A stretch of DNA of 64,000 nucleotides from Microcella alkaliphila (GTDB lineage: Bacteria > Actinomycetota > Actinomycetes > Actinomycetales > Microbacteriaceae). A program made the position numbers and the translations under genes. Positions 1-64,000 of this stretch are shown here, in pieces. How positions within the stretch are numbered: the stretch's first letter is position 1; each line of letters starts with the position of its first letter. Below the pieces are notes generated by a model. It did no database searches and was not told the DNA's origin. It saw nothing but the letters and a program-made list of their open reading frames with translations. Location of the stretch: positions 62,001-126,000 of the forward strand of contig NZ_SGXT01000013.1 of assembly GCF_004216855.1 (NCBI RefSeq). The letters run 5' to 3'.

Positions 1-217
1 CGACAGAGGAGGTTCGCCGGTTGATGCGGTCGATCACGACGCCCATGAGCAGCCCCGCAACCACGGCGGGGAGCGCTGTTGCCGCGGCGACGGTTCCCGC
101 GCCTAGCGCGCTTCCCGTCGTCAGAAGCACGATGAGGGGTAGGGCGATCGCGGCGATCGAGTTGCCGAGCGTCGACAGGAAGTATGACGCCAGATACGCA
201 GTGGGGATGAGTCGCAT
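1..217 (-). CDS. MFS transporter, N-terminal fragment
   Basis: Only the first 72 codons lie inside the window; the gene continues beyond base 1. Reading the minus strand from the ATG at 217-215, the protein starts MRLIPTAYLASYFL and forms two hydrophobic helices (about residues 5-35 and 42-62), followed by a GVVIDRINRR loop. This matches the helix 1-2 cytoplasmic loop of major facilitator exporters of the kind also present at 15390-16808 (IAGLA...GILVDRMDRR). The ATG is chosen because a -10-like TCAGAT lies exactly 6 nt upstream, as in other leaderless genes here. The substrate cannot be told. The MerR-type dyad in its promoter suggests a drug- or stress-induced exporter (inference). Confidence 0.75.
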   Translation of the reverse strand, partial: MRLIPTAYLASYFLSTLGNSIAAIALPLIVLLTTGSALGAGTVAAATALPAVVAGLLMGVVIDRINRRTSSV

Positions 218-223
218 GCCCCC

Positions 224-254
224 ATCTGAAACTATGACGTTACGTCGGGGTCAA
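224..254 (-). promoter_or_regulatory. Leaderless promoter with MerR-type dyad
   Basis: On the minus strand, TTGACC (254-249) and TCAGAT (229-224) are separated by 19 bp, and the spacer contains the perfect dyad GACGTAACGTC (246-236). The start codon follows the -10 by 6 nt. A long spacer with a dyad between -35 and -10 is the classic layout of MerR-activated promoters. No merR gene is visible in the window, so the regulator would lie elsewhere. Confidence 0.45.
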
Positions 255-266
255 GCGGCCCCGTAG

Positions 267-816
267 TCAGTGCGCCAGCGTCACCTTCAGCACGACGACG
301 ACCCCGGCGGCGAGGGCCAGCGCGATGCCGCTCCACAGTGTGCGGAGCGTCGGCCGGCGGCCGCTGAGGCGGGCGACATCGACGCCGAGGAACGAGAACT
401 GCAGGGCGATCCAGCCGCCCGCGATGAGCTTACGCGGCCTCGGTGGGGAGCGACGTCACGGTGGGTAGCAGCAGCACGATCGTCGGTGTCACGCCGGCAA
501 ACAGAATCGGAGTCGAGTCGCGCGCCTCCTGCCGCCAGTGATCGCGTTCCGTGCCGCGCGGCCGCCCGATCTGCTCGCCGACCCGGTGCGCGAGCACGTG
601 CGCGAGATAGGTCGTCGCCGTCGTCGCCGCGACGACAAGGGCCGCATGACCGTCGGCGATCGTCTCACCGTTTGCCACGGCGATCGCCCCGAGAACCAGA
701 ATCCCGCCGTATACGTACGCGGCGAGCCGCAGCCTCATGCGCTCGACGGGCAACGACTTTCCGCGGCGCACGAGCAGCCAGCGCGGCAGTCGGGTCGGCA
801 GCTCGACAGTGCTCAC
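267..816 (-). pseudogene. Membrane protein interrupted by a +1 frameshift
   Basis: The first frame (GTG at 816 to TAA at 432-430, 128 residues) begins STVELPTRLPRWLL and has a hydrophobic span near residues 33-47, a histidine-rich segment (YLAHVLAHRVGEQ) and a second span (ILFAGVTPTIVLLLP). It ends VTSLPTEAA. The next frame continues at once without its own start codon as KLIAGGWIALQFSFLGVDVA, adds a third span (GIALALAAGVVVVLKVTLAH) and stops at 269-267. Deleting one base at 432 would restore one 182-residue protein with EAA-KLIAGG at the junction. This is either a real inactivating insertion or a sequencing error. The family is not recognised beyond 'integral membrane protein'. Confidence 0.55.
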
Positions 817-902
817 CCTGTCACTGTGCCACGCGCGAGCGATCGGCGGAACATCCGAGGCCGCTCGGGCGTTACCCCAATATGACCCTCAGCCCTGCCC
901 CC

Positions 903-908
903 TACGCT
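903..908 (+). promoter_or_regulatory. Leaderless -10 element of sufS
   Basis: TACGCT is followed by 6 nt and then the GTG at 915. The intervening GGAGGG touches the start codon, too close to act as a normal ribosome binding site, so a leaderless transcript is the better reading. Confidence 0.5.
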
Positions 909-914
909 GGAGGG

Positions 915-2213
915 GTGACCGAGGCCGCCCCGTTCTCCTCCGCTGAGCTGGAGCACATTCGCGCGCAGTTTCCCATTCTGCGCCGCGACCTGCACGGGCA
1001 TCCCCTCGTCTACCTTGACTCGGCGGCGACCGCGCAGAAGCCGAGCCGCGTCATCGAAGCCGAGGCCACCTTCTATTGGGAGGCGAACGCCGCCGTGCAC
1101 CGCGGCGCGCACACGCTCGCCGGCGAGGCGACAGAGCTCTACGAGGATGCTCGTGGCACCGTCGCGCGCTTTCTGGCCGTCAACGATGACGAGGTCATCT
1201 TCACGTCGAACGCTACCGAGGGCCTGAACCTGATCGCGTACGCGATCGGGAACGCGAGCCTCGGTCGCGGGGGAGCGGCGGCCGCTCCCTACGCGCTGCG
1301 CGAGGGCGATGAGATCGTCGTCACCGAGCTCGAGCACCACGCGAACCTCATCCCGTGGCAAGAGCTCGCCGCCCGCACAGGCGCGACCCTGCGATACATC
1401 CCGGTCGACGACAGCGGGGCGATCGACGTCGACGCTGCAACGGGCGTGATCGGGGCGCGCACGCGCATCCTCGCCGTCAGCCACGTGTCGAACGTGACCG
1501 GGGCGCATTCCCCGCTCGAGACGCTCGTTCCGCTCGCGCGCGCGGCCGGAGCGCTCGTCGTGCTCGACGCGTGCCAGTCGGCGCCGCACCTCCCGCTGCG
1601 CCCGCGCGAGCTCGACGTCGACGTCGCGGTGTTCAGCGGGCACAAGCTCTACGGCCCGACCGGCATCGGCGTGCTTTACGGCCGCGCCGAGCTGCTCAAC
1701 GCGCTGCCGCCCTTCCTCACGGGCGGGTCGATGATCACGACCGTCACGATGGAGGGCGCCGAGTACCTGCCGGCACCCCAGCGCTTCGAGCCGGGCACGC
1801 CGCGCATCGCGCAGGCGATCGGGCTGGCCGAGGCGATCCGCTTCGTCGACGAGTTGGGTTTCGACCGCATCGCGGCGACCGAGCACCAGCTCGGTGCGCG
1901 CCTGCTCGCGGGGCTCGCTGAGTTGCCGGGTATCCGCGTGCTGGGGGCGGGCATCGACGCGCCGCGGGTGGCGCTCGCGAGCGTCGTCGTCGACGGCGTG
2001 CACGCGCACGATGCGGGTCAGGTGCTCGACAACGTCGGCATCGCCGCGCGTGTCGGCCACCACTGCGCGCAGCCGCTGCACCGCCGCCTCGGCGCGACGG
2101 CGAGCCTGCGCATCAGCGCGGGCGTGCACACGACGGCTGACGAGATCGACCAGGCCGTCGCCGCCATCGCGGGCGTTCGCCACTTCTTCGGACTGACGGG
2201 AGAGAACGCATGA
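915..2213 (+). CDS. sufS: Cysteine desulfurase SufS (type II)
   Basis: This PLP enzyme of 432 residues takes sulfur from L-cysteine, leaving alanine, and passes it to the scaffold for Fe-S cluster assembly. Visible motifs are the class V aminotransferase start DLHGHPLVYLDSAATAQKP, the PLP region ELEHHANLIPW, the catalytic lysine in FSGHKLYGPTGIGVL, and the active-site cysteine in RVGHHCAQPLHRRLG, the RxGHHCA form typical of SufS rather than IscS. GTG 915 is preferred over the upstream in-frame ATG at 882, because the family starts just before the FPILRRDL segment and a -10 element sits 6 nt before the GTG. It overlaps sufU by 4 bp (ATGA), so translation is coupled. No sufBCD genes are in the window. 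Confidence 0.93.
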   Translation: MTEAAPFSSAELEHIRAQFPILRRDLHGHPLVYLDSAATAQKPSRVIEAEATFYWEANAAVHRGAHTLAGEATELYEDARGTVARFLAVNDDEVIFTSNATEGLNLIAYAIGNASLGRGGAAAAPYALREGDEIVVTELEHHANLIPWQELAARTGATLRYIPVDDSGAIDVDAATGVIGARTRILAVSHVSNVTGAHSPLETLVPLARAAGALVVLDACQSAPHLPLRPRELDVDVAVFSGHKLYGPTGIGVLYGRAELLNALPPFLTGGSMITTVTMEGAEYLPAPQRFEPGTPRIAQAIGLAEAIRFVDELGFDRIAATEHQLGARLLAGLAELPGIRVLGAGIDAPRVALASVVVDGVHAHDAGQVLDNVGIAARVGHHCAQPLHRRLGATASLRISAGVHTTADEIDQAVAAIAGVRHFFGLTGENA

Positions 2214-2677
2214 GCGGGCTCGAGCAGCTGTACCAGCAGATCATCATGGACCACTCGAAGTCGCCGCATGGCTACGGCCTAACGGAGGGCGACGTGACGA
2301 GCCACCAGCGCAACCCGGTCTGCGGCGACGAGGTCACGCTGGCGCTGCGCTGGAGCGCGGACGGCACGCGCGTCGAGGAAGTCGCCTGGGAGGGCTCGGG
2401 ATGCTCGATTTCGCAGGCGAGTGCGTCACTGTTCGCGACGCTCGCGGCCGAGGACGCCGACGCCGGCAACGCGTGGACCCCTGACGACCTGCAGGCCTTC
2501 ATTGACGAGTTCCGCGAGGCGCTGCGCTCGCGCGGTCAGATCCCCCTCGACGAGGAGCGCTTCGGTGACGCCGCCGCCCTGAGCGGGGTGTCGAAGTTCG
2601 TCGCCCGCGTCAAGTGCGCGATGCTCGCGTGGGTTGCGGCGGAAGACCTGCTGACCCGCCGCGCTGCCGAGGCGTGA
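2210..2677 (+). CDS. sufU: SufU zinc-dependent sulfurtransferase
   Basis: This 155-residue protein accepts persulfide sulfur from SufS and is the second gene of a two-gene operon with it. The family signatures are GLEQLYQQIIMDHSKSPHGYG at the N terminus, cysteine plus aspartate in NPVCGDEVTL, cysteine in GSGCSISQASASL, and the third cysteine in RVKCAMLAW. In SufU proteins these three cysteines and the aspartate bind zinc. The spacing between the first and second cysteine is that of SufU rather than of IscU, which has a shorter insert. The start ATG lies inside the last codons of sufS. Confidence 0.92.
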   Translation: MSGLEQLYQQIIMDHSKSPHGYGLTEGDVTSHQRNPVCGDEVTLALRWSADGTRVEEVAWEGSGCSISQASASLFATLAAEDADAGNAWTPDDLQAFIDEFREALRSRGQIPLDEERFGDAAALSGVSKFVARVKCAMLAWVAAEDLLTRRAAEA

Positions 2678-2683
2678 CCACGG

Positions 2684-2698
2684 AGGGAATGTTTCCCT
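2684..2698 (+). terminator. Short hairpin after sufU
   Basis: A 6-bp stem, AGGGAA paired with TTCCCT and a 3-nt loop, lies 7 nt past the sufU stop and just before the next promoter. It has no T tract. It may be a weak terminator, or part of the promoter region of the AAA gene. Confidence 0.25.
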
Positions 2699-2716
2699 GC
2701 TGTCACTGAGGATCAC

Positions 2717-2722
2717 TAGAGT
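2717..2722 (+). promoter_or_regulatory. Leaderless -10 element of the AAA ATPase gene
   Basis: TAGAGT, 6 nt, then the ATG at 2729, with no ribosome binding site in between. Confidence 0.5.
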
Positions 2723-2728
2723 CGGCAC

Positions 2729-4144
2729 ATGACCGACGACGACGTCCAGTTCGCCCGACTTTTCCAGCGCTTCCTCGAGCGTACGACGCAGCTTGCCGTC
2801 GACGGCGCCCCACAGCGCACACCGCTGGGCGACCGACTGAGTGAGCACCTGGGCGTCGACGCCGCGGGCCTGTCTGTCGTCGACGAAGACATCCCCAGTC
2901 ACCGCCTCGCCGACCTTGAGCTGGCGTTCGATGCGCTCGGACCGGGGGCCGACCTCATCGGTGTCGGCGGCGGTCAGAACAAGTACTTTGAGCGTTTCGC
3001 CGACATGATCGCGCACCCGCACTTCCACTACGCCCCTGCGCAGGTGGACTACACGACCGTGGCAGAGGGCCCCGGAAACTCGCGGATGGCGGTGGCCTTC
3101 GGCGTGCGACTCCTCGAGGTCGATGGCGAGAAGATCGCCGTGTTGCAGCGAACCGCTGACCCGCAACGCGGCGTACCGACCGCGCGCATCGAGGTGCTGG
3201 CGCGTGAACCGCAACTCGCCTCGTCGGCGATTGCGCGCATCCGCGAACTGATGGATGCACGGAGCGCTCTGCGCGGTCAGGTTCTGACGTTCGGGCATCA
3301 CCCCGACAACTACGGGCAGGTCACCGCGCAGTTCCGCGAACGTCCGCGGGTGGACGCGGAGGCGATCGTGTTGCCGGATGGCGTGCTCGATCGCGTGCGG
3401 CGACATGTGCTCGGGGTCAGGGAGCACGCCGAAACCCTGCTCGCTCAGGGCGGCCACCTGAAGAGGGGCGTGCTGCTCTACGGTCCTCCCGGCACCGGCA
3501 AGACCCTCACGGCGTCACACCTGGTGAGTGAGGCGCAGGGCGTGACGTGCATCCTGCTCACCGGCGCCTCGATCGCATTCATCTCCGAGGCCGCTGCCCT
3601 GGCCCGGTCGCTTCAGCCGAGCCTCGTGGTGCTCGAAGACGTTGACCTCGTCGCCTTCGACCGAGACATGCATTCTGGTGGCGGTCAGCCGCTGCTGTTC
3701 GCCGTGCTCGACGCACTGGAGGGCCTCGACGGTGACGCCGACATTGCCTTCGTTTTGACGACCAACCGCGTCGAGGTGCTGGAGGAAGCGCTCGCGCAAC
3801 GCCCGGGGCGCGTCGATCTCGCCGTCGAGCTGCCGAGGCCATCAGATGCGGAGCGGCGGCGGCTCTTCGCGCTCGCCGCGCACAACGCCCCGTTCAGCGC
3901 CGCGGCCGTCGCCGCCGCTGCAGACCGTGCAGAAGGAGTGACCGGGTCGTTCGCCAAGGAGCTCGTGCGACGGGCCCTGTTGACGGCGGCGAGCGACGGG
4001 CGAGAGCCCTCAGACGACGATCTTGCCGACGCGCTCGGCGCGCTGCTCTCCGAAGCAGAGGCGCTGTCGTCCCGCATGCTCAGCGGGCCGAGTGGGCCCG
4101 ATGACGGAGGGCACCATATTCACCTCTCGAGCCACTTCTCGTAG
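2729..4144 (+). CDS. AAA+ family ATPase with unassigned N-terminal domain
   Basis: A protein of 471 residues. The second half is a classical AAA module: Walker A GPPGTGKT (residues 252-259), Walker B LVVLEDVD (299-306), sensor region FVLTTNRVE, and the arginine finger stretch AQRPGRVDLAVELPRPS, followed by the small helical lid. The sequence is closest in style to the FtsH/proteasomal-ATPase/CDC48 group, but there is no membrane segment, zinc protease motif or coiled coil, so it is not FtsH. The first 230 residues (including GVGGGQNKYFERFADM and YTTVAEGPGNSRMAVAFGVRL) do not resemble a domain I can name. The C terminus HHIHLSSHFS is histidine-rich. It is a single-gene unit between sufSU and an SOS gene. 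Its substrate is unknown. Confidence 0.8.
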   Translation: MTDDDVQFARLFQRFLERTTQLAVDGAPQRTPLGDRLSEHLGVDAAGLSVVDEDIPSHRLADLELAFDALGPGADLIGVGGGQNKYFERFADMIAHPHFHYAPAQVDYTTVAEGPGNSRMAVAFGVRLLEVDGEKIAVLQRTADPQRGVPTARIEVLAREPQLASSAIARIRELMDARSALRGQVLTFGHHPDNYGQVTAQFRERPRVDAEAIVLPDGVLDRVRRHVLGVREHAETLLAQGGHLKRGVLLYGPPGTGKTLTASHLVSEAQGVTCILLTGASIAFISEAAALARSLQPSLVVLEDVDLVAFDRDMHSGGGQPLLFAVLDALEGLDGDADIAFVLTTNRVEVLEEALAQRPGRVDLAVELPRPSDAERRRLFALAAHNAPFSAAAVAAAADRAEGVTGSFAKELVRRALLTAASDGREPSDDDLADALGALLSEAEALSSRMLSGPSGPDDGGHHIHLSSHFS

Positions 4145-4183
4145 GGGGCTGCACCGGGCTCTTGGCGTGTCGGGGCGGCCCGG

Positions 4184-4214
4184 CATACTATCGAGCATTC
4201 GAACACACGTTCGA
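4184..4214 (+). promoter_or_regulatory. Promoter with LexA (SOS) box
   Basis: TCGAACacacGTTCGA (4199-4214) is a perfect inverted repeat that fits the actinobacterial/Gram-positive LexA site (CGAAC-N4-GTTCG). CATACT at 4184-4189 makes a suitable -10, so LexA bound here would cover the transcription start. The only downstream gene on this strand is the DUF6504 gene at 4272. Confidence 0.75.
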
Positions 4215-4271
4215 ATGCGGGCCGCGTGTCGCGGCACCGCGTCAGCGTGACCCGTGCCGGAGGTGAGGCGA

Positions 4272-4619
4272 ATGGCCCACGCCATCCGCACAGCAACAAC
4301 AGCAGAGCGTGCGCCCGAGCAGGGGCACCGCGCGTCGCCCGACATCGATGCCGTCGTGTGGTCCGATGACGCCGGTCGCCCGCTGCGGTTGATCTGGCAG
4401 GGGCTCCGGTGGCGGGTCACCGACCGGCCAACGGTGATCACCGCGCCGGTGTCGTGGTGGCGGCGCGTCGACCCAGCGGGCGACGACCTCGATCTCGCCC
4501 CGAGCGAGTGCGTGGGGTGGCGTTTTCAGGCGACGGGCGAACACGGCGAGACGCGCGTGTTCGACATTCGCGACACGGGGGACCCTCGGCGCTGGCGCGT
4601 CGCGAAAACCTACCGCTGA
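4272..4619 (+). CDS. DUF6504-type protein under SOS control
   Basis: This small protein of 115 residues has a central segment DIDAVVWSDDAGRPLRLIWQG followed by LRWRVTD, a WW pair and the tail VFDIRDTGDPRRWRVAKTYR. This is the pattern of DUF6504 proteins, which in actinobacteria often sit beside imuA/imuB/dnaE2 mutasome genes (from memory of the family, not searched). The ATG at 4272 is preceded by GGAGGTG at a 7-nt spacing, a strong ribosome binding site. The LexA box 58 nt upstream supports a DNA damage role. No imuB or dnaE2 is in the window, so the gene is separated from its usual partners. The biochemical function is unknown. Confidence 0.7.
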   Translation: MAHAIRTATTAERAPEQGHRASPDIDAVVWSDDAGRPLRLIWQGLRWRVTDRPTVITAPVSWWRRVDPAGDDLDLAPSECVGWRFQATGEHGETRVFDIRDTGDPRRWRVAKTYR

Positions 4620-4632
4620 GGGGCGGCGCGCG

Positions 4633-6543
4633 TCACGACTCGTCGATGAGTCGGGCCAGGTTGGCGATGAACCCCGCGAAGTCACCGCTATCGCGCGCGA
4701 GCCCCGCGACGTCTCGACGTGCGGCGAAGACGTTCACGAACTGGTCGAACAGCGGCTGGAAGCGGGCGCGGCCGTCGGCACTGAAGGCGATGAACGCGAC
4801 GACGGAGACGCGTGCATCCCCCCATGTCACGGGGTTCGGGCACAGCGCTAGTGCAATCGCGGTGCGGTTGGCGGTGAGCCCCATGGCGTGCGGCACGGCC
4901 AGGGTTTCCGTGAATGCCGTGGACGACATACGTTCCCGCTCGAGCGCTCCCTCGACATACGCCTCGTCGGCCGCGCCGACCTCCACGAGCGCCGCACCGA
5001 GGCCGCGGATGATCGACTCGGGGTCGTCGCCGGGCGGAGTGGCGAAGAAAAGTCGTTCGTCGAAGTACTCCAGCAGTTCGTCCGCGATGCCGGCTCGGCG
5101 ACGTTGGCGGCGTGCCCGCGATGCGGCCTGCCGGATCGCGTCGATGTCGTCGTCAGTGAGGAAGGGTTGCACAACGACGACGCCCTCGCGCACCGCCCCC
5201 GTCGGCACTGTCGTGATGACCAGTTCGCTCGCGAGGTCGCGCGGATCGACGTCGGATCGAGTCACCACGTACTCGATCGTGAGCTGATCGCCGAGTTCCT
5301 CCTCCACCTTCTTCCGCAGAATCTGGTGCAGGTCGTAGTAGCTCGGGCAGACGATCGAGCACGTGACCCGTTGCTCCCGACGCGACGCGCGCTCCAGGTG
5401 CGAGCCGAGGTGCAGGGCGATGTACGAGATCTCGTCGTCGTCGACGGTGATGTCGCGCTCGCGCTGCACGATCGAGGCGATGAACACGGCGATGTCGAAG
5501 ATGAGCGGGTACGAGCTCTTGATCGACCGCGTCAGCGGGTTGCGACTGCGGGCGTTGTCTCGGGCCCGAGCCACGAGGTTTCCGAGGTGGATCGCGAACC
5601 GCGTCATGAACGCGTCGTCGCGGAAATCGACCGAGTACTCGTCGAGCACCTGCGTGACGATGCGGTCGACGGTGTCACGGTCATCCGGGTCGATGGCGGG
5701 AGTCTCGGCCGCGCGGTTGCCCGGCGCAACGACGCGCGTGACGAGAAGGCGCGCCAGGTACTCGAGGTCGGCCGCATTCAGCTCGACGCCGTAATGCTCG
5801 TGAGTGAGTCGACGCAAAACGTCGACGACCGCCACGTGCTGCGGGTCGGGGTGCACGTTCGCATCCGACAGGTGCTGATCGCGTCGCGCGCGGTCAACCG
5901 CGATCGCGATGTGCAGCAGAACGGCGTCGACCCCGTACTCGTTGACGAAGAACCCGTCGGCCTCGAGCGCCTGCATCAATTCGGCCTTGAAGGCGCCGAG
6001 CGCTGTCAGCCCAAACTCGTTTTCGAGTGCATCAAGGTCGATGACCCCCCGCGAGCTCTCGGCCTGCAGGAGGCTGCTCAGCAGTCGGCGGCGTGAGCCC
6101 TCGGTTCCGATGAGACGCACGCGGCTGCCGGCGCGCTCGAGCGAGGCCCCGGCCGTGTCGGCGATCGTCTTGACCTTGCGCAGATCGGCCTCGAGGGTCG
6201 ACTCACTGACGAAGAGGGTGTCGGCGAGGGCGAACACATCGATTCCGTCGTCGAGCTCGGTAAGTCGACGAACGAGGTGGTGCACTCGCTCCTGGGGCGT
6301 TCCCGCGATGTCACCCCGGGTGCGGGCCCGGTCGAGGAACTCGCCGTACGCCTCACGGTTCAGTCGGTAGCCCGACGTCGAGGCAATCACGATCGGCAGC
6401 GGCTGAGCGGCGGTCTTCGCGGCAGCGACGTAGCTGCGCACCGAGCGGGTGGTCACGCCCAGATCGTCGGCGAGCTCCGACGCCGTCACCCAGTCGTCGG
6501 TCTGCGCCAGGAGCTCGAGCATGCGCTCGTACTTGTCCGCCAT
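4633..6543 (-). CDS. mtlR: PRD-type PTS regulator of mannitol genes (MtlR-like)
   Basis: A regulator of 636 residues built like the MtlR/BglG class. It has a DeoR-type helix-turn-helix (VTASELADDLGVTTRSVRSYVAA, first 45 residues), a second helix-turn-helix (VFALADTLFVSESTLEADL), and two PTS regulation domains with conserved histidines (LLHIAIAVDRA in the first, FAIHLGNL and IALHLGSHLER in the second). An EIIB-like segment and a C-terminal EIIA domain with its phosphorylatable histidine in AVPHAMGL follow. Phosphorylation by HPr and EII proteins would tune its activity to mannitol uptake. The ATG at 6543 is chosen because MADKYERMLELL starts the first helix-turn-helix; the longer frame upstream is not protein-like. 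It is divergent from the PTS genes at 6717, which it presumably activates. Confidence 0.85.
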   Translation of the reverse strand: MADKYERMLELLAQTDDWVTASELADDLGVTTRSVRSYVAAAKTAAQPLPIVIASTSGYRLNREAYGEFLDRARTRGDIAGTPQERVHHLVRRLTELDDGIDVFALADTLFVSESTLEADLRKVKTIADTAGASLERAGSRVRLIGTEGSRRRLLSSLLQAESSRGVIDLDALENEFGLTALGAFKAELMQALEADGFFVNEYGVDAVLLHIAIAVDRARRDQHLSDANVHPDPQHVAVVDVLRRLTHEHYGVELNAADLEYLARLLVTRVVAPGNRAAETPAIDPDDRDTVDRIVTQVLDEYSVDFRDDAFMTRFAIHLGNLVARARDNARSRNPLTRSIKSSYPLIFDIAVFIASIVQRERDITVDDDEISYIALHLGSHLERASRREQRVTCSIVCPSYYDLHQILRKKVEEELGDQLTIEYVVTRSDVDPRDLASELVITTVPTGAVREGVVVVQPFLTDDDIDAIRQAASRARRQRRRAGIADELLEYFDERLFFATPPGDDPESIIRGLGAALVEVGAADEAYVEGALERERMSSTAFTETLAVPHAMGLTANRTAIALALCPNPVTWGDARVSVVAFIAFSADGRARFQPLFDQFVNVFAARRDVAGLARDSGDFAGFIANLARLIDES

Positions 6544-6716
6544 CGTGCGTTCACTGTAGGTGATTGCGCCGCACGGCACACGATTTCCGCAGGGGAGGAA
6601 ACACGTCTGTTGGCGACCGGATGCCCGCAATGCGCACCATGGGAACACGAACGGGGCATCCCGTCTCGTGCCCGTCGACAACCCGCACCGCCCGCATGAT
6701 TCGCAAGGAGGCGACC
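6544..6716. promoter_or_regulatory. Divergent control region mtlR / PTS operon
   Basis: This 173-bp spacer separates divergent units. CACGAACGGG (6646-6655) pairs with CCCGTcTCGTG (6660-6670) across a 4-nt loop, giving a 10-bp stem with one bulged base. A second inverted pair TTTCC (6584-6588) and GGAAA (6597-6601) lies nearer mtlR. TACAGT, read on the minus strand 9 nt before mtlR, may be its -10. AAGGAGG (6705-6711) is the ribosome binding site of the EIIB gene. The dyads are candidate MtlR operators (inference). Confidence 0.45.
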
Positions 6717-7034
6717 GTGACCCATCGCGTTGGTCTCGTCTGTGCGGCGGGCGTATCGAGCACGTTTCTCGCCCACGGGCTGCGTGTGGCGATCGCCGAT
6801 GCGGGCCTGGACGCCGTCAAGCTTGAGCCTCTGTCGGCCGACCGCGCCGTCACCGCCGAGGTCGACCTCCTGCTGCTTGCCCACCACCTGCGAGGCGCCG
6901 CCGATGAGCTGCGCACCGCGGCGGCCGCCCCGATCGTGCTGCTGACCACCGACGATCGGGCGGCCGTCATTGACGAAGCGATCGGCGAGATTGCTCGCCG
7001 CGTCGCCGACACCGCCTCGATGGAAGGACACTGA
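6717..7034 (+). CDS. Stand-alone PTS EIIB-like protein
   Basis: This 105-residue protein has the phosphocysteine P-loop of EIIB domains near its N terminus (VGLVCAAGVSSTFLAHGLR, Cys9), which looks like the lactose/cellobiose type. The second half is helical and ends IARRVADTASMEGH. GTG 6717 has a good GGAGG site 5 nt upstream. It is the first gene of the PTS operon and ends 2 nt before ptsH. The mannitol permease has its own EIIB domain, so this lone EIIB is not needed for mannitol phosphorylation. It may relay phosphate to the regulator or serve another permease (inference). Confidence 0.7.
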   Translation: MTHRVGLVCAAGVSSTFLAHGLRVAIADAGLDAVKLEPLSADRAVTAEVDLLLLAHHLRGAADELRTAAAAPIVLLTTDDRAAVIDEAIGEIARRVADTASMEGH

Positions 7035-7036
7035 CC

Positions 7037-7300
7037 ATGGCCGAACGCACGCTTGCCGTCGCCTCCGCAAACGGATTGCACGCCCGCCCCGCTGCACTGT
7101 TCGTGAAGACCGTGACCGACTCGGGTCAGCAGGTGCAGCTCACCAAGGGGGAGCGCTCGGTCAACGCCGCGAGCATCCTCGGGGTCGTCTCGCTCGGCAT
7201 CGAACACGGCGACGAGGTGACCGTTGCGGTCGACGGAGACAACGCCGACGCCACGCTGGATGCCCTCGTCACCTTCCTCTCGACGGACCACGACGCCTGA
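7037..7300 (+). CDS. ptsH: Phosphocarrier protein HPr
   Basis: This 87-residue protein has the phosphorylation site ANGLHARPA (His15) and the regulatory serine region NAASILGVVSL with Ser46 at the classical position. HPr receives phosphate from enzyme I and passes it to EIIA domains. The stop codon TGA overlaps the ptsI start ATG by one base (TGATG), so the two general PTS proteins are translationally coupled. Encoding HPr and EI inside a sugar-specific locus is unusual but makes the operon self-sufficient. Confidence 0.93.
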   Translation: MAERTLAVASANGLHARPAALFVKTVTDSGQQVQLTKGERSVNAASILGVVSLGIEHGDEVTVAVDGDNADATLDALVTFLSTDHDA

Positions 7301-8961
7301 TGGTCACCACCGAACTGATCCGTGGCGTCGGCATCGGACGCGGCACCGCTGTCGGCCCGGTCCTGCGGATGCCGGACCCCGTACCCGACCCCGCCGACGC
7401 ACGCCGTGACGGCTCGGCGGAGGACGAGCAGGCTCGCGCAACCGAGGCTCTGGCGGCCACCTCCGCTCAGCTGCGGGCCCGCGGCCAGGCAGCTGGCGGC
7501 ACCGCCGCCGAGGTGCTCGACGCGCTCGCGATGATGGCCGACGACCCCGCCCTTGCCGCCGACGTCACCCACCGTATCGACGACGGCGCGACCGCCGAGT
7601 ACGCCATTCACGCCGCCATGGCGTCCTTCCGCGACATGCTCGCCTCGATGGGCGGCTACCTCGGCGAGCGTGCCGGTGACCTTGACGATGTCGCCCGACG
7701 GGCGATCGCCCACCTCATGGGGCTCCCCGAGCCGGGCGTTCCTCGGTCAGACACCCCGTTCATCCTGGTCGCCCGAGACCTCGCCCCCGCCGACACGGCC
7801 ACCCTCGACCTCGACAGCGTGCTCGCGCTCGTGACCACGGATGGCGGACCCACCTCGCACACCGCGATTCTCGCCCGCGAGAAGGGCATCACCGCCGTGG
7901 TGGGCGCAACGGGTGCGGCCGAGCTCGTCGATGGCGACCAGGTTCTGGTCGATGCCGAGAACGGAACCGTCGAGCGCGACCCCGACCAGGAACGTGTTGA
8001 CCTCGCGCTGCAGCGCACGGCCGCGCTGTCCGCCATTCGCGCGGCCAGCACCGGCCCGGGGCGATTGGCCGACGGGCACGCTGTGCCGCTGCTGGCCAAC
8101 ATCGGGTCGATCGATTCGGCGCGCGAGGCCGCGGCACGCGGAGCGGAAGGGGTCGGCCTCTTCCGCACCGAGGTGCTGTTCCTCGGCGCCGAAAAGGCTC
8201 CCAGCATCGACGAGCAGGCAGACACCTACCGGGCGGTGTTCGCGGAGTTTCCCGACCAGAAGGTCGTCGTGCGCGTGCTCGACGCCGGGGCTGACAAGCC
8301 GCTCGCCTTCCTCACCGACCAGGGGGAGGAGAACCCCGCTCTGGGTCGCCGCGGCCTGCGGGCACTGCAAGCCCACGAGCAGGTGCTGCGCGACCAGTTG
8401 ACCGCACTGGCGAAAGCGGCCGCGGCGAGCGATGCCCACGTGCAGGTCATGGCGCCCATGGTCTCGACGCCCGAGGAAGCGGAGTACTTCCGCGCCCTCG
8501 CTCACGAACTCGGTGTTCCCACCGCGGGCGTCATGGTCGAGGTGCCGAGCGCCGCGATCCTCGCCGACCACCTCGTGCCGCACGCCGACTTCGTTTCGAT
8601 CGGCACCAACGACCTCACGCAGTACGTGTTCGCCGCCGACCGACTCCTCGGCACAGTGGCTCACCTGCAGGACCCGTGGCACCCAGCCGTGCTGCGCCTC
8701 ATCGAGACGGTGGGTCGTGCCGGCGCGGAAAACGGTGTGCCGGTCGGCATCTGCGGCGAGGCCGCAGCCGACCCATCGCTGGCCATCGTGCTCGTGGGGC
8801 TCGGGGCGACGACGCTGTCGATGTCGTCCACGTCGATTGCCGACGTGCGCGCCGAGCTGTCGCAGGTCACCCTCGACGACGCGCGGCGCCTCGCGGCGCT
8901 CGCCGCCTCCGCCCCGAGCGCGGAGGCCGCGCGGCGCGCGGTCGCCGACGCCCGTTCCTAA
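7300..8961 (+). CDS. ptsI: PTS enzyme I
   Basis: This 553-residue phosphoenolpyruvate-protein phosphotransferase starts the phosphorelay by taking phosphate from PEP. It shows the N-terminal HPr-binding helical region, the phosphohistidine motif DGGPTSHTAILAREKGITAVVG (His about residue 187), and the TIM-barrel PEP-binding domain with GVGLFRTEVLFLG, PALGRRGLRA, VMVEVPSAAILAD, SIGTNDLTQYVFAADR and GICGEAA. The length is normal for the family. The proposed start is the ATG overlapping the ptsH stop; MVTTELIRGVGIGRGTAVGPV aligns with the usual N terminus. The gene is followed after 58 nt by mtlA. Confidence 0.95.
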   Translation: MVTTELIRGVGIGRGTAVGPVLRMPDPVPDPADARRDGSAEDEQARATEALAATSAQLRARGQAAGGTAAEVLDALAMMADDPALAADVTHRIDDGATAEYAIHAAMASFRDMLASMGGYLGERAGDLDDVARRAIAHLMGLPEPGVPRSDTPFILVARDLAPADTATLDLDSVLALVTTDGGPTSHTAILAREKGITAVVGATGAAELVDGDQVLVDAENGTVERDPDQERVDLALQRTAALSAIRAASTGPGRLADGHAVPLLANIGSIDSAREAAARGAEGVGLFRTEVLFLGAEKAPSIDEQADTYRAVFAEFPDQKVVVRVLDAGADKPLAFLTDQGEENPALGRRGLRALQAHEQVLRDQLTALAKAAAASDAHVQVMAPMVSTPEEAEYFRALAHELGVPTAGVMVEVPSAAILADHLVPHADFVSIGTNDLTQYVFAADRLLGTVAHLQDPWHPAVLRLIETVGRAGAENGVPVGICGEAAADPSLAIVLVGLGATTLSMSSTSIADVRAELSQVTLDDARRLAALAASAPSAEAARRAVADARS

Positions 8962-9019
8962 GCCCCCGTCCGTCCCTCTATCCCCGCACCATCCACCCCC
9001 TCTATACAAGGAGACACTC

Positions 9020-10474
9020 ATGACGACGACGTCAGCCCCTCCGGCCCGCTCAGGCGCGCGCGTGCGCGTTCAGCGGTTCGGCACCTTCCTGAGCGGCATG
9101 ATCATGCCGAACATCGCGGCCTTCATCGCCTGGGGCTTCATCACGGCGTTCTTCATCCCGACGGGGTGGACGCCGAACGAGCAGCTCGTGCAGCTCGTCG
9201 ATCCGATGATCCTGTACTTGCTGCCTCTTCTCATCGCGAACACCGGTGGACGCATGGTCTATGGCGTTCGTGGCGGTGTCGTCGCGACCATCGGCACGAT
9301 GGGCGTCATCGTGGGCACGTCGATTCCGATGTTCATCGGCGCGATGCTGATGGGACCGCTGGCCGCGTGGTTGATGAAGCAGGTCGACAAGATCTGGGCG
9401 GGCAAGATCCGCGCCGGTTTCGAGATGCTCGTTGACAACTTCTCGGCCGGTATCCTCGGCTTCCTTCTGGCGCTCGGCGGCTTCTTCGGAATCGCCCCCG
9501 TCGTCACCGTGCTCAGCGACGCGCTCGGCGCGGGCGCCCGCTTCCTCACGGAGACCGGCCTGCTGCCGCTCGCGAGCCTCGTGATTGAGCCCGGCAAGGT
9601 GCTGTTCCTCAACAACGCCATCAACCAGGGCGTCCTCACGCCGCTCGGTATTCAGCAGGCGGCGCAGGACGGAAAGTCGATCCTGTTCCTGCTCGAGGCC
9701 AACCCCGGCCCGGGTCTCGGCCTGCTGCTTGCCTTCGCGCTGTTCGGCGTCGGTATCGCCCGCGCATCGGCCCCGGGTGCGATCATCATCCACTTCCTGG
9801 GAGGAATCCACGAGATCTACTTCCCGTACGTGCTGATGAAGCCGATCCTGATCGTCGCGATGATCGCGGGTGGCGCCACCGGCATCACCACGAACCTGAT
9901 CTTCGGTTCAGGGCTTCGCGCACCCGCGTCGCCCGGCTCGATCTTCGCGGTGTTGCTGCAGACCGCGAGCGACAGCTACGTGGGCGTCGTCCTCTCGGTC
10001 GTGCTGTCGGCCACCGTGTCGTTCCTGGTCGCGAGCCTCATCCTGCGGGCGAGCCGCAAGAAGGACCTCGCGGCAATCGAGGCCGGCACCGACACGTTCG
10101 GCGCATCCGTCGCGCAGAACGCCGAGAACAAGGGCGGCGAGTCGAAGGTGGCGAGCCTGCTCGGCACCGACACCGCCACGGCGGTTCGCATCGACAACGT
10201 CGTGTTCGCATGCGACGCCGGCATGGGGTCAAGTGCCATGGGTGCGACGATCCTGCGCAAGAAGTTCGCCGACGCGGGCCTCGCCGACGTGACCGTGACC
10301 AATGTGTCGATCGCCAACCTCGACGAGACCGCCGACCTGGTCATCACCCACCAGGACCTGACCGCTCGAGCGACGGAGGCGGCGCCGCAGGCGCAGCACA
10401 TCTCGGTCGAGAACTTCATGTCGAGCCCGAAGTACGACGAGGTCGTCGCCCTCGTCAAGAGCCAGCGAGTCTAG
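9020..10474 (+). CDS. mtlA: Mannitol PTS permease EIICB
   Basis: This 484-residue integral membrane protein takes up mannitol and phosphorylates it. The EIIC part (residues about 15-345) begins RVQRFGTFLSGMIMPNIAAFIAWG and contains the mannitol-family landmarks NTGGRMVYGVRGGVV, GFEMLVDNFSAGILG, NNAINQGVLTPLG and HFLGGIHEIYFPYVLMKP. After a linker, the EIIB domain carries the phosphocysteine in VVFACDAGMGSSAMGATIL. There is no fused EIIA, which is encoded by the next gene. AAGGAG precedes the ATG at 9020 by 7 nt. It belongs to the PTS operon that starts at 6717. Confidence 0.95.
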   Translation: MTTTSAPPARSGARVRVQRFGTFLSGMIMPNIAAFIAWGFITAFFIPTGWTPNEQLVQLVDPMILYLLPLLIANTGGRMVYGVRGGVVATIGTMGVIVGTSIPMFIGAMLMGPLAAWLMKQVDKIWAGKIRAGFEMLVDNFSAGILGFLLALGGFFGIAPVVTVLSDALGAGARFLTETGLLPLASLVIEPGKVLFLNNAINQGVLTPLGIQQAAQDGKSILFLLEANPGPGLGLLLAFALFGVGIARASAPGAIIIHFLGGIHEIYFPYVLMKPILIVAMIAGGATGITTNLIFGSGLRAPASPGSIFAVLLQTASDSYVGVVLSVVLSATVSFLVASLILRASRKKDLAAIEAGTDTFGASVAQNAENKGGESKVASLLGTDTATAVRIDNVVFACDAGMGSSAMGATILRKKFADAGLADVTVTNVSIANLDETADLVITHQDLTARATEAAPQAQHISVENFMSSPKYDEVVALVKSQRV

Positions 10475-10489
10475 GCTCGCTGACACCGT

Positions 10490-10530
10490 CACGGGGGCAT
10501 CGTGAGCAGCTGTGCCGCGGTGCCCCCGTG
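10490..10530 (+). other. Intercistronic stem-loop between mtlA and mtlF
   Basis: CACGGGGGCA (10490-10499) and TGCCCCCGTG (10521-10530) form a perfect 10-bp stem with a 21-nt loop. A smaller stem CAGCGAG/CTCGCTG (10463-10482) straddles the mtlA stop codon. Lying inside the operon without a T tract, they could adjust mtlF expression or protect the upstream message, rather than fully terminate it. Confidence 0.5.
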
Positions 10531-10590
10531 CATCCCCTGATCGAGACCGTGACTCTCGAGACCGTGACCACCGACGAGAAGGAGACCACC

Positions 10591-11028
10591 ATGAGCGCCG
10601 ACGTTCTCACCCCCGACCGCATCGTTCTCGGCGGCACGGCCCGCACCCGCGAGGAGGCGATCAACGAGGGTGGCCGGCTCCTCGTCGCCGCCGGCGCCGT
10701 TGACGAGTCGTACGTCACCGCGATGCACGACCGCGAAGCGTCGGTGTCGACCTTCATGGGCAACCACCTCGCGATCCCGCACGGCACAAACGAGGCGAAG
10801 GATGCGATCCACGTCTCGGCCATGACGCTCGTGCGCTACGACCACCCCATCGATTGGGATGGCAACCCCGTGCGCGTCGTCGCCACCATCGCCGGCAAAG
10901 ACGGCGGCCACATGACCGTGCTGCAGGCCCTCGCGCTCGCGTTCAGTGACGACGCCTCGGTGCAGCGCGTGCTCGACGCCGCCACGCCCGACGACGTGCT
11001 CGCCGTGCTCGGCGACGTCAACGCCTGA
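10591..11028 (+). CDS. mtlF: Mannitol PTS EIIA component
   Basis: This 145-residue EIIA of the mannitol/fructose type transfers phosphate from HPr to the EIIB domain of MtlA. The active histidine is in [19 protein letters not shown], and the fold continues through [29 protein letters not shown], a strongly conserved segment of MtlF proteins. AAGGAG lies a few bases before the ATG. The gene sits 116 nt after mtlA, beyond the stem-loops, and is followed 10 nt later by mtlD. Confidence 0.93.
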
Positions 11029-11038
11029 GGCGACGGTC

Positions 11039-12184
11039 ATGACGGCCGTTCACTTCGGCGCCGGCAACATCGGCCGCGGCTTTATCGGCCTGCTGCTGCA
11101 CCAGGCGGGGCATGACCTCGTCTTCATCGACGTCAACGCACCCCTCATCGCGGCCCTGAACGCGGCCGACAGCTACCGCGTCATCGAAATCGGGCCAGGC
11201 GGTGGAGAGACGACCGTCACGGGCTTTTCCGCCATCGACAGCGCTGCCGACCGTGGCGCCGCCGTGACCGCCGTCGCGACCGCCGACATCGTCACGACGG
11301 CGGTGGGCCCCACCGTGCTGCGCTTCCTCGCGCCGCTCATCGCCGACGGGCTGCGGGCCCGCACGGCGGATGCGCCGCTCGTCATCATGGCCTGCGAGAA
11401 CGCACTGCAGGCGACCGACGCCCTGCGTGCGGAGATCGTGGCGGCGCTCGGCGACGACCGGCGGGCACTGTCACGCGCGATCTTCGCGAACACCGCCGTC
11501 GACCGCATCGTGCCGACCGCCGACCCCGCCGACGGACTCGACGTGCGGGTCGAGCCGTTTTACGAGTGGGCGATCGAATCCGCGCCGTTCGCGGGCTCGC
11601 CCCCCAGCATCCCGGGCGCCCACTTCGTCGACGAGCTCGCGCCATACATCGAGCGCAAGCTGTTCACCGTCAACACCGGCCATGCCTCCACCGCGTACGT
11701 CGGACGTCTCGCGGGCGCCGCCACCATCCACGAGGCGATCGGGATGCCCGCCGTGCGCGACGCCGTTGACGCGGCCCTTCGAGAAACCTCCGCGCTGCTG
11801 GTCGCTCGACACGGCTTCGACCCGGTCGTGCAAGACACCTACCGCGAGACGGCGCTCGGTCGCTTCGCGAACGACGCCCTCGCCGACCCGGTCGAGCGCG
11901 TCGGGCGACAGCCGCTGCGCAAACTCTCGCGGCACGAGCGCCTCATCGAACCGGCGGCCGACCTCGCCGAGCGGGGCGAGCATCCGACCGCACTGGTCGA
12001 GGTGATTGGTGCCGCCCTGCGGTTCGTCGACGTTGCGGACGACTCGGAGAGCGTCGAACTCGGCGAGAAGCTTGCGTCGCTGACACCCGAAGCGTTCGTC
12101 GCCGACGTCACGGGAGTGGAGCCGGGGCATCCTCTGCACTCGGCGCTCGTGAGCCGCGTCGCCGACGCACAGAGCGCACGCTGA
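11039..12184 (+). CDS. mtlD: Mannitol-1-phosphate 5-dehydrogenase
   Basis: This 381-residue NAD-dependent enzyme turns mannitol 1-phosphate into fructose 6-phosphate, completing mannitol entry into glycolysis. The N terminus [20 protein letters not shown] is the MtlD-type Rossmann motif. Later landmarks are [29 protein letters not shown], and [20 protein letters not shown], which holds the catalytic lysine region of the polyol-specific long-chain dehydrogenases. The 3' end overlaps the convergent DUF4349 gene by 77 bp, so there is no room for a normal terminator between them. Confidence 0.94.
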
Positions 12185-13046
12185 CCCATACGATCGCGGC
12201 GATCACGCCGAGCACCGCCAGCCACGGGAGCATGATGCCCGCGAGCACCAGTGCGGCCGAGCCGAAGGTGACGAGAGCGTCCCACCCCTGACGGAGTCCG
12301 TCGAGGAACGTCCCGGGCTCGGTCGGCGGGGCGACCGCCTCCGAGCCGAGCGTGAGGGTCAGCGTCGATAGCGACACGCGGTCGGCCAGCGAACGGCGCT
12401 GGGCTTGCAGGCTCTCGAGCTGGCCCTGCCGGTCGGCGACCACCGACTCGAGCGTGATCAGATCCTCGATGTCGTCGGCCTGCACGAGCAGCGCCAACAG
12501 GCGATCAAGCGACGCTTCGAGAGCGCCGATGCGCGCATCCAGGTCTTGCACCTCGCGCGTCACGTCGCTCGCGCTGAGGCTCAACTCTTCGAGCTCACCG
12601 AGCGCCTTCAACTCGTCGATGGTCGGCTGAAGCACCTCGCTGGGAATGCGCAGCACCAGCTCGGCGCCGCCCGCATCCTCGTTGTGCGGCGCGTACTCGG
12701 TGCGTCCATCGACGCGACCGCCCACTCGCTCGGTGATGCGGGCCGCCTCGGCGGCGGCCTCCAGCGGCGCCTCGACCGTCACGTACATCCACCCGGTGGT
12801 GATGACTTGGCGACCGTCGCCGGGCGCCGGGGCGCTGATCGGGCCTCCCTCGTCACCGGCCGATCCGTCGCTGCCGAGATCGCGGTCGTCGACCGGCGTG
12901 TCGGGAGCCGGCATGCCGGGCTCGAATTCGCCGCTCCAGCCGCCGCCGGCGTCCGATCCGGATTCGGCGCCTGCCGAGCATCCGGCAAGCAGGAGGGCCG
13001 CAGAGAGCGCGGCGAGCGGGGCGAGGGCGAGGCGTGTGCGAGTCAT
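12108..13046 (-). CDS. DUF4349 lipoprotein
   Basis: This 312-residue protein has a lipoprotein signal peptide ([10 protein letters not shown], lipobox cysteine near residue 23), an acidic/glycine-rich linker, then the DUF4349 domain starting at [39 protein letters not shown] coiled-coil stretch follows ([24 protein letters not shown]...[19 protein letters not shown]), then a C-terminal transmembrane helix ([21 protein letters not shown]) and a basic tail. It is probably tethered outside the membrane. The function is unknown. The ATG at 13046 is set by the signal peptide and by a -10 element 7 nt upstream; the longer upstream frame reads as low-complexity non-protein. Confidence 0.88.
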
Positions 13047-13053
13047 GGCGGTG

Positions 13054-13059
13054 ACGCTA
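13054..13059 (-). promoter_or_regulatory. Leaderless -10 element of the DUF4349 gene
   Basis: TAGCGT read on the minus strand, 7 nt from the ATG at 13046. Confidence 0.5.
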
Positions 13060-13252
13060 CGCCCGCAATTGTTCGCCCCACCACCCAACGTTTTTCGGAG
13101 ATGCGCAACCGTTATCTGAACTCTTCCTGACAGGGCACAGAGCGTCCGGTGCAAACCCTCGAACGGGATGCGCGGCCCCCGATAGCGTCGAAGCACGCGG
13201 TCACACACCGCGACCCGCTTCCCCGGGAATCGACCGACAGAGGAGGACGACC

Positions 13253-13468
13253 GTGGGTTTGATGGATAGCGCGAAGGACGCCGCCGAGGCGACCGGCGAG
13301 AAGATCGGCCGCAAGGTCGACGATGCCAAAGAGGCCGCCAGCGACAAGGTCGACGAGATGCAGGCCGACGCTGAGGTGAAGAAGAAGGAAGCCGAGCTGA
13401 AGAAGGCCGAATCCGAGGCCGAGGCGACGAAGGCGAAGAACGAATACAAAAAAGACCTGCGCGACTAG
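13253..13468 (+). CDS. Small helical CsbD/LEA-like protein
   Basis: This 71-residue, highly charged protein has a composition almost free of aromatic residues and repeating Ala/Lys/Glu/Asp blocks (SAKDAAEATGEKIGRK, DDAKEAASDKVDEMQ, KKKEAELKKAESEAEATKAK), which predicts one long amphipathic helix. It resembles small CsbD-like or late-embryogenesis-type stress proteins, but I cannot place it in one family. GTG 13253 has GAGGAGG at a good distance; an ATG three codons later is possible. A small dyad GCGGTcacacACCGC (13197-13211) lies upstream. It forms its own unit, closed by a strong hairpin. Confidence 0.75.
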   Translation: MGLMDSAKDAAEATGEKIGRKVDDAKEAASDKVDEMQADAEVKKKEAELKKAESEAEATKAKNEYKKDLRD

Positions 13469-13484
13469 GGGTGGACGCGAAGGG

Positions 13485-13513
13485 CACGGGGGTCGGCTGA
13501 GCCGGCCCCCGTG
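13485..13513 (+). terminator. Strong intrinsic terminator hairpin
   Basis: CACGGGGGTCGGC pairs with GCCGGCCCCCGTG over 13 positions (one G-T wobble) around a 3-nt loop, 16 nt after the stop of the small helical gene. There is no long T tract, as is usual in high-GC actinobacteria. Confidence 0.75.
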
Positions 13514-13563
13514 TTGCGTGTTCCGGCTGTCCTGTCGGGCGTGGTGTGGGGAAGAATGCGGGC

Positions 13564-14397
13564 ATGACGGCAACACTCGGAGACCGGTTCCGCGCGTGGG
13601 TGCGCCGACGCCGGGCGCCGCTGCTGCACATCGCCGGTGACACGGGAGGCGACGGGCCGGTCGTCGTCATGATTCACGGCATCGCGTCGTCGTCCGTGAC
13701 CTTCCAGAACCTCGTTCCGCTCCTGGAGGCAGACCACCGCTGCATCACGATCGACATTCTCGGGTTCGGCCAATCACCCGCCCCGCCCGACTGGGACTAC
13801 ACGCTCGCCGAGCACGCAGCGGCGCTCGACACCACGATCCGGTCCCTTCGGATTCGGAGGCCGTTCATCCTGATCGGGCACTCGCTTGGCAGTCTCATCG
13901 CCACTCGCTACGCCGCGAGGCACCCCAACGGTGTGTCGCGGTTGGTCTTGGTCAGCCCTCCGCTGTACCTGCCGCCCGAGATGATCGGCGACCGCGCCGA
14001 CCGAACGGGCATGGGCGCGTACTTTGCGCTGTACGAGTTTTTGCGCGGCAACCAAGAGTTCACGGTGCGCGCCGCCGCCGCACTTGCCCGCATCGCGCCG
14101 ATCAAGAACGTGCTTGAGGTCACGGCCGACAACTGGGTGCCGTTCACCCGGTCTCTGCAGAACGCGATCGAATCGCAGACCACAATCGCCGACCTCGCCG
14201 CTGTTGACGCGCCCGTCGACCTGGTCTACGGCACCCTCGACCCATTCCTCGCCCCGGGCGGGCTGAAGATCGCCGAGCGCCTGCGCCATGTCTCTGCTCA
14301 CCGCGTGGCGGGCAACGACCACCTGGTGCGGCCGCGACTCGCCGAAGCGGTCGCCGCCGTCGTACGGGATGACAAGACCGCCGACGAGCGCGGTTAG
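13564..14397 (+). CDS. Alpha/beta hydrolase
   Basis: This 277-residue hydrolase has the alpha/beta fold. The oxyanion region is VVVMIHGIASSS, the nucleophile elbow GHSLGS carries the serine, the acid is probably the aspartate in LVYGTLDPFL, and the catalytic histidine lies in AGNDHLVRP. An AAGAAT element 6 nt before the ATG suggests another leaderless start. The substrate is unknown. The end is 9 nt from the next gene, whose promoter lies inside this one's last codons. Confidence 0.85.
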   Translation: MTATLGDRFRAWVRRRRAPLLHIAGDTGGDGPVVVMIHGIASSSVTFQNLVPLLEADHRCITIDILGFGQSPAPPDWDYTLAEHAAALDTTIRSLRIRRPFILIGHSLGSLIATRYAARHPNGVSRLVLVSPPLYLPPEMIGDRADRTGMGAYFALYEFLRGNQEFTVRAAAALARIAPIKNVLEVTADNWVPFTRSLQNAIESQTTIADLAAVDAPVDLVYGTLDPFLAPGGLKIAERLRHVSAHRVAGNDHLVRPRLAEAVAAVVRDDKTADERG

Positions 14398-14400
14398 TCT
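14395..14400 (+). promoter_or_regulatory. Leaderless -10 element of the aldo/keto reductase
   Basis: TAGTCT, 6 nt, ATG at 14407. The TAG of the -10 is also the stop codon of the preceding hydrolase. TGACAA at 14370-14375 is a possible -35 (spacer 19). Confidence 0.5.
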
Positions 14401-14406
14401 TTTCGA

Positions 14407-15393
14407 ATGCATACATCGGTACTGGGTCGCACCGGAGCGACCGTCTCATCGATCGGACTCGGAACCTGGCAGCTCGGTGCCGACTGGGGCGAGGTGAGCG
14501 AGGCCGACGCATTCAGCGTTCTCGACGCTGCCGTTGAGTCGGGCGTCACGATCTTCGACACCGCCGACGTCTACGGCGACGGCCGCAGCGAGCAGATCAT
14601 CGGCCGCTACCGGCGCGAGCGGCCCGACGCGAATGTTTTTGTCGCGACCAAGATGGGTCGTCGCCTGCCGCAGGTGCCCGAGAACTACTCGACCGAGAAC
14701 TTCCTCGCCTGGAACGATCGCAGCCGCCAGAACCTGCAGGTCGACACGCTCGACCTCGTGCAGCTGCACTGCCCACCGACCCCTGTGTACTCGATCGACC
14801 GCGTCTACGACGACCTCGACGCCATGGTCGACGCCGGCCGCATCCGCCACTACGGCGTCAGCGTCGAGACGGTCGAGGAGGCGCTCACCGCCATCGCCCG
14901 CCCCAACGTCGCGAGCGTTCAGATCATCGTCAACGCGTTCCGCCTGAAGCCCCTGGATGCTGTTCTGCCGGCCGCGCAGGAATCCGGCGTCGGCATCATT
15001 GCCCGCGTCCCGCTCGCCTCCGGCCTGCTGAGCGGCCGCTACTCGCGCGAGACGACGTTCGCCGAAAACGACCACCGGAACTACAACCGCAACGGCGACG
15101 CCTTCGATGTCGGCGAGACCTTCTCGGGCGTGAACTACGACGACGGTGTGGAGGCCGCCCAGCAGTTCGCGGCGCTCGCCGCCGAACACGACCTCGCCCC
15201 CGCCACCGCAGCGCTGGCGTGGCTTGTGCACCTGCCCGGCATTTCGACCGTGATCCCGGGGGCGCGCTCGCCCGAGCAGGCCCGCATGAACGCGGCGGCG
15301 GGCGGCGTCGAGCCGCTCGGGGACGACTTCCACGCTCGCGTGGTGGCGCTGTACGACCAGTACTTCCGCGCCGCCGTGCATCCTCGCTGGTGA
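14407..15393 (+). CDS. Aldo/keto reductase
   Basis: This 328-residue NADPH-dependent oxidoreductase has the aldo/keto reductase barrel. The N terminus is HTSVLGRTGATVSSIGLGTWQLG. The catalytic Asp and Tyr are in IFDTADVYGDGRSEQIIG, the Lys in VFVATKMGRR, and the later segment VQLHCPPTP ends in Pro where many family members have His. The NADPH-binding end is STVIPGARSPEQARMNAAA. It resembles the YajO/general stress 69 group. The substrate is unknown. The stop overlaps the next gene's GTG (GTGA). Confidence 0.87.
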   Translation: MHTSVLGRTGATVSSIGLGTWQLGADWGEVSEADAFSVLDAAVESGVTIFDTADVYGDGRSEQIIGRYRRERPDANVFVATKMGRRLPQVPENYSTENFLAWNDRSRQNLQVDTLDLVQLHCPPTPVYSIDRVYDDLDAMVDAGRIRHYGVSVETVEEALTAIARPNVASVQIIVNAFRLKPLDAVLPAAQESGVGIIARVPLASGLLSGRYSRETTFAENDHRNYNRNGDAFDVGETFSGVNYDDGVEAAQQFAALAAEHDLAPATAALAWLVHLPGISTVIPGARSPEQARMNAAAGGVEPLGDDFHARVVALYDQYFRAAVHPRW

Positions 15394-16808
15394 GCTCGGA
15401 GGCCACCCCGGGCAGTGAGCGGCGCGGCCTCGGCCGCACCTTCGCCAACGTTTTCACGGCGAACTTGGCCTCGAGCCTGGGTGACGGCATTGCGCGCACG
15501 GCCGCGCCGCTGCTCGCGGCGCGCCTCACCGACGACCCGGTGCTCATTGCCGGGCTCGCCGCGCTCGCGATGCTGCCCTGGCTGCTATTCGCCCTGCCGA
15601 GCGGGATCCTCGTCGACCGCATGGACAGGCGGCACGCCCTCGCGCTGGCCGCCTCGGTGCGCACCGTGCTCGCCGTAGGATTGCTCGCGCTCGTGTGGAC
15701 CGACGCCCTCACCATTTGGTGGCTCTACCTGCTGATCTTCGTCTACGGCGCGTGCGAGACCCTCTACGACGGAGCGATCCGCGCGGTGGTGCCGAGCGTT
15801 GTGCCGAAGAAGAAGCTGTCGCGCGCGAACGCCCGCATCGAAGGCGCCGAGCTGGTGGTGCAAAACTTCGCCGCGGCCCCGCTGACCTCGGCGCTGTTCG
15901 CCGTCGCCGTGCTGATCCCGCTCGGACTGCTGGGCGCGGCCTACGGGCTCGCCGTCGTGCTTGCGGTGTTGCTGCCGCAGGTGGCGTCGGGGCGGCAGTT
16001 TCGGGGCGCAGCCGCGACGAGCGGCCGGCCGGCGCAGCCGGACGCCGCGGACGCGAGCGACGAGCAGGGCGCACCGCGAGCATCCACTTCAGCTCTTTCG
16101 GCGCCGCCCGCCGAGCCGTTCCGCCGCCAGCTGGTCGACGGCTGGCGGTTCATCATGGCGAACCGGCAGCTGCGCACCCTGTGGTTCTTCACGACCGCGA
16201 CCGGGCTGCTGTACGCCGCATCGTCGGCGACGCTCGTGCTGTTCGTGCTGCAGACGCTCGCGATCCCGGAGGCGGCGTTCGGACTCTTCCTGCTGTCGGG
16301 CGCGGTCGGCGGGCTCATCGGGTCGGTGGTGGCATCGCGACTGCAAGGTCGATTCGGGCTCGGGGCGATCATGGCCGCGATGAACCTCATCGCCGGGGCG
16401 GCGACGCTCGTCATGGGCATGTGGTCGGTCGCCGCCGTCGGCGTCATCGGGTTCGCCGTCGCGTCGGGCAGCGTCACCATCTGGAACATCCTGATGATGT
16501 CGTACCGGCAGGCGATCGTGCCCGGCCGGTTGCTCGGGCGGGTGCACGGAACCTGGCGCACCTTGCTGTGGGGGTCGATGCCGCTCGGCTCGGTCATCGG
16601 CGGCGCCATCGCGCTCGTCGACCTGCGGCTGCCGTGGATTATCGGCGGCGGCCTCATGACCCTGCTCGCGCTCATGTTCTACCGGTTCCTGATGGGGCTG
16701 CCGAACCCCGAAGACATCGACAACGGCGACGAGCCGCCGCCCGTCACCGACGCGCTGCCGGCCGTCGGGTCGGGCACGCCGCCGGGCCAGCCGACGGCCG
16801 ACCGGTAG
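15390..16808 (+). CDS. MFS transporter (EntS-like exporter)
   Basis: This 472-residue member of the major facilitator superfamily has about twelve hydrophobic helices. The first half holds LGDGIARTAAPLLAARLTDDP and the loop PSGILVDRMDRRHAL, typical of EntS-like drug/siderophore exporters. A hydrophilic Ala/Ser/Pro/Asp-rich insertion of about 45 residues (QFRGAAATSGRPAQPDAADA to SAPPAEPFRRQ) separates the two halves and is longer than usual. GTG 15390 overlaps the aldo/keto reductase stop, indicating translational coupling. Its neighbour 80 nt downstream is a siderophore-interacting reductase, so siderophore or xenobiotic export is plausible (inference). Confidence 0.85.
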   Translation: MSSEATPGSERRGLGRTFANVFTANLASSLGDGIARTAAPLLAARLTDDPVLIAGLAALAMLPWLLFALPSGILVDRMDRRHALALAASVRTVLAVGLLALVWTDALTIWWLYLLIFVYGACETLYDGAIRAVVPSVVPKKKLSRANARIEGAELVVQNFAAAPLTSALFAVAVLIPLGLLGAAYGLAVVLAVLLPQVASGRQFRGAAATSGRPAQPDAADASDEQGAPRASTSALSAPPAEPFRRQLVDGWRFIMANRQLRTLWFFTTATGLLYAASSATLVLFVLQTLAIPEAAFGLFLLSGAVGGLIGSVVASRLQGRFGLGAIMAAMNLIAGAATLVMGMWSVAAVGVIGFAVASGSVTIWNILMMSYRQAIVPGRLLGRVHGTWRTLLWGSMPLGSVIGGAIALVDLRLPWIIGGGLMTLLALMFYRFLMGLPNPEDIDNGDEPPPVTDALPAVGSGTPPGQPTADR

Positions 16809-16874
16809 GAGGCCCTCGGTATGCACCGCCCGCGACGGGTGGGGGCGGGGGTTCGAGGGTTGGGGCCGTCCGGC

Positions 16875-16880
16875 TAGGCT
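16875..16880 (+). promoter_or_regulatory. Leaderless -10 element of the siderophore reductase gene
   Basis: TAGGCT, 7 nt, ATG at 16888. Confidence 0.5.
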
Positions 16881-16887
16881 CGGGCGC

Positions 16888-17709
16888 ATGCCCGTGAGCC
16901 TGTACCGCGACAAGTACCCGGAGGCGTTCCGACACCTGCGGCTGGTATCGCGGCAGGAGATTGCGACCGACTTCTGGCGGGTCAGGCTCGCCGTCTCCCC
17001 GGATACCCCAGACGCTCTCATCGGCTACCGCGCGCCCGGCGCCGGAGACCACGGCCGGGTCTACGTTGGCCGCGCCGACGACGACTGGGCGGTGCCGGTC
17101 GACGCGTCGGGGGTTCCGGCGGGGGAGTTTCGCATCGAGACCGTCGTCGATCACTCGGCGGCGGAAGGGTGGATCGACCTCGACCTGCTCGTGCACCGCG
17201 GGGCCGACGGCTCTCCGGCGGGTTTGATCGGCCCCTGGGCCCTGGCCGCGCCGCTCGGGTCGCCCGTCATCGTGGCCGACCCCAAGGGTTCCGTCTTGAT
17301 GCGCGGAGCGCCGGAGGCCTGGGTGCTGGCGGGCGACGACTCCGGCGTGCCGGCCGTGCGGCGCTACATCGCGGCGCTTGCTGGTGCGGGCGCCCCAGGC
17401 CTCGTGCTGCTCGAAACCCGGCACGGGGTGGACGAGCTGGAACTCGACGTTCCTGCGGGGGTGGAGGTGCGCATCCTCGAGCCGGGCGCGACGCTGTCGG
17501 CGGCGCTCGCCGACGCGCTCGAGTCGCTGCCCCGCCCGCTACCTGCGCCCGAGACGATCGAGCCCGAGGCAGACGTGCTCCTCTTCGCCTGCGCCGAGCA
17601 GTCGCTCGTGTCGGTCACCCGCCGGGTGCTCGAGCGCTGGCGCGTCGACCCCGAGAACGCCGTCGCCAAGGGCTACTGGAAGCGCGCGACCGCGAGCGTG
17701 AAAGCATGA
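16888..17709 (+). CDS. Siderophore-interacting protein (ferric reductase-like)
   Basis: This 273-residue protein belongs to the SIP/ViuB flavoprotein family that releases iron from ferric siderophores in the cytoplasm. Signs are the N-terminal FAD-binding barrel (RHLRLVSRQEIATDFWRVRL, GAGDHGRVYVG, EFRIETVVDHSAAEGWIDLDLLVH), the phosphate-binding turn IGPWALAAPLGSPVIVADPKG, and the C-terminal NAD(P) domain ending VAKGYWKRATASVKA, which matches the family's GYWR-like C-terminal signature. The length is typical. The gene overlaps the next small membrane protein by 4 bp. Confidence 0.85.
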   Translation: MPVSLYRDKYPEAFRHLRLVSRQEIATDFWRVRLAVSPDTPDALIGYRAPGAGDHGRVYVGRADDDWAVPVDASGVPAGEFRIETVVDHSAAEGWIDLDLLVHRGADGSPAGLIGPWALAAPLGSPVIVADPKGSVLMRGAPEAWVLAGDDSGVPAVRRYIAALAGAGAPGLVLLETRHGVDELELDVPAGVEVRILEPGATLSAALADALESLPRPLPAPETIEPEADVLLFACAEQSLVSVTRRVLERWRVDPENAVAKGYWKRATASVKA

Positions 17710-17990
17710 GCGAGTCCGAGGAACGGTCACGAGGCCCGGTGCGAGTCGTCGCCGTCGTCACACTGGTCGGTGTGCTCGCTGCGGCGTTCGTCTTCGTATC
17801 GGCGCTCGTCGCGCCCTCCTTCGGCGAACGGGCCATGCAGCGCTGCACCGCGCTGGGGCTCGAGGCGGGCGGGGACACGGTCGGGCTGAGTGCCAACGCT
17901 TTCCTTCCGCTGCAGTGGACCTGCACCTACTCGGACGAGTCGGGCCGGATGCAGCGCACCACCATCACGATCGGCGACCTCGCGAGTTAG
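17706..17990 (+). CDS. Small single-span membrane protein
   Basis: This 94-residue protein has one hydrophobic segment (VVAVVTLVGVLAAAFVFVSALVA, about residues 13-36) and a C-terminal part facing outside with two cysteines (MQRCTALGLE and LQWTCTYSDESG) that could form a disulfide. It is coupled to the siderophore-interacting gene through ATGA. I do not recognise the family. Its location suggests a link to iron handling, but this is only positional. Confidence 0.7.
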   Translation: MSESEERSRGPVRVVAVVTLVGVLAAAFVFVSALVAPSFGERAMQRCTALGLEAGGDTVGLSANAFLPLQWTCTYSDESGRMQRTTITIGDLAS

Positions 17991-18008
17991 TCCAAGGTTC
18001 GCTGCGGT

Positions 18009-18809
18009 TCAGAAGTCGGCGAGCCAGTCGTGCATCGCGTCGAGCGTGTCGATCGGTGCGTCGCGGTGCACGTTGTGGCCGGCCGGCACGATGCGCTGCT
18101 CGATGAGCGGGTTCGCGGCGAGTGCCTGGGCGGCGAGGTCATCCGCGAACAGCGCGCCCCGGTCGGCGTCGCCCGCGATCACGAGCGTCGGCTGGGTCAG
18201 GTGCGGAAGGTGCGGCAGCCCATCCCAGTCGGGGTTGTCGAGCACGGCGTGCTCGAGCGCGAACCGGGAGGCGGCGTGCACGGCCCGTACCCGCAACTCG
18301 ACATCGAGCGGGTGCCAGTGCGGGTTTTCGGCCGTCGCGCTCTCGATCGTGATGGCGTCTTTCGCGGCCAGCTGCCGGTGACGAATGGCGTCGCGCGCCT
18401 GCTCGTTGGCGTGCAGCGCGGGGTCGAGCAGTACAAGGCGCTCGGCCCAGCGAGGGTGCGCGGCGGCCGCGACCACCGTGGCAGCGCCGCCGATCGAGTG
18501 GGCGACCACGAGGTTCCAGGTGCCGCGCTGGGTGGTGGGGTGAGCATCCTCGTTGCCGGGGTCGTCGCTCGCGCCGCGCGGATGCGTGGTCGCGAGGTCA
18601 ACGGCGAACTCGTCGATGCGATAGCTCGAGGTGCGGGGCGCGTCGCCGTGCCCGCGCAGGTCGACGGCGTCGACGCTCCAGCCGGCGTCGGCGAGTGACT
18701 CGGCGACGCGCCACATGGTGTGCGCGCTCGAGCCCAGGCCGTGCACGACGAGCGCGCGGCGGTCGCTGGCGGTCCCCCAGTGCAGTCGCGGCAGCGTCAC
18801 GGCGTTCAT
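18009..18809 (-). CDS. Alpha/beta hydrolase
   Basis: This 266-residue hydrolase has the oxyanion segment RALVVHGLGSSAHTMW, the nucleophile elbow AHSIGGAATVVAA (Ser in HSIGG), a DAVDLRGHGDAPRT stretch after strand 4 typical of lipase/esterase-like members, the acidic residue in LVIAGDADRGALF, and His in VPAGHNVHRDAPI. The ATG at 18809 is supported by TAGGGT 6 nt upstream. The substrate is unknown. Confidence 0.85.
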   Translation of the reverse strand: MNAVTLPRLHWGTASDRRALVVHGLGSSAHTMWRVAESLADAGWSVDAVDLRGHGDAPRTSSYRIDEFAVDLATTHPRGASDDPGNEDAHPTTQRGTWNLVVAHSIGGAATVVAAAAHPRWAERLVLLDPALHANEQARDAIRHRQLAAKDAITIESATAENPHWHPLDVELRVRAVHAASRFALEHAVLDNPDWDGLPHLPHLTQPTLVIAGDADRGALFADDLAAQALAANPLIEQRIVPAGHNVHRDAPIDTLDAMHDWLADF

Positions 18810-18815
18810 GCCGCC

Positions 18816-18821
18816 ACCCTA
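18816..18821 (-). promoter_or_regulatory. Leaderless -10 element of the hydrolase at 18009
   Basis: TAGGGT on the minus strand, 6 nt before the ATG at 18809. Confidence 0.5.
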
Positions 18822-18822
18822 G

Positions 18823-18864
18823 CCCCGCGCCCCGCGCCCTGCGCCCCGCGCCCTGCGCCCTGCG
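18823..18864. repeat. 7-bp tandem repeat, six copies
   Basis: CCCCGCG or CCCTGCG repeated six times head to tail directly upstream of the hydrolase promoter. The sequence stays C/G-monotonous up to about 18937. I see no gene in 18822-19118 apart from this repeat and the palindromic element that follows. Confidence 0.8.
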
Positions 18865-18937
18865 CGCGGCCGACCCCGGCGCCCCGCGCCAGCGCCCCGT
18901 CCCCGCGCTCGCGCGCCACCCCGCCACCCCCGCGCCC

Positions 18938-19026
18938 CGTACGTTGTGCAGGAGTACAGCCGGCTCCGGCGCGTAAGCACGCGTCCCCTGCAGCGGGGTC
19001 GAGGCTGTACTCCTGAGAAACGTCAC
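18938..19026. repeat. Palindromic dispersed element, copy A
   Basis: The 89-bp element has an intact right arm (CTGTACTCCTGAGAAACG then TCAC, 19005-19026) and a partly decayed left arm (ACGTTgtgCAGGAGTACAG, 18941-18959) in inverted orientation. The 45-bp core differs from the other copies but contains its own small hairpin CCCCtgcagcGGGG. It lies upstream of the DUF559 gene, which carries copy B at its end; copies C and D are at 51461 and 58231. Confidence 0.85.
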
Positions 19027-19118
19027 GCCGCTCCCTCACACCCGCGGGCGCTTTCACCCGCAGCACATGTCCGCAATCCGGTGCTCAGGGCTGGGTGTCG
19101 ACACGCCATCGTCGCGCC

Positions 19119-20018
19119 ATGTTCGTACTCAACCCACTCAACGTTTACTCGCGATCCGATCTCCTCGCGTCTGTGCCCATCTCGGCCGTGCGTCGAGCAA
19201 TCGCGCGGGGCAATCTTCTCCGCCTTCGCCGCGACGTGTACGTCAGCCCAGCAATGCCGCCTCGCATGCAAGAGGCTCTCGCCATCGGCGGCAGTCTGTG
19301 CTGCGTCTCGGCGCTCGCTGAACGCGGAGCCTGGCATCCTCCCGCGCGCGGTCTACATCTCACTGTTCCGCACAATGCGTCTCGGCTCGCCCGTCCGCGC
19401 AGTGGGGCGCACGCTGTCACCGTTCACTGGAGCATGGATGAGGTCACGCGGCCACTGTCGACCGTCGACGACGCGCTTACCCGGCTCTTGGCATGTCAGC
19501 CCCGGCGGATGTCGATCGCAGTACTTGACAGCGCCCTGCGCGCAGGGATGGTCGACGCCGAAGGTGTGAACCAGGCAAACGCTCGAGTCCCCGCAGTCTT
19601 CAGGGTCTCGCCCGGTGAACTCGACGCGACGGCCGAGTCGGGTATCGAGTCGCTCGTGCGCGTGGCGTTGCGAGACGCGGGGTTGCGGGTGGCGTCCCAG
19701 GTCGTGATCCCGGGCGTCGGGCGCGTTGACTTCCTTGTTGAAGGCCGTGTCATCGTCGAGGTGGATGGCCGCGAGTGGCATCGCGGAGAGCAGGAGCGCG
19801 ACTACCGGCGCGACCTCGAGGCGGTGCAGCGCGGGTATCGCGTTGTGCGGGTCGACTACGAGCACGCTGTCGCGCACGCCCCGTTGGTCGTCGCCGCCGT
19901 GGTGCGGTCGGCCTCAGCCGCAGCCGGCATTGGCGAGGGCGTGACGTTTCTCAGGAGTTCAGGCCCGTCGCGCGCGGATTTACGCGACAACGTCGGCGGG
20001 CAGGCGCTCTACTCCTGA
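19119..20018 (+). CDS. AbiEi-like / DUF559 nuclease-fold protein
   Basis: A protein of 299 residues. The N-terminal 45 residues (YSRSDLLASVPISAVRRAIARGNLLRLRRDVYV) look like the winged-helix domain of AbiEi-type proteins. The C-terminal part, about residues 195-262, is a DUF559/Vsr-like nuclease fold: VDFLVEGRVIVEVDGREWHRG, then RDYRRDLEAVQRGYRVVRV, with the Asp...Glu-x-Asp catalytic pattern. Such proteins are common in actinobacteria with unproven function. Residues 275-299 (VTFLRSSGPSRADLRD...YS) and the stop codon are encoded entirely by palindromic element B. A GTG eight codons upstream is an alternative start; neither has a convincing ribosome binding site. Copy A lies 92 bp before the ATG, so the gene is bracketed by the element. 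Confidence 0.75.
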   Translation: MFVLNPLNVYSRSDLLASVPISAVRRAIARGNLLRLRRDVYVSPAMPPRMQEALAIGGSLCCVSALAERGAWHPPARGLHLTVPHNASRLARPRSGAHAVTVHWSMDEVTRPLSTVDDALTRLLACQPRRMSIAVLDSALRAGMVDAEGVNQANARVPAVFRVSPGELDATAESGIESLVRVALRDAGLRVASQVVIPGVGRVDFLVEGRVIVEVDGREWHRGEQERDYRRDLEAVQRGYRVVRVDYEHAVAHAPLVVAAVVRSASAAAGIGEGVTFLRSSGPSRADLRDNVGGQALYS

Positions 20019-20028
20019 GAAACGTCAT
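19941..20028. repeat. Palindromic dispersed element, copy B
   Basis: An 88-bp element with arms GTGACGTTTCTCAGGAGT.. (19941-19962) and the reverse complement at 20007-20028, the arms matching at about 19 of 22 positions. It begins exactly on a codon boundary of the DUF559 gene and supplies that gene's last 25 codons and its TGA. The core contains GTCGCG..CGCGAC, a further internal pairing. Confidence 0.9.
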
Positions 20029-20093
20029 ATGCTCGGTCGCAGGCGGCGGCCAGGCGTGGCTGCGGGCAGTGCGGGCGGCGGTACGCCGCGCGC

Positions 20094-20945
20094 CTACCCG
20101 AGGTCGTCGGGGTGCCGGCCGGTGCGTTCGCCGGTTTCGAGCTGCGCAATCTCGGCCATGTCGGTGGCGGTGAGCTCGAAGTCGAAGATGTCGGCGTTCT
20201 CGGCCACGCGCTTCAGCGACGTCGACTTCGGGATCACGATCAGCCCCTGCTGCACGTGCCAGCGCAGCGCGACCTGGGCGGGCGTCTTGTCGTGCCGCGC
20301 CGCGATGTTGCTCAGCACCTCACGGTCGCGCGACCCGGCCTCGAGTACGCGGCCGCGCGCGAGCGGGCTCCAGCTTTCGACGGCGGCGCCCATCGCCGAG
20401 GCGGCGGCCCGGACGTCACGCTGCGGCAGCCACGGGTGCAGTTCGACCTGGTCGACGACGGGCGCCACCCCGGTCTCGTCGACGAGACGCTGCAGGTGGT
20501 GCGGCTCGAAGTTGCTCACACCGATCGACCGCACGAGGCCCTGCTCGCGCAGGCCGATGAGCGCCTTCCACGCCTCGACGTAGCGGTCTTGCCGCGGTGC
20601 GGGCCAGTGAATCAGGTAGAGGTCGAAGTAGTCGAGCCCTGACGCGTCGAGCGCGTCGAGGAACGCCGCGCGGGTCTCGTCGACCCCGTGCCGGTCGTTC
20701 CACACTTTCGAGGTGACGTACAGCTCGTCGCGGGGCACGCCGCTGGCGCACACGCCCTCGCCCACCTCGGCCTCATTGCGGTACAGCGCCGCCGTGTCAA
20801 CGTGGCGGTAGCCGAGTTCGATCGCGCCGGCGACGAGCTCGGCGGTCTGCTCCGCGGGAACTTTGTACACCCCGAGCCCCAATTGCGGGATGCTCGTACC
20901 GTCAGACAGCGTGATGCGCGGGGCGAGGGGCTCGGCGGCGGTCAT
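20094..20945 (-). CDS. Aldo/keto reductase (AKR5-like)
   Basis: This 283-residue enzyme of the 2,5-diketo-D-gluconate reductase/prostaglandin F synthase-like group starts ITLSDGTSIPQLGLGVYKVP. The catalytic Asp/Tyr are in YRHVDTAALYRNEAEVG, the Lys in YVTSKVWNDRHG, the His in YLIHWPAPRQDRYVEAW, and IGVSNFEPHHLQRL is also present. The C terminus VIPKSTSLKRVAENADIF binds NADPH. It is about 57 percent similar by eye to the paralogue at 43022. The ATG at 20945 is chosen from the family N terminus. The physiological substrate is unknown. Confidence 0.88.
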   Translation of the reverse strand: MTAAEPLAPRITLSDGTSIPQLGLGVYKVPAEQTAELVAGAIELGYRHVDTAALYRNEAEVGEGVCASGVPRDELYVTSKVWNDRHGVDETRAAFLDALDASGLDYFDLYLIHWPAPRQDRYVEAWKALIGLREQGLVRSIGVSNFEPHHLQRLVDETGVAPVVDQVELHPWLPQRDVRAAASAMGAAVESWSPLARGRVLEAGSRDREVLSNIAARHDKTPAQVALRWHVQQGLIVIPKSTSLKRVAENADIFDFELTATDMAEIAQLETGERTGRHPDDLG

Positions 20946-21038
20946 GCAGACAGTATTTCGAAGCGTCCCGAGAGAACGCACAGCGTGCATCCAGACCTTG
21001 CCGGAATTGATCCAGGATGCCCGTGGTTGGCTTCCAGC

Positions 21039-21602
21039 ATGGCTCACGTGATGATCGTCGTCGGTTCCGTCCGCCCTGGCCGCATTGGCCTGCCCATCGC
21101 CGAGTGGGTGCGTTCGCGGGTCGAGGAGGCGGGTCACGCCGTCGACTTCGCCGACCTGAAGGCGCTCGCGCTGCCGTTTCTTGACGAGCCGAGCCACCCC
21201 AGCAAGCGCGACTACCAGCACGCCCACACCCGTGACTGGAGCGCGCGCGTCGAGGCAGCCGACGCCCTCATCTTCGTCACCCCTGAGTACAACCACAGCT
21301 ACTCGCCGGCCCTGAAGAACGCGATCGACTACCTCTACGCCGAGTGGCAGGCGAAGCCGGTCGGCTTCGTCAGCTACGGCGGCATGTCGGGCGGTTCTCG
21401 CGGCGTGACCGCGCTCGAGCTGGTGCTCTCGTCGGTGGGCGCGGTCAAGATTCCGACGGAGGTCAACCTGGTCGCCGCGAGCAAGCAGCTCGCTGATGGC
21501 GCGTTCGCGGCCGACGACCGGCAGAACGGCGGCGTGGATGCGCTGATCGCGCAGGTGGTTGCCTACGGCGAGGCGCTGCGCCCCCTGCAGGCCCGCAGCT
21601 AG
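21039..21602 (+). CDS. NADPH-dependent FMN reductase family protein
   Basis: This 187-residue flavodoxin-like protein has MIVVGSVRPGRIGLPIAEWV at the N terminus (phosphate-binding loop for FMN), the conserved FVTPEYNHSYSPALKNAIDYLY, and KPVGFVSYGGMSGGSRGV, typical of azoreductase/chromate reductase-like NADPH-FMN reductases. It is monocistronic and ends 4 bp inside the convergent MFS gene. The specific electron acceptor cannot be inferred. Confidence 0.9.
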   Translation: MAHVMIVVGSVRPGRIGLPIAEWVRSRVEEAGHAVDFADLKALALPFLDEPSHPSKRDYQHAHTRDWSARVEAADALIFVTPEYNHSYSPALKNAIDYLYAEWQAKPVGFVSYGGMSGGSRGVTALELVLSSVGAVKIPTEVNLVAASKQLADGAFAADDRQNGGVDALIAQVVAYGEALRPLQARS

Positions 21603-22804
21603 CTGATCGTCGTCACCGGTTCGGTGTCGGGCAGCGGCGACGCGTCGCGACCGCGCAGGTCGGGGTGCCAGCGCACGAACATCGCGCCGACGACGGTGGC
21701 GGCGAGGGCAAAGCCGATGGCGGTGTAGAAGCCGCCGACGGGCCCCATGTCGTCAATGACGAATCCGGCGATGGCCGAGCCCAAGGCCGCCCCAATGAGC
21801 TGCCCGGTGCCGAGCCAGCCGTAGGCCTCGGCGGTCGCGCTGAACTTCACGCTCGCCGACACGATGGCGAACATGACGGCGAGGGCCGGGGCGATGCCGA
21901 TGCCGGCCACGCAGAGGGCGATGGCGAGCCACCAGAATTCGAGCGCGAACGGCGCCATGGACATGCCGACGAAGATGATCGCGAGTCGCCGGGTGAGCGC
22001 CCACGGCCCGATCGGTAGGTGCCCCATCGACAGGCCGCCGACGAGCGAGGCGATGGCCCAGATGCCGAGCAACAGGCCGGCCTCGGCTCCGCCCTCGCCG
22101 AAGACCGCGACGACGCCGACCTCGATGGCGGCAGCCGAGCCGATCATGAGGAACCCGGTCAGGGTGGCGAGCAACACGGCGCGGTTTTTGAGCACCACGC
22201 CGATGCGGTGCTTGCTCGGCGGAATGCGCACCTTGCCGACCTCGGGGCTCGAGATGAACCACGTGCCACCGAGGATAAGGAAGCTGCCGGCGACGGCGAT
22301 CGCCACGACCGGCGAAATCTGCAGCGCGAGGAACACGGTGACGACCGGGCCCATGATCCAGATCAGCTCTTGCGCCGAGGCGTCGAGCGAGAACAGCGGG
22401 GTGAGCTGCTTGGAGGTGACCATCTTCGGGTAGATGGTGCGCACCGCCGGTTGAATCGGCGGGTTCGACAGGCCCGTCACGAGGGCCACGAGCATGTAGC
22501 CCCACAGCGGAAGCGGGGCGAAGGCGATGAGGGCGATGCCGCTCGCGCAGATGAGCAGGGTGGTGATGAGCACCGGGCGCATCCCGAGTCTGCCCATCCA
22601 ACGGCTGGTGAGCGGGCCGGCGACCGCCTGGCCCACGCTGGTCGCGGCGAGCACGAGCCCGGCCGAGCCGTACGAGTCGAAGATTCGCTCGATGTGAATG
22701 AGGAAGGCGAGCGAGAGCATGCCGGAGGGCAACCGCGCGACGAGTTGGGCGGAGATGATTCGCGCCACGCCGCGGGTTTTCAACAGGTCGATGTAGCCGC
22801 TCAC
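21599..22804 (-). CDS. MFS transporter
   Basis: This 401-residue major facilitator protein has twelve predicted helices, starting MSGYIDLLKTRGVARIISAQLVARLPSGMLSLAFLIHIER, followed by the A-motif variant GPLTSRWMGRLGMRP. The second half includes LMIGSAAAIEVGVVAVFGEGG and SMGHLPIGPWALTRRLAIIF. It resembles the YfmO/YdhP-like uncharacterised actinobacterial exporters. The substrate is unknown. The gene starts just before the nrdA control region and is divergent from it. Confidence 0.85.
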   Translation of the reverse strand: MSGYIDLLKTRGVARIISAQLVARLPSGMLSLAFLIHIERIFDSYGSAGLVLAATSVGQAVAGPLTSRWMGRLGMRPVLITTLLICASGIALIAFAPLPLWGYMLVALVTGLSNPPIQPAVRTIYPKMVTSKQLTPLFSLDASAQELIWIMGPVVTVFLALQISPVVAIAVAGSFLILGGTWFISSPEVGKVRIPPSKHRIGVVLKNRAVLLATLTGFLMIGSAAAIEVGVVAVFGEGGAEAGLLLGIWAIASLVGGLSMGHLPIGPWALTRRLAIIFVGMSMAPFALEFWWLAIALCVAGIGIAPALAVMFAIVSASVKFSATAEAYGWLGTGQLIGAALGSAIAGFVIDDMGPVGGFYTAIGFALAATVVGAMFVRWHPDLRGRDASPLPDTEPVTTIS

Positions 22805-22902
22805 GAGAGCACCAGCCTATTGGCTTCGTGAAGGGCGAATTGTCGCCCCATATTGCGGGCTTTTCCCGCATCCTCTCCGCGTGTCGGAGGTCTCTGGGAT
22901 GC

Positions 22903-22941
22903 TGTGGATAAGCCCGACAAGTTATACACACCTGTGGACGA
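22903..22941. promoter_or_regulatory. Cluster of three DnaA boxes upstream of nrdA
   Basis: TGTGGATAA (22903-22911) is the exact complement of the consensus TTATCCACA. TTATACACA (22922-22930) differs from it at one base. TGTGGACGA (22933-22941) differs at one base from the complement of the actinobacterial form TTGTCCACA. Three boxes in 39 bp directly before the NrdR sites suggest DnaA control of ribonucleotide reductase, as known for E. coli nrdAB. Confidence 0.6.
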
Positions 22942-22946
22942 CACGC

Positions 22947-22994
22947 CCACAAGATATAGGGGGTGATGTTTGTCGGTGCCCCGATATATAGTGG
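22947..22994. promoter_or_regulatory. Pair of NrdR boxes
   Basis: Two 16-mers that fit the NrdR consensus (acACwAtATaTwGtgt): CCACAAGATATAGGGG at 22947-22962 and CCCCGATATATAGTGG at 22979-22994. Their starts are 32 bp apart, three helical turns, the usual spacing for cooperative NrdR binding. The second overlaps a likely -10 region (GATATATAGT). Confidence 0.8.
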
Positions 22995-23000
22995 CCAGAC

Positions 23001-23108
23001 CACGGCGTGGGGATGCCGTGACAGACCCGGTTTTGCGGGCCGCAGAACCTCTCCACCACAGCGAAGAACCGCCGGGAAACCGGCCCAACAGATGACCCGC
23101 CGGGCGGG
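23001..23108 (+). promoter_or_regulatory. Hairpin-rich nrdA leader, candidate RNA element
   Basis: Four consecutive hairpins fill the 5' leader: CACGGC/GCCGTG (23001-23020, 8-nt loop), CCCG/CGGG (23026-23039), GCCGG-GAAA-CCGGC (23071-23084, a GNRA tetraloop) and CCCGC-CGG-GCGGG (23096-23108). GGCCC at 23082-23086 could alternatively pair with GGGCC at 23106-23110, which lies just before the ribosome binding site GGAG (23116-23119). The alternative pairing makes a switch possible. It does not match a riboswitch class I can name. Confidence 0.4.
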
Positions 23109-23124
23109 CCTGAATGGAGTACCA

Positions 23125-25596
23125 GTGAGCATCACGGTCGTGAAGCGAGACGGCAGCCGCGAGCCGTACGACGCGAACAAGATCAACCTCGCTATCGAGC
23201 ACGCCGCCGAGGGGCTCGACCCGAACATCACGTGGGTCACCCAGATCGCCAGCGAGCTCGAGTTGACCCTGTTCGACGGCATCACGACCCAGCAGCTCGA
23301 CGAGGCGGTGATCCAGGTCGCCCTGCAAAACGTCAAGGATGACCCTGCCTTCGACCAGGTCGCCGCTCGCCTCTTGCTCAAGACCATCTACAAGCGGGTG
23401 CTGGGCGACTACACCGATGCGGCCGACCTGAAGCGCCTGCACCGCGAGCACTTCGCCGCGACGATCGCGCGCGGCGTTGACGAGGCCCTGCTCGACCCGC
23501 GCTTCACGACCGGCCTGTTCGACCTCGAGGCGCTCGCTGAGGTGCTTGAGCCGGCCAACGACGAGCTGCTCAAGTACATCGGCGTCGTCACGCTGAACAA
23601 CCGCTACGGCATCAAGGCCCGCAACAACGAACCGCTCGAGGTTCCCCAATACTTCTGGATGCGCGTGGCGATGGGCCTGTCGCTCAACGAGGCAAACCCC
23701 ACCGAGCACGCGATCGCCTTCTACAAGAAGATGTCGACGCTCGAATACCTCGCCGCCGGATCGACGCTCGTCAACGCGGGCACGAGCTACCCGCAGCTGT
23801 CGAACTGCTTCGTCATGGAGATGCACGACGACATCGAGCACATCGCCAAGAGCGTGCGTGACGTCATGTGGCTCACGAAGGGCACCGGCGGCATTGGCCT
23901 CTCGGTCACGAAGCTGCGCGCCCAGGGTTCGCCGATTCGCTCGAACAACACCACCTCGACCGGTCCGATCCCGTTCATGCACACGATTGACTCGGTGCTG
24001 CGTGCGGTCAGTCGTGGCGGCAAGAAGTTCGGTGCCCTGTGCTTCTACATGGAGAACTGGCACATGGACTTCCCCGAGTTCCTCGACCTGCGCCAGAACT
24101 CGGGTGACCCCTACCGCCGCACCCGCACCGCCAACACCGCCGTGTGGATCAGCGACGAGTTCATGAAGCGCGTGCAGAACGACGACGACTGGTACCTCTT
24201 CGACCCGCTCGAGGTCACCGACCTCAACGAGCTGTACGGCAAAGAGTTCTCGACCCGCTACGCCGAGTACGTGGCGATGGCCGAGCGCGGCGAGATCAAG
24301 ATGTTCAAGAAGATCGGCGCGCGCGAGCAGTTCAAGCAGATCCTCATCTCGCTGCAGTCCACCAGCCACCCGTGGCTGACGTGGAAGGACACGATCAACA
24401 ACCGTGCGATCAACAACAACACGGGCACGATCCACCTGTCGAACCTCTGCACCGAAATCTGCCTGCCGCAGGACCGCGACAACATCTCGGTCTGCAACCT
24501 CGCCTCGATCAACCTGAGTCGCCATTTCGCCGACGGCAAGGTCGACTTCGAGAAGATCGCCGAGAGCGCGAAGCTCGCCGTGCGTCAGCTCGACAACCTC
24601 ATCGACATCACGGTGTCGAGCGTCGACGAGGCCGACCACGCCAACACCACGAACCGCGCCATCGGCCTCGGCGTCATGGGCTTCACCGACCTGGTCGAGA
24701 AGCTCGGCTACTCGTACGACTCGGAAGAGTCGTTCGACCTGATCGACGAGATCATGGAGCACGTCTCGTACGCCGCCATCGAGGCCTCGGTCGAGCTCGC
24801 CCAGGAGCGCGGCGCCTACGACAACTTCGAGGGCAGCCGCTGGTCGCAGGGCCTCGTGCCGTTCGACACGATCGACCTCACCGAGGCCGACCGTGGCATC
24901 GAGGTGCAGGTGAACCGCACCACCCGCCTCGACTGGGACGCGCTGCGCGAGAAGGTCAAGGGGGGCGTGCGCAACGCGACCTTCATGGCGATCGCTCCCA
25001 CGGCATCCATCGGTCTCGTTGCGGGCACGACGCCGGGCCTCGACCCGCAGTTCTCGCAGATCTTCAGCCGCTCGACCAGTTCGGGCAAGTTCCTCGAGGT
25101 GAACCGCAACCTCGTCGAGGCGCTCAAGGCTCAGGGTCTGTGGGAGCGCACGCGCGAGGCGATCCTGCGCAGCCAGGGCGACATTCAGGGCATCGCCGAG
25201 ATCCCGGAAGACATCCGCGCCTCGTACAAGACCAGCTTCCAGCTGTCGCCGTACGCGTTCCTTGAGGTCGCGGCCCGCGCCCAGAAGTGGATCGACCAGG
25301 CCATCAGCCGCAACATGTACCTCGAGACGCGCGACATCGACGACATGGTCGACATCTACTCGGCCGCGTGGAAGAAGGGCGTGAAGACGACCTACTACCT
25401 GCACATGAAGCCGCGCCACACCGCCGAGCAGTCGACCGTCAAGGTCAACAAGTCGGAGGCGATCGGCGGCGGGCAGAAGAAGGGCTTCGGCGCGGCCGGT
25501 GGCTCCTCGGCCGCTCCGAGCGCAGAGCCGGCCGCGGCTCCCGCGCCAGCGCGCAAGGGCTTCGGCTTTGGCGGCGCCGCGAAGGCGAACGGCTAA
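23125..25596 (+). CDS. nrdA: Ribonucleotide reductase alpha subunit, class I
   Basis: This 823-residue catalytic subunit makes deoxyribonucleotides. It has one N-terminal ATP-cone (SITVVKRDGSREPYDANKINLAIEHAAE, first 90 residues), the cysteine in YPQLSNCFVMEM, the active-site trio N-x-C-x-E in SNLCTEICLPQ, the partner cysteine in ISVCNLASINL, and the radical-transfer tyrosine pair in KTTYYLHMKP. The end is low complexity (Gly/Ala/Pro) and stops at KANG without the C-terminal cysteine pair that thioredoxin/glutaredoxin re-reduces. That pair is present in the next overlapping frame (25596-25676). GTG 23125 is preceded by GGAG at 5 nt and is where the ATP-cone begins. Confidence 0.93.
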   Translation: MSITVVKRDGSREPYDANKINLAIEHAAEGLDPNITWVTQIASELELTLFDGITTQQLDEAVIQVALQNVKDDPAFDQVAARLLLKTIYKRVLGDYTDAADLKRLHREHFAATIARGVDEALLDPRFTTGLFDLEALAEVLEPANDELLKYIGVVTLNNRYGIKARNNEPLEVPQYFWMRVAMGLSLNEANPTEHAIAFYKKMSTLEYLAAGSTLVNAGTSYPQLSNCFVMEMHDDIEHIAKSVRDVMWLTKGTGGIGLSVTKLRAQGSPIRSNNTTSTGPIPFMHTIDSVLRAVSRGGKKFGALCFYMENWHMDFPEFLDLRQNSGDPYRRTRTANTAVWISDEFMKRVQNDDDWYLFDPLEVTDLNELYGKEFSTRYAEYVAMAERGEIKMFKKIGAREQFKQILISLQSTSHPWLTWKDTINNRAINNNTGTIHLSNLCTEICLPQDRDNISVCNLASINLSRHFADGKVDFEKIAESAKLAVRQLDNLIDITVSSVDEADHANTTNRAIGLGVMGFTDLVEKLGYSYDSEESFDLIDEIMEHVSYAAIEASVELAQERGAYDNFEGSRWSQGLVPFDTIDLTEADRGIEVQVNRTTRLDWDALREKVKGGVRNATFMAIAPTASIGLVAGTTPGLDPQFSQIFSRSTSSGKFLEVNRNLVEALKAQGLWERTREAILRSQGDIQGIAEIPEDIRASYKTSFQLSPYAFLEVAARAQKWIDQAISRNMYLETRDIDDMVDIYSAAWKKGVKTTYYLHMKPRHTAEQSTVKVNKSEAIGGGQKKGFGAAGGSSAAPSAEPAAAPAPARKGFGFGGAAKANG

Positions 25597-25676
25597 TGGG
25601 CCCGCACGACAGCGTCGACGGTTACGCCGTTCCGGTCGACCCGATGGACGACCTGCACTGCGAGAGCTGCCAGTAA
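25596..25676 (+). CDS. NrdA redox tail in a separate overlapping frame
   Basis: A 26-codon frame starts with ATG overlapping the nrdA stop (TAATG) and encodes MGPHDSVDGYAVPVDPMD and then DLHCESCQ before its stop. The ending CxxC after an acidic flexible stretch is what the C terminus of class I NrdA proteins looks like. Either this is the true C terminus of NrdA, displaced by a frameshift (programmed, mutational or a sequence error), or it is made as a separate coupled peptide. It is too short to be found by ordinary gene callers. Confidence 0.5.
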   Translation: MGPHDSVDGYAVPVDPMDDLHCESCQ

Positions 25677-25691
25677 CCAGACCGTGAGATT

Positions 25692-25720
25692 CCCCGGATG
25701 CGCACCACGCGCATCCGGGG
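25692..25720 (+). terminator. Strong hairpin between nrdA and nrdB
   Basis: CCCCGGATGCG and CGCATCCGGGG form a perfect 11-bp stem with a 7-nt loop, 16 nt after the small tail frame. There is no T tract. It could terminate part of the nrdA transcripts and so adjust the NrdA:NrdB ratio. Confidence 0.6.
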
Positions 25721-25788
25721 ATCGTCACCCCTCCAGACCCCCCGATCAATTCATTCCCGCACCACACTCAGAGAAGGAAGCGCACACC

Positions 25789-26778
25789 ATGGGCATTCTC
25801 GGCACCGGCATTCAGGATGGTCTGCTCCTGAAGCCCGTCACCTACAAGTGGGCGATGGACCTGTACGACCAGGCCGTTGCCAACACGTGGTTCCCCAATG
25901 AGATTCAGCTCGGCGAAGACATCGCTGACTTCAAGAAGATGACGGACGAGGAGCGCCACGCGATCACGTTCCTGATGTCGTACTTCAACCCGAACGAGCT
26001 GCTCGTCAACAAGGCGCTTGCGTTCGGCGTGTACCCCTACGTGAAGGCTCCCGAGGCGCACCTCTACCTCGCGAAGCAGATGTGGGAGGAGGCCAACCAC
26101 TGCATGAGCTTCGAGTACGTGCTCGAGACCTTCCCCATCGACCGCGCTGCCGCCTACGACAGCCACGTCGAGGTGCCCTCGATGGCGCGCAAGGAGGAGT
26201 TCGAGGTTAAGTTCATCAAGCGCATGACCGAAGACACCCTCGACATCACGACGACCGAGGGCAAGCAAGACTTCATCCGCAACCTCGTGGCGTACAACGT
26301 GATCCTCGAGGGCATCTGGTTCTACTCGGGCTTCATGGTGGCCCTGTCGTTCCGCCAGCGGAACCTGCTGCGCAACTTCGGCTCGCTCGTCGACTGGATC
26401 GTGCGCGACGAGTCGCTGCACTTGAAGTTCGGCATCAACCTGATCCTCACGGTGCTGGAGGAGAACCCCGACCTGCAGACCGAGGAGTTCGCCGCCGAGA
26501 TCCGCCAGATGATCCTCGACGCCGTCGAGATGGAGGAGGCGTACAACCACGACCTCCTGCCGAACGGCATCCTTGGCCTGAACGCCAACTACATCAACCA
26601 GTACGTCAAGTATCTGGCCGACCGCCGCCTGGAAGAGCTCGGCTTCGAGCCCGAGTACAACGTGGCGAACCCGGCCAAGTGGATGGCGACCGCGAACGAC
26701 ACCCTGCAGCTCGTGAACTTCTTCGAGTCGGTGAACACCTCGTATGAGGTGAACTCGGGCTCGAGCTCGCGCAGCTAG
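25789..26778 (+). CDS. nrdB: Ribonucleotide reductase beta subunit, class Ic-like
   Basis: This 329-residue R2 protein has six metal ligands at E70, E101, H104, E174, E208 and H211 (motifs YFNPNELLVNK, EEANHCMSFEYVLE, VILEGIWFYS, VRDESLHLKF). The residue four after H104, which carries the tyrosyl radical in class Ia/Ib, is Phe108. The first ligand is Glu instead of Asp. Both changes, and every spacing, match Chlamydia trachomatis R2 (E89, E120, H123, F127, E193, E227, H230) with a constant offset of 19, and Y319 corresponds to its C-terminal Tyr338. That enzyme uses a Mn(IV)/Fe(III) centre instead of a tyrosyl radical. AGAAGGAAG precedes the ATG. It lies downstream of nrdA beyond a hairpin. 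Confidence 0.93.
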   Translation: MGILGTGIQDGLLLKPVTYKWAMDLYDQAVANTWFPNEIQLGEDIADFKKMTDEERHAITFLMSYFNPNELLVNKALAFGVYPYVKAPEAHLYLAKQMWEEANHCMSFEYVLETFPIDRAAAYDSHVEVPSMARKEEFEVKFIKRMTEDTLDITTTEGKQDFIRNLVAYNVILEGIWFYSGFMVALSFRQRNLLRNFGSLVDWIVRDESLHLKFGINLILTVLEENPDLQTEEFAAEIRQMILDAVEMEEAYNHDLLPNGILGLNANYINQYVKYLADRRLEELGFEPEYNVANPAKWMATANDTLQLVNFFESVNTSYEVNSGSSSRS

Positions 26779-26812
26779 TCAGTCGTTGTTGTAGTTCTCG
26801 ATCGAACCGCCC

Positions 26813-28564
26813 GTGTCCACGCCGTGCGACCTCCTGTTTACGAAAGGGGTCGTCTGGCGCGGCGCGGGCGGTTCGTCGTTGCCGGAGCGCCTCGATGTCG
26901 CCGTCACCGACGGCGTCATCGTCGCGGTGGATGCTGATCTCTCGCGGCTGCGCGGCCCCGGCACGTCGGTGGTCGACTTGGCGGGCGGCCTGCTGCACGC
27001 CGGCTTCGTCGACGCGCACATCCACCCCATCCAGGGCGGGTTGGAGCGCCTGTCGTGCGACCTGAGCGAGGGCGGCTCGGTCGCGGAGTACCTCGACGTC
27101 GTCGCGCGCTACGCGGCGGCGAACCCGCCCCGCGGCTGCGACGCCTCGCGCGCGTGGATCACGGGCGGCGGCTGGGCGATGAGCGCCTTTCCGGGTGGCG
27201 CGCCCACGGCCGCCGAACTCGATGCAGTCGAGCCGATTCGCCCGGTGTTTCTGTACAACCGCGACCACCACGGCGCATGGGCGAACTCGGCGGCGCTGGC
27301 CCTCGCGGGCATCAAGGCTGACACCCCCGACCCGGCCGACGGCCGCATCGAGCGCCTTCCCGACGGCTCGCCGTCGGGAACCCTGCACGAGGGGGCCGCG
27401 AAGCTCGTTGCGGCGGTCGCGCCCGACCCGACGCCCGACGACGAGTTCGCAGCGCTGCTCGAGGCGCAGCGGTATGCGCTGAGCCTCGGCATCACCGGGT
27501 GGCAGGACGCGATCGTCGGCGACTACTTCGGAGCCTCGGACACCGCGCTCGTCTACCGGCGCGCCCTCGATGAGGGGCGACTTTTCGTCGACGTGACGGG
27601 CGCGCTCTGGTGGGACCGCGACCGCCGGGTCGAGCAGGTGCCCGAGTTGGTCGCCCGGCGCGAGGCGCTCGTCGCGGCGCTCGGGGAGGGCGCCCGCTTC
27701 CGCCTCCCGGCCGTGAAGATCATGGCCGACGGCGTGGTCGAGAACGGTACGGCGTCGATGCTTGAGCCGTACCTGGGCGACGTGGCGAGCCCCGAGCATC
27801 CCCACGGCATCGCATTCGTCGGCGGGCAGGCACTGGTCGACGCGATCGTGGCCCTCGACGCGGCGGGCTTCTCGGCCCACGTGCACGTGATCGGCGATCG
27901 CGCGGTGCGCGACGCCCTCGACGGTTTCGCGGCCGCACGTGAGCGCAACGGCTGGAGCACCCCCGGCCGCCACCACCTGGCGCACCTGCAGTTCGTGCAC
28001 CCCGACGATGTGGCGCGCTTCGCCGCGCTCGGCGTGACGGCGAACATACAGGCGCTCTGGGCGTGCAACGAGCCGCAGATGCGCGAGCTGACGGTGCCGA
28101 TTGTGGGGCCGCAGCGCGCCGCGACGCAGTACCCGTTCGCGTCGATCCTGCGTCAGCAACCGGTGGGCGCGCCGGCGTCCGCAGCCCCGCGCCTGTGCGC
28201 CGGCAGCGACTGGCCGGTGTCGACTCCCGACCCGTGGCAGGCGATCCACGTCGCGGTGAACCGCACGCTGCCGGCTTCCGACCCTGAGCACGACCCAGAG
28301 CCGCTGCTCGCCGACGAGGCGATCACGCTCGGTGATGCCCTGCAGGCGTACACCGCCGGCTCCGCGTGGATCACGGGCCGCGGTCCCGCCGATCCGGTGG
28401 TGGATGCGCGCGGTCGCGTCGCGCATGGCGCGGGCGTAATCGAGGTGGGCGCCGTCGCGGACTTCGCCGCGGCCGACCGCGACCCGTTTGCGGGGCCGGC
28501 GGAAAGCATCCACGAGACACGGAACGTCGGTACCTGGATCGCTGGCCGTCGCGTGTTTGGCTAG
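26813..28564 (+). CDS. Amidohydrolase family protein (YtcJ-like)
   Basis: This 583-residue metal-dependent hydrolase of the amidohydrolase_3 group has the metal-binding DAHIHPIQGG, the FLYNRDHHGAWANSAAL segment, KIMADGVVENGTASM, SAHVHVIGDRAVRDAL, HHLAHLQFVHPDD and the late ASDW-like motif LCAGSDWPVSTPDPW, followed by the C-terminal beta-sandwich (GAVADFAAADRDPF). Members act on varied amides and cyclic compounds; the substrate is unknown. The likely start is GTG 26813, 34 nt after nrdB, with no good ribosome binding site. It ends 4 nt before the CdaR-type gene. Confidence 0.83.
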   Translation: MSTPCDLLFTKGVVWRGAGGSSLPERLDVAVTDGVIVAVDADLSRLRGPGTSVVDLAGGLLHAGFVDAHIHPIQGGLERLSCDLSEGGSVAEYLDVVARYAAANPPRGCDASRAWITGGGWAMSAFPGGAPTAAELDAVEPIRPVFLYNRDHHGAWANSAALALAGIKADTPDPADGRIERLPDGSPSGTLHEGAAKLVAAVAPDPTPDDEFAALLEAQRYALSLGITGWQDAIVGDYFGASDTALVYRRALDEGRLFVDVTGALWWDRDRRVEQVPELVARREALVAALGEGARFRLPAVKIMADGVVENGTASMLEPYLGDVASPEHPHGIAFVGGQALVDAIVALDAAGFSAHVHVIGDRAVRDALDGFAAARERNGWSTPGRHHLAHLQFVHPDDVARFAALGVTANIQALWACNEPQMRELTVPIVGPQRAATQYPFASILRQQPVGAPASAAPRLCAGSDWPVSTPDPWQAIHVAVNRTLPASDPEHDPEPLLADEAITLGDALQAYTAGSAWITGRGPADPVVDARGRVAHGAGVIEVGAVADFAAADRDPFAGPAESIHETRNVGTWIAGRRVFG

Positions 28565-28568
28565 CGGC

Positions 28569-29681
28569 ATGGACGACGGCGCCCTGAACCCCGCGCTCGC
28601 GCAGCGTCTCGTCGACCAGGTAGCCGCCTCGGTGGCGCACAACGTGAATCTGATGGACGCGGAAGGCGTCATCATCGCCTCCCTCGATCGCGCCCGCGTG
28701 GGGCGCACCCACTGGGCGGCGGCGCGCGCGGCGACCGAGCGGGTGGTGGTGCGGGTACATGCCGCGGACGCGCGCGACGAGGTGCGGGCCGGGGTGAATG
28801 CCCCGCTGATCATCGACGGAGTGGTGTTGGGGGTTGTCGGCGTCACCGGCGACCCGGCCGAGGTCGACGAGGTGGCGACCCTGCTCCTGCTCGCGCTGCG
28901 ACTGATCCTCGACGCCGAGTCTGATCAGGATGCCCGCACCGCGCGCGACGCGATCGCCCGCGACCTCATCGCCGGTCTCGCGGCCGGCTCGGTGGGTGAG
29001 GCCGAGTTGGCGGCCCGGTCGGCGTCCGCTGGGGGGATGCTCGTCGCGCCGTTCCGGGTCATCGTCGCGGTCGATCCGCGCGGCCTCGGCGACGGGGCGG
29101 CAGGGCCGGCATCCCCGCCGCCTGCCGCCGCCCGTCTCCTGCGCGCGGCGCGCGCCGTGGGCACCGGAGTCAGCGTGGTCGACGGCGACGGGTTGTGGCT
29201 GATCGTGGGCGGCGCGAGCGGTGAGCGGGTCGACGCGTTTCGGATGCGGGCGCGCGAAGCCGATGCGTGCATCCTCGATTCGGGGATTCTTGGTTCGGCG
29301 GGGGCGCTGACCGATGCGGTTCGCGGCCTTCGCGCGCTGTTGGTGGTGCCTGCACTGATCCCGGTGGGCGGTGCGCAACTGGCGACTCTGGAGGCCGAGG
29401 CGGTGGTCGCGGCCATGGGGCCGTCTGCCAGGCGGCACCTCGTCGAGCGGACGCTGCACGGGCTGTCAGCGCGCGACCGGCAGACGTTGCGCGCCGTCGT
29501 TGAGTCGGGCGGCTCGGTGGCGCGTGCGGCGACGACGCTCGGATTGCACCGCAACTCGATGAGCGCGCGGTTGGAGCGCATCGAGGCTCGCGCCGGGTGG
29601 TCGATTCTTGCTCCGGGTGCGAGCACGCGCGTCGCGCTCGCCCTGCTCGCGGACCGCGCCGAGGCGACATCGGCACCCTGA
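28569..29681 (+). CDS. cdaR: CdaR-type sugar diacid/glycerate regulator
   Basis: This 370-residue protein has an N-terminal sugar-diacid recognition domain (ALAQRLVDQVAASVAHNVNLMDAEGVIIAS, then NAPLIIDGVVLGVVGVTGDP, about residues 1-130). Its C-terminal PucR-type helix-turn-helix is RDRQTLRAVVESGGSVARAATTLGLHRNSMSARLERIE. CdaR proteins control glucarate/galactarate/glycerate genes, and the next two genes are a glycerate kinase and a GntP-type permease, which supports the assignment. The start ATG follows the amidohydrolase stop by 4 nt. An inverted pair TGCCCA (29692-29697) and TGGGCA (29726-29731) after its end may be its operator for the kinase gene. Confidence 0.85.
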   Translation: MDDGALNPALAQRLVDQVAASVAHNVNLMDAEGVIIASLDRARVGRTHWAAARAATERVVVRVHAADARDEVRAGVNAPLIIDGVVLGVVGVTGDPAEVDEVATLLLLALRLILDAESDQDARTARDAIARDLIAGLAAGSVGEAELAARSASAGGMLVAPFRVIVAVDPRGLGDGAAGPASPPPAAARLLRAARAVGTGVSVVDGDGLWLIVGGASGERVDAFRMRAREADACILDSGILGSAGALTDAVRGLRALLVVPALIPVGGAQLATLEAEAVVAAMGPSARRHLVERTLHGLSARDRQTLRAVVESGGSVARAATTLGLHRNSMSARLERIEARAGWSILAPGASTRVALALLADRAEATSAP

Positions 29682-29762
29682 TTGTGCTGATTGCCCAGCC
29701 TGAGAGGGCAGAGCGCGGAGAAAGTTGGGCATTTTGCTGGTGACGCGGTGGGTTTCCGTTTC

Positions 29763-29768
29763 TACGCT
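29763..29768 (+). promoter_or_regulatory. Leaderless promoter of the glycerate kinase gene
   Basis: TACGCT, 6 nt, GTG at 29775. TGACGC at 29741-29746 makes a -35 with a 16-bp spacer. Confidence 0.5.
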
Positions 29769-29774
29769 CGACAC

Positions 29775-31001
29775 GTGCTCACATCGTCGTCGGCATTGCC
29801 GCTTCGCATCCTGGTCGCTCCCGACTCGTTTAAGGGAAGCCTGACCGCTGACGCGGCCGCCGCCCACATCGCCGCCGGCCTGACCGAAGCGTTCGGCACC
29901 GATGCCGAGATTCGCCTCCTGCCGGTCGCCGACGGCGGTGAAGGAACCCTCGATGTGCTTGTCTCGGCCACGACCGCGCGCGTGATCGAGGTGCCGACGA
30001 CCGATGCCCTCGGGCGTGATCGCGTCGGGTGCATCGCGATGCTGCCGTCGGGGCGCGCCATCATCGAGGCGGCCGAAGCGAACGGGCTGCCGCACGTCGC
30101 GGATGCGCCCCTGCGCGCGGTCGATGCCGACTCCGCCGGCGTCGGCGTCCTCGTCCGCGCCGCGCTCGACGCTGGCGCCACCGAGCTCGTGCTGACCGTC
30201 GGCGGCTCCGCGACGACGGATGGCGGCGTGGGGCTGCTGCGCGCGCTGGGCGCCCGCTTTCTCGATGCGCATGGCCGCGAACTGCGACCCGGCGGTGGTT
30301 CGCTCATCGACCTCGCGACCATCGACCTGGACGGCCTCGACCCGCGGGCCTCGGCCGCCCGGTGGCGCATCGCGTGCGACGTCACGAACCCTCTCGTCGG
30401 TGACGACGGTGCAGCCGCCGTCTTCGGGCCGCAGAAGGGTGCGAGCCCACACGACGTTGCGGCCCTCGACGACGGCCTTGATCGGCTCGCGAGCGTTGTC
30501 TCGGCGGAAACCGGCGTCGACATGCGGTCGGTGGTTGGCGGTGGTGCGGCCGGAGGGATCCCCGCCGCGCTGCACGCGGTGTTCGGCGCGCGTTTGGAGC
30601 CGGGAATGGAGCTTGTCGCCGAGGCGATCAGCCTCGACGAGGCGATTCGCGCATCCGATCTCGTGATCACGGGGGAGGGGGCCCTGGATGCGCAATCGCT
30701 GCGCGGCAAGGCTCCCGGCGCGATCGCGGCGATCGCCCGCGAGGCCGGGATTCCGGTCGTCGTCATCGCCGGCCGTGTCGCGCTGAGCGTCGACGAGTTG
30801 CGGTCCGCCGGCATCGCGGCCGCTGTTCCGATTGCCGACGCCCCCGCCGAGTTGGACGACCTTCGCGCCCGCGCGGGCGAGTTAGTTCACGCGGCCGCAC
30901 AGCGGGTGGCCGCGCTCATCGCCGTCGGGCTCCGGGCGGAGCGGCGTTCAACGCCGACGACCGCGCCGGTGCCCCCACCCACCCCGCACCCGCGGGACTA
31001 A
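29775..31001 (+). CDS. garK: Glycerate kinase
   Basis: This 408-residue kinase phosphorylates D-glycerate to 2-phosphoglycerate (or 3-phosphoglycerate in some relatives). The family motifs are ILVAPDSFKGSLTADAAAAHI at the N terminus, LPVADGGEGTLDVLV, VLTVGGSATTDGGVGLLRALG, ACDVTNPLVGDDGAAAVFGPQKGA and LVITGEGALDAQSLRGKAPGAIA. The GTG start is set by the -10 element and by the family N terminus. The C terminus is extended by a Pro/Thr-rich tail. It forms a transport-and-use pair with the permease that follows after 31 nt. Confidence 0.92.
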   Translation: MLTSSSALPLRILVAPDSFKGSLTADAAAAHIAAGLTEAFGTDAEIRLLPVADGGEGTLDVLVSATTARVIEVPTTDALGRDRVGCIAMLPSGRAIIEAAEANGLPHVADAPLRAVDADSAGVGVLVRAALDAGATELVLTVGGSATTDGGVGLLRALGARFLDAHGRELRPGGGSLIDLATIDLDGLDPRASAARWRIACDVTNPLVGDDGAAAVFGPQKGASPHDVAALDDGLDRLASVVSAETGVDMRSVVGGGAAGGIPAALHAVFGARLEPGMELVAEAISLDEAIRASDLVITGEGALDAQSLRGKAPGAIAAIAREAGIPVVVIAGRVALSVDELRSAGIAAAVPIADAPAELDDLRARAGELVHAAAQRVAALIAVGLRAERRSTPTTAPVPPPTPHPRD

Positions 31002-31032
31002 CCCCTGCAAGAACCATCAAAGGAGAAGGTTC

Positions 31033-32403
31033 ATGATCGACGTCATCATTCTGTTGGTGCTTGTCGCGGCGATCGTCGTCGCGACGGCTCGATTTCGGTT
31101 GCACCCCTTCCTCGCGCTGCTCGGCGCCGCGTTCGTGGGAGCCTTCGCGCTGCGGTTGGCGCCGCTCGACATCGTGCCGACCATCACCGAGGCCTTCGGG
31201 CGCACGCTCGGCAACATCGGCATCGTGATCGTCTTCGGCACGATCATCGGCGTGATTCTCGAGCGCACGGGCGCCGCGATCGCGATGGCCGAGGCGATCT
31301 TGCGCGTGCTCGGCAAGCGATTCCCGGGTCTCACAATGACGATCATCGGCTACATCGTGTCGATTCCGGTCTTCTGCGACTCGGGCTTCGTGATTCTCAA
31401 CTCGCTGAAGAAGGCGGTCACGGTGCGCACCGCCGCTAACCCGATCGTCATGACGATCGCGCTTATGACGGGGCTGTACTCGACCCACGTTTTCGTGCCC
31501 CCGACGCCGGGCCCGATCGCGGCCGCGGGCAACTACGACGTGCTCGACCAGCTGGGCCTCATCATCGGCCTGGGCCTGATCGTGGCGGCCGTGTCCGCCG
31601 CGGCCGGGCTCGCGTTCGCGCAGCTGTATCGCAAGTCCGACATCCCGCTGCTTCCGGAGGAGTCGGAGGACGCTATCGCGGCCAACGCCTCGTGGGAGGA
31701 ACTGCGCGCCAGCTACGGCAAGCTGCCGAGCGCGTTCGTATCGTTCCTGCCCATTCTCGTGCCGATCATCCTGATCTGCCTCGGTTCGGTGGCGGCGCTG
31801 CCGACCGCGCCGTTCGGCGAGGAGTCGCCGCTGACGATCGCCTTCCGCCTGCTCGGTGCGCCCGCCGTCGCGTTGGCCGTCGGTCTGATCGTTGCGGCTC
31901 TCGCGCTCGGGGGTGCGCGCCGCGACAACGACTCGTTCAGTGACCGCGTCGCGGAGGGTATTCGCGTCTCGGCGCCGATTCTGCTGATCACGGCGGCGGG
32001 CGCGAGCTTCGGCGCGGTGCTCGCCGCGTCGACGCTCGACGACGTGCTGGGCGAGACGCTCGCGAGCCTCGGTCTCGGTATCGCGGTGCCGTTCCTCGTG
32101 TCGGCCGCGCTTAAGTCGGCGCAGGGTTCGTCGACGGTGGCGCTGGTGACCACGTCGACGCTGCTCTTCCCGCTGCTCGGCTCCCTCGGCCTCGACAGCC
32201 CGATCGGCGCCGTGCTCGCGGTGCTCGCGACCGGCGCGGGAGCCATGGTCGTGTCGCACGCGAATGACAGCTACTTCTGGGTCGTCTCGCAGCTCAGCCG
32301 CATTCCTGTCGCCACGGCGTACCGCACGCTGACGCCGGCCACCGCCGTTCAGGGCGTCGCGGGTTTCGCCGCGGTGTGGGTGCTGTCGCTGTTCCTCCTC
32401 TAG
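31033..32403 (+). CDS. GntP-family gluconate/glycerate permease
   Basis: This 456-residue membrane protein has twelve or more helices and the GntP signatures GRTLGNIGIVIVFGTIIGVILERTGAA, IGYIVSIPVFCDSGFVILNSL, TGLYSTHVFVPPTPGPIAAAG and the C-terminal GAMVVSHANDSYFWVVSQLS. Members are proton symporters for gluconate and related acids. Next to a glycerate kinase and a CdaR regulator, glycerate or a related hydroxy acid is the most likely substrate (inference). AAAGGAGAAGG gives a strong ribosome binding site. A hairpin follows the gene. Confidence 0.92.
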   Translation: MIDVIILLVLVAAIVVATARFRLHPFLALLGAAFVGAFALRLAPLDIVPTITEAFGRTLGNIGIVIVFGTIIGVILERTGAAIAMAEAILRVLGKRFPGLTMTIIGYIVSIPVFCDSGFVILNSLKKAVTVRTAANPIVMTIALMTGLYSTHVFVPPTPGPIAAAGNYDVLDQLGLIIGLGLIVAAVSAAAGLAFAQLYRKSDIPLLPEESEDAIAANASWEELRASYGKLPSAFVSFLPILVPIILICLGSVAALPTAPFGEESPLTIAFRLLGAPAVALAVGLIVAALALGGARRDNDSFSDRVAEGIRVSAPILLITAAGASFGAVLAASTLDDVLGETLASLGLGIAVPFLVSAALKSAQGSSTVALVTTSTLLFPLLGSLGLDSPIGAVLAVLATGAGAMVVSHANDSYFWVVSQLSRIPVATAYRTLTPATAVQGVAGFAAVWVLSLFLL

Positions 32404-32415
32404 GGGTGGGGGATG

Positions 32416-32454
32416 CTGTGGGCGTGGGTTCCGGGGACGGGCCCGCGCCCACAG
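32416..32454 (+). terminator. Hairpin after the permease gene
   Basis: CTGTGGGCG (32416-32424) pairs perfectly with CGCCCACAG (32446-32454) across a 21-nt loop, 12 nt downstream of the stop codon. Confidence 0.5.
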
Positions 32455-32507
32455 GCGTCTGAGGATGCTGCACATGCGTCAAATGGTCGGATGGCAGACT
32501 CGCTCGC

Positions 32508-33116
32508 ATGAGTGTGCCGGCGAAGAACGCGACGCGGTCTGTGTCTCCTTGGGTTGTCGTGCTTGCCTCCTCGCTCACCGCGTGGGCGGTACTGGCCGTG
32601 AGCACCGGTATCGCACTGACGGTTGCCGGCCCCGCCGCGCTCGACACCGCAGGCGTCGCTCTGTCATTGGCGGGACTCGTGGCGCTCGCGGCCATCGTGC
32701 TGCGAGCGGCATGGCGGGCGCCGCGGCAGCGTGACACGGCCTCGACGAGCTCGCGTCTGTTGGTTGCCGTCGCGACGGCGCTCGCCGCGCCCCTCCTGGT
32801 GGCTGTTCTTGTCACCTCGGCATCGGCTCCGTCGGTGACCAACGTGGGGCTGGCGTTGCCCGTTCTGGGCGTGCTCGGCGGGCTGTCGAACCGCGTGCGC
32901 CGGCGTACGTTCTCGGCCGGCGGGGTCATCGTCGCTCTCATGCTTGCGCTGGTTGCCACGATCGTCGCGTTGCGCGCGCTGGGCGGGGGTCTCGAATCAC
33001 TCGTGACCGAACTGGTGGTCGCGGCGCTCGCGGGCTTTGTGGCGCTCGCGATTGTGGTGCTCGTCGTCACCCTGCTGACCGTGCTGCTGCGCCCAGCGGG
33101 CGAGCTCAGCGACTGA
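32508..33116 (+). CDS. Integral membrane protein
   Basis: This 202-residue protein has about six hydrophobic segments (for example VVVLASSLTAWAVLAVSTGIAL, VALSLAGLVALAAIVL, LLVAVATALAAPLLVAVLV, VGLALPVLGVLGGLS, GGVIVALMLALVATIVAL and VALAIVVLVVTLLTVLL) with short basic loops. No family is recognised. CAGACT 7 nt before the ATG may be a weak leaderless -10. The 3' end overlaps the convergent DUF2332 gene by 11 bp. Confidence 0.75.
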   Translation: MSVPAKNATRSVSPWVVVLASSLTAWAVLAVSTGIALTVAGPAALDTAGVALSLAGLVALAAIVLRAAWRAPRQRDTASTSSRLLVAVATALAAPLLVAVLVTSASAPSVTNVGLALPVLGVLGGLSNRVRRRTFSAGGVIVALMLALVATIVALRALGGGLESLVTELVVAALAGFVALAIVVLVVTLLTVLLRPAGELSD

Positions 33117-34074
33117 GCGCCTCAAGCCGCCCGCCGTGCGGAGCCGCGAGCCCGAGCGGTTCGCCGTCGAGCGCGAGGACGAACAGTCGCTCCGCGCGTT
33201 CGTGGTCGGCTGCCGAAACCTGAACGTCGGCCATCACATCGCGCCCCTCCAGACTGGTGACGTGGTCGGCGAGCGCGCGCAGCGATGCTGCCGCGTGCAT
33301 CCGGTCGTCGGGGGTGAGGTAGGCGAAGACGGCGCTGTGCACGACCACCAGCGTCGCGTCGTCGGGAGCGTCGGCGACGAGCGCCGTGAGATCGTCGCGC
33401 AGGTCGCCGCGCGTGATCGCAGGGCGCGCCACGGCCACCGTCTGCAGCGCTCGATCGAGACGCTCGCGGCGCTCGGTGTGCTCGGGCCAGACAAGTGTCT
33501 GGAGCCAGGCCACCTCGTCGGCGTCGTCGAGCGAAACCGGGTTGAGGTCGATGCCGTGCCGCCACACAATGTGGGGCATCGCGGCCGGGGCGGCCATACC
33601 CCGCAACTCGCAGGTGATCGTCACGTGCCCGGCGTCGTGACGGGGCACGAGTTCTGACCGCGTGCCATCGACATCGAAGGCATACCGGTAGTAGTCGGGA
33701 ATCAGACAGGTGCCAGCAGCGGCCCCCACCTCCAGCAGGGCGATCGGCCCAGGGATGCGCGCGAGCGCCACCGCGAGGTACGCGGTGCGGGCGGCCTCGT
33801 TGGTCTGGGTCGACCGAGTGAGCACCGTCTCGCGCACAGCGGCCCAGTGCGCGCTGAGCCAGTCGATGAACGCGTCGGCCCCCGAGGGTGCGCCGTGCCA
33901 GCGCGCGGCCGCGAACACCAGATTGGGCTGCTTCTTCCCGGCCGGGAGAGCGTCGATGAGGTCGATCAGCGCGTTGTTCGCCGCGATCGCGCGAGCCCAC
34001 GCGGCGTACTGCGGGCTCGACCCGTCTGCCTCCAACCGCGCCCAGCGATCCCACCTGCTCGAGAGCGAATCCAT
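33106..34074 (-). CDS. DUF2332 family protein
   Basis: This 322-residue protein has a methyltransferase-like core: RWDRWARLEADGSSPQYAAWARAIA at the N terminus, the segment PGPIALLEVGAAAGTCLIPDYYRYAF that resembles a SAM-binding glycine loop, and IVWRHGIDLNPVSLDDADEVAWLQTLVWPEH, characteristic of DUF2332. The family is widespread in actinobacteria and has no proven reaction. The ATG at 34074 is supported by TACGGT 6 nt upstream. It lies after HrpA on the same strand but with its own promoter. Confidence 0.85.
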   Translation of the reverse strand: MDSLSSRWDRWARLEADGSSPQYAAWARAIAANNALIDLIDALPAGKKQPNLVFAAARWHGAPSGADAFIDWLSAHWAAVRETVLTRSTQTNEAARTAYLAVALARIPGPIALLEVGAAAGTCLIPDYYRYAFDVDGTRSELVPRHDAGHVTITCELRGMAAPAAMPHIVWRHGIDLNPVSLDDADEVAWLQTLVWPEHTERRERLDRALQTVAVARPAITRGDLRDDLTALVADAPDDATLVVVHSAVFAYLTPDDRMHAAASLRALADHVTSLEGRDVMADVQVSAADHERAERLFVLALDGEPLGLAAPHGGRLEALSR

Positions 34075-34080
34075 CCGACA

Positions 34081-34086
34081 ACCGTA
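34081..34086 (-). promoter_or_regulatory. Leaderless -10 element of the DUF2332 gene
   Basis: TACGGT on the minus strand, 6 nt before the ATG at 34074. Confidence 0.5.
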
Positions 34087-34189
34087 GTGATCCCCATCGA
34101 GCTGTGTGCCGTAAACGGCACATCCGCCAACCGCATTGCCGCCTTCCCGCGCAGACGTCGCAGCCTGGCCCGGGGGAACCGCGAATCGC

Positions 34190-37100
34190 TTAATCCGCGA
34201 GCGCTTTCCGCACCCGCTGCACCGAGATCGGCCCCTGCGGGCCGAGCGGCTGGGCGAAGAGCGACAAGCGCAGCTCCTCGAGCATCCACCGCACCGTGAC
34301 CAGGTTGGCACGTGCGTCCGCCGCGAGCGGTAAAACCCCGCCCGCCTGCTCGAACAGGCGCAGCGCCGTCTCGAACTCGGACTGACCGGCGCGGTCGCGG
34401 CCCGGGTTGTCGGCCAGCTTCTCCACCCGGTGCACGATGCCGCGCAGGTAGACGACCAGCCGCGGCAGGCGCTCGAGCCCCGTGCGGCCGATGAAGCCGC
34501 CAAACACCAGCTGCCCCAGCTGCGCGCGGCAGTCGGCCAGCGGTGCCATGAGCGACAGCGACGAGCTCCGGCTGATCGCGACGTCCGCCTCGCGGGCTGC
34601 CGCCAAGACGGATGCTGCCGTCGCCACGATCCGGAACAGGCGATCCGGCAACCCCCGGTTCACCGCGTCGCGGACCGCCTCGAAATCGGCGCGCGTCCAG
34701 GGCAGCTCGCTGCGCGCATCCATTTCGGCGTCGATGACGGCGCGCAGCGCGTCGTCGATCAGTGCCGCCGTCGACCGGTATGGGGAGGCCGCGAGCGACA
34801 GCTTCTCGGCGTGGGTTAGGTGCTCCTGTACGTAGCTCAGCGGCGACGGCACGGCCAGCTGCACGAGGCGCCGCACACCCGCCCGGTGCGCCCGCAGCTG
34901 ATCGTCGACCGACACCTGAAGGCGAAGCGCCACCGCCGCGCCCTCGTCGACGAGCGCCGGATACCCGCGAATCGTCGTGTCGGCCCGGCGCACCTCGACC
35001 TGGCGGGGCACGGTGCCTGCCTCGCCGACGGTGTCGTCCCAGACGGTGATGCCGCCGCGCTCGATGGGGCTCCGCGCCGCGGCCGTCGCGACGCGCGCCA
35101 CCGAGTCGCGGGTGCGGGTCTTCAGCTTCGCCTGCAGCTGCGCCAGGTCGGTGCCGCGGGCGAGGCGGCGGCCGCGGTCGTCGACGACGGCATACCCCAT
35201 GCGCAGGTGCGCCGGCAGGCGGTCGAGGTCGAAGTCGTCGGGCTCCACAGGCGTGAAGGTTTGCCGCCGAATCTCGCGCGCCAGAAACTCGGTGATGCGG
35301 AGCTCCCGCAGGTCGGCGCCGTCGGGCACCTCCGCCAACAGTCGCGTCGCCCAGTCGGCGGCCGGCACCACGTTGCGCCTCACCGACTTCGGAAGCGTCT
35401 TGATCAGCGCGGTGACGAGCTCGTGGCGCAGGCCCGGCACGAGCCAGTCGAAGCCGGCGTCGTCGAGCCGCGGCAACAGGGGCAGCGGCACGGTGACCGT
35501 AACCCCGTCGTCGGCACTGCCCGGCTCGAAGCGGTAGCCAACGCTCAGCGTCTGGTCGCCGAGGGTCAGCCGGGTCGGGTACGCGTCGTCGTCTCCCTGC
35601 GGGAGCTCCTCCGCGTCGACGAGGTCGGACCTCGTCAGCGTGAGCAGATCCGGATGCTCGCGGCGCGCATCCCGCCACCACCGTTCGAAGCGGCGCACGT
35701 CGGTGACGTCCTCCGGCAGCCGCGCCTCGTAGAAGTCGACGAGCCTCTCGTCGTCGAGCAGGATGTCGCGGCGTCGCTGCCGCTCCTCGAGCTTCTCGAG
35801 CTCGTGGCGCAGCTGCGCGTTCGTGCGGTGGAAGGCGGTGAGGCGCTTGTCGAGGCGGGAGGTGTCCCAGTCGCCCTCGACGAGGGCGTGGCGGATAAAC
35901 AGCTCGCGCGCGAGCGGCGCGTCGATGCGGGCCAGCTGCCCGCGGCGGCGCGGCACGATGGGCACGCCGAAGAGGGTGACCTTCTCGTCGACGACGGCGG
36001 AGCCCTGGCGCTTCTCCCACCGCGGCTCGGAGTACTGCCGCTTCACCAGGTGCGTGGCGAGTGGCTCGGCCCACGCCGGGTCGATCTGCGCGACCGTGCG
36101 GGCGAACAGCCGGCTCGTCTCGACGAGTTCGGCGGCCATCACGGCGGCCGGCTGCTTCTTCGCGAGCCCCGAGCCGGGGAAGATCACGAAGCGCCGCTGC
36201 CGTGCCCCTAGGTATTCGCGGCCGCGGGCCGCCCGGCCGGCGGAGCGGCCGTCGCGGCCCTTGTTCGTCGAGGTCGGGCTGCCCGCGTCGCGGTCGTCGC
36301 GCAGGCCGATGTGGCTGAGCAGGCCGGAGAGGATCGCTTTATGGATGGCATCCGCATCCACCGCAGTGTCGGCTTCGGCCCGACGGCCGAGACGGCCGTC
36401 GGCGCTGGCGTCGCGGCGACGGCCAGAAATGGCCCCCGCTTGTCGCTCCAGCGCGCGCTCGACGTCTTGCCACTCGCGAATGCGTAGGTAGTTGAGGAAC
36501 TCGCCGCGCACCTCGCGCCGGAACCCGTTGCCGGAAAGCTCCTTCTGTCGCCGCTGCAGGTGCTTCCAGAGGTTCAGCAGCGTGATGAAGTCGCTCGTCG
36601 GGTCCCGGAAGCGCGCGTGCAGCTGATCGGCCTTCTCGCGGTGCTCGGCGGGCCGCTCGCGCGGGTCTTGGATGCTCAGCCCGGCCACGATCGCGATGAC
36701 TTCGCGCGCGACGCCGAGCTTCTGGGCCTCGACGACCATGCGCGCGTAGCGCGGGTCGAGCGGCAGCGGCGCGATCGCTCGTCCGACGCGCGTGATGCGC
36801 AGCTCGTCACCGCGCTTGTCGATCGCGCCGAGCTCGAGCAGCAGGTCGACGCCGTCTTTCACGCCGCGCTTGTCGGGCGGCTGCAGGAACGGGAAGAGCT
36901 CGATGTCGCCGAGCCCGAGCGAGATCATCTGCAGGATGACCGCGGCGAGGTTGGTGCGCAGAATCTCGGGGTCGGTGAACGCGGGCCGCTTCTCGTAGTC
37001 GAGCTGCGAGTACAGCCGGATCGCGATGCCGTCGCTCGTGCGCCCCGCGCGGCCGGAGCGCTGGTTGGCGCTCGCTTGCGAGATCGGCTCGATCGGCAGG

Positions 37101-38173
37101 CGCTGCACCTTCGCCCGCGCCGAGTAGCGCGAGATGCGGGCGGTGCCGGTGTCGACGACGCTGCGGATGCCCGGCACCGTCAGGCTGGTTTCGGCGACGT
37201 TCGTCGCGAGCACGATGCGGCGATGGATGCCCGGGGCCGGCTTCTCGAAGACACGGTGCTGTTCGGCGGCCGACAACCGCCCATAGAGCGGCAGCACTTC
37301 CGTGGCGGCACCTCGGGCCCCTCGTCTTTGGAAGTGGCCGCGGAGCGCGTCTGCCGCATCCCGAATCTCGTTTTCGCCGCTGAAGAAGACGAGCACGTCG
37401 CCGTCGGTGTCGCGTTCGAGCTCGTCGACGGCCGCGATGATGCCCTCGATCATGTCGACGGCGTCGTCGGGGGTGCTGGGGGCGTCGGCGCCGTCGGACT
37501 CGTCGTCGCCCGCCCCGCCGGCGCCACCTGCAGGCTCGGTAGCGTCGGGCACGAGCGGCCGGTAGCGAATCTCGACCGGGTAGGTGCGCCCGCTCACCTC
37601 GATGATGGGCGCGGGCGTGCCGTCGCCCGCCGCGAAGTGCTTCGCGAAGCTCTCGGGGTCGATGGTCGCCGAGGTGATGACGAGCTTCAGCTCGGGGCGG
37701 CGCGGCAGCAGCTGCTTGAGGTAGCCGAGCAGGAAGTCGATGGTGAGCGAGCGTTCGTGCGCCTCGTCGATGATGATCGCGTCGTAGCGGTCCAGCTCGC
37801 GGTCTCCGCGCAGCGCCGCGAGCAGGATGCCGTCGGTCATGAGCGTGAGGCGCGTCGCGTCGGTGACCTCGTCGGTGAAGCGCACCTTGTAGCCGACGGT
37901 GTCGCCGACGCGGGTGCCGAGCTCGTCCGCGACGCGTTCGGCGATGGTGCGCGCGGCGATGCGCCGCGGCTGCGTGTGGGCGATGCGCTCGTAGCCTAGT
38001 TCGAGCAGCATCTTCGGCAGCTGCGTGGTCTTGCCCGACCCGGTTTCGCCGGCGACGATCACGACCTGGTTGTCGCGGAGGGCCTCGAGGATGTCGTCGC
38101 GCCGCTGCGACACCGGCAGGTCCGGCGGGTAGTGGATGCGCGGGGGAGCTCCCGGCGCGGCGGCGGCAATCAT
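34190..38173 (-). CDS. hrpA: ATP-dependent RNA helicase HrpA
   Basis: This 1327-residue DEAH-box helicase has the usual HrpA length. Motif I is GETGSGKTTQ (residues 42-51), motif II is DEAH in IIIDEAHERSLTID, motif III SAT in VITSATIDPESF, motif V in TNVAETSLTVPG, and motif VI NQRSGRAGR. The helicase-associated and OB-fold regions follow, then the long DUF3418 C-terminal domain of HrpA proteins (from about residue 700, including GVTVTVPLPLLPRLDDAGFDWLVPG and SELPWTRADFEAVRDAVNRG). Two low-complexity acidic/glycine insertions occur near residues 205-230 and 590-660. The ATG at 38173 is followed by MIAAAAPGAPPRIHYPPDLPVSQRR. A TAGACT element lies 9 nt upstream. Confidence 0.95.
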   Translation of the reverse strand: MIAAAAPGAPPRIHYPPDLPVSQRRDDILEALRDNQVVIVAGETGSGKTTQLPKMLLELGYERIAHTQPRRIAARTIAERVADELGTRVGDTVGYKVRFTDEVTDATRLTLMTDGILLAALRGDRELDRYDAIIIDEAHERSLTIDFLLGYLKQLLPRRPELKLVITSATIDPESFAKHFAAGDGTPAPIIEVSGRTYPVEIRYRPLVPDATEPAGGAGGAGDDESDGADAPSTPDDAVDMIEGIIAAVDELERDTDGDVLVFFSGENEIRDAADALRGHFQRRGARGAATEVLPLYGRLSAAEQHRVFEKPAPGIHRRIVLATNVAETSLTVPGIRSVVDTGTARISRYSARAKVQRLPIEPISQASANQRSGRAGRTSDGIAIRLYSQLDYEKRPAFTDPEILRTNLAAVILQMISLGLGDIELFPFLQPPDKRGVKDGVDLLLELGAIDKRGDELRITRVGRAIAPLPLDPRYARMVVEAQKLGVAREVIAIVAGLSIQDPRERPAEHREKADQLHARFRDPTSDFITLLNLWKHLQRRQKELSGNGFRREVRGEFLNYLRIREWQDVERALERQAGAISGRRRDASADGRLGRRAEADTAVDADAIHKAILSGLLSHIGLRDDRDAGSPTSTNKGRDGRSAGRAARGREYLGARQRRFVIFPGSGLAKKQPAAVMAAELVETSRLFARTVAQIDPAWAEPLATHLVKRQYSEPRWEKRQGSAVVDEKVTLFGVPIVPRRRGQLARIDAPLARELFIRHALVEGDWDTSRLDKRLTAFHRTNAQLRHELEKLEERQRRRDILLDDERLVDFYEARLPEDVTDVRRFERWWRDARREHPDLLTLTRSDLVDAEELPQGDDDAYPTRLTLGDQTLSVGYRFEPGSADDGVTVTVPLPLLPRLDDAGFDWLVPGLRHELVTALIKTLPKSVRRNVVPAADWATRLLAEVPDGADLRELRITEFLAREIRRQTFTPVEPDDFDLDRLPAHLRMGYAVVDDRGRRLARGTDLAQLQAKLKTRTRDSVARVATAAARSPIERGGITVWDDTVGEAGTVPRQVEVRRADTTIRGYPALVDEGAAVALRLQVSVDDQLRAHRAGVRRLVQLAVPSPLSYVQEHLTHAEKLSLAASPYRSTAALIDDALRAVIDAEMDARSELPWTRADFEAVRDAVNRGLPDRLFRIVATAASVLAAAREADVAISRSSSLSLMAPLADCRAQLGQLVFGGFIGRTGLERLPRLVVYLRGIVHRVEKLADNPGRDRAGQSEFETALRLFEQAGGVLPLAADARANLVTVRWMLEELRLSLFAQPLGPQGPISVQRVRKALAD

Positions 38174-38263
38174 CAGCCCTCCAGTCTATGGCGCGGCGAC
38201 TGCTGTGCTGGCCGTGCGTATCCTCCCCACGCGGTGCGCGGAGAGCATGTGCCCGGTTTGCGT

Positions 38264-38299
38264 ATGTGCCTCGCACGGCACGTGCCGTCAGAGGCACAT
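38264..38299. promoter_or_regulatory. 36-bp near-perfect palindrome before the ArsR gene
   Basis: ATGTGCCTC (38264-38272) pairs with GAGGCACAT (38291-38299), and inside them ACGGCAC (38275-38281) pairs with GTGCCGT (38282-38288). Only the two 2-bp joints GC and CA are unpaired. It ends 7 nt before the ATG of the ArsR-type regulator and lies 91 bp from the divergent hrpA start. It is most likely the operator of that dimeric regulator. Confidence 0.65.
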
Positions 38300-38306
38300 T
38301 CGCGTA

Positions 38307-38705
38307 ATGGACATCCTTTTTCTCGTGGTTCATCCCGTTCGCTGGCGCATCGTCGAGATTTTGGCGAGCGGCGAGCACACTGCTGGGCAGATCGCCGCCG
38401 AGCTCACGCACCGACACCGCATCGGCCGGGAGGCGGTGTCGAAACATTTGACGAAACTCACCACGGCCGGCCTGATCGCCGTTCGACCGGACGAGAACTT
38501 CCGCGTTTATCGGCTCAGCCCGCGGGTGATCGGTGCACTGGCCGGGCTCGTCGAACACCTCTTGTCGCTGCGTGGCGCGACCGAATACGACGACATCGAG
38601 CTTGACGGCAGTGAGCGAGACATCGGTTACGAGCGCGACCCACACTGGCGCGAAAGCGACCCTGACTACTGCTGGTGTATACGGAAAACGCTCAATCTGG
38701 TCTGA
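38307..38705 (+). CDS. ArsR-type winged-helix regulator
   Basis: This 132-residue protein starts MDILFLVVHPVRWRIVEILASGEHTAGQIAAELTHR, then the recognition helix GREAVSKHLTKLTTAGLIAVRPDENFRVYRLSP: an ArsR/SmtB-like winged helix. The C-terminal half carries acidic and aromatic residues ending DPDYCWCIRKTLNLV, with two cysteines two residues apart that might sense metal or redox state, although the classical ELCVCDL motif is absent. It is preceded by the 36-bp palindrome, which suggests autoregulation. The target genes are unknown; the prp operon follows 38 nt later but has its own regulator. Confidence 0.8.
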   Translation: MDILFLVVHPVRWRIVEILASGEHTAGQIAAELTHRHRIGREAVSKHLTKLTTAGLIAVRPDENFRVYRLSPRVIGALAGLVEHLLSLRGATEYDDIELDGSERDIGYERDPHWRESDPDYCWCIRKTLNLV

Positions 38706-38726
38706 GTATCGATTCTCGACGAATTT

Positions 38727-38743
38727 ATGTATACATTAGGGCT
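38727..38743 (+). promoter_or_regulatory. prp operon promoter with overlapping GntR operator
   Basis: The 10-bp perfect palindrome ATGTATACAT (38727-38736) overlaps the -10 TACATT (38732-38737), and the GTG start follows 6 nt later. A related GTGTATAC sits at 38675-38682, about 52 bp upstream. TGTATACA-type dyads are typical of FadR-subfamily GntR proteins, so this should be the autorepression site that controls the whole operon. Confidence 0.6.
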
Positions 38744-39421
38744 GTGGTTCAGGAGATCGGCACGGCGGCAGACCGCGCCTACGCGACCCTGCGCACCGCC
38801 ATCATCGACGGCGAGCTCGCCCCCGGCAGCTCCCTCGCCGAGGTCGACCAGGCCCAGCGCCTCGGCATGAGCCGCACCCCCGTGCGTGAAGCGTTCGCCC
38901 GCCTCACCGACGACGGCCTCGCCACCGAGCTCGGCCCCCGCACCCTCGTCGTCAGCACCATCGACGCCGACGACGTCACCGCCCTCTTTGACCTGCGCCG
39001 GGCCCTCGACGAGCAGGCCTCCCGCCTCGCCGCCCGCCGCGCCACCCCCGAGCAGCGCGAGCAGCTGCGCACCCTCGCCGAACGCTTCGGAAACGTCACC
39101 ACCTCATCCCTTGCCGACGACGACGCAGGACGACACGGCTACTACGCCCTCGTCACCGAATTCGATGCGACCATCGACCAGGCACTCGGCCGCAGCCCCC
39201 ACCTTGCCGCCGCCATCGGCCGCGTGCGCACCCACCTCGCCCGCGTGCGCCGCCTCGCGCACGACGACGACGCCCGACTCGTCGCATCAGCCTCCGAACA
39301 CGGCGCCATCGCCGCCGCCATCGCCGACGGCGACGCGGAGCGGGCCGCCCACGCGACGCACCTGCACCTGCACAACGCGCTCACGAGCATCCACGCCCAC
39401 CTGAAAGGGAGCACCCCATGA
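38744..39421 (+). CDS. GntR-family regulator of the 2-methylcitrate operon
   Basis: This 225-residue FadR-type regulator has a helix-turn-helix ([48 protein letters not shown], residues 12-60) and a C-terminal FCD ligand domain ([28 protein letters not shown]...[14 protein letters not shown]). The GTG 38744 is chosen because the longer upstream frame (from 38675) crosses the operator and promoter. Its stop overlaps the prpD start (ATGA). It probably senses propionyl-CoA or a methylcitrate intermediate (inference from its operon). Confidence 0.87.
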
Positions 39422-40929
39422 CCACCAGGCACACCGTGCGCACCTACAAGAGCAGCGAGCCCCTGCCGCCCGCCGAGCAGCTGGCCGGCAAGCTCGCCGC
39501 CCTCGCCTCCGAACAGGACCGCCCGCTCGACGACGCCGCCGTCGACATGGTCATCAACCGCGTCATCGACAACGCCGCCGTCGCCACCGCGAGCCTCGGC
39601 CGCGCCCCCGTCGTGAGCGCCCGCGGTCAGGCCGAAAACCACCCATACACGCCCGGCGCCACCGTCTTCGGTTTGCCGCAGACGCAGCGAGTCAGCCCAG
39701 AGTGGGCCGCCTGGGCCAACGGCGTCGCCGTGCGCGAGCTCGACTACCACGACACCTTCCTCGCCGCCGACTACTCGCACCCGGGCGACAACATCCCGCC
39801 GATCCTCGCCGTCGCCCAGCACGTCGGCGCCACCGGCGAGCAGCTGCTGAAGGGGCTGCTCACCGGGTACGAGATCCAGATTGACCTGGTCAAGGCCATC
39901 TGTCTGCACGAGCACAAAATCGACCACGTCGCCCACCTCGGGCCGAGTGCTGCCGCGGGCATCGGCACCCTCCTTCAACTCGACAAGGAAACGATCTTCC
40001 AGGCCATCGGCCAGGCCCTGCACACCACGACCGCCACGCGGCAGTCGCGCAAGGGCGAAATCTCGACCTGGAAGGCGCACGCCCCCGCCTTCGCCGGCAA
40101 GATGGCCGTCGAAGCCGTCGACCGGGCCCTCCGCGGCCAGACCAGCCCCAGCCCCATCTACGAGGGCGAAGACGGCGTCATCGCCTGGCTGCTCTCCGGC
40201 CCGAGTGCCCGCTACGAGGTGCCGCTGCCCGACAGCGGCGAGCCGCTCACCGGCATCCTCGACAGCTACACGAAGGAGCACTCGGCTGAGTACCAGGCGC
40301 AGGCCTGGATCGACCTCGCCCGCCGCCTCGGCACCGAGCGCCCCGAACTGCGCGACCCCTCAAACATCAGAAGCATCGTGCTGCACACGAGCCACCACAC
40401 GCACTACGTGATCGGCTCGGGAGCGAACGACCCGCAGAAGTACGACCCGACCGCCAGCCGCGAGACGCTCGACCACTCGATTCCGTACATCGTCGCCGTC
40501 GCCCTGCAAGACGGCCGCTGGCACCACGTCGCCTCGTACGCTCCCGAGCGCGCCGCCCGCCCCGACACCGTCGAGCTGTGGCACAAGATCACCACCGTGG
40601 AAGACGAAGAGTGGACTCGCCGCTACCACTCGCTCGACCTCGCCGAGAAAGCCTTCGGGGGCCGCATCGAGATCGAACTCACCGACGGCACCCGCGTGAT
40701 CGACGAGATCGCCGTCGCCGACGCGCACCCGCTCGGCGCCCGCCCCTTCGGCCGCGCCGAATACGAAAACAAGCTGCGCACCCTCGCCGACGGCGTGCTC
40801 GCCGACGAGGAGGTCGACCGCTTCCTCGCGCTCGCCGCCCGCCTGCCCGAGCTGACCGCCGACGAGCTCACCGGGCTCACGGTCACCCCGATCGAACCGG
40901 TTCCCGCCGCCCCGAAGGGACTCTTCTGA
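39418..40929 (+). CDS. prpD: 2-methylcitrate dehydratase
   Basis: This 503-residue enzyme of the MmgE/PrpD family dehydrates 2-methylcitrate to 2-methyl-cis-aconitate in the propionate-degrading methylcitrate cycle. Landmarks are [103 protein letters not shown] and [20 protein letters not shown]. It is the second gene of the operon; the stop TGA overlaps the prpB start ATG (TGATG). Confidence 0.95.
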
Positions 40930-41825
40930 TGCTGTCCACGACGACGACCCCCACTGACCGCCGGAAGGCCTTCCGCGCGGGGCTGCGAAGCGACCGCCTG
41001 CAGGTCTTTCCCGGCGCATTCACGCCGCTGAGCATCCGCCTCATTCAGGAGAAGGGCTTCGGCGGCGCCTACATTTCGGGCGCCGTCATGGCCGCCGAGC
41101 TGGGCCTTCCCGACATCGGGCTGACCACGCTCACCGAAGTTGCCCAGCGCGCCCACCAGATCAGCCGCATGAGCGACCTGCCGACCCTCGTCGACGCCGA
41201 CACCGGCTTCGGCGAGCCGATGAACGTCGCCCGCACGGTGCACGAACTCGAAGACGCCGGAGTCGCCGGCCTGCACCTTGAAGACCAGGTCAACCCGAAG
41301 CGTTGCGGGCACCTCGACGGCAAGGCGGTCGTGGATGCCGACACCGCGATCAAGAGGATCCGCGCGGCCGTCGACGCCCGCCGCGACCCCGAACTCGTCA
41401 TCATGGCCCGCACCGACATCCGCGGCGTCGATGGGCTCGACGCGGCAATCGACCGCGCAAAAGCCCTGGTCGACGCGGGGGCCGACGCGATCTTCCCTGA
41501 AGCGATGGCGACCCTTGACGAGTTCGCCGCAATGCGGGCGGCCGTCGACGTACCGATCCTCGCCAACATGACCGAATTCGGCAAGAGCGCGCTGTTCACC
41601 CACGCGCAGCTTGCCAACGTGGGCGTCAACATGGTGATCCACCCCGTGTCGCTCTTGCGCGTCGCGTTTGGTGCGATCGAACGCGCGCTCGACACGCTTG
41701 CCGCCGATGGCACCCTCGACGCGGAGGTTGACAGCATGCAGACTCGAGGCAGGCTCTACGAGCTGCTCGACTACGAGGCGTACAACGCCTTCGATGCGGG
41801 CATCTTCACCTACACCGGCCGCTGA
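40929..41825 (+). CDS. prpB: 2-methylisocitrate lyase
   Basis: This 298-residue lyase of the ICL/PEP mutase superfamily splits 2-methylisocitrate into pyruvate and succinate. Motifs: GAFTPLSIRLIQEKGFGGAYISG, LPTLVDADTGFGEPMNVARTVHELEDAGVAGLHLEDQ, the catalytic KRCGHLDGK (KKCGH-type loop), VIMARTDIRGVDGLDAAIDRA, FPEAMATLDEF and PILANMTEFGKSALF. It is translationally coupled to prpD and lies 40 nt before prpC. Confidence 0.95.
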   Translation: MLSTTTTPTDRRKAFRAGLRSDRLQVFPGAFTPLSIRLIQEKGFGGAYISGAVMAAELGLPDIGLTTLTEVAQRAHQISRMSDLPTLVDADTGFGEPMNVARTVHELEDAGVAGLHLEDQVNPKRCGHLDGKAVVDADTAIKRIRAAVDARRDPELVIMARTDIRGVDGLDAAIDRAKALVDAGADAIFPEAMATLDEFAAMRAAVDVPILANMTEFGKSALFTHAQLANVGVNMVIHPVSLLRVAFGAIERALDTLAADGTLDAEVDSMQTRGRLYELLDYEAYNAFDAGIFTYTGR

Positions 41826-41865
41826 CCGCCACACCGAGATCGACCCCCGAGCGAAGGAGCACGGC

Positions 41866-42996
41866 ATGAGCGACGACATCAAGAAGGGTCTCGCCGGCGT
41901 GATCGTCGACGAAACCGCCATCAGCAAGGTCAACCCCGAGACCAACTCTCTGCTGTACCGCGGCTACCCCGTGCAGCAGTTGGCGGCGCAGTGCACGTTC
42001 GAGGAGGTCGCCTACCTGCTGTGGCACGGTGAACTGCCCACCGACGACCAGTTGGCCGAGTTCGAGGACCACGAGCGGGCAAACCGCCACCTCGACCGGG
42101 TCGTGAAGGACGCGATCGACGCGCTGCCGCTCACCGCGCATCCCATGGATGTTGTGCGCACCGCGATCAGCGTGCTCGGCGCGCTCGACGAAACGCTGTC
42201 GAGCGACCGCACCTGGATCGACCGCGACTTCACGCTGCAACGATCAATGCGGATGCTCGCGAAGCTTCCAGCGATCGTTGCGTACGCGCAGCGCCGCCGC
42301 CGCCGCGACGGGAACCCGGTCGAGCCGCGCGACGACCTCGGCTATTCGGCGAACTTCCTGCACATGGTCTTCGGCGAGGTGCCCGAGAAGGTCGTCGTCG
42401 ACGCGTTCGACACGTCGATGACGCTCTACGCCGAGCACTCGTTCAACGCCTCGACGTTCACCGCGCGGGTCATTACGTCGACCCTCAGCGACGTCTACTC
42501 GGCCGTCACGGGCGCGATCGGTGCGCTGAAAGGCCCGCTGCACGGCGGAGCGAACGAGGCCGTCATGCACGTGCTCGCCGAGATCGGCTCGGCCGACCGC
42601 GCCGAGGCCTGGCTCGATCAGGCGCTCGCCGAAAAGCGCAAGATCATGGGCTTCGGGCACCGCGTCTACAAGAACGGCGACTCGCGGGTGCCGACCATGA
42701 GGGCGTCGCTCGAGACGCTGGTCGCGCACTACGACCGGGCAGACATGATCGAGCTGTACGAGGCGCTCGAGCAGGCGATGGATGCTCGCAAGGGCATCAA
42801 ACCGAACCTCGACTACCCGTCGGGCCCGGCCTACCACCTCATGGGTTTTGACACCGAGGTGTTCACGCCGCTGTTCGTCGCCGCCCGCATCACCGGCTGG
42901 ACGGCCCACGTGATGGAGCAGCTGAGCGCCAACGCGCTGATTCGCCCCCTGAGCGTTTATAACGGGCCGGATGAACGTCGCGTCCCAGGTGCCTGA
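41866..42996 (+). CDS. prpC: 2-methylcitrate synthase
   Basis: This 376-residue citrate synthase family enzyme condenses propionyl-CoA with oxaloacetate. The short N terminus KKGLAGVIVDETAISKVNPETNSLLYRGYPVQQLA is characteristic of 2-methylcitrate synthases, and the catalytic residues are in LHGGANEAVMH, MGFGHRVYKNGDSR (His) and PNLDYPSGPAYHLMGFDTEVFTPLFV (Asp, Arg region). GAAGGAGC precedes the ATG. With prpD and prpB it completes the methylcitrate cycle, apart from the aconitase step, which housekeeping aconitase can do. Confidence 0.94.
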   Translation: MSDDIKKGLAGVIVDETAISKVNPETNSLLYRGYPVQQLAAQCTFEEVAYLLWHGELPTDDQLAEFEDHERANRHLDRVVKDAIDALPLTAHPMDVVRTAISVLGALDETLSSDRTWIDRDFTLQRSMRMLAKLPAIVAYAQRRRRRDGNPVEPRDDLGYSANFLHMVFGEVPEKVVVDAFDTSMTLYAEHSFNASTFTARVITSTLSDVYSAVTGAIGALKGPLHGGANEAVMHVLAEIGSADRAEAWLDQALAEKRKIMGFGHRVYKNGDSRVPTMRASLETLVAHYDRADMIELYEALEQAMDARKGIKPNLDYPSGPAYHLMGFDTEVFTPLFVAARITGWTAHVMEQLSANALIRPLSVYNGPDERRVPGA

Positions 42997-43021
42997 GAGG
43001 CGGATGCGGGAAACTGGAGGG

Positions 43022-43864
43022 ATGACTGACGCGATTCTTGCACCGCACCTGACCCTCAACGACGGCAACCGCATCCCGCAGCTGGGTCTCGGCGTCTTCC
43101 TCGTCGAGCCCGACGAGGCCGAGCGCATCGTCTCGGACGCCTTCGAGGTCGGCTACCGGCACATTGACACCGCCCGCATCTACAAGAACGAGGAGGGCGT
43201 CGGCCGCGCCATCGCCTCCTCGGGACTTTCGCGCGACGAGCTCTACATCACCACGAAGCTGTGGAACAGCGACCAGGGTGCTGACACCGCGCGCGGGGCG
43301 TTGGAGGCGAGCCTCGAGCGGCTTGGCCTCGACTACGTCGACCTGTACCTCATCCACTGGCCGGCGCCGAAGTACGGCAAGCACGTCGAATCGTGGGAGG
43401 CGCTCGTCGCGCTGAAGGAGGCCGGGCTTGCGAAGTCGATCGGTGTGTCGAACTTCATGCAGTCCCACCTCGAAGACATCGACAAGGCGACCGGCGTCGT
43501 GCCCGTGGTGAACCAGATCGAGCTGCACCCCGCTTTCCAGCAGCGAGAGCTGCGGTCGTTCCAAGAGCCGCGCGGCACGCTCACCGAGGCGTGGGGACCG
43601 CTCGGCCAGGGCAAGTACGAGCTCGCTGAGCTGGCGGGTCTCGCTGAGATCGCCGAGCGCCACGGAAAGAGCGTGCAGCAGGTTGCCATTCGCTGGCACA
43701 TTCAGGAGGGCATCATCGTCTTCCCGAAGACCACGAAGCGCGAGCGCATGGTTGAGAACGCCGACGTGTTCGACTTCGAACTCTCGGCCGACGAGATGGC
43801 GACGATTGCTGCGGTCGACCAGGGTCTGCGCGTCGGCGCGCACCCCGAGAACACCGACTTCTAA
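43022..43864 (+). CDS. Aldo/keto reductase (AKR5-like)
   Basis: This 280-residue paralogue of the reductase at 20094 has LTLNDGNRIPQLGLGVFLV at its start, YRHIDTARIYKNEEGVGRA with the catalytic Asp and Tyr, YITTKLWNSDQG with the Lys, YLIHWPAPKYGKHVESW with the His, and the NADPH site IIVFPKTTKRERMVENADVF. It follows the prp operon by 25 nt but has no clear functional link. The C terminus overlaps the convergent GH5 gene by 4 bp. Confidence 0.9.
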   Translation: MTDAILAPHLTLNDGNRIPQLGLGVFLVEPDEAERIVSDAFEVGYRHIDTARIYKNEEGVGRAIASSGLSRDELYITTKLWNSDQGADTARGALEASLERLGLDYVDLYLIHWPAPKYGKHVESWEALVALKEAGLAKSIGVSNFMQSHLEDIDKATGVVPVVNQIELHPAFQQRELRSFQEPRGTLTEAWGPLGQGKYELAELAGLAEIAERHGKSVQQVAIRWHIQEGIIVFPKTTKRERMVENADVFDFELSADEMATIAAVDQGLRVGAHPENTDF

Positions 43865-45063
43865 GGGAGCGAGTCGAGTGCGGCGCGCAGCGTCGTGCCC
43901 GACGGGTGATTCGGCGTGAATGCGTCGTCCGCGATGAGGGCGTAGCGTGCATCCTCGCTGGCGGCGGGGTCGTCGATGACCCACCACGCCCAGGCGAGCG
44001 CGCCGACCGCGTTGCCGCGCGACCAGTCGAGCACGGCGTCGAGGTGATCGCTGCCGCCGTCGCTCTGGCCGAACTCTGCGACCAGCAGGGGCGCGACCTG
44101 AGTGACGGGGCCGAGCTCTGTCTGCCAACACTCGACATCGCGACAGCGCTGCTCGGGGTAGAGGTGCACGCCCGCGATCAGCTGGTCGTCGGCGGGGCGG
44201 TGATCGACCCACGCCCGCAGGTCGTTCGCGTAATCCAGACCGCTCACGATGACCGGCTGGCGAGCTCCGGATGCGCGCACCGCGGCGACGAGGTCGGCCA
44301 TGCCGCTCGCCGCGAACGTCGAGCCCGACACCGTCGAGGCTCGGTCAATCTCGCGCGGCACCCGGCACCCGCCGTCGCGCCAGCACTCCGGGGTGAGTTC
44401 GAACGCCCACTGTTGCCGGTCGGCGTCGTAGCGGCTGTGCGGCTCGTTGAACACGTCGAACATCACCGCGCGGTGTTTGCGATAGTCGGCGGCCACCTCG
44501 TTCCAGAAGGTGACGCTGTTCGCGTCGGGCATCGCGCGCAGACCATCGGCGATCTCGCCGCCGGGGGCGCTCCAGTGCAGGTCGACGATCACGACGAGTC
44601 CTGTGTTGGTCGCAAGCGACACGAAGCGCTCGAGATTGGCGCGGTAGTCGTCGACGGTACCGAACGCCACGCTCGGCCGGTCGACGCCCCAACACTGCTG
44701 GTTGAGTGGAATGCGGACGGCCGTGAAACCCCACTCGATCATGGCAGCGACAGCGTCAGCGGTGGTGCCTCCGTCGTCATGCCCGCGACCCTGGATGCAC
44801 GCGTACTCGAACCCCGGAACGTTCGCGCCCCAGAGCGCGAGCGGTTTGCCCGTGCGCCCATCGACAAGCTCGCTGCCCCGCACGTACGGAGCGGGGGCAT
44901 TCGGGGTGGCGCTCGTGAACGTTGGTGCCCACGCCTTCGCAGGCCCCGGGGTGCCGATGAGGAGCACGACCGCGATGGCGGAACCCGCGAGCGCCACGGT
45001 CACGCCCGCGGCGATGACGAGCGCGACGATGCGGGTTCGGCGACGGGAGGGAGCGTTCTGCAT
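43861..45063 (-). CDS. Membrane-anchored GH5-type glycoside hydrolase
   Basis: A protein of 400 residues with an N-terminal basic stretch and one transmembrane anchor (IVALVIAAGVTVALAGSAIAVVLLIG), then a cellulase-type (GH5) barrel outside the cell. The catalytic acid is Glu207 in MFDVFNEPHSRYD, the nucleophile Glu330 in PLLVAEFGQSDGGS, and substrate-site residues appear in GFTAVRIPLNQQCW and VIVDLHWSAPGG. It is the last gene of the three-gene polysaccharide cluster. An in-frame ATG at 45078 would add MQTEV; 45063 is preferred because a CAGACT element lies 6 nt before it. It may trim the polymer made by the GT2 synthase (inference). Confidence 0.85.
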   Translation of the reverse strand: MQNAPSRRRTRIVALVIAAGVTVALAGSAIAVVLLIGTPGPAKAWAPTFTSATPNAPAPYVRGSELVDGRTGKPLALWGANVPGFEYACIQGRGHDDGGTTADAVAAMIEWGFTAVRIPLNQQCWGVDRPSVAFGTVDDYRANLERFVSLATNTGLVVIVDLHWSAPGGEIADGLRAMPDANSVTFWNEVAADYRKHRAVMFDVFNEPHSRYDADRQQWAFELTPECWRDGGCRVPREIDRASTVSGSTFAASGMADLVAAVRASGARQPVIVSGLDYANDLRAWVDHRPADDQLIAGVHLYPEQRCRDVECWQTELGPVTQVAPLLVAEFGQSDGGSDHLDAVLDWSRGNAVGALAWAWWVIDDPAASEDARYALIADDAFTPNHPSGTTLRAALDSLP

Positions 45064-45160
45064 GACCTCAGTCTGCATACTGGTGCCCGCCGCCCCGCGC
45101 ACTTCGGTGAGGCAGTCGGCGGGCGAAACGCTTTGGGAGCACCGTTCCGCCCGCCGACGC

Positions 45161-46804
45161 TCACGGCGAGTCGTTATTGGTCGAGTCGGTGATCGTTCCC
45201 GACCCCTCGTGGATGAGTTCACCCGTCTCGAGGTCGCGCAGAATCTCTTCGATCTCGTCGAGGCGTACGGGCACCCACGGCGAGCTATCGGGATCGGCGG
45301 CGTGGGCGGCCGGGCTGTCGCCCTGGGTCCACCACTTCGCTTCGTACGCGGTGTCGTCGAAGAGCACGCGCGCGCCGCGGTCGTAGACGGCGGTGCCTTC
45401 CCATTCGGGATAGGTGCCGTACGGCAGGGTGGGAATCTGCATGGGTTTCTCGCCGTCGAGCACCGGCCCGACGAGCACCCAAGGGGTCTCCCACTCGTTC
45501 AATACGGGGTTGTCCGGCAACTCTCCGCGCGTCCACCATTTTGCTTCATACACATTGCGGTGCCAGACGACCTTCGTGCCGGCGAGGTAGGCAAACTCGG
45601 CGTTCCAGATTGGGTATGGGCTCGTCTCGGGGTCGTCGATGTATTCCGCCGGGTCGCGAGGTTCGGGAGTCGTGACGAACCCGGCAACCGAATCGATGCG
45701 GCCAGTGAAGCCTTCGGCGAGGATGTCGGAGAACCGCGCCTCTCCCTGCGGGATACCTGAGCACGCATCCGACACCCGGCGCAGATCGACGTAGTTGGGA
45801 CCGCACGGCACATCACGGTTGAGCGACCACATACCCATGCGGCCGATCGTTGTGTCGATGGCGAAGGCGTTGAGTTCGTAGGCGTCTTCGAGTGTGAAGA
45901 TCTCTTCGAACACATCGTTCTGGCCGATCATCGGTGTCGCGCCGACCTTGCGCCATAGCGTGGCGTCGCTGAGCTCAATCTCGGCGATTTGGTAGATCAC
46001 CCCCAGTTGACGGTGGGTGGACTGGAGCGCCCGGATGGACGCCTCGGCCATCGACTCGCCCGTGTCGCGCGCCTGCCCATAGTTCATGGTCATCACATTG
46101 ACTCCGGCCAGGTCGACGCCAGCCTCGATCATCTGCTGCACGGCGGTGGTGCCGTCTTCGGTCATCCCCGAGGGGATCACCGGCAGCGTCATCCATACGG
46201 CGAGCTCGTCACCGGATGCGCGTCGCTGCTGCTGCAGCTCGGCGATCGCGGCGGCGCGCCTCTCGCCCGCCTCGCGGTCGCTGAGGTTGATGCCTTCGAC
46301 GTCGAGATCGATCGTGGTCAGGTCGTAACGGTCGACGACGGAGCCGTAGGCGGCAACCAACTCGTCGTGGTCGGTGCACACGGTCGCGAGTTCGTCGTTG
46401 AGCAGTCCGCCGAATGACACGGTGAAGTCAGCGCCCGCCTGGGAGAACCGCGCGAGGCGACGGTCAAGGTCGAGTGCCTGCGACGCCTCATCCATCGTGT
46501 ATGCGGTGCCCCACGTGGGCAGGCACGGGTCGTCGCGATCGGCGACGATGAACGACAGCACGATGTCTTGGGCTGTCTGCGCGTCGACGTTCTCGAAGGC
46601 AAACGTGGGCGTTGCCGTGACATCGACGTATGCCGCGAACCAGGGCTCTTCCTGCGTCTCGGCCTGCGTCGCCACCCAGTCGGTGACGTGCGTGTAGCCG
46701 AAGACGCCGAGTCCGCTGGTCAGCAGAAGGGCGATGAGCGCTCGGAAGGGGCTGAGGCGTCGGCCGTCTCGCCAGAGGATGCTGGGGCGTGGTGCGGCGG
46801 CCAT
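45161..46804 (-). CDS. Membrane-anchored GH18-like protein with two CBM5/12-type modules
   Basis: This 547-residue protein has an N-terminal anchor helix (ALIALLLTSGLGVFGYTHV, residues 22-40). Its GH18-type barrel holds the catalytic signature DLTTIDLDVEG (161-171, Glu170 the acid), LSFIVAD early and VMTMNYG later. Two C-terminal carbohydrate-binding modules of the CBM5/12 chitinase type, each with WxxxxAYxxGxxVxxxxxxYEAKWWTxG (about 400-445 and 468-515), complete it. Bacterial GH18 proteins of this kind are often called chitinases but also occur in exopolysaccharide clusters. Its ATG overlaps the GT2 stop (TAATG), so it is coupled to the synthase. Confidence 0.88.
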   Translation of the reverse strand: MAAAPRPSILWRDGRRLSPFRALIALLLTSGLGVFGYTHVTDWVATQAETQEEPWFAAYVDVTATPTFAFENVDAQTAQDIVLSFIVADRDDPCLPTWGTAYTMDEASQALDLDRRLARFSQAGADFTVSFGGLLNDELATVCTDHDELVAAYGSVVDRYDLTTIDLDVEGINLSDREAGERRAAAIAELQQQRRASGDELAVWMTLPVIPSGMTEDGTTAVQQMIEAGVDLAGVNVMTMNYGQARDTGESMAEASIRALQSTHRQLGVIYQIAEIELSDATLWRKVGATPMIGQNDVFEEIFTLEDAYELNAFAIDTTIGRMGMWSLNRDVPCGPNYVDLRRVSDACSGIPQGEARFSDILAEGFTGRIDSVAGFVTTPEPRDPAEYIDDPETSPYPIWNAEFAYLAGTKVVWHRNVYEAKWWTRGELPDNPVLNEWETPWVLVGPVLDGEKPMQIPTLPYGTYPEWEGTAVYDRGARVLFDDTAYEAKWWTQGDSPAAHAADPDSSPWVPVRLDEIEEILRDLETGELIHEGSGTITDSTNNDSP

Positions 46805-49131
46805 TATGCGTTGCTCCGTTCGGTGGTGCTCGAGGAGGTGCGTGCGCCGCGGGGGCTGACGACGTGGTCGGCCGTCGCGCGCGAGTGAGTCGGAACCGTC
46901 CCGTAGTACAGAACCGACTGCCAGTCGACGGCGACTTCCTGCTCGGCAGCGACGGGGGTCTTCGGGCGGCGCGGCGCGGCGTACAGCCAGTTCGTTGCGC
47001 CGTAGCCGAAGTCGACCAGTGAGGTGCCGAGGCCGATGTACGCGATCACCGCGTAGAGCGCGAGGAGAGCGTTGAAGCCGGCGAACGCAGCGTTGCCCCA
47101 GTTCTCGGCCTGTACGTCGCGCACGAGCGTCACGATCGAGAACACGATGATGGCGTACGGTGCGACCACGTAAAGGAACGGTGTCGCGGTGCGGTCGCGA
47201 ACCTTCGGCGTGCGCGCGAACGGAATCTTCTTGCTGGTGATGGCCTGTTCGAGTGACTTGAGCACCCCGGCAAGGTTCACGGGTAGAAGGATGAGGTTGA
47301 AGCCGTAGATCCGGAACACGTCGGTTCGCTTGTAGCCGCTGTAGTGCAGATCGCTCGCCATGGCGAGGAAGTAGGGCAGAGCGGCGAGCAGGACGACGGG
47401 GGAGAGCAGACGGCTGTCGTAGGGGTAGGCCAAGAGGAAGACGAGCCCGAAGCTCGCCCAGGCAATCGACGACATGTAGTTGACGCGAAGCAGAATCTCG
47501 ATGATGGAGACCCGTTCGCCGCGTGCGCGACGCTCACGCACCTGTCGGAAGTATTTCGGCAGGATGAGAAGACCGCCGTTCGCCCAGCGCCGCCGCTGAA
47601 TGACGAGCGACCCGAAGTCAGGCGGGGTCGCCGAATAGCTCAAGCGCTCGGGGTAATTGGTGAGTGTCCACCCGTGGGTGCCGAGGTCGATACTCGACTC
47701 GGTGTCTTCGATGACCGTCCGGTCTTGAACGTACCGCTTGACGACAAATCCACCCGTCGTTTCCAGCTGAACGATGTCATCGAGGGCGCGTTTGCGAATC
47801 ACCGCGTTGGCACCGACCCAGAACGTCGCGTTGTGGTGCGAGAAGCCCTGGTGGAGGATGTGCTGGATGTCGGTCGTCGCCGCCGCAAGTCGCTCGATGC
47901 GGGTTCGTGCGCCCCGGTACGACGAGTACGGCGTCTGCGTGACGGCGACCTGCGCGTTCTCGGGCTGCTCCATCGAGTGCACGAGCCGCACGCAGTAGTC
48001 GCGAAGGAGCATCGAGTCGGCGTCGAGCGTCAGGATGTAGTCGGGCTCGGGAACGACCAGATCGGCCTCGTGGGCGAAGGGCACCGCTCGCAGCACCGGT
48101 CCCTGCGGGGTCTGTTCGCGGGTGTAGGCCCCGCCCATGAGCCCGATGTAGGCGTTCAGGTTCATCGCCTTGTTGGCTTCGTGCGAGAGGGATGCGTACG
48201 CCTTGCGCTCGAAGCTCGTCACCTCGGCGGTGAACGTTCGGGCAAGTCGTCGCATCATGTGAACAGCCATCTCGCCGCTAATGCCGTGCTCACTCGAGCG
48301 GGCAGCGTCGAGTGCGTCTGCTGTGGCCGCGAACTCCGACCGGAGCCCGCCGAGCACCTGGTCCACGAAGAAGCGGTCGACGTGATCGGTCACGGTGTGC
48401 TGATCGATGCGCGCGTCGACCCAGTCGACGGCCCACCGGAAGTGCGTGATGAGCTGTTCGATCTCGGAATCGAGGATCGATTCGGGGCGCTCGACCTCCC
48501 ACTCGAGCAGAGCGCTGCGGAAGCGCTCCGACGGCTCGCGAAGCGCGTCGTTGATCGCGGCGGGAATGGCGCGCGTTGCGTCGAGCCGGGCGAGCTTGTC
48601 CTCCTCCGTGGGGTTCGTCGGGTCGTCGATCAGCAGCACCACGCGCAGTTCGGGGTACTCCTGCAGCGCGGCGGACCACAGCGTCGTCGTCACGACGTCG
48701 GGCTCTTCGGCGTAAGACGGAACGAGCACTGTCATGGAGGTGGAGCGGTCGGCGAAGTGGCGGTCGAGTTCTGCGCGGGGGACGCGCACGTGTGCGGCGA
48801 ACCGTTGCAGCGCTCCGTGGCGCGCGATCAGGTACATGAGTGCCGAGAACGTCAGGAAGGTGACGACGACGACGTAGGAGATCGCCTGAGTGGTGAACTC
48901 GAAGCTCTGGGTGCCGTTGTTCAGGAACTCGGCGATGACCGTGTACACGACGTACACGACCCAGAACACGATGGTCGCGACGATCGCGACGCGCGCCATG
49001 GCGATGCGGCGATCGCTCGGACGAGTGTGCACGATCGGGAGCGGCTCGGTGCGCTTTTCGGCGCCCCATTGGCGCTTTCGGGCAGGCAGGAAGGCAGGGG
49101 AAAGGGGGGTGGTGGGCACGGGTAACCTCAT
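46804..49131 (-). CDS. Processive GT2 polysaccharide synthase
   Basis: This 775-residue cellulose-synthase-like glycosyltransferase has two N-terminal transmembrane helices (46-66, 84-104), the UDP-sugar domain with LLIDDP (166-171), TLDADS (368-373), IEDTESS (474-480) and the processive QRRRWANGG (512-520), then about five more helices. Between the first and second aspartate motifs is an extra helical block of roughly 130 residues (about 195-325). The substrate motif that normally follows the first aspartate resumes at HEANKAMNLNAYIG. The polymer is unknown; the adjacent GH18 and GH5 enzymes suggest a beta-linked glucan or aminosugar polymer (inference). A GTG at residue 5 (49119) with GAGG before it is an alternative start. 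Confidence 0.9.
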   Translation of the reverse strand: MRLPVPTTPLSPAFLPARKRQWGAEKRTEPLPIVHTRPSDRRIAMARVAIVATIVFWVVYVVYTVIAEFLNNGTQSFEFTTQAISYVVVVTFLTFSALMYLIARHGALQRFAAHVRVPRAELDRHFADRSTSMTVLVPSYAEEPDVVTTTLWSAALQEYPELRVVLLIDDPTNPTEEDKLARLDATRAIPAAINDALREPSERFRSALLEWEVERPESILDSEIEQLITHFRWAVDWVDARIDQHTVTDHVDRFFVDQVLGGLRSEFAATADALDAARSSEHGISGEMAVHMMRRLARTFTAEVTSFERKAYASLSHEANKAMNLNAYIGLMGGAYTREQTPQGPVLRAVPFAHEADLVVPEPDYILTLDADSMLLRDYCVRLVHSMEQPENAQVAVTQTPYSSYRGARTRIERLAAATTDIQHILHQGFSHHNATFWVGANAVIRKRALDDIVQLETTGGFVVKRYVQDRTVIEDTESSIDLGTHGWTLTNYPERLSYSATPPDFGSLVIQRRRWANGGLLILPKYFRQVRERRARGERVSIIEILLRVNYMSSIAWASFGLVFLLAYPYDSRLLSPVVLLAALPYFLAMASDLHYSGYKRTDVFRIYGFNLILLPVNLAGVLKSLEQAITSKKIPFARTPKVRDRTATPFLYVVAPYAIIVFSIVTLVRDVQAENWGNAAFAGFNALLALYAVIAYIGLGTSLVDFGYGATNWLYAAPRRPKTPVAAEQEVAVDWQSVLYYGTVPTHSRATADHVVSPRGARTSSSTTERSNA

Positions 49132-49336
49132 GCGCAGCTTCGCCAGTTCGGGTTCTGGCGAATTCGGGTGTTGCTACGCGTAGACGACAGTAGGCGGTCT
49201 AAGGAATCTTCGAAACCCCCAAACGGGGTACAAATGGTCCCCCAAAGGGCGGACAGTGGTGAATTGTGGGTAAACGGACTCCTGAAACGTCTCGCCGAGG
49301 GCCGAACGGGTCACTCGCGAGTCGGCAGAAAGGTGC
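49132..49336. promoter_or_regulatory. Upstream region of the polysaccharide cluster
   Basis: There is no gene in these 205 bp. CGCCAG (49141-49146) and CTGGCG (49155-49160) form an inverted repeat 9 bp before the GT2 start. CTACGCGTAG (49174-49183) is a perfect 10-bp palindrome. Two similar blocks CCCCCAAACGGGG and CCCCCAAAGGGCGG (about 49216-49251) form an imperfect direct repeat. They are candidate operators for control of polymer synthesis. Confidence 0.45.
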
Positions 49337-49966
49337 CTACCGCACCTGCTTCTTGCTGCTGATGACGCCGGTGTCGAATCCCATGAGATGCAAACCGCCG
49401 TGGAACCGAGCGTGCTCGACCTTGATACAGCGATCCATGACGACGGTGAGCCCGCGAGCTTCGGCGTCGTACGCCGCTTCTTCGTTCCAAATGCCCAACT
49501 GCACCCAGATGGTGGGCGCGCCGATGGCCACGACGTCGTCGACGACAGAGGGAATGTCGCTCGCCTTGCGGAAGACATCAACGATGTCGGGTACCTCGGG
49601 CAACGAGGCAAGGTCCGGGTAGGCCTTCTGGCCCAGAATCTCGGTGGCGTTCGGGTTGACGAAGTACACCCGGTAGTCGCTCGACTGCAGCAGGTAGGTG
49701 CCGACGAAGTAGGACGAGCGTGCGGGGTTCGGTGAGGCACCAACGATCGCGATGCTCTGTGCGCGCCGAAGAATGCCAAGGCGCTCCTTGGCGCTGGGCC
49801 CCACCCACGTGCGCTGCGACTTGAGCCGCTTCGCAAGCGGCGAGCTGGCCGGGATGCTGCAGGTCAGTCCGTTCGCGAGCGTCACGGTTTCTGTCTCGGT
49901 CGCGGCGTTCGCTGTCGAGACGGCGCCATCCAGCGAAGCGGATGCCGGGGTGCTGACGTCGGTCAT
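49337..49966 (-). CDS. CoA-binding (Rossmann) protein
   Basis: A protein of 209 residues. After a variable Thr/Ala-rich N terminus comes the CoA-binding fold: AQSIAIVGASPNPARSSYFVGTYLL, YRVYFVNPNATEILGQKAYPDLASLPEVPDIVDVF, GAPTIWVQLGIWNEEAAYDAEARGLTVVMDRCIKVEHAR. It resembles YccU-like proteins of unknown function. The ATG at 49966 follows AAGGAGG by 7 nt and sits 2 nt after the metY stop, so the two form an operon, a pairing seen repeatedly in actinobacteria. Confidence 0.87.
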   Translation of the reverse strand: MTDVSTPASASLDGAVSTANAATETETVTLANGLTCSIPASSPLAKRLKSQRTWVGPSAKERLGILRRAQSIAIVGASPNPARSSYFVGTYLLQSSDYRVYFVNPNATEILGQKAYPDLASLPEVPDIVDVFRKASDIPSVVDDVVAIGAPTIWVQLGIWNEEAAYDAEARGLTVVMDRCIKVEHARFHGGLHLMGFDTGVISSKKQVR

Positions 49967-49968
49967 GG

Positions 49969-51264
49969 TCACGCCTCCTTCACGGCTGCGTTGAGTGCCT
50001 GATCGAGGTCGTAGATGATGTCCTCGACGTCTTCGATGCCAACGGACAAGCGCACCAGTCCCGGCCCGATGCCGGAGTCGGCAAGCTGCTGCTCGGTGAG
50101 CTGCGCGTGCGTCGTGGAGCCGGGGTGGATGATGAGCGTCTTCGCGTCGCCGATGTTCGCGAGGTGGCTGGCCAACTGCACGTTCTCGATGAGCCTCTCG
50201 CCCACAGCGCGACCGCCCTTGACATCGAAGCTGAACACCGAGCTCGGGCCGAGCGGCGTGTACTGCTGGGCCCGCTCGTAGTGACGGTGGGAGGGAAGCC
50301 CCGCCCAGCGCACCGTCTCGATGCGGGGGTCGGCCTCGAGCCACTGCGCGACCGCACGTGCGTTGTCGACGTGCGCCTGCATGCGGTACGGCAGCGTTTC
50401 GACGCCCTGCGCGAGCAGGAACGCCGAGTGCGGGGCGAGCGCCGGGCCGATGTCGCGCAGTTGCTCGGCGCGCAGGCGCGTGAGGAAGGCGTACTCGCCG
50501 AAGTTGCCGTACCAGGTGAGGCCGCCGTAGTGCGGCACGGTCTCTTCGAACAGCGGGAAGTTGTGGTTCGACCAGTCGAAGCGACCCGACTCGACGACGA
50601 CGCCGCCGAGGGTCGTGCCGTGGCCGCCCAAGAACTTCGTGGCCGAGTGGGTGACCACGTCGGCGCCCCACTCGATCGGGCGGCACAGGTACGGGGTCGC
50701 GATCGTCGAGTCGACGATGAACGGAATCTCGTGCGCCCGCGCCACGTCGGCCAGCGCCTCGAGGTCGGCGATGTCACCCGACGGGTTCGCGATCGTCTCG
50801 GCGAAGAGCACCTTCGTGCGACCCGGGATGATCGCGGCCGCGTAGTCGTCGGCCTGGTCGCTCGCGACGAAGGTCGTCTCGACGCCGAAGCGGCGAAGTG
50901 TCACATCGAGCTGCGTGATTGACCCGCCGTACAGGTTCGACGACGCGACGACGTGGTCGCCGGCGCCGACGAGCGAGGCGAAGGTGATGAACTGCGCGCT
51001 CAGTCCGCTCGCCGTGGCGACGGCGCCGAGTCCGCCTTCGAGGCTCGCGATGCGCTCCTCGAAGCTCGCAACGGTCGGGTTCGCAAGGCGCGAGTAGATG
51101 TTGCCGTACTTCTGCAGGGCGAAGCGGGCGGCGGCATCCTGCGCGTCGTCGAACACGAACGCGCTCGACTGGTAGATCGGCAGGGCGCGGGCGCCCGTCG
51201 CCGAGTCGGGAACGTTGCCCGCGTGCAGGGCACGCGTGCGGAAACCGTAATCGCGGTCGGCCAT
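49969..51264 (-). CDS. metY: O-acetylhomoserine sulfhydrylase
   Basis: This 431-residue PLP enzyme of the Cys/Met metabolism family makes homocysteine from O-acetylhomoserine and sulfide. It starts YGFRTRALHAGNVPDSATGARALPIYQSSAF, with NIYSRLANPTVASFEERIASLEGG, SNLYGGSITQLDVTLRRFG, the PLP lysine in VTHSATKFLGGHGTTLGG, and the C-terminal GDAKTLIIHPGSTTHAQL typical of MetY rather than MetB. The length of about 430 fits MetY. The ATG at 51264 is supported by TACGGT 6 nt upstream. No methionine riboswitch was seen. Confidence 0.93.
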   Translation of the reverse strand: MADRDYGFRTRALHAGNVPDSATGARALPIYQSSAFVFDDAQDAAARFALQKYGNIYSRLANPTVASFEERIASLEGGLGAVATASGLSAQFITFASLVGAGDHVVASSNLYGGSITQLDVTLRRFGVETTFVASDQADDYAAAIIPGRTKVLFAETIANPSGDIADLEALADVARAHEIPFIVDSTIATPYLCRPIEWGADVVTHSATKFLGGHGTTLGGVVVESGRFDWSNHNFPLFEETVPHYGGLTWYGNFGEYAFLTRLRAEQLRDIGPALAPHSAFLLAQGVETLPYRMQAHVDNARAVAQWLEADPRIETVRWAGLPSHRHYERAQQYTPLGPSSVFSFDVKGGRAVGERLIENVQLASHLANIGDAKTLIIHPGSTTHAQLTEQQLADSGIGPGLVRLSVGIEDVEDIIYDLDQALNAAVKEA

Positions 51265-51270
51265 CTCGCC

Positions 51271-51276
51271 ACCGTA
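51271..51276 (-). promoter_or_regulatory. Leaderless -10 element of metY
   Basis: TACGGT on the minus strand, 6 nt before the ATG at 51264. Confidence 0.5.
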
Positions 51277-51460
51277 TCCGAGCGACGCGACGTGCCCCGC
51301 GCATCCCCGTCACATTTCGTAAGCGCCCGCGGCCTCCCCGCCCGGGCCCACACACCGACGCTCGCCAGCACCCCGCCTCCGCACGCGGATCAGCGCATCG
51401 TGGGCGGCCCATCGGCGGTTCCCTTGGGCCGACCGAGGGTCGCTGAAGGGCGACTCTCGC

Positions 51461-51549
51461 ATGACGTTTCTCAGGATTTCAGGTGCTCGAGACCGATAAC
51501 TCCCGCGTGTATCCGGGCAGACCGCACCTCTACTCCTGAGAAACATCAC
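51461..51549. repeat. Palindromic dispersed element, copy C
   Basis: An 89-bp element with arms ATGACGTTTCTCAGGATT.. (51461-51482) and the inverted arm at 51528-51549 (CTACTCCTGAGAAACATCAC). It sits in the 484-bp gap between divergent metY and the DUF418 gene. Apart from this element and the two promoters, nothing else was found in 51265-51748. Confidence 0.9.
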
Positions 51550-51735
51550 GCAGCCCGCGGCCGGCGGCGCTGCAGCCAGTCGCACGGCGGCGCAGGCGCG
51601 TGTCGAGCGCGGGGCGGGGCTACGGTGGGCAGGCTTACCGGTGGTTCGAGGTGGCGGCCCCGGCTCGGCCGTGCGGCTGAGGCGGGGGATGCGCGAATCA
51701 CTCCACAGGCTGAGGCGCGCCTCGCCACGCACCCC

Positions 51736-51741
51736 TAGCGT
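51736..51741 (+). promoter_or_regulatory. Leaderless -10 element of the DUF418 gene
   Basis: TAGCGT, 7 nt, ATG at 51749. Confidence 0.5.
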
Positions 51742-51748
51742 TGAGGCC

Positions 51749-52975
51749 ATGACCGAGTCGACACTCGCCGCCCCCACTCCCCGCCTGAAGCGGGCCGCCG
51801 CTCCCGACGTCTCCCGCGGGCTCGTGCTCATCGGCATCGCGTTGGCGAATGTGCCGTTCTTCCTGTTCGGCACTGAGCTCGGCATTGCCCTGAAGCCGGT
51901 GTCGGATGACGCGACCGACCAGTGGACGAACGTCTTCGTCGCGATGCTGTTCGACAACCGCAGCTACCCGCTGTTCGCTCTGCTGTTCGGCTACGGCATG
52001 ACGCAGCTGATGACCCGCGAGTACACACGTGGGGCGAGCTGGGAGGACACGCGTCGTCTGCTGATTCGCCGCAACCTGTGGTTGATCGCGTTCGGCGCCG
52101 CACACGGCGTGCTGCTGTTTTTCGGCGACTTTCTCGGCCCCTACGGTCTGCTCGGCCTCGCCCTGGTGCTGCTCATCCGGGCCTCGGGCAAGGTGCTCGC
52201 GATCGTCGGCTGGATCTGCTTCGGGATGCTCGTGCTGATTGGCGCGTTTGAGGGCCTGAGCGGGCTGTTCGGCACAGTCGACGGCGGCATGACGACCGGG
52301 GCCCCGTTCGGCTCGGCTGCGGCCGACTCGTTTGGAGTCGCTGTGCTGCTTCGCGCCGGCGAGTGGTTCGTGCAGATGATTGGCATGCCGTTCGGCGGTA
52401 TCGGCCTGCTCGCGCCGATGATCCTCGGCATGTGGCTCGCCCGCCGCCGGGTGCTCGAAGACCCGACCCCGCACGTGCGTCGACTCGGGCTTGCCGCCAG
52501 CGTCGGCATCAGCGTCTCCCTGCTCGGCGCCGTGCCGCTCGCGCTCGCCCTACTCGGCGTCGTTGAGTACGGCATCTTCGTCGAACCTCTCGTGACCATG
52601 CTGCACGCGGGTACCGGAGCCGTGGGAGCGGTCGGCTACGTCGCCCTCATCGCGATCCTCGCCGGGCGCCGCGAAACCCCCGGCCCGATCAGCCGCATCT
52701 TCGCGACCCTCGGCCAGCGCTCGCTGAGCGGTTACCTCACCCAGTCGCTCGTGTTCCTCATCGTGTTCGCGCCGTACGCGCTCGGGCTCGGCGACCAGCT
52801 CGGTATCGCCGAGGCCAGCCAGATTGCTGTCATTACCTGGCTCGGCACGCTGATCGCGGCGAACGTGCTTGCGGCCGTCGACAAGCCCGGCCCGGCCGAG
52901 TGGGCGCTGCGGAAGCTCGTCTACCGTCCCCGGCGCCGAGCTACACCCAGCTCGGAAGCCAATAGCGCCAGCTGA
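51749..52975 (+). CDS. DUF418 membrane protein
   Basis: This 408-residue protein has about ten hydrophobic segments. The N-terminal PDVSRGLVLIGIALANVPFF, the motif FDNRSYPLFALLFGYGMTQLM and RRNLWLIAFGAAHGVLLFFGDFLGPYGLLGL are hallmarks of the YeiB/DUF418 family, and the C-terminal LGQRSLSGYLTQSLVFLIVFAPYALGLG is the DUF418 domain itself. The function is unproven. The end overlaps the convergent mannosyltransferase gene by 35 bp. Confidence 0.9.
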   Translation: MTESTLAAPTPRLKRAAAPDVSRGLVLIGIALANVPFFLFGTELGIALKPVSDDATDQWTNVFVAMLFDNRSYPLFALLFGYGMTQLMTREYTRGASWEDTRRLLIRRNLWLIAFGAAHGVLLFFGDFLGPYGLLGLALVLLIRASGKVLAIVGWICFGMLVLIGAFEGLSGLFGTVDGGMTTGAPFGSAAADSFGVAVLLRAGEWFVQMIGMPFGGIGLLAPMILGMWLARRRVLEDPTPHVRRLGLAASVGISVSLLGAVPLALALLGVVEYGIFVEPLVTMLHAGTGAVGAVGYVALIAILAGRRETPGPISRIFATLGQRSLSGYLTQSLVFLIVFAPYALGLGDQLGIAEASQIAVITWLGTLIAANVLAAVDKPGPAEWALRKLVYRPRRRATPSSEANSAS

Positions 52976-54449
52976 GCTGGTCGAGCGGTAGCGGCAGGCC
53001 CATCCACACGGGCAGGAAGAACACGCTCACGACGACGACGAGCGCGCCGATGACGAGCAGCGCTACCCGCCCGCCTCGGCGCAGGATGCCGTCGGCCACC
53101 ATGGCCAGTCCGATCACGAGAAACGGCACGAGCACGATCGTGTAGAAGAAGAACGTGGTGCGCTCGGGGTAGAGCAGCCACGGCAGCCAGCCGGCCGCGA
53201 CCCCGGTGAGCACGACGGTGGCGGGGAGCGCGCCGCCCGAGAAAATGCGCAGACGCGACCACGCGCATCCCGCCGCAATGATCAGAAGCGCAGCCCACGC
53301 GAGCCACCAGATCAGCGGGTTCGGCAGTCCCGTGATGCCGACCGCGACGCCCTCCGTGACCTCGTCGTAGTGCATATAGGTGGGGCGCACGAGCAACGGC
53401 CAGAGGGCGGCGGGCGCCTCGTAGGCGTGCGGCGTCGACTCGCCGACGTGGTAGCCGTACACCTCCTGCTGGTAGCGCCACAGCGCGGCGAGAGCGTTCG
53501 TGCCGTGGTCGCGGCCCCAGCCGCCCGAGGTGGCGAACCAGCCGGTCCAGGTCGCGACGTAGGCGAGCAGAGCGGCCGGCACGGTGAGGAGGAACGACGC
53601 GGGCCCCTGCAGCAGTATCCCGCCCGAGAACCAGAACGGCACGCCCGCGCGTCGCCGATCGACCGCGTCGAGCACGACGCTCATGAGTGCGAACGCCGCG
53701 AACAGGTACAGGGCGCTCCACTTGATGGAGGCGGCGAGCCCGAACGTCGCCCCGAACGCGATGAGCCACGGGCGGCGCCACAGCACCGGCCCCCAATCGT
53801 CGCGGACGCGACGCGACGGGGGATGCTCGTCGCCCGGATGCGCATACGCCGCGATGCGGGGTGCGAGCCGCCGCCCGTACTGCCCGCGGTCGAGCGTCCA
53901 GAAGATGACGGCGCCCACGACGGTGAGTGCGAGGAAGCCGTCGAGCAGCGCGACGCGACTCATGACGATCGCGGAGCCGTCAATGGCGATCAGCCCACCC
54001 GCGATCATGCTGAGGGTGACGTTCTTCGTGAGCAGGTGGGCGAGCAGCATCACCAGCCCGACGAGCGCGATGCCGGCGATGGCGGCCGACAGGCGCCAGC
54101 CGACCGGGTTGCCGGTGCCGAACGCGGCGAGGCCGAGGGCGATCAGCCACTTGCCGAGCGGGGGATGCGCGACAAACGCGCCCTCCACGGCAGGGCGGGT
54201 GAGCTCGCCCGACTCGAAGCGCGGGTTCGGGTCGTCGGGCCAGCGACCCTCGTAGCCGTACGCGAGCAGCGACGCGGCATCTTTCACGTAATACGTCTCG
54301 TCGAAGACGAGGGTCTCGGGGGTGTCGAGTCCGATGAGCCGGGCGGCCGCGGCCACGCCGATGATCGCGGCGGGGACGCCGATGCGCACGGCCCGCGGCA
54401 GTCTCGTCGCCGACCGGGGGCCTGAAACGGTCGGCGTCTGCACGGTCAC
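52941..54449 (-). CDS. pmt: Protein O-mannosyltransferase
   Basis: This 502-residue GT39 membrane enzyme transfers mannose from polyprenyl phosphate to secreted proteins. It shows RLIGLDTPETLVFDETYYVKDAASLL (with the essential DE pair in the first outer loop), HPPLGKWLIALGLAAFG, and the C-terminal PMT_4TMC region (FFFYTIVLVPFLVIGLAMVADGIL). Its place next to divergent rsmI is the same as Rv1002c-Rv1003 in Mycobacterium. The GTG start at 54449 lies 6 nt from a TAGCAT -10. Confidence 0.92.
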   Translation of the reverse strand: MTVQTPTVSGPRSATRLPRAVRIGVPAAIIGVAAAARLIGLDTPETLVFDETYYVKDAASLLAYGYEGRWPDDPNPRFESGELTRPAVEGAFVAHPPLGKWLIALGLAAFGTGNPVGWRLSAAIAGIALVGLVMLLAHLLTKNVTLSMIAGGLIAIDGSAIVMSRVALLDGFLALTVVGAVIFWTLDRGQYGRRLAPRIAAYAHPGDEHPPSRRVRDDWGPVLWRRPWLIAFGATFGLAASIKWSALYLFAAFALMSVVLDAVDRRRAGVPFWFSGGILLQGPASFLLTVPAALLAYVATWTGWFATSGGWGRDHGTNALAALWRYQQEVYGYHVGESTPHAYEAPAALWPLLVRPTYMHYDEVTEGVAVGITGLPNPLIWWLAWAALLIIAAGCAWSRLRIFSGGALPATVVLTGVAAGWLPWLLYPERTTFFFYTIVLVPFLVIGLAMVADGILRRGGRVALLVIGALVVVVSVFFLPVWMGLPLPLDQLSWRYWLPSWV

Positions 54450-54455
54450 GCGCTC

Positions 54456-54515
54456 ATGCTAGCCGCGGGTTTCGCGCTCCCCGCCGCACGTCGCGGCAGG
54501 CCCGCGTGCCAGAGT
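54456..54515. promoter_or_regulatory. Divergent leaderless promoters of pmt and rsmI
   Basis: TAGCAT (minus strand, 54461-54456) is 6 nt before the pmt GTG, and CAGAGT (plus, 54510-54515) is 6 nt before the rsmI GTG. Confidence 0.45.
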
Positions 54516-54521
54516 GGAGCC

Positions 54522-55337
54522 GTGATCGTGCTCGCCGCCACTCCCATCGGCAACCTCGGCGACGCCAGCCGCCGCCTCATCGAGGTGCTCGAGGCGGCGC
54601 CCGTGGTTGCCGCCGAAGACACACGCACCGCCGCGCACCTCCTGCGCGCCCTCGGGGTCGAGAACCGCCCGAAGCTCGTCGCGCTGCACGAGCATAACGA
54701 GCGCGCGGCATCCGCCGACCTCGTTGAGGCGGCGCGTGACGCCGACCTCGTGGTGCTGACCGACGCCGGGATGCCCGGCATCAGTGACCCCGGATACGTC
54801 CTCGTCGAGGCGGCCATCGCCGCGGGTGTCGACGTGACCGCGATCCCCGGACCGAGCGCGGTGCTCACCGCCCTCGTGCTGAGTGGGCTGCCCACCGACC
54901 GCTTCGCCTTCGACGGGTTCGTTCCCCGCAAGGGCCGGGTCGCGTGGGCGCGGGGGTTGGCGACCGAGCAGCGCACCATCGTGGTGTTCGAGGCGCCGCA
55001 CCGCATCGGCGCCTCGCTCGCCGACCTCGCTCTGGGTTTCGGGTCGGAGCGCCGCGCCGCCGTCTGCCGCGAGCTGACGAAGAAGTTCGAGGAGGTCGCG
55101 CGCGGCACTCTCGGCGAGTTGGCCGAACGTTTTGCCGACGGCGCCCGGGGCGAGCTCGTCGTCGTCATCGAGGGAGCGCCCGCGCTCGCCGCCGACCTGC
55201 CGAGCGCGGTCGCCGAGGTGCTGGCCCGAGCCTCGGCGGGGGAGCGCCTGAAGGCTGCGGCCGCCGATGTCGGAGCCGCAACGGGCCTCGGCACCCGCGA
55301 GCTCTACGAGGCGGCGCTCGCCGCCCGGCGCGGGTAG
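54522..55337 (+). CDS. rsmI: 16S rRNA 2'-O-methyltransferase RsmI
   Basis: This 271-residue tetrapyrrole-methylase-fold enzyme methylates C1402 of 16S rRNA. It begins VIVLAATPIGNLGDASRRLIE, with VVAAEDTRTAAHLLRALG, LVVLTDAGMPGISDPGYVLV, TAIPGPSAVLTALVLSGLP and FEAPHRIGASLADL, all strongly conserved. The GTG is fixed by the family N terminus, which starts directly at the first strand. Confidence 0.94.
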   Translation: MIVLAATPIGNLGDASRRLIEVLEAAPVVAAEDTRTAAHLLRALGVENRPKLVALHEHNERAASADLVEAARDADLVVLTDAGMPGISDPGYVLVEAAIAAGVDVTAIPGPSAVLTALVLSGLPTDRFAFDGFVPRKGRVAWARGLATEQRTIVVFEAPHRIGASLADLALGFGSERRAAVCRELTKKFEEVARGTLGELAERFADGARGELVVVIEGAPALAADLPSAVAEVLARASAGERLKAAAADVGAATGLGTRELYEAALAARRG

Positions 55338-55341
55338 GCCG

Positions 55342-55818
55342 CTACTCACAGCTGTCGGTGAGGCGCAGACGCACCGGCGCGCTGAGCACCTGTGTGTCGG
55401 TCGTGATGTCGACCACTTCGAGCAGGGCGTCTCCCCGGCCATCGCGCCGCACCGCGAGCGCGATGTAGCCCGCATCGCCCGGTTCGAGCACGGTGCCGCC
55501 AAGGTCGGAAACCGTCGCGCCCTCGGCCGCGCGGTCGGCGCGGCTGCCACCGAAGATGACCGGCTCGGGGTCGCCCTCGCCGTCGAACGGCTCGAACCAG
55601 CTGTCGACGACGGTGCCGCCCGAGAGTTCCTGGGCCGTCATTGACTCGATGACGACCGGGTCGTTGCTGTTGTTGACCAGCCCGAACGACGCGCTGCCGA
55701 CCTGCCCCTCGGTGACGGGGCGGCACCCCTCGAGCCCGTCGGCGAGCACCGAGCCGGGGGCGCAGCTCGCGACGAGCGCGACGCTGGCGACGATCGAGAG
55801 GAGTGCGCGCATCCGCAT
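55342..55818 (-). CDS. Putative lipoprotein
   Basis: This 158-residue protein has a lipoprotein signal (LLSIVASVALVASCAPG, Cys at residue 19) and a secreted beta-rich domain (VGSASFGLVNNSNDPVVIESMTAQELSGGTVVDSWFEPFDG, ALLEVVDITTDTQVLSAPVRLRLTDSCE). Two further cysteines (GCRP and DSCE) could form a disulfide joining the two ends. No family is recognised. The start is supported by TAGGTT 6 nt upstream. Confidence 0.75.
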   Translation of the reverse strand: MRMRALLSIVASVALVASCAPGSVLADGLEGCRPVTEGQVGSASFGLVNNSNDPVVIESMTAQELSGGTVVDSWFEPFDGEGDPEPVIFGGSRADRAAEGATVSDLGGTVLEPGDAGYIALAVRRDGRGDALLEVVDITTDTQVLSAPVRLRLTDSCE

Positions 55819-55824
55819 GCTTTG

Positions 55825-55830
55825 AACCTA
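55825..55830 (-). promoter_or_regulatory. Leaderless -10 element of the lipoprotein gene
   Basis: TAGGTT on the minus strand, 6 nt before the ATG at 55818. Confidence 0.5.
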
Positions 55831-55853
55831 CCGAACGGGGCTGTAACTTGCGG

Positions 55854-56495
55854 CTACGCACCCCAGCCGTGATCGGCGAGAAACGCCGCGCACTCGGACG
55901 TCCAGCGCTCGGCGTCGCCCGAGCCGGATGCGAGCCCCAACCCGTGCACGCCGGACGGGTAGACGTGCAGCGTGTGCGGCACCCCGTGCCGGGCGAGCGC
56001 CGCACCCAACAGGTAGGCGTGCTCAACCGGCACGAGCGCATCGTCGGCGGTGTGCCACACGAACGTCGGTGGCATCGCGGGCGTGACGAGGTGCTCGATC
56101 GACGTCGCGCGGCGGGCGCGCCGCCCCGGGCGCGGCCCGAGCAGGTTCTCGCGCGATCCCGCGTGGGTCGGGGTGAGCATCGACACCACGGGATAGCAGA
56201 GCACCGCGAGCTCGGCGAGGCCCGTCGCGGCCGCGTGACCCGCGAGGTGGCCGCCCGCGGAGAAGCCGAGCACGCCGACCCGCTGAGCCCCCGACGACCG
56301 CACCTGCGCGATGTGGGTGCGTACAGCATCCAGGGGGCCGGGGTGGCGGGTGGCGACCGGGTAGCGCAGCACGCTCGCGGCGACGCCGAGCGTGCGCAGC
56401 CAGTCGGCGACCGGCTCGGCCTCGTGGTCGGCGTGGCGGGCGTAGCCACCGCCCGGCAAGACGACGATGTGGTCGCGGGCGTTCGTGTCGGTCAC
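55854..56495 (-). CDS. Alpha/beta hydrolase (BD-FAE/esterase-like)
   Basis: This 213-residue esterase-like protein has HIVVLPGGGYARHADHEAEPVADWL (the PGGGY oxyanion motif of the hormone-sensitive lipase and BD-FAE groups), the nucleophile elbow GFSAGGHLAGHAAA (Ser), the acid in TADDALVPVEHAYLL and the His in SGVHGLGLASG. It starts at GTG 56495 with CATACT 6 nt upstream. The substrate is unknown. Confidence 0.85.
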   Translation of the reverse strand: MTDTNARDHIVVLPGGGYARHADHEAEPVADWLRTLGVAASVLRYPVATRHPGPLDAVRTHIAQVRSSGAQRVGVLGFSAGGHLAGHAAATGLAELAVLCYPVVSMLTPTHAGSRENLLGPRPGRRARRATSIEHLVTPAMPPTFVWHTADDALVPVEHAYLLGAALARHGVPHTLHVYPSGVHGLGLASGSGDAERWTSECAAFLADHGWGA

Positions 56496-56501
56496 TCGGG
56501 C

Positions 56502-56563
56502 AGTATGCCCCGCGCGCGCGTGCCCCGCGCGCGCCGGGCGCGCAGCCGCCGCCCGCCTAGAAT
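56502..56563. promoter_or_regulatory. Divergent promoters of the esterase and metG
   Basis: CATACT (minus, 56507-56502) is 6 nt before the esterase GTG. TAGAAT (plus, 56558-56563) is 9 nt before the metG ATG, giving at most a 2-3 nt leader. Confidence 0.45.
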
Positions 56564-56572
56564 GGGGCAATC

Positions 56573-58162
56573 ATGGCCACAGCCCCCACCTTCTCGGTCA
56601 CCACCCCGATCTTCTACGTCAACGACGCGCCGCACATCGGCCACGCGTACACGGAGGTCGCGGTCGACGTGCTCGCCCGCTGGAACCGGCAGTGCGGCGT
56701 CGAGACCTGGTCGCTGACGGGCACCGACGAGCACGGCCAGAAGATCTTGCGCACGGCGGTCGCGAACGACGTCACCCCGAAGGAGTGGGCCGACAAGCTC
56801 GTCGCCGACGCGTGGATTCCGCTGCTTGAGACGATCGACATCGCCAACGACGACTTCATTCGCACCACGGAGGAGCGGCACGAGAGCGTCGTGCAGGCGT
56901 TCCTGCAGAAGCTGTACGACGACGACTTCATCTACTTCGGCGAGTACGAGGGCTACTACTGCGTCGGCTGCGAAGAGTACAAGCAGCCCGACGACCTCGC
57001 GCAGGGCACGGGCGAATTCGAGGGTCAGTACGTCTGCCCGATTCACGGTCGCCCCGTCGAGGTGCTGAAGGAGGCCAACTACTTCTTCCGCATGAGCGCG
57101 TTCGGCGACCGCCTGCTCGAGCTGTATGAGACGCAGCCCGACTTCATCCAGCCCGACAGCCTGCGCAACGAGATCGTCTCGTTCGTGCGCCGCGGCCTCG
57201 ACGACCTGTCGATCTCGCGCCAGAGCTTCGACTGGGGCGTGCGCGTTCCGTGGGATGAGAAGCACGTCTTCTACGTCTGGTTCGACGCGCTCATTAATTA
57301 CATCTCTGCCCTCGGCTGGCGCGCCGATCAGCCCGGCGAACTGTTCCAGAAGTTCTGGCCCTCGAACCACATCGTCGGTAAAGACATCGCCCGCTTCCAC
57401 GCCGTCATCTGGCCGGCCATGCTCATGGCCGCAGGCCTGCCGACCCCGCGCCGCGTGTTCGGGCACGGCTGGCTGCTCGTCGGCGGCGAGAAGATGTCGA
57501 AGTCGAAGCTCACCGGCATTGCTCCGGCGCAGATCACCGACGTGTTCGGCTCCGACGCGTTCCGCTACTACTTCCTGCGCGCCATCTCGTTCGGCCAAGA
57601 CGGTTCCTTCTCGTGGGAGGACCTCGCCGCCCGCTACCAGGCCGAACTCGCCAACGGCTTCGGCAACCTCGCCTCCCGCGTCGTCGCGATGATCGGCCGC
57701 TACTGCGACGGGCGCGTACCCGCCGCGGGCGACCTCGATGAGGCGGATGCGCGCATCCGTTCGGTCGTTGAGTCGGCCGTCGAGCGCGCGAGCGCCGCGA
57801 TGGACCGCTTCGCGATCCACGAGGCGATCACTGCGATCTGGACGATCGTCGACGAGCTGAACGGCTACCTGACCGAGCAGGAGCCGTGGAAGGTCGCGAA
57901 GGACGAGTCGAAGGTCGAGCGCCTGCACACGATCCTCGCGACCGCGGCGGAGGGGCTGCGCGCGCTGAGCGTGCTGCTCGCCCCCGTCATGCCGAAGTCG
58001 ACCGCCCAGCTGTGGACGGCGCTCGGCGCCGAGGCCGCCATCGGTCCGCTCGCAGAGCAGCGTGTCGACGGTGTCGCCGCGTGGGGCCAGCTGCCCGCCG
58101 GTGCCGAGGTGTCGCCGCTGCCGCCGCTGTTCCCCCGCATCGAGGCCGACCAGCTCGGGTAG
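56573..58162 (+). CDS. metG: Methionyl-tRNA synthetase
   Basis: This 529-residue class I synthetase charges tRNA with methionine. The HIGH signature is at residues 21-24 (NDAPHIGHAY), and KMSKS at about 307-311 (LLVGGEKMSKSKL). A zinc-type insert with CVGCEEYKQPDDL and a later CPIHGRP is visible, as is WFDALINYISALGW. The anticodon-binding helical domain follows (SWEDLAARYQAELANGFGNLASRV). There is no C-terminal tRNA-binding EMAP domain, as in other short actinobacterial MetRS. Confidence 0.95.
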   Translation: MATAPTFSVTTPIFYVNDAPHIGHAYTEVAVDVLARWNRQCGVETWSLTGTDEHGQKILRTAVANDVTPKEWADKLVADAWIPLLETIDIANDDFIRTTEERHESVVQAFLQKLYDDDFIYFGEYEGYYCVGCEEYKQPDDLAQGTGEFEGQYVCPIHGRPVEVLKEANYFFRMSAFGDRLLELYETQPDFIQPDSLRNEIVSFVRRGLDDLSISRQSFDWGVRVPWDEKHVFYVWFDALINYISALGWRADQPGELFQKFWPSNHIVGKDIARFHAVIWPAMLMAAGLPTPRRVFGHGWLLVGGEKMSKSKLTGIAPAQITDVFGSDAFRYYFLRAISFGQDGSFSWEDLAARYQAELANGFGNLASRVVAMIGRYCDGRVPAAGDLDEADARIRSVVESAVERASAAMDRFAIHEAITAIWTIVDELNGYLTEQEPWKVAKDESKVERLHTILATAAEGLRALSVLLAPVMPKSTAQLWTALGAEAAIGPLAEQRVDGVAAWGQLPAGAEVSPLPPLFPRIEADQLG

Positions 58163-58230
58163 TCGGCGCTCCCGCGTCTGTCACGCGTGGCGGAGGCCGT
58201 CACACGCCCGGCCCAGCCTGTCGGCGCGGC

Positions 58231-58319
58231 GTGACTTTTCTCAGGAGTGCAGCGTGGCCGGGGCCGAAAACTGGCGGGGTCGATGAGCCGTACCTGCCTG
58301 AACTCCTGAGAACCGTCAC
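58231..58319. repeat. Palindromic dispersed element, copy D
   Basis: An 89-bp element with arms GTGACTTTTCTCAGGAGT.. (58231-58252) and its inverse at 58298-58319 (GAACTCCTGAGAACCGTCAC). It fills the intergenic space between metG and tatD. Its core shares CCGAnAACTnnCGnG with copy C. Confidence 0.9.
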
Positions 58320-58418
58320 GCCCGACCCGGCGGAGCGTCAACCCCCAGCGACCCCCGCGTGCCGGTCAGTAGACTCGCCTGCGCGGTCGGGGTGCCCGGC
58401 CCAGGAGGCGAGAACTGC

Positions 58419-59453
58419 ATGACCGAGGCGATCGACCCGCACATCCGCAAGCGCGCGGCCATGGAGGACACCACCCGCGACCTCGCCTATCCGCCCGCTC
58501 CGGAGGCGCTCGTCGTGCCCGTGTACGACAACCACACGCACCTCGAGATTGCCGACGGTGAGAACCCGCTGCACTACCGCGACCACCTCGACAAGGCGAG
58601 TGCGGTCGGCGTGCGCGGGGTCGTGCAGGTCGGCACCGACGTAATCACGAGCCAGTGGTCGGCGGCGGTCGCCGAGCGCGAGCCGCGCGTGTTGGCCGCG
58701 GTCGCGATTCACCCGAACGAGGCCCCGAAACTGGATGCTGAGGGCACCCTCGACGACGCGCTGGCCGTCATCGACGGCCTCGCCCAGCAACCGCGTGTTG
58801 TCGCCATCGGCGAGACGGGGCTCGACTACTTCCGCACCGACGAGGGGGGACGCGAGGCGCAGTTGCGCGCGTTCGAGGCCCACATCGAGTTGGCGAAGCG
58901 GCACAACCTGGCCCTGCAGATCCACGACCGCGACGCGCACGACGACGTCGTGGCGACCCTGTTGCGGGTGGGCGCCCCCGACCGCGTGGTGTTCCACTGT
59001 TTCTCGGGCGACGTCGAGCTGGCGTCGATCTGCGCCGAGCGCGGCTGGTTCGCTTCGTTCGCCGGCACGGTGACGTTCAAGAACGCCCGCAACCTGCGCG
59101 ACGCCCTCGAGGTGCTGCCGCGCGCCCTGCTGCTCGTCGAGTCGGACGCACCGTTCCTCACCCCGCACCCGCACCGCGGGCGACCGAACGGGCCCTACCT
59201 GCTGCCGTGGACGGTGCGCGCCATGGCCGACGCGATCGGCACCGACGCCTCGATGCTGGCGGCACAGCTGAGCTCGAACACCGAGAACGTCTACGGCCAC
59301 TGGGACGACAACCCGGTGGTGGCCCCAGGCGACCCGTGGGCCGACCGGCCCGCCGATGATGCGGCCGACGCCACGCAGCACGACATTCCGGGCGACCCGC
59401 ACGATTTCACCCCGTCGGCCCCGCATTCGGGCGACGCCGCGGGCGACGACTGA
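58419..59453 (+). CDS. tatD: TatD family DNase
   Basis: This 344-residue metal-dependent hydrolase has the ligands in [10 protein letters not shown] (His-x-His), [12 protein letters not shown] (Glu), [13 protein letters not shown] (His), [11 protein letters not shown] (His) and [17 protein letters not shown] (Asp). TatD proteins act as 3'-5' exonucleases. The C-terminal 55 residues ([20 protein letters not shown]...) are an acidic, proline-rich extension beyond the family end. GGAGG 5-8 nt before the ATG is the ribosome binding site; TAGACT upstream (58370-58375) may be the -10. It overlaps nothing and is followed 1 nt later by rsmA. Confidence 0.93.
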
Positions 59454-59454
59454 C

Positions 59455-60315
59455 GTGGGAGCACTGCTCGGCCCGGCCGAGGTGCGCGACCTCGCCGAAC
59501 TGCTGGGTGTCGCGCCGACGAAGAAGCTGGGCCAGAACTTCGTGCACGACGGCAACACGGTGCGCCGCATCGTGCAGGCCTCGAAGCTTCAGCCGGGTGA
59601 GACTGTGCTTGAGGTCGGCCCGGGCCTTGGCTCGCTGACCCTCGGCCTCCTCGACGCGGGCCACCCGGTCGTCGCGGTCGAGATCGACCCACGCCTCGCC
59701 GCCCAGTTGCCGACGACGGTGGCCGAGCTGCAACCGCACGCCGAACTCACGGTGGTGACGGCCGACGCGATGACGGTCGACGCGGCCGCGCTGTCTGCGC
59801 CGGGCGGTGCCCCGCGCATCCCGACCGCGCTGGTCGCGAACCTGCCGTACAACGTGAGCGTTCCGGTGCTGCTGCACTTGCTGGCCGCCCTGCCGTCGCT
59901 TGAGCGCGTGCTGGTCATGGTGCAGGCCGAGGTCGGGCACCGCATCGCCGCGGCGCCCGGGTCGAAGATCTATGGCAGCCCCAGCGTGAAGGCCGCCTGG
60001 TACGGCGACTGGCGCGTCGCGGGCACGATCAGCCGCCAGGTGTTTTGGCCGGTTCCGAACGTCGACAGCGTCATCGTCGGGATGCACGGACGTCGCGTCC
60101 CCGGCGACGACCTCCTGCGCCAGCGCACCTTCCAGCTGGTCGATGCCGCGTTCGGGCAACGGCGCAAAATGCTCAGGCAGGCGCTCGCCGAGGTGTTCGG
60201 GTCGTCCGCAGCGGCGACCGCGGCGCTCGAGGCGGCCGGGGTGGACCCGACGGCGCGCGGTGAGCAGCTCGACCTCGAGGCGTTTCTTTCTCTCGCGCGG
60301 CTCGAGTCGGCGTGA
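59455..60315 (+). CDS. rsmA: 16S rRNA dimethyladenosine transferase RsmA (KsgA)
   Basis: This 286-residue enzyme dimethylates two adjacent adenines near the 3' end of 16S rRNA. Motifs are [37 protein letters not shown] (SAM loop), [19 protein letters not shown] (the NLPY catalytic motif), and [17 protein letters not shown]. The GTG start follows the tatD stop by one base, so the two are an operon. It overlaps the following transporter by 4 bp. Confidence 0.95.
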
Positions 60316-61382
60316 GCGCGCTCGCGCCGCAGGGCCCGGCTGCCGGGCGGTCCGGCGGCGCGCCCGGCAGCGGGCCGGGCGGCGGTGTGGGCGCGCCCGC
60401 GCGAGGCGCGCTTGGGTGGCTGGAGGCGCATCCCGCACCCCCGATCGTCGCGGCGATCGCGGCGGGCTTCTCGGTCGGAGCACTCGCGCCCGAGGTCGGC
60501 GCCGCGCCGGACGCGCTGCCGTTCGGGCTGATCGCGCTGGCGATCACGGTGACGCTCGCCGGGGTGCCGCTCGCGGCGGTCGGCCGCACCGTGCTCGAGA
60601 AGCGCTTCCTGTCGGCGCTCCTCCTGCTCTCGGTGGTCGTCGGCCCGCTGCTGACTCTCGTGCTCAGTCGCATCGTGTTCCGCGACCCCGACCTGCAGCT
60701 CGGCTTGCTGCTCATGCTGCTCGCGCCGGGGGTCGGCCTCATCGTCGGCCTGGTGCGCCGCGCGGGGGGCGACGCTGAGGCGCTGTTCGCCGCGGCCCCG
60801 ATCATGCTGCTCGTGCAGGCCGTGACGGTTCCCGGCCTGCTGATTCTGTTTACGCTGTCTGACGGCTTTCTCACCCTCGACGTCTCGGGCCTGCCGCCCG
60901 TGATCCTCGCGTGCATCATCGGCCCCGCGCTCGCGATCACGGCCCTGCAATTCATCGGCGAGCGCGCCGCGCCGGTGCAGACGGGGCTGCGCGCGATCAA
61001 CCGCTGGACGGTGCCCGCGACGGCCGTCGCCGCCGGCACCGTCGCCGCCGTGTTCGCGCCGCGCGCGGTCGAGCGCATCGACCTGCTCGTCGCCGTCGCG
61101 CCGCTGTTCGGGGTCTACCTGATCGTGATGACACCGCTCGGCATACTGATCGGCACCGCCTTCGGCCTGTCGATCGGCGGGGTGCGCTCGCTCACCTTCG
61201 CCGGCGCCGCCCGCAACGGCCTGCTCGTGCTGCCCATCGCGGCCGCCTTCGAGGAGGGTTTCGAGCTCGTACCGCTCGTCGTGGTGCTCGGCATGGCGAT
61301 CGAGGTGATCGGCCTTGGCATCTACCGGCTGCTCGTGCCGAGCCTCACCTCGCAGAGCCGGGGCGCGTACTCGCGCGACTGA
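60312..61382 (+). CDS. BASS/ACR3-like transporter
   Basis: This 356-residue protein has about ten helices. [67 protein letters not shown] and [39 protein letters not shown] match the bile acid:sodium symporter/arsenite efflux superfamily, where the ARN segment near the C terminus is conserved. The N terminus is a 35-residue Gly/Pro/Ala-rich cytoplasmic tail. GTG 60312 overlaps the rsmA stop. Its position between rsmA and ispE is not the usual one in this block, so it may be an insertion. The substrate is unknown; arsenite is one option. Confidence 0.78.
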
Positions 61383-61399
61383 GCGGCGAGGCGACGCGC

Positions 61400-61479
61400 C
61401 TCAGGTGCGCTGCGCCTCAGTCGCGCTGGGTCTCAGCCGCGCTGGGCCTCAGGCGCGCTGGGCCTCAGGCCCGGCGCAG
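61400..61479. repeat. 16-bp tandem repeat, five copies
   Basis: CTCAG starts at 61400, 61416, 61432, 61448 and 61464, a strict 16-bp period with unit CTCAGnCGCGCTGGGC. It lies between the convergent transporter and rlmC genes, and the last unit supplies the rlmC stop codon and its final codons (LRRA, stop). Perfect periodicity with point differences suggests slippage. Confidence 0.85.
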
Positions 61480-62625
61480 CAGCGTCAGCACCTCGACGTG
61501 CATCGTCTGCGGGAACATGTCGACCACCCGCGCCCGCTCGACCCGATAGTCAGGCATGGCGGCGAGGTCGCGGGCGAGCGTGTCGGGGTTGCAGCTCGAA
61601 TAGATCACCGTCTCGGGCCCGCGCTCGGCGAGCAGCGTGGCGAGCGGCTGACCGAGCCCTCGCCGCGGCGGGTTGACGATCACGAGCTCGGGCAACGCCT
61701 GTTCGCGTCGGGCCCACTCGAGCGCGTCATCGGCCACAAAATGGATGCGCGCCCGGTCGCCGTCACGCCCGTACCGCGCGTCGCGCGCCAGTTCCGCACT
61801 CGCCACCGCGTCGCGCGACACTTCCACCCCGACCACATGACGTTCGGCACCCGCAGCACCCGCCGCGTGCAGCGCGAACCCGCCCACCCCGCAGTACAGG
61901 TCGGCGACGGACGCGGGCGCCACCTCGTCGACCCACGCCGCGGCCTGCCGGTAGAGCGCGCCCGCGACGTCCGTGTTCGTCTGCACGAATGACTGCGGCA
62001 GGGCCCGCAGCTCGACGTCACCCACGAGCAGGGGTAGCGCCTTCGCCTCGGTGAGCACGTGCTCCTCGACGCCCTCGAGCACGGCCTTGTGCTCGGGCAA
62101 CAGGTTCACGGTCACGACGCGGGCGGCGGGCACGGCGGCCAGCAGGCTGGGCAGGTGGCGGCGCACCCGGGCGAGGCCGCCGGCGGTGCGCGTGATGAAC
62201 CGCAGCATGAGCGAATCCTCGGCGCCGAGGGTGATGATCACGTTCTTCAGCTCACCGCGGCGGGCCGGCACGTCGTACGGGGTGAGCTGCGCGGTCGTGA
62301 CGAATGTCGCGATGGCGGGCAGTGCATCCAGAATCGGGGGTGCGATCACGCCGCAGTGACGCAGGTCGACTCCGCGGCGTTGCTCGTCGAGAATTCCGAG
62401 CGTGGGGGAGCCGACCGTGCCGCCGACAACCATCTTCGCCTTCGCGCGAAAGCCACTCTCGACGCTCGCCACCGGCGGGCCCCACACCGATGCGGTCGGC
62501 CCGGCGAGGTGGGGCGCGAGCAGCGACTCGACGCGGGCCTGCTTCTCGGCCACCTGCGCGGCGTACGGCACACCCATGAGCGTGCACGAGCGGCAGACCC
62601 CCGCGTCGAAGTAGTCGCACTGCAC
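61465..62625 (-). CDS. rlmC: 23S rRNA (uracil-C5) methyltransferase, RlmC type
   Basis: This 386-residue TrmA/RlmCD-family enzyme has the iron-sulfur cysteines of RlmC at its N terminus (VQCDYFDAGVCRSC, and another in VDLRHCGV), the SAM region VADLYCGVGGFALHAAGAAG, the NPPRRG motif in VIVNPPRRGLG and the nucleophile cysteine in YSSCNPDTLARDL. The VQCDYFDAG start, immediately after TAGCCT plus 7 nt, sets the GTG at 62625. It methylates a uridine in 23S rRNA (U747 in E. coli RlmC). Confidence 0.9.
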   Translation of the reverse strand: MQCDYFDAGVCRSCTLMGVPYAAQVAEKQARVESLLAPHLAGPTASVWGPPVASVESGFRAKAKMVVGGTVGSPTLGILDEQRRGVDLRHCGVIAPPILDALPAIATFVTTAQLTPYDVPARRGELKNVIITLGAEDSLMLRFITRTAGGLARVRRHLPSLLAAVPAARVVTVNLLPEHKAVLEGVEEHVLTEAKALPLLVGDVELRALPQSFVQTNTDVAGALYRQAAAWVDEVAPASVADLYCGVGGFALHAAGAAGAERHVVGVEVSRDAVASAELARDARYGRDGDRARIHFVADDALEWARREQALPELVIVNPPRRGLGQPLATLLAERGPETVIYSSCNPDTLARDLAAMPDYRVERARVVDMFPQTMHVEVLTLLRRA

Positions 62626-62632
62626 GGCCTCG

Positions 62633-62638
62633 AGGCTA
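62633..62638 (-). promoter_or_regulatory. Leaderless -10 element of rlmC
   Basis: TAGCCT on the minus strand, 7 nt before the GTG at 62625. Confidence 0.5.
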
Positions 62639-62671
62639 CCGGCGCGCGGCCGACTGTGTTTCGATGCTCGT

Positions 62672-63229
62672 ATGGGCGACGAGACACCGGTCAGGGCCGC
62701 CGCGGGTGGCGCGAGCGACGAGGCGGCGAGGAAGGCCACCGGGCGGCTGCCCGCCGACTGGTTCGGGATGCTCGATGCGGCCGGCGCGCGCGACTGGCCG
62801 CACAAGAAGATCGCCGATCACCTGGTCGCCGACCACGGGGTGGATGCCTGGTGGGCACAGTCGATCACGGTGGGCTTTGAGCAGGCGACGGGCCGGCGTC
62901 GCCCCGGCCAGCAGCAAGACGGAACATTCACTGCCTCCGTGAGCAGGCGCATCCCGGGCGACGGTCCGAGCGTGTACTCGCGCCTCATGCCCCACCTCGA
63001 AGCGGCGCTGGGCGAGCCGATGAGTGCGCGCCCCGACGCCGCCAACCCCGGCGCGACCTGGGTGCCCGACCCGGTGACGGAAGGCGCGCGCGAGCGGCTG
63101 CTGCTGAGCGTGCGGCCGGTCGCGGGGAAGCCCGCCACCGTCAGCCTCACGTGGTCGGGAATGGCCGACGACGACGCCCTGTCTACCGTCAAGGGACGGC
63201 TCGCAAAGTTGCTCGACACCCTGCCCTAG
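62672..63229 (+). CDS. DUF4287-like protein
   Basis: A protein of 185 residues. The N-terminal part (LPADWFGMLDAAGARDWPHKKIADHLVADHGVDAWWAQSITVGFEQATGRR) matches DUF4287, a short conserved module with the WWAQ motif. The C-terminal half, about residues 100-180 (TWVPDPVTEGARERLLLSVRPVAGKPATVSLTWSGM), may be a START/AHSA1-like fold. The function is unknown. The -10 is unclear. It stops 9 nt before the ispE start. Confidence 0.75.
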   Translation: MGDETPVRAAAGGASDEAARKATGRLPADWFGMLDAAGARDWPHKKIADHLVADHGVDAWWAQSITVGFEQATGRRRPGQQQDGTFTASVSRRIPGDGPSVYSRLMPHLEAALGEPMSARPDAANPGATWVPDPVTEGARERLLLSVRPVAGKPATVSLTWSGMADDDALSTVKGRLAKLLDTLP

Positions 63230-63232
63230 GGT
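63227..63232 (+). promoter_or_regulatory. Leaderless -10 element of ispE
   Basis: TAGGGT, 6 nt, ATG at 63239. The TAG is also the stop codon of the preceding DUF4287-like gene. Confidence 0.5.
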
Positions 63233-63238
63233 GGAGGC

Positions 63239-64000
63239 ATGAGCGTTGCCGCAGGCCCCCGCGTCGTGCACGCGAAGGCGCCCGGCAAGATCAACGTCTT
63301 CATGCGCGTAGGTGCTCTGCACGACGACGGCTACCACGATGTCGCCACCGCGTACCAGGCCGTGTCGCTCTACGAAGAGGTGTGGGCGACCGACGCTGAC
63401 GACTTCTCGGTGCGCTTCACCGGCCCCATCGACACGAGCGCCTTGCCGACCGACGGATCGAACCTCGCAATTCGCGCCGCGCGGCTGCTGGCCCGCACCA
63501 CCGACTACCGCGGGGGAGTGCACCTCGAGATCGCGAAGCACGTGCCCATCGCCGGAGGCATGGGCGGCGGCTCGGCCGACGCGGCCGCCACGCTCGTCGC
63601 CTGCGACCACCTCTGGGGTACGGGGCTCGGCCGCGACGAGCTCGGCGAGTTGGCCGCCGAACTGGGCGCGGATGTGCCCTTCGCCCTGATGGGCGGCACC
63701 GCGGTGGGCACTGGCCGCGGCGACCGACTGTCGCCCGCACTCGCGCAGGGCACGTTCCACTGGGTGCTCGTGCTCGCCGACGGCGGGCTATCGACCCCCG
63801 AGGTGTACGCCGAGCTCGACCGGCACCGCGAACGGCACGTCACCGACATCGCCCCCGCGCCCGAGCAGCCGACCGTCGACATCGAGGTGCTCCAGGCCTT
63901 GCGGGCAGGCGACGCGCACCAGCTGGCCGAGTACCTCTACAACGACCTGCAGGCTCCCGCGCTGCACCTGCAGCCCGAACTCGCGGCGACGCTCGAGGCG
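63239..64000 (+). CDS. ispE: 4-diphosphocytidyl-2-C-methyl-D-erythritol kinase (partial)
   Basis: The first 254 codons of a GHMP kinase of the MEP isoprenoid pathway; the gene leaves the window before its end (family length about 300). Visible are the N terminus [17 protein letters not shown], the substrate loop [19 protein letters not shown], the glycine-rich ATP site [19 protein letters not shown], and the [21 protein letters not shown] segment. The position after rsmA matches the mycobacterial order rsmA-ispE, with three genes inserted between. Confidence 0.94.

Follow-up and report, generated by a model that had tools for sequence, protein, structure and literature searches.

Structure of the palindromic elements

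The question raised by this locus is why a nuclease gene of Microcella alkaliphila should lie between two copies of a palindrome, further copies of which stand alone elsewhere in the genome. The window, which is the whole 64-kb stretch of DNA analysed (from the genome labelled G000), contains four palindromic elements of about 89 bp, none of them assigned to a strand. Element A (18938..19027; ssDNA folding z -4.0) is located upstream of the nuclease gene, element B (19940..20028; z -7.2) covers the 3' end of the gene, and elements C (51460..51549; z -4.4) and D (58230..58319; z -3.3) are dispersed solo elements. The gene itself (19095..20018, plus strand) codes for 299 amino acids from ATG 19119, or for 307 from the alternative start GTG 19095. 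The original prediction placed element A 92 bp before the ATG and took element B for the last 25 codons and the stop, and the coordinates agree with this: the ATG follows the end of element A by 92 bp, and element B codes for the final 25 or so codons together with TGA 20016-20018. The prediction of four elements of 88-89 bp also stood as to number and size, but the 22-bp arms assigned to them did not, the exact arm of element B being 17 bp and the arms of element A being 21 bp with 3 mismatches.

The core TGACGTTTCTCAGGAGT, searched with up to 3 mismatches, matched the window 7 times, whereas 100 shuffles averaged 0.09 matches and never exceeded 1. In element A the left arm (18941-18961) is a TGCAGGA variant and the right arm is a CTCAGGAGT variant, reading TGTGCAGGAG and TTCTCAGGAG, respectively, at the corresponding place; owing to this difference the core search detects only the right arm of A. 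Genome-wide, about 11 elements were found, with 22 arm matches, including an unpaired one, when no more than 1 mismatch was allowed and 0 in the reversed control, and a second arm variant gave 4 arm matches at 3 further places. The four copies counted originally are those of the window, and the arms are not confined to these four places.

Comparison of G000 with its sister genome G390 showed that the arms had changed at 4 of 224 sites and the centres at 43 of 369 (Fisher p 5.5e-6), in 7 of the 9 shared elements, elements A and F being omitted because they gave no gap-free alignment. The lower rate of change identifies the arms as the constrained part of the element, and the centre between them is variable, as predicted. 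No symmetric pairing was detected in the centre, where positions 20-41 were paired in 71 of 210 cells from 10 elements of G000, while the six slid controls, with 197-220 cells, gave 60-78. Among the Plantibacter copies of the element described below (35 of 38 unique copies), 27 compensatory changes were counted, which was no excess over the shuffles (mean 23, maximum 36). With centres unpaired beyond controls in Microcella and no excess of compensatory changes in Plantibacter, the hairpin was rejected as the conserved feature in favour of the arm sequence, and the negative covariation tests favour recognition of double-stranded arm sequence over a hairpin substrate.

Among the elements listed, the spans from CTCAGGAGT to ACTCCTGAG were mostly close to 58-61, 70-73 and 82 bp, approximately one helical turn apart; in this small sample, such a spacing would be compatible with two proteins sitting on one side of the helix. 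At three Agromyces loci (L082, L083 and L084), elements of about 82 bp contain the CTCAGGAG motif a third time, in their interior.

The nuclease gene and its product

The window protein matched Pfam DUF559, a family of unknown function in the Pfam listing, at residues 196-268, and MTES_1575 at residues 186-255, below the curated cut-off. Only nuclease models were matched, with no AbiEi match and no match to an NCBIfam model. A profile built from 38 homologues matched the structure 3hrl (E 4.2e-13) and the 'mobile intron protein' 3r3p (E 9.6e-9), which we take to be I-Bth0305I, and it matched Vsr weakly (E 0.02-0.05), so that the gene is described here as coding for a Vsr/EDxHD-like nuclease. 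In the homologue alignment the nuclease residues D212 and D236 were invariant, and E185 and E222 were nearly so. DUF559 and MTES_1575 were matched by all 38 homologues at E 0.01 and AbiEi_4 by 19 of them, and single PADLOC models called AbiEi matched up to 22 homologues. The AlphaFold model of the window protein alone had a mean pLDDT of 39, and no reading given here rests on it. The gene downstream of the nuclease gene is on the opposite strand and reads from its sequence as an aldo/keto reductase, and no gene for an AbiEii toxin was recognised next to the nuclease gene of the window, nor, by the product names of neighbouring genes, in four annotated relatives.

Matched palindromes on both sides of DUF559 genes

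DUF559 matches were present in 47 of 119 sampled Actinomycetota genomes, with up to 10 in one genome, and the flanking of these genes by palindromes was measured with a bracketing score, defined as the minimum of the upstream palindrome, the downstream palindrome and the similarity of their arms. The 87 scored loci comprised 30 from Microbacteriaceae and 57 from the Actinomycetota phylum sample. The former came from genomes chosen for carrying CTCAGGAGT elements (34 DUF559 matches, 30 with loci, all 30 scored); the latter came from 135 matches, 3 of them in G000, among which 58 with long frames away from contig ends were picked by hand and 57 were scored after locus L266, at a contig end, had been dropped. 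For the control of mismatched pairs, an upstream flank was joined to a downstream flank belonging to a different gene from a different source.

The expectation that DUF559 genes are flanked more often than by chance was confirmed. Of the 87 loci, 43 scored at least 9. The same threshold was reached by 28 of the 2175 mismatched pairs and by 6 of 513 pseudo-gene windows placed outside the scored units. At a score of at least 11 the corresponding numbers were 30 of 87, 4 of 2175 and 2 of 513, and at a score of at least 14 they were 16 of 87 loci and 0 of 2175 mismatched pairs. One of the two pseudo-gene windows scoring at least 11 lay in L294, which contains real dispersed elements, and the other in the dropped DUF559 locus L266. 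An earlier, looser scoring (38 of 87 real loci against 701 of 7482 mismatched pairs) was replaced by the tighter zones used here. By set, 25 of the 30 Microbacteriaceae loci and 18 of the 57 loci of the phylum sample reached 9, and in 19 of the 43 bracketed loci the downstream palindrome spanned the stop codon. The remaining 44 of the 87 loci, 39 of them from the phylum sample, scored below 9, which implies that the arrangement is not universal or that the detector misses cases; L050 scored 0 in the tight scoring though a pair was seen by the looser one.

The arm sequences differ from one DUF559 gene to another. In Actinomyces oris (NZ_CP116225.1, gene product WP_271289585.1), the palindromes on either side each span 122 and share their arm sequences, giving a score of 19.5; at locus L066 of the Plantibacter genome G266 the arms are of the CTCAGGA form; and in the genus labelled g90 (G451, G484 and G506; loci L235-L291) 7 of 9 scored loci were bracketed, mostly by mutually different arms. 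One g90 genome had up to 9 DUF559 matches. Across 32 dereplicated bracketed loci, obtained by identity from 38 loci scoring at least 9.5, the similarity of the proteins was weakly correlated with that of the arms (rho 0.166), a value reached in 1 of 5000 permutations. A first view of the DUF559 link as accidental, taken from 34 DUF559 places in 11 genomes and a partial element list, was overturned because other genes of the family have arms of their own.

On mobile replicons, matches were found in 4 of 72,556 plasmid records and 1 of 50,697 phages. Two of the plasmid loci were bracketed (L355, score 11.5; L357, score 19.5) and two were not (L354, 4; L356, 5.5), and among viral contigs there were 22 pattern matches, none of them coding for a relative. 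Two near-perfect 58-bp palindromes in G080 (L023 and L034), with CTCAGGAGT ends and an inner CAGGAG, had no recognised partner; the two DUF559 loci of that genome scored 0 and 7, and this counts against the link. Single CTCAGGAGT matches in G041, which has no DUF559 match, and in G048 were not used as support, being close to chance (about 0.5 estimated from equal base frequencies; one place in the reversed control), nor were the matches in Bacteriovoracaceae, Lentisphaerae and Myxococcales MAGs, where about 6 were estimated on the same assumption.

Co-occurrence of gene and elements in Microcella and Plantibacter

Among the matches listed for 26 Microcella genomes, a near-full-length match to the gene was present in three, G000, G390 and M. 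putealis (G401), and in the other genomes at most the part coding for the nuclease domain was matched. Paired elements were present in the same 3 of 26 genomes, being of the CTCAGGAGT type in G000 and G390 and of the TGCAGGA type in G401, with a few of the latter in G000. In the remaining genomes the search for the CTCAGGAGT type gave scattered single matches, at most 5 per genome (at most 3 in the reversed control), and the search for the TGCAGGA type gave none. Paired elements are thus not found in all strains, but in those with a near-full-length match to the gene. The M. putealis orthologue is flanked by elements at the two positions occupied in G000, and elements are also present at the shared sites C, F and G, the one at site C lying at the same place with TGCAGGA arms. 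The 10 arms of M. putealis at A, B, C, F and G comprised 7 of TGCAGGA, 2 of CTCAGGAA and 1 of CGCAGGA; in G000, 9 of 10 were CTCAGGA. At the D site of M. putealis (L100) there are two elements, one of each arm type. Another Microcella genome, G409, had four TTTCGCAGGAGT matches (C2:7023, C3:1967079, C3:2105584 and C3:2259360), possibly a further arm variant with a nuclease gene of its own.

A second type of element, with CTGAGTCGCCCG arms and named here after locus L070, occurs in Plantibacter. Among the matches listed, it was found at distinct places numbering at least 16 in G303, at least 18 in G266, at least 15 in G050, at least 12 in G175 and at least 11 in G224; the counts for G303 and G266 include one 24-base partial match each, and those for G303, G266, G050 and G175 include the pair flanking the gene. 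Each of the four Plantibacter genomes with the gene thus has roughly 10-16 dispersed copies. The gene was matched in 4 of 7 Plantibacter genomes (G303, G266, G050 and G175), all of which carry L070-type elements. G224 has the elements without a match to the gene, and G333 and G120 have neither among the matches listed, which for G120 were six of seven weak ones. Movement of the unit to a new locus is not claimed in Plantibacter, where the units seen lie in one broad locus together with other inserts.

Differences in element presence between related genomes

Empty sites were found in related genomes, the presence of elements differing between relatives at four sites (D, H, E3 and E1/2). Element D is present in G000 and absent from the same place in G390; H is present in G000 and G390 and absent in G401. 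In Plantibacter, E3 is present in G303, G266, G224 and G050 and absent in G175, G120 and G333, and at E1/2 there is a solo element in three genomes, none in G120 and two elements in G303 and G266. The solo E1/2 element lies directly behind a stop codon. The two E1/2 elements of G303 (L294:1372-3631; G303:C1:1109871-1112130), which are of the L070 type, surround a 2.1-kb segment with hydrolase-like and regulator-like ORFs that is also found in G266, so that bracketing by the elements is not limited to the nuclease gene. A whole palindrome-gene-palindrome unit is present in G175 at the place where G224 has one solo element.

At the sites differing in presence no target-site duplication was seen by eye, and the empty alleles were altered for a short distance at the junction. 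No new insertion event was seen among the relatives compared. Nine of the 11 elements of G000 are shared with G390, where D is absent and G was not located, so most of them look old, which speaks against recent activity.

Discussion

The matched bracketing, the gene-specific arms, the constraint on them, the co-occurrence with the gene, the differences in presence and the nuclease homology are direct observations, and the explanation we favour, with moderate confidence, is that the nuclease is self-targeting: the palindromes would be its cognate sites, nuclease and palindromes would be functionally analogous to REP/RAYT, and the protein would spread the elements. The palindromes are very probably the cognate sites of the nuclease, to which it would bind. 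AbiEi binds an 11-bp inverted pair with N27 between the copies, extending to 23-bp arms, at its own promoter, according to a portion of the text of PMC3985639. Taken with the nuclease profile matches and the AbiEi matches of the homologues, this leads us to infer that the N-terminus would read the arms and the C-terminus would cut. The protein, combining a DNA-binding N-terminus of AbiEi type with a nuclease C-terminus of Vsr/EDxHD type, would recognise both inverted arms of its own element, one element lying on each side of the gene and solo copies over the chromosome. The arms would be sequence-specific, different between genes and evolving jointly with the protein. The protein would bind them and most likely nick or cut at or beside the element, and such cutting would move the element: repair or copying at the cut might spread solo elements and perhaps also the DNA between two elements. 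Recombination between two elements could leave a solo copy. Mobilisation by the protein is presented here as a proposal.

Nothing mobile would be needed if the elements were operators of an AbiEi-type regulator with a nuclease domain, the upstream copy serving autoregulation and the others a small regulon or insulation. This is unlikely in our view, but several results agree with it: AbiEi has a comparable inverted-pair binding site ahead of its own gene (part of the text of PMC3985639), the conservation lies in the arms and not in the centres, compensatory changes are not in excess, and most elements are shared with the sister genome (9 of 11). What argues against operators is the matched copy downstream of the gene, which spans the stop codon in 19 of 43 cases, together with the 11-18 or more places per genome in five Plantibacter genomes, the differences in presence between relatives, the solo E1/2 element just behind a stop codon, and the retention of the nuclease residues (D212 and D236 invariant, E185 and E222 nearly so). 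A selfish homing nuclease, as in the case of free-standing homing endonucleases, would cut chromosomes lacking the unit, so that repair copies the unit in, with solo elements as recombination scars of lost units. Kinship of the nuclease domain with a mobile-intron endonuclease, the occupation of one site by the full unit in G175 but by a single solo element in G224, and junctions that look replaced rather than duplicated all point in that direction. Yet every solo element at an unrelated site would then require a past full unit, and the Plantibacter gene of the L070 type lies in one broad locus while its solo copies are many; homing would explain a single site but not the dispersal, and we regard it as improbable.

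The differences in element presence, and the one case in which other genes are bracketed, would also fit remnants of ordinary insertion sequences, in which the palindromes are the terminal repeats of an unrelated transposase and the DUF559 genes are passengers. However, the arrangement recurs with different arms at 43 of 87 DUF559 genes and the arms track the protein, neither of which is expected of passenger genes, and this origin is very improbable. Chance palindromes or terminators in GC-rich DNA are hardly credible. A scan of 51300-58500 did give 8 terminator-like sites where 1.9 were expected, but the two weak matches near C and D abut the elements and are not the elements themselves; the shuffles and the other controls argue against chance, no intrinsic terminator-like site was found across A, the gene and B, and nothing in the window matched Rfam. 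Nor is it a property of terminators to share arms across the two flanks of one gene while differing from gene to gene. The palindromes thus do not look like intrinsic terminators, and the self-targeting nuclease remains the preferred reading.

The comparison of gene and palindromes with REP sequences and RAYT transposases, made in the original prediction, is supported, and the link now extends from one gene to many DUF559 genes. REP/REPIN elements with RAYT (TnpA-REP) tyrosine transposases, and TIRYT units, are described by Di Nocera 2013 (PMC3733652), and in the portion of that text used here they share several features with the present system: a gene with short palindromes on both sides and further copies of them elsewhere in the genome, with dispersal seen here for two arm types; families that differ between species; and copies mostly outside genes, near 3' ends and sometimes in coding sequence. 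The same portion also reports CGTC repeats without a dedicated transposase. As far as that portion goes, the DUF559 system differs in having a Vsr/EDxHD-type nuclease, with an AbiEi-type N-terminus in many homologues, instead of a HUH tyrosine transposase (Y1), and elements mostly of 45-100 bp with gene-specific arms instead of tagged 20-40 bp REP sequences. No Y1 family was among the six Pfam families listed for the window protein and 37 homologues, and inspection by eye of the window elements (about 89 bp, with symmetric arms) showed that a GTAG tag is missing from their ends and that CGTC is confined to the paired arm. DUF559-linked elements number about ten to twenty copies per genome in those seen. 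Since both the HUH transposase and the tagged 20-40 bp repeat are absent, the unit is not filed under REP/RAYT.

The likeness to the AbiEi antitoxin of type IV toxin-antitoxin systems lies in the related domain of 19 of 38 homologues, a domain not matched in the window protein, and in the inverted arms upstream of the gene itself (PMC3985639, from part of its text). In contrast to AbiE, the domain here forms part of a nuclease protein, the upstream site has a downstream counterpart, further sites are dispersed, and the window gene has no bicistronic layout. With EDxHD/Vsr-type homing endonucleases the system shares nuclease domain homology (3r3p and 3hrl), but the gene is free-standing with palindromes on both sides and the element sites are many; no RNA family, introns included, was found in the window with Rfam. 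MITEs and insertion sequences have short inverted repeats and occur in solo and gene-carrying forms, as here. The present elements differ from them in the variable centre and in having no recognised transposase in the unit, and no target-site duplication was seen by eye at the four sites that differ in presence. As none of the families compared takes the arrangement in, the palindrome-DUF559 association is regarded as a new kind, although on a stricter view it would be a variation on REP/RAYT. In agreement with the suggestion that it was undescribed, no description of DUF559 genes with palindromes was found in the open-access literature.

A wider reading, which we advance tentatively and hold at slightly less than even, is that of a new class of mobile or selfish element, in which DUF559 nuclease genes would drive palindrome-gene-palindrome units with their own arms as ends and would spread solo palindromes. 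Several units with distinct arms would coexist in one genome, and the class would have radiated across Actinomycetota by co-evolution of protein and arm. From the matched palindromes in the genome sequence a DNA target can be predicted for a DUF559 gene, which makes its function directly testable, and the question arises whether a nuclease also partners other orphan palindromes. Should the elements prove mobile, they would represent a second, independently evolved solution to the role played by REP and RAYT, with nuclease variants that each carry a readable target.
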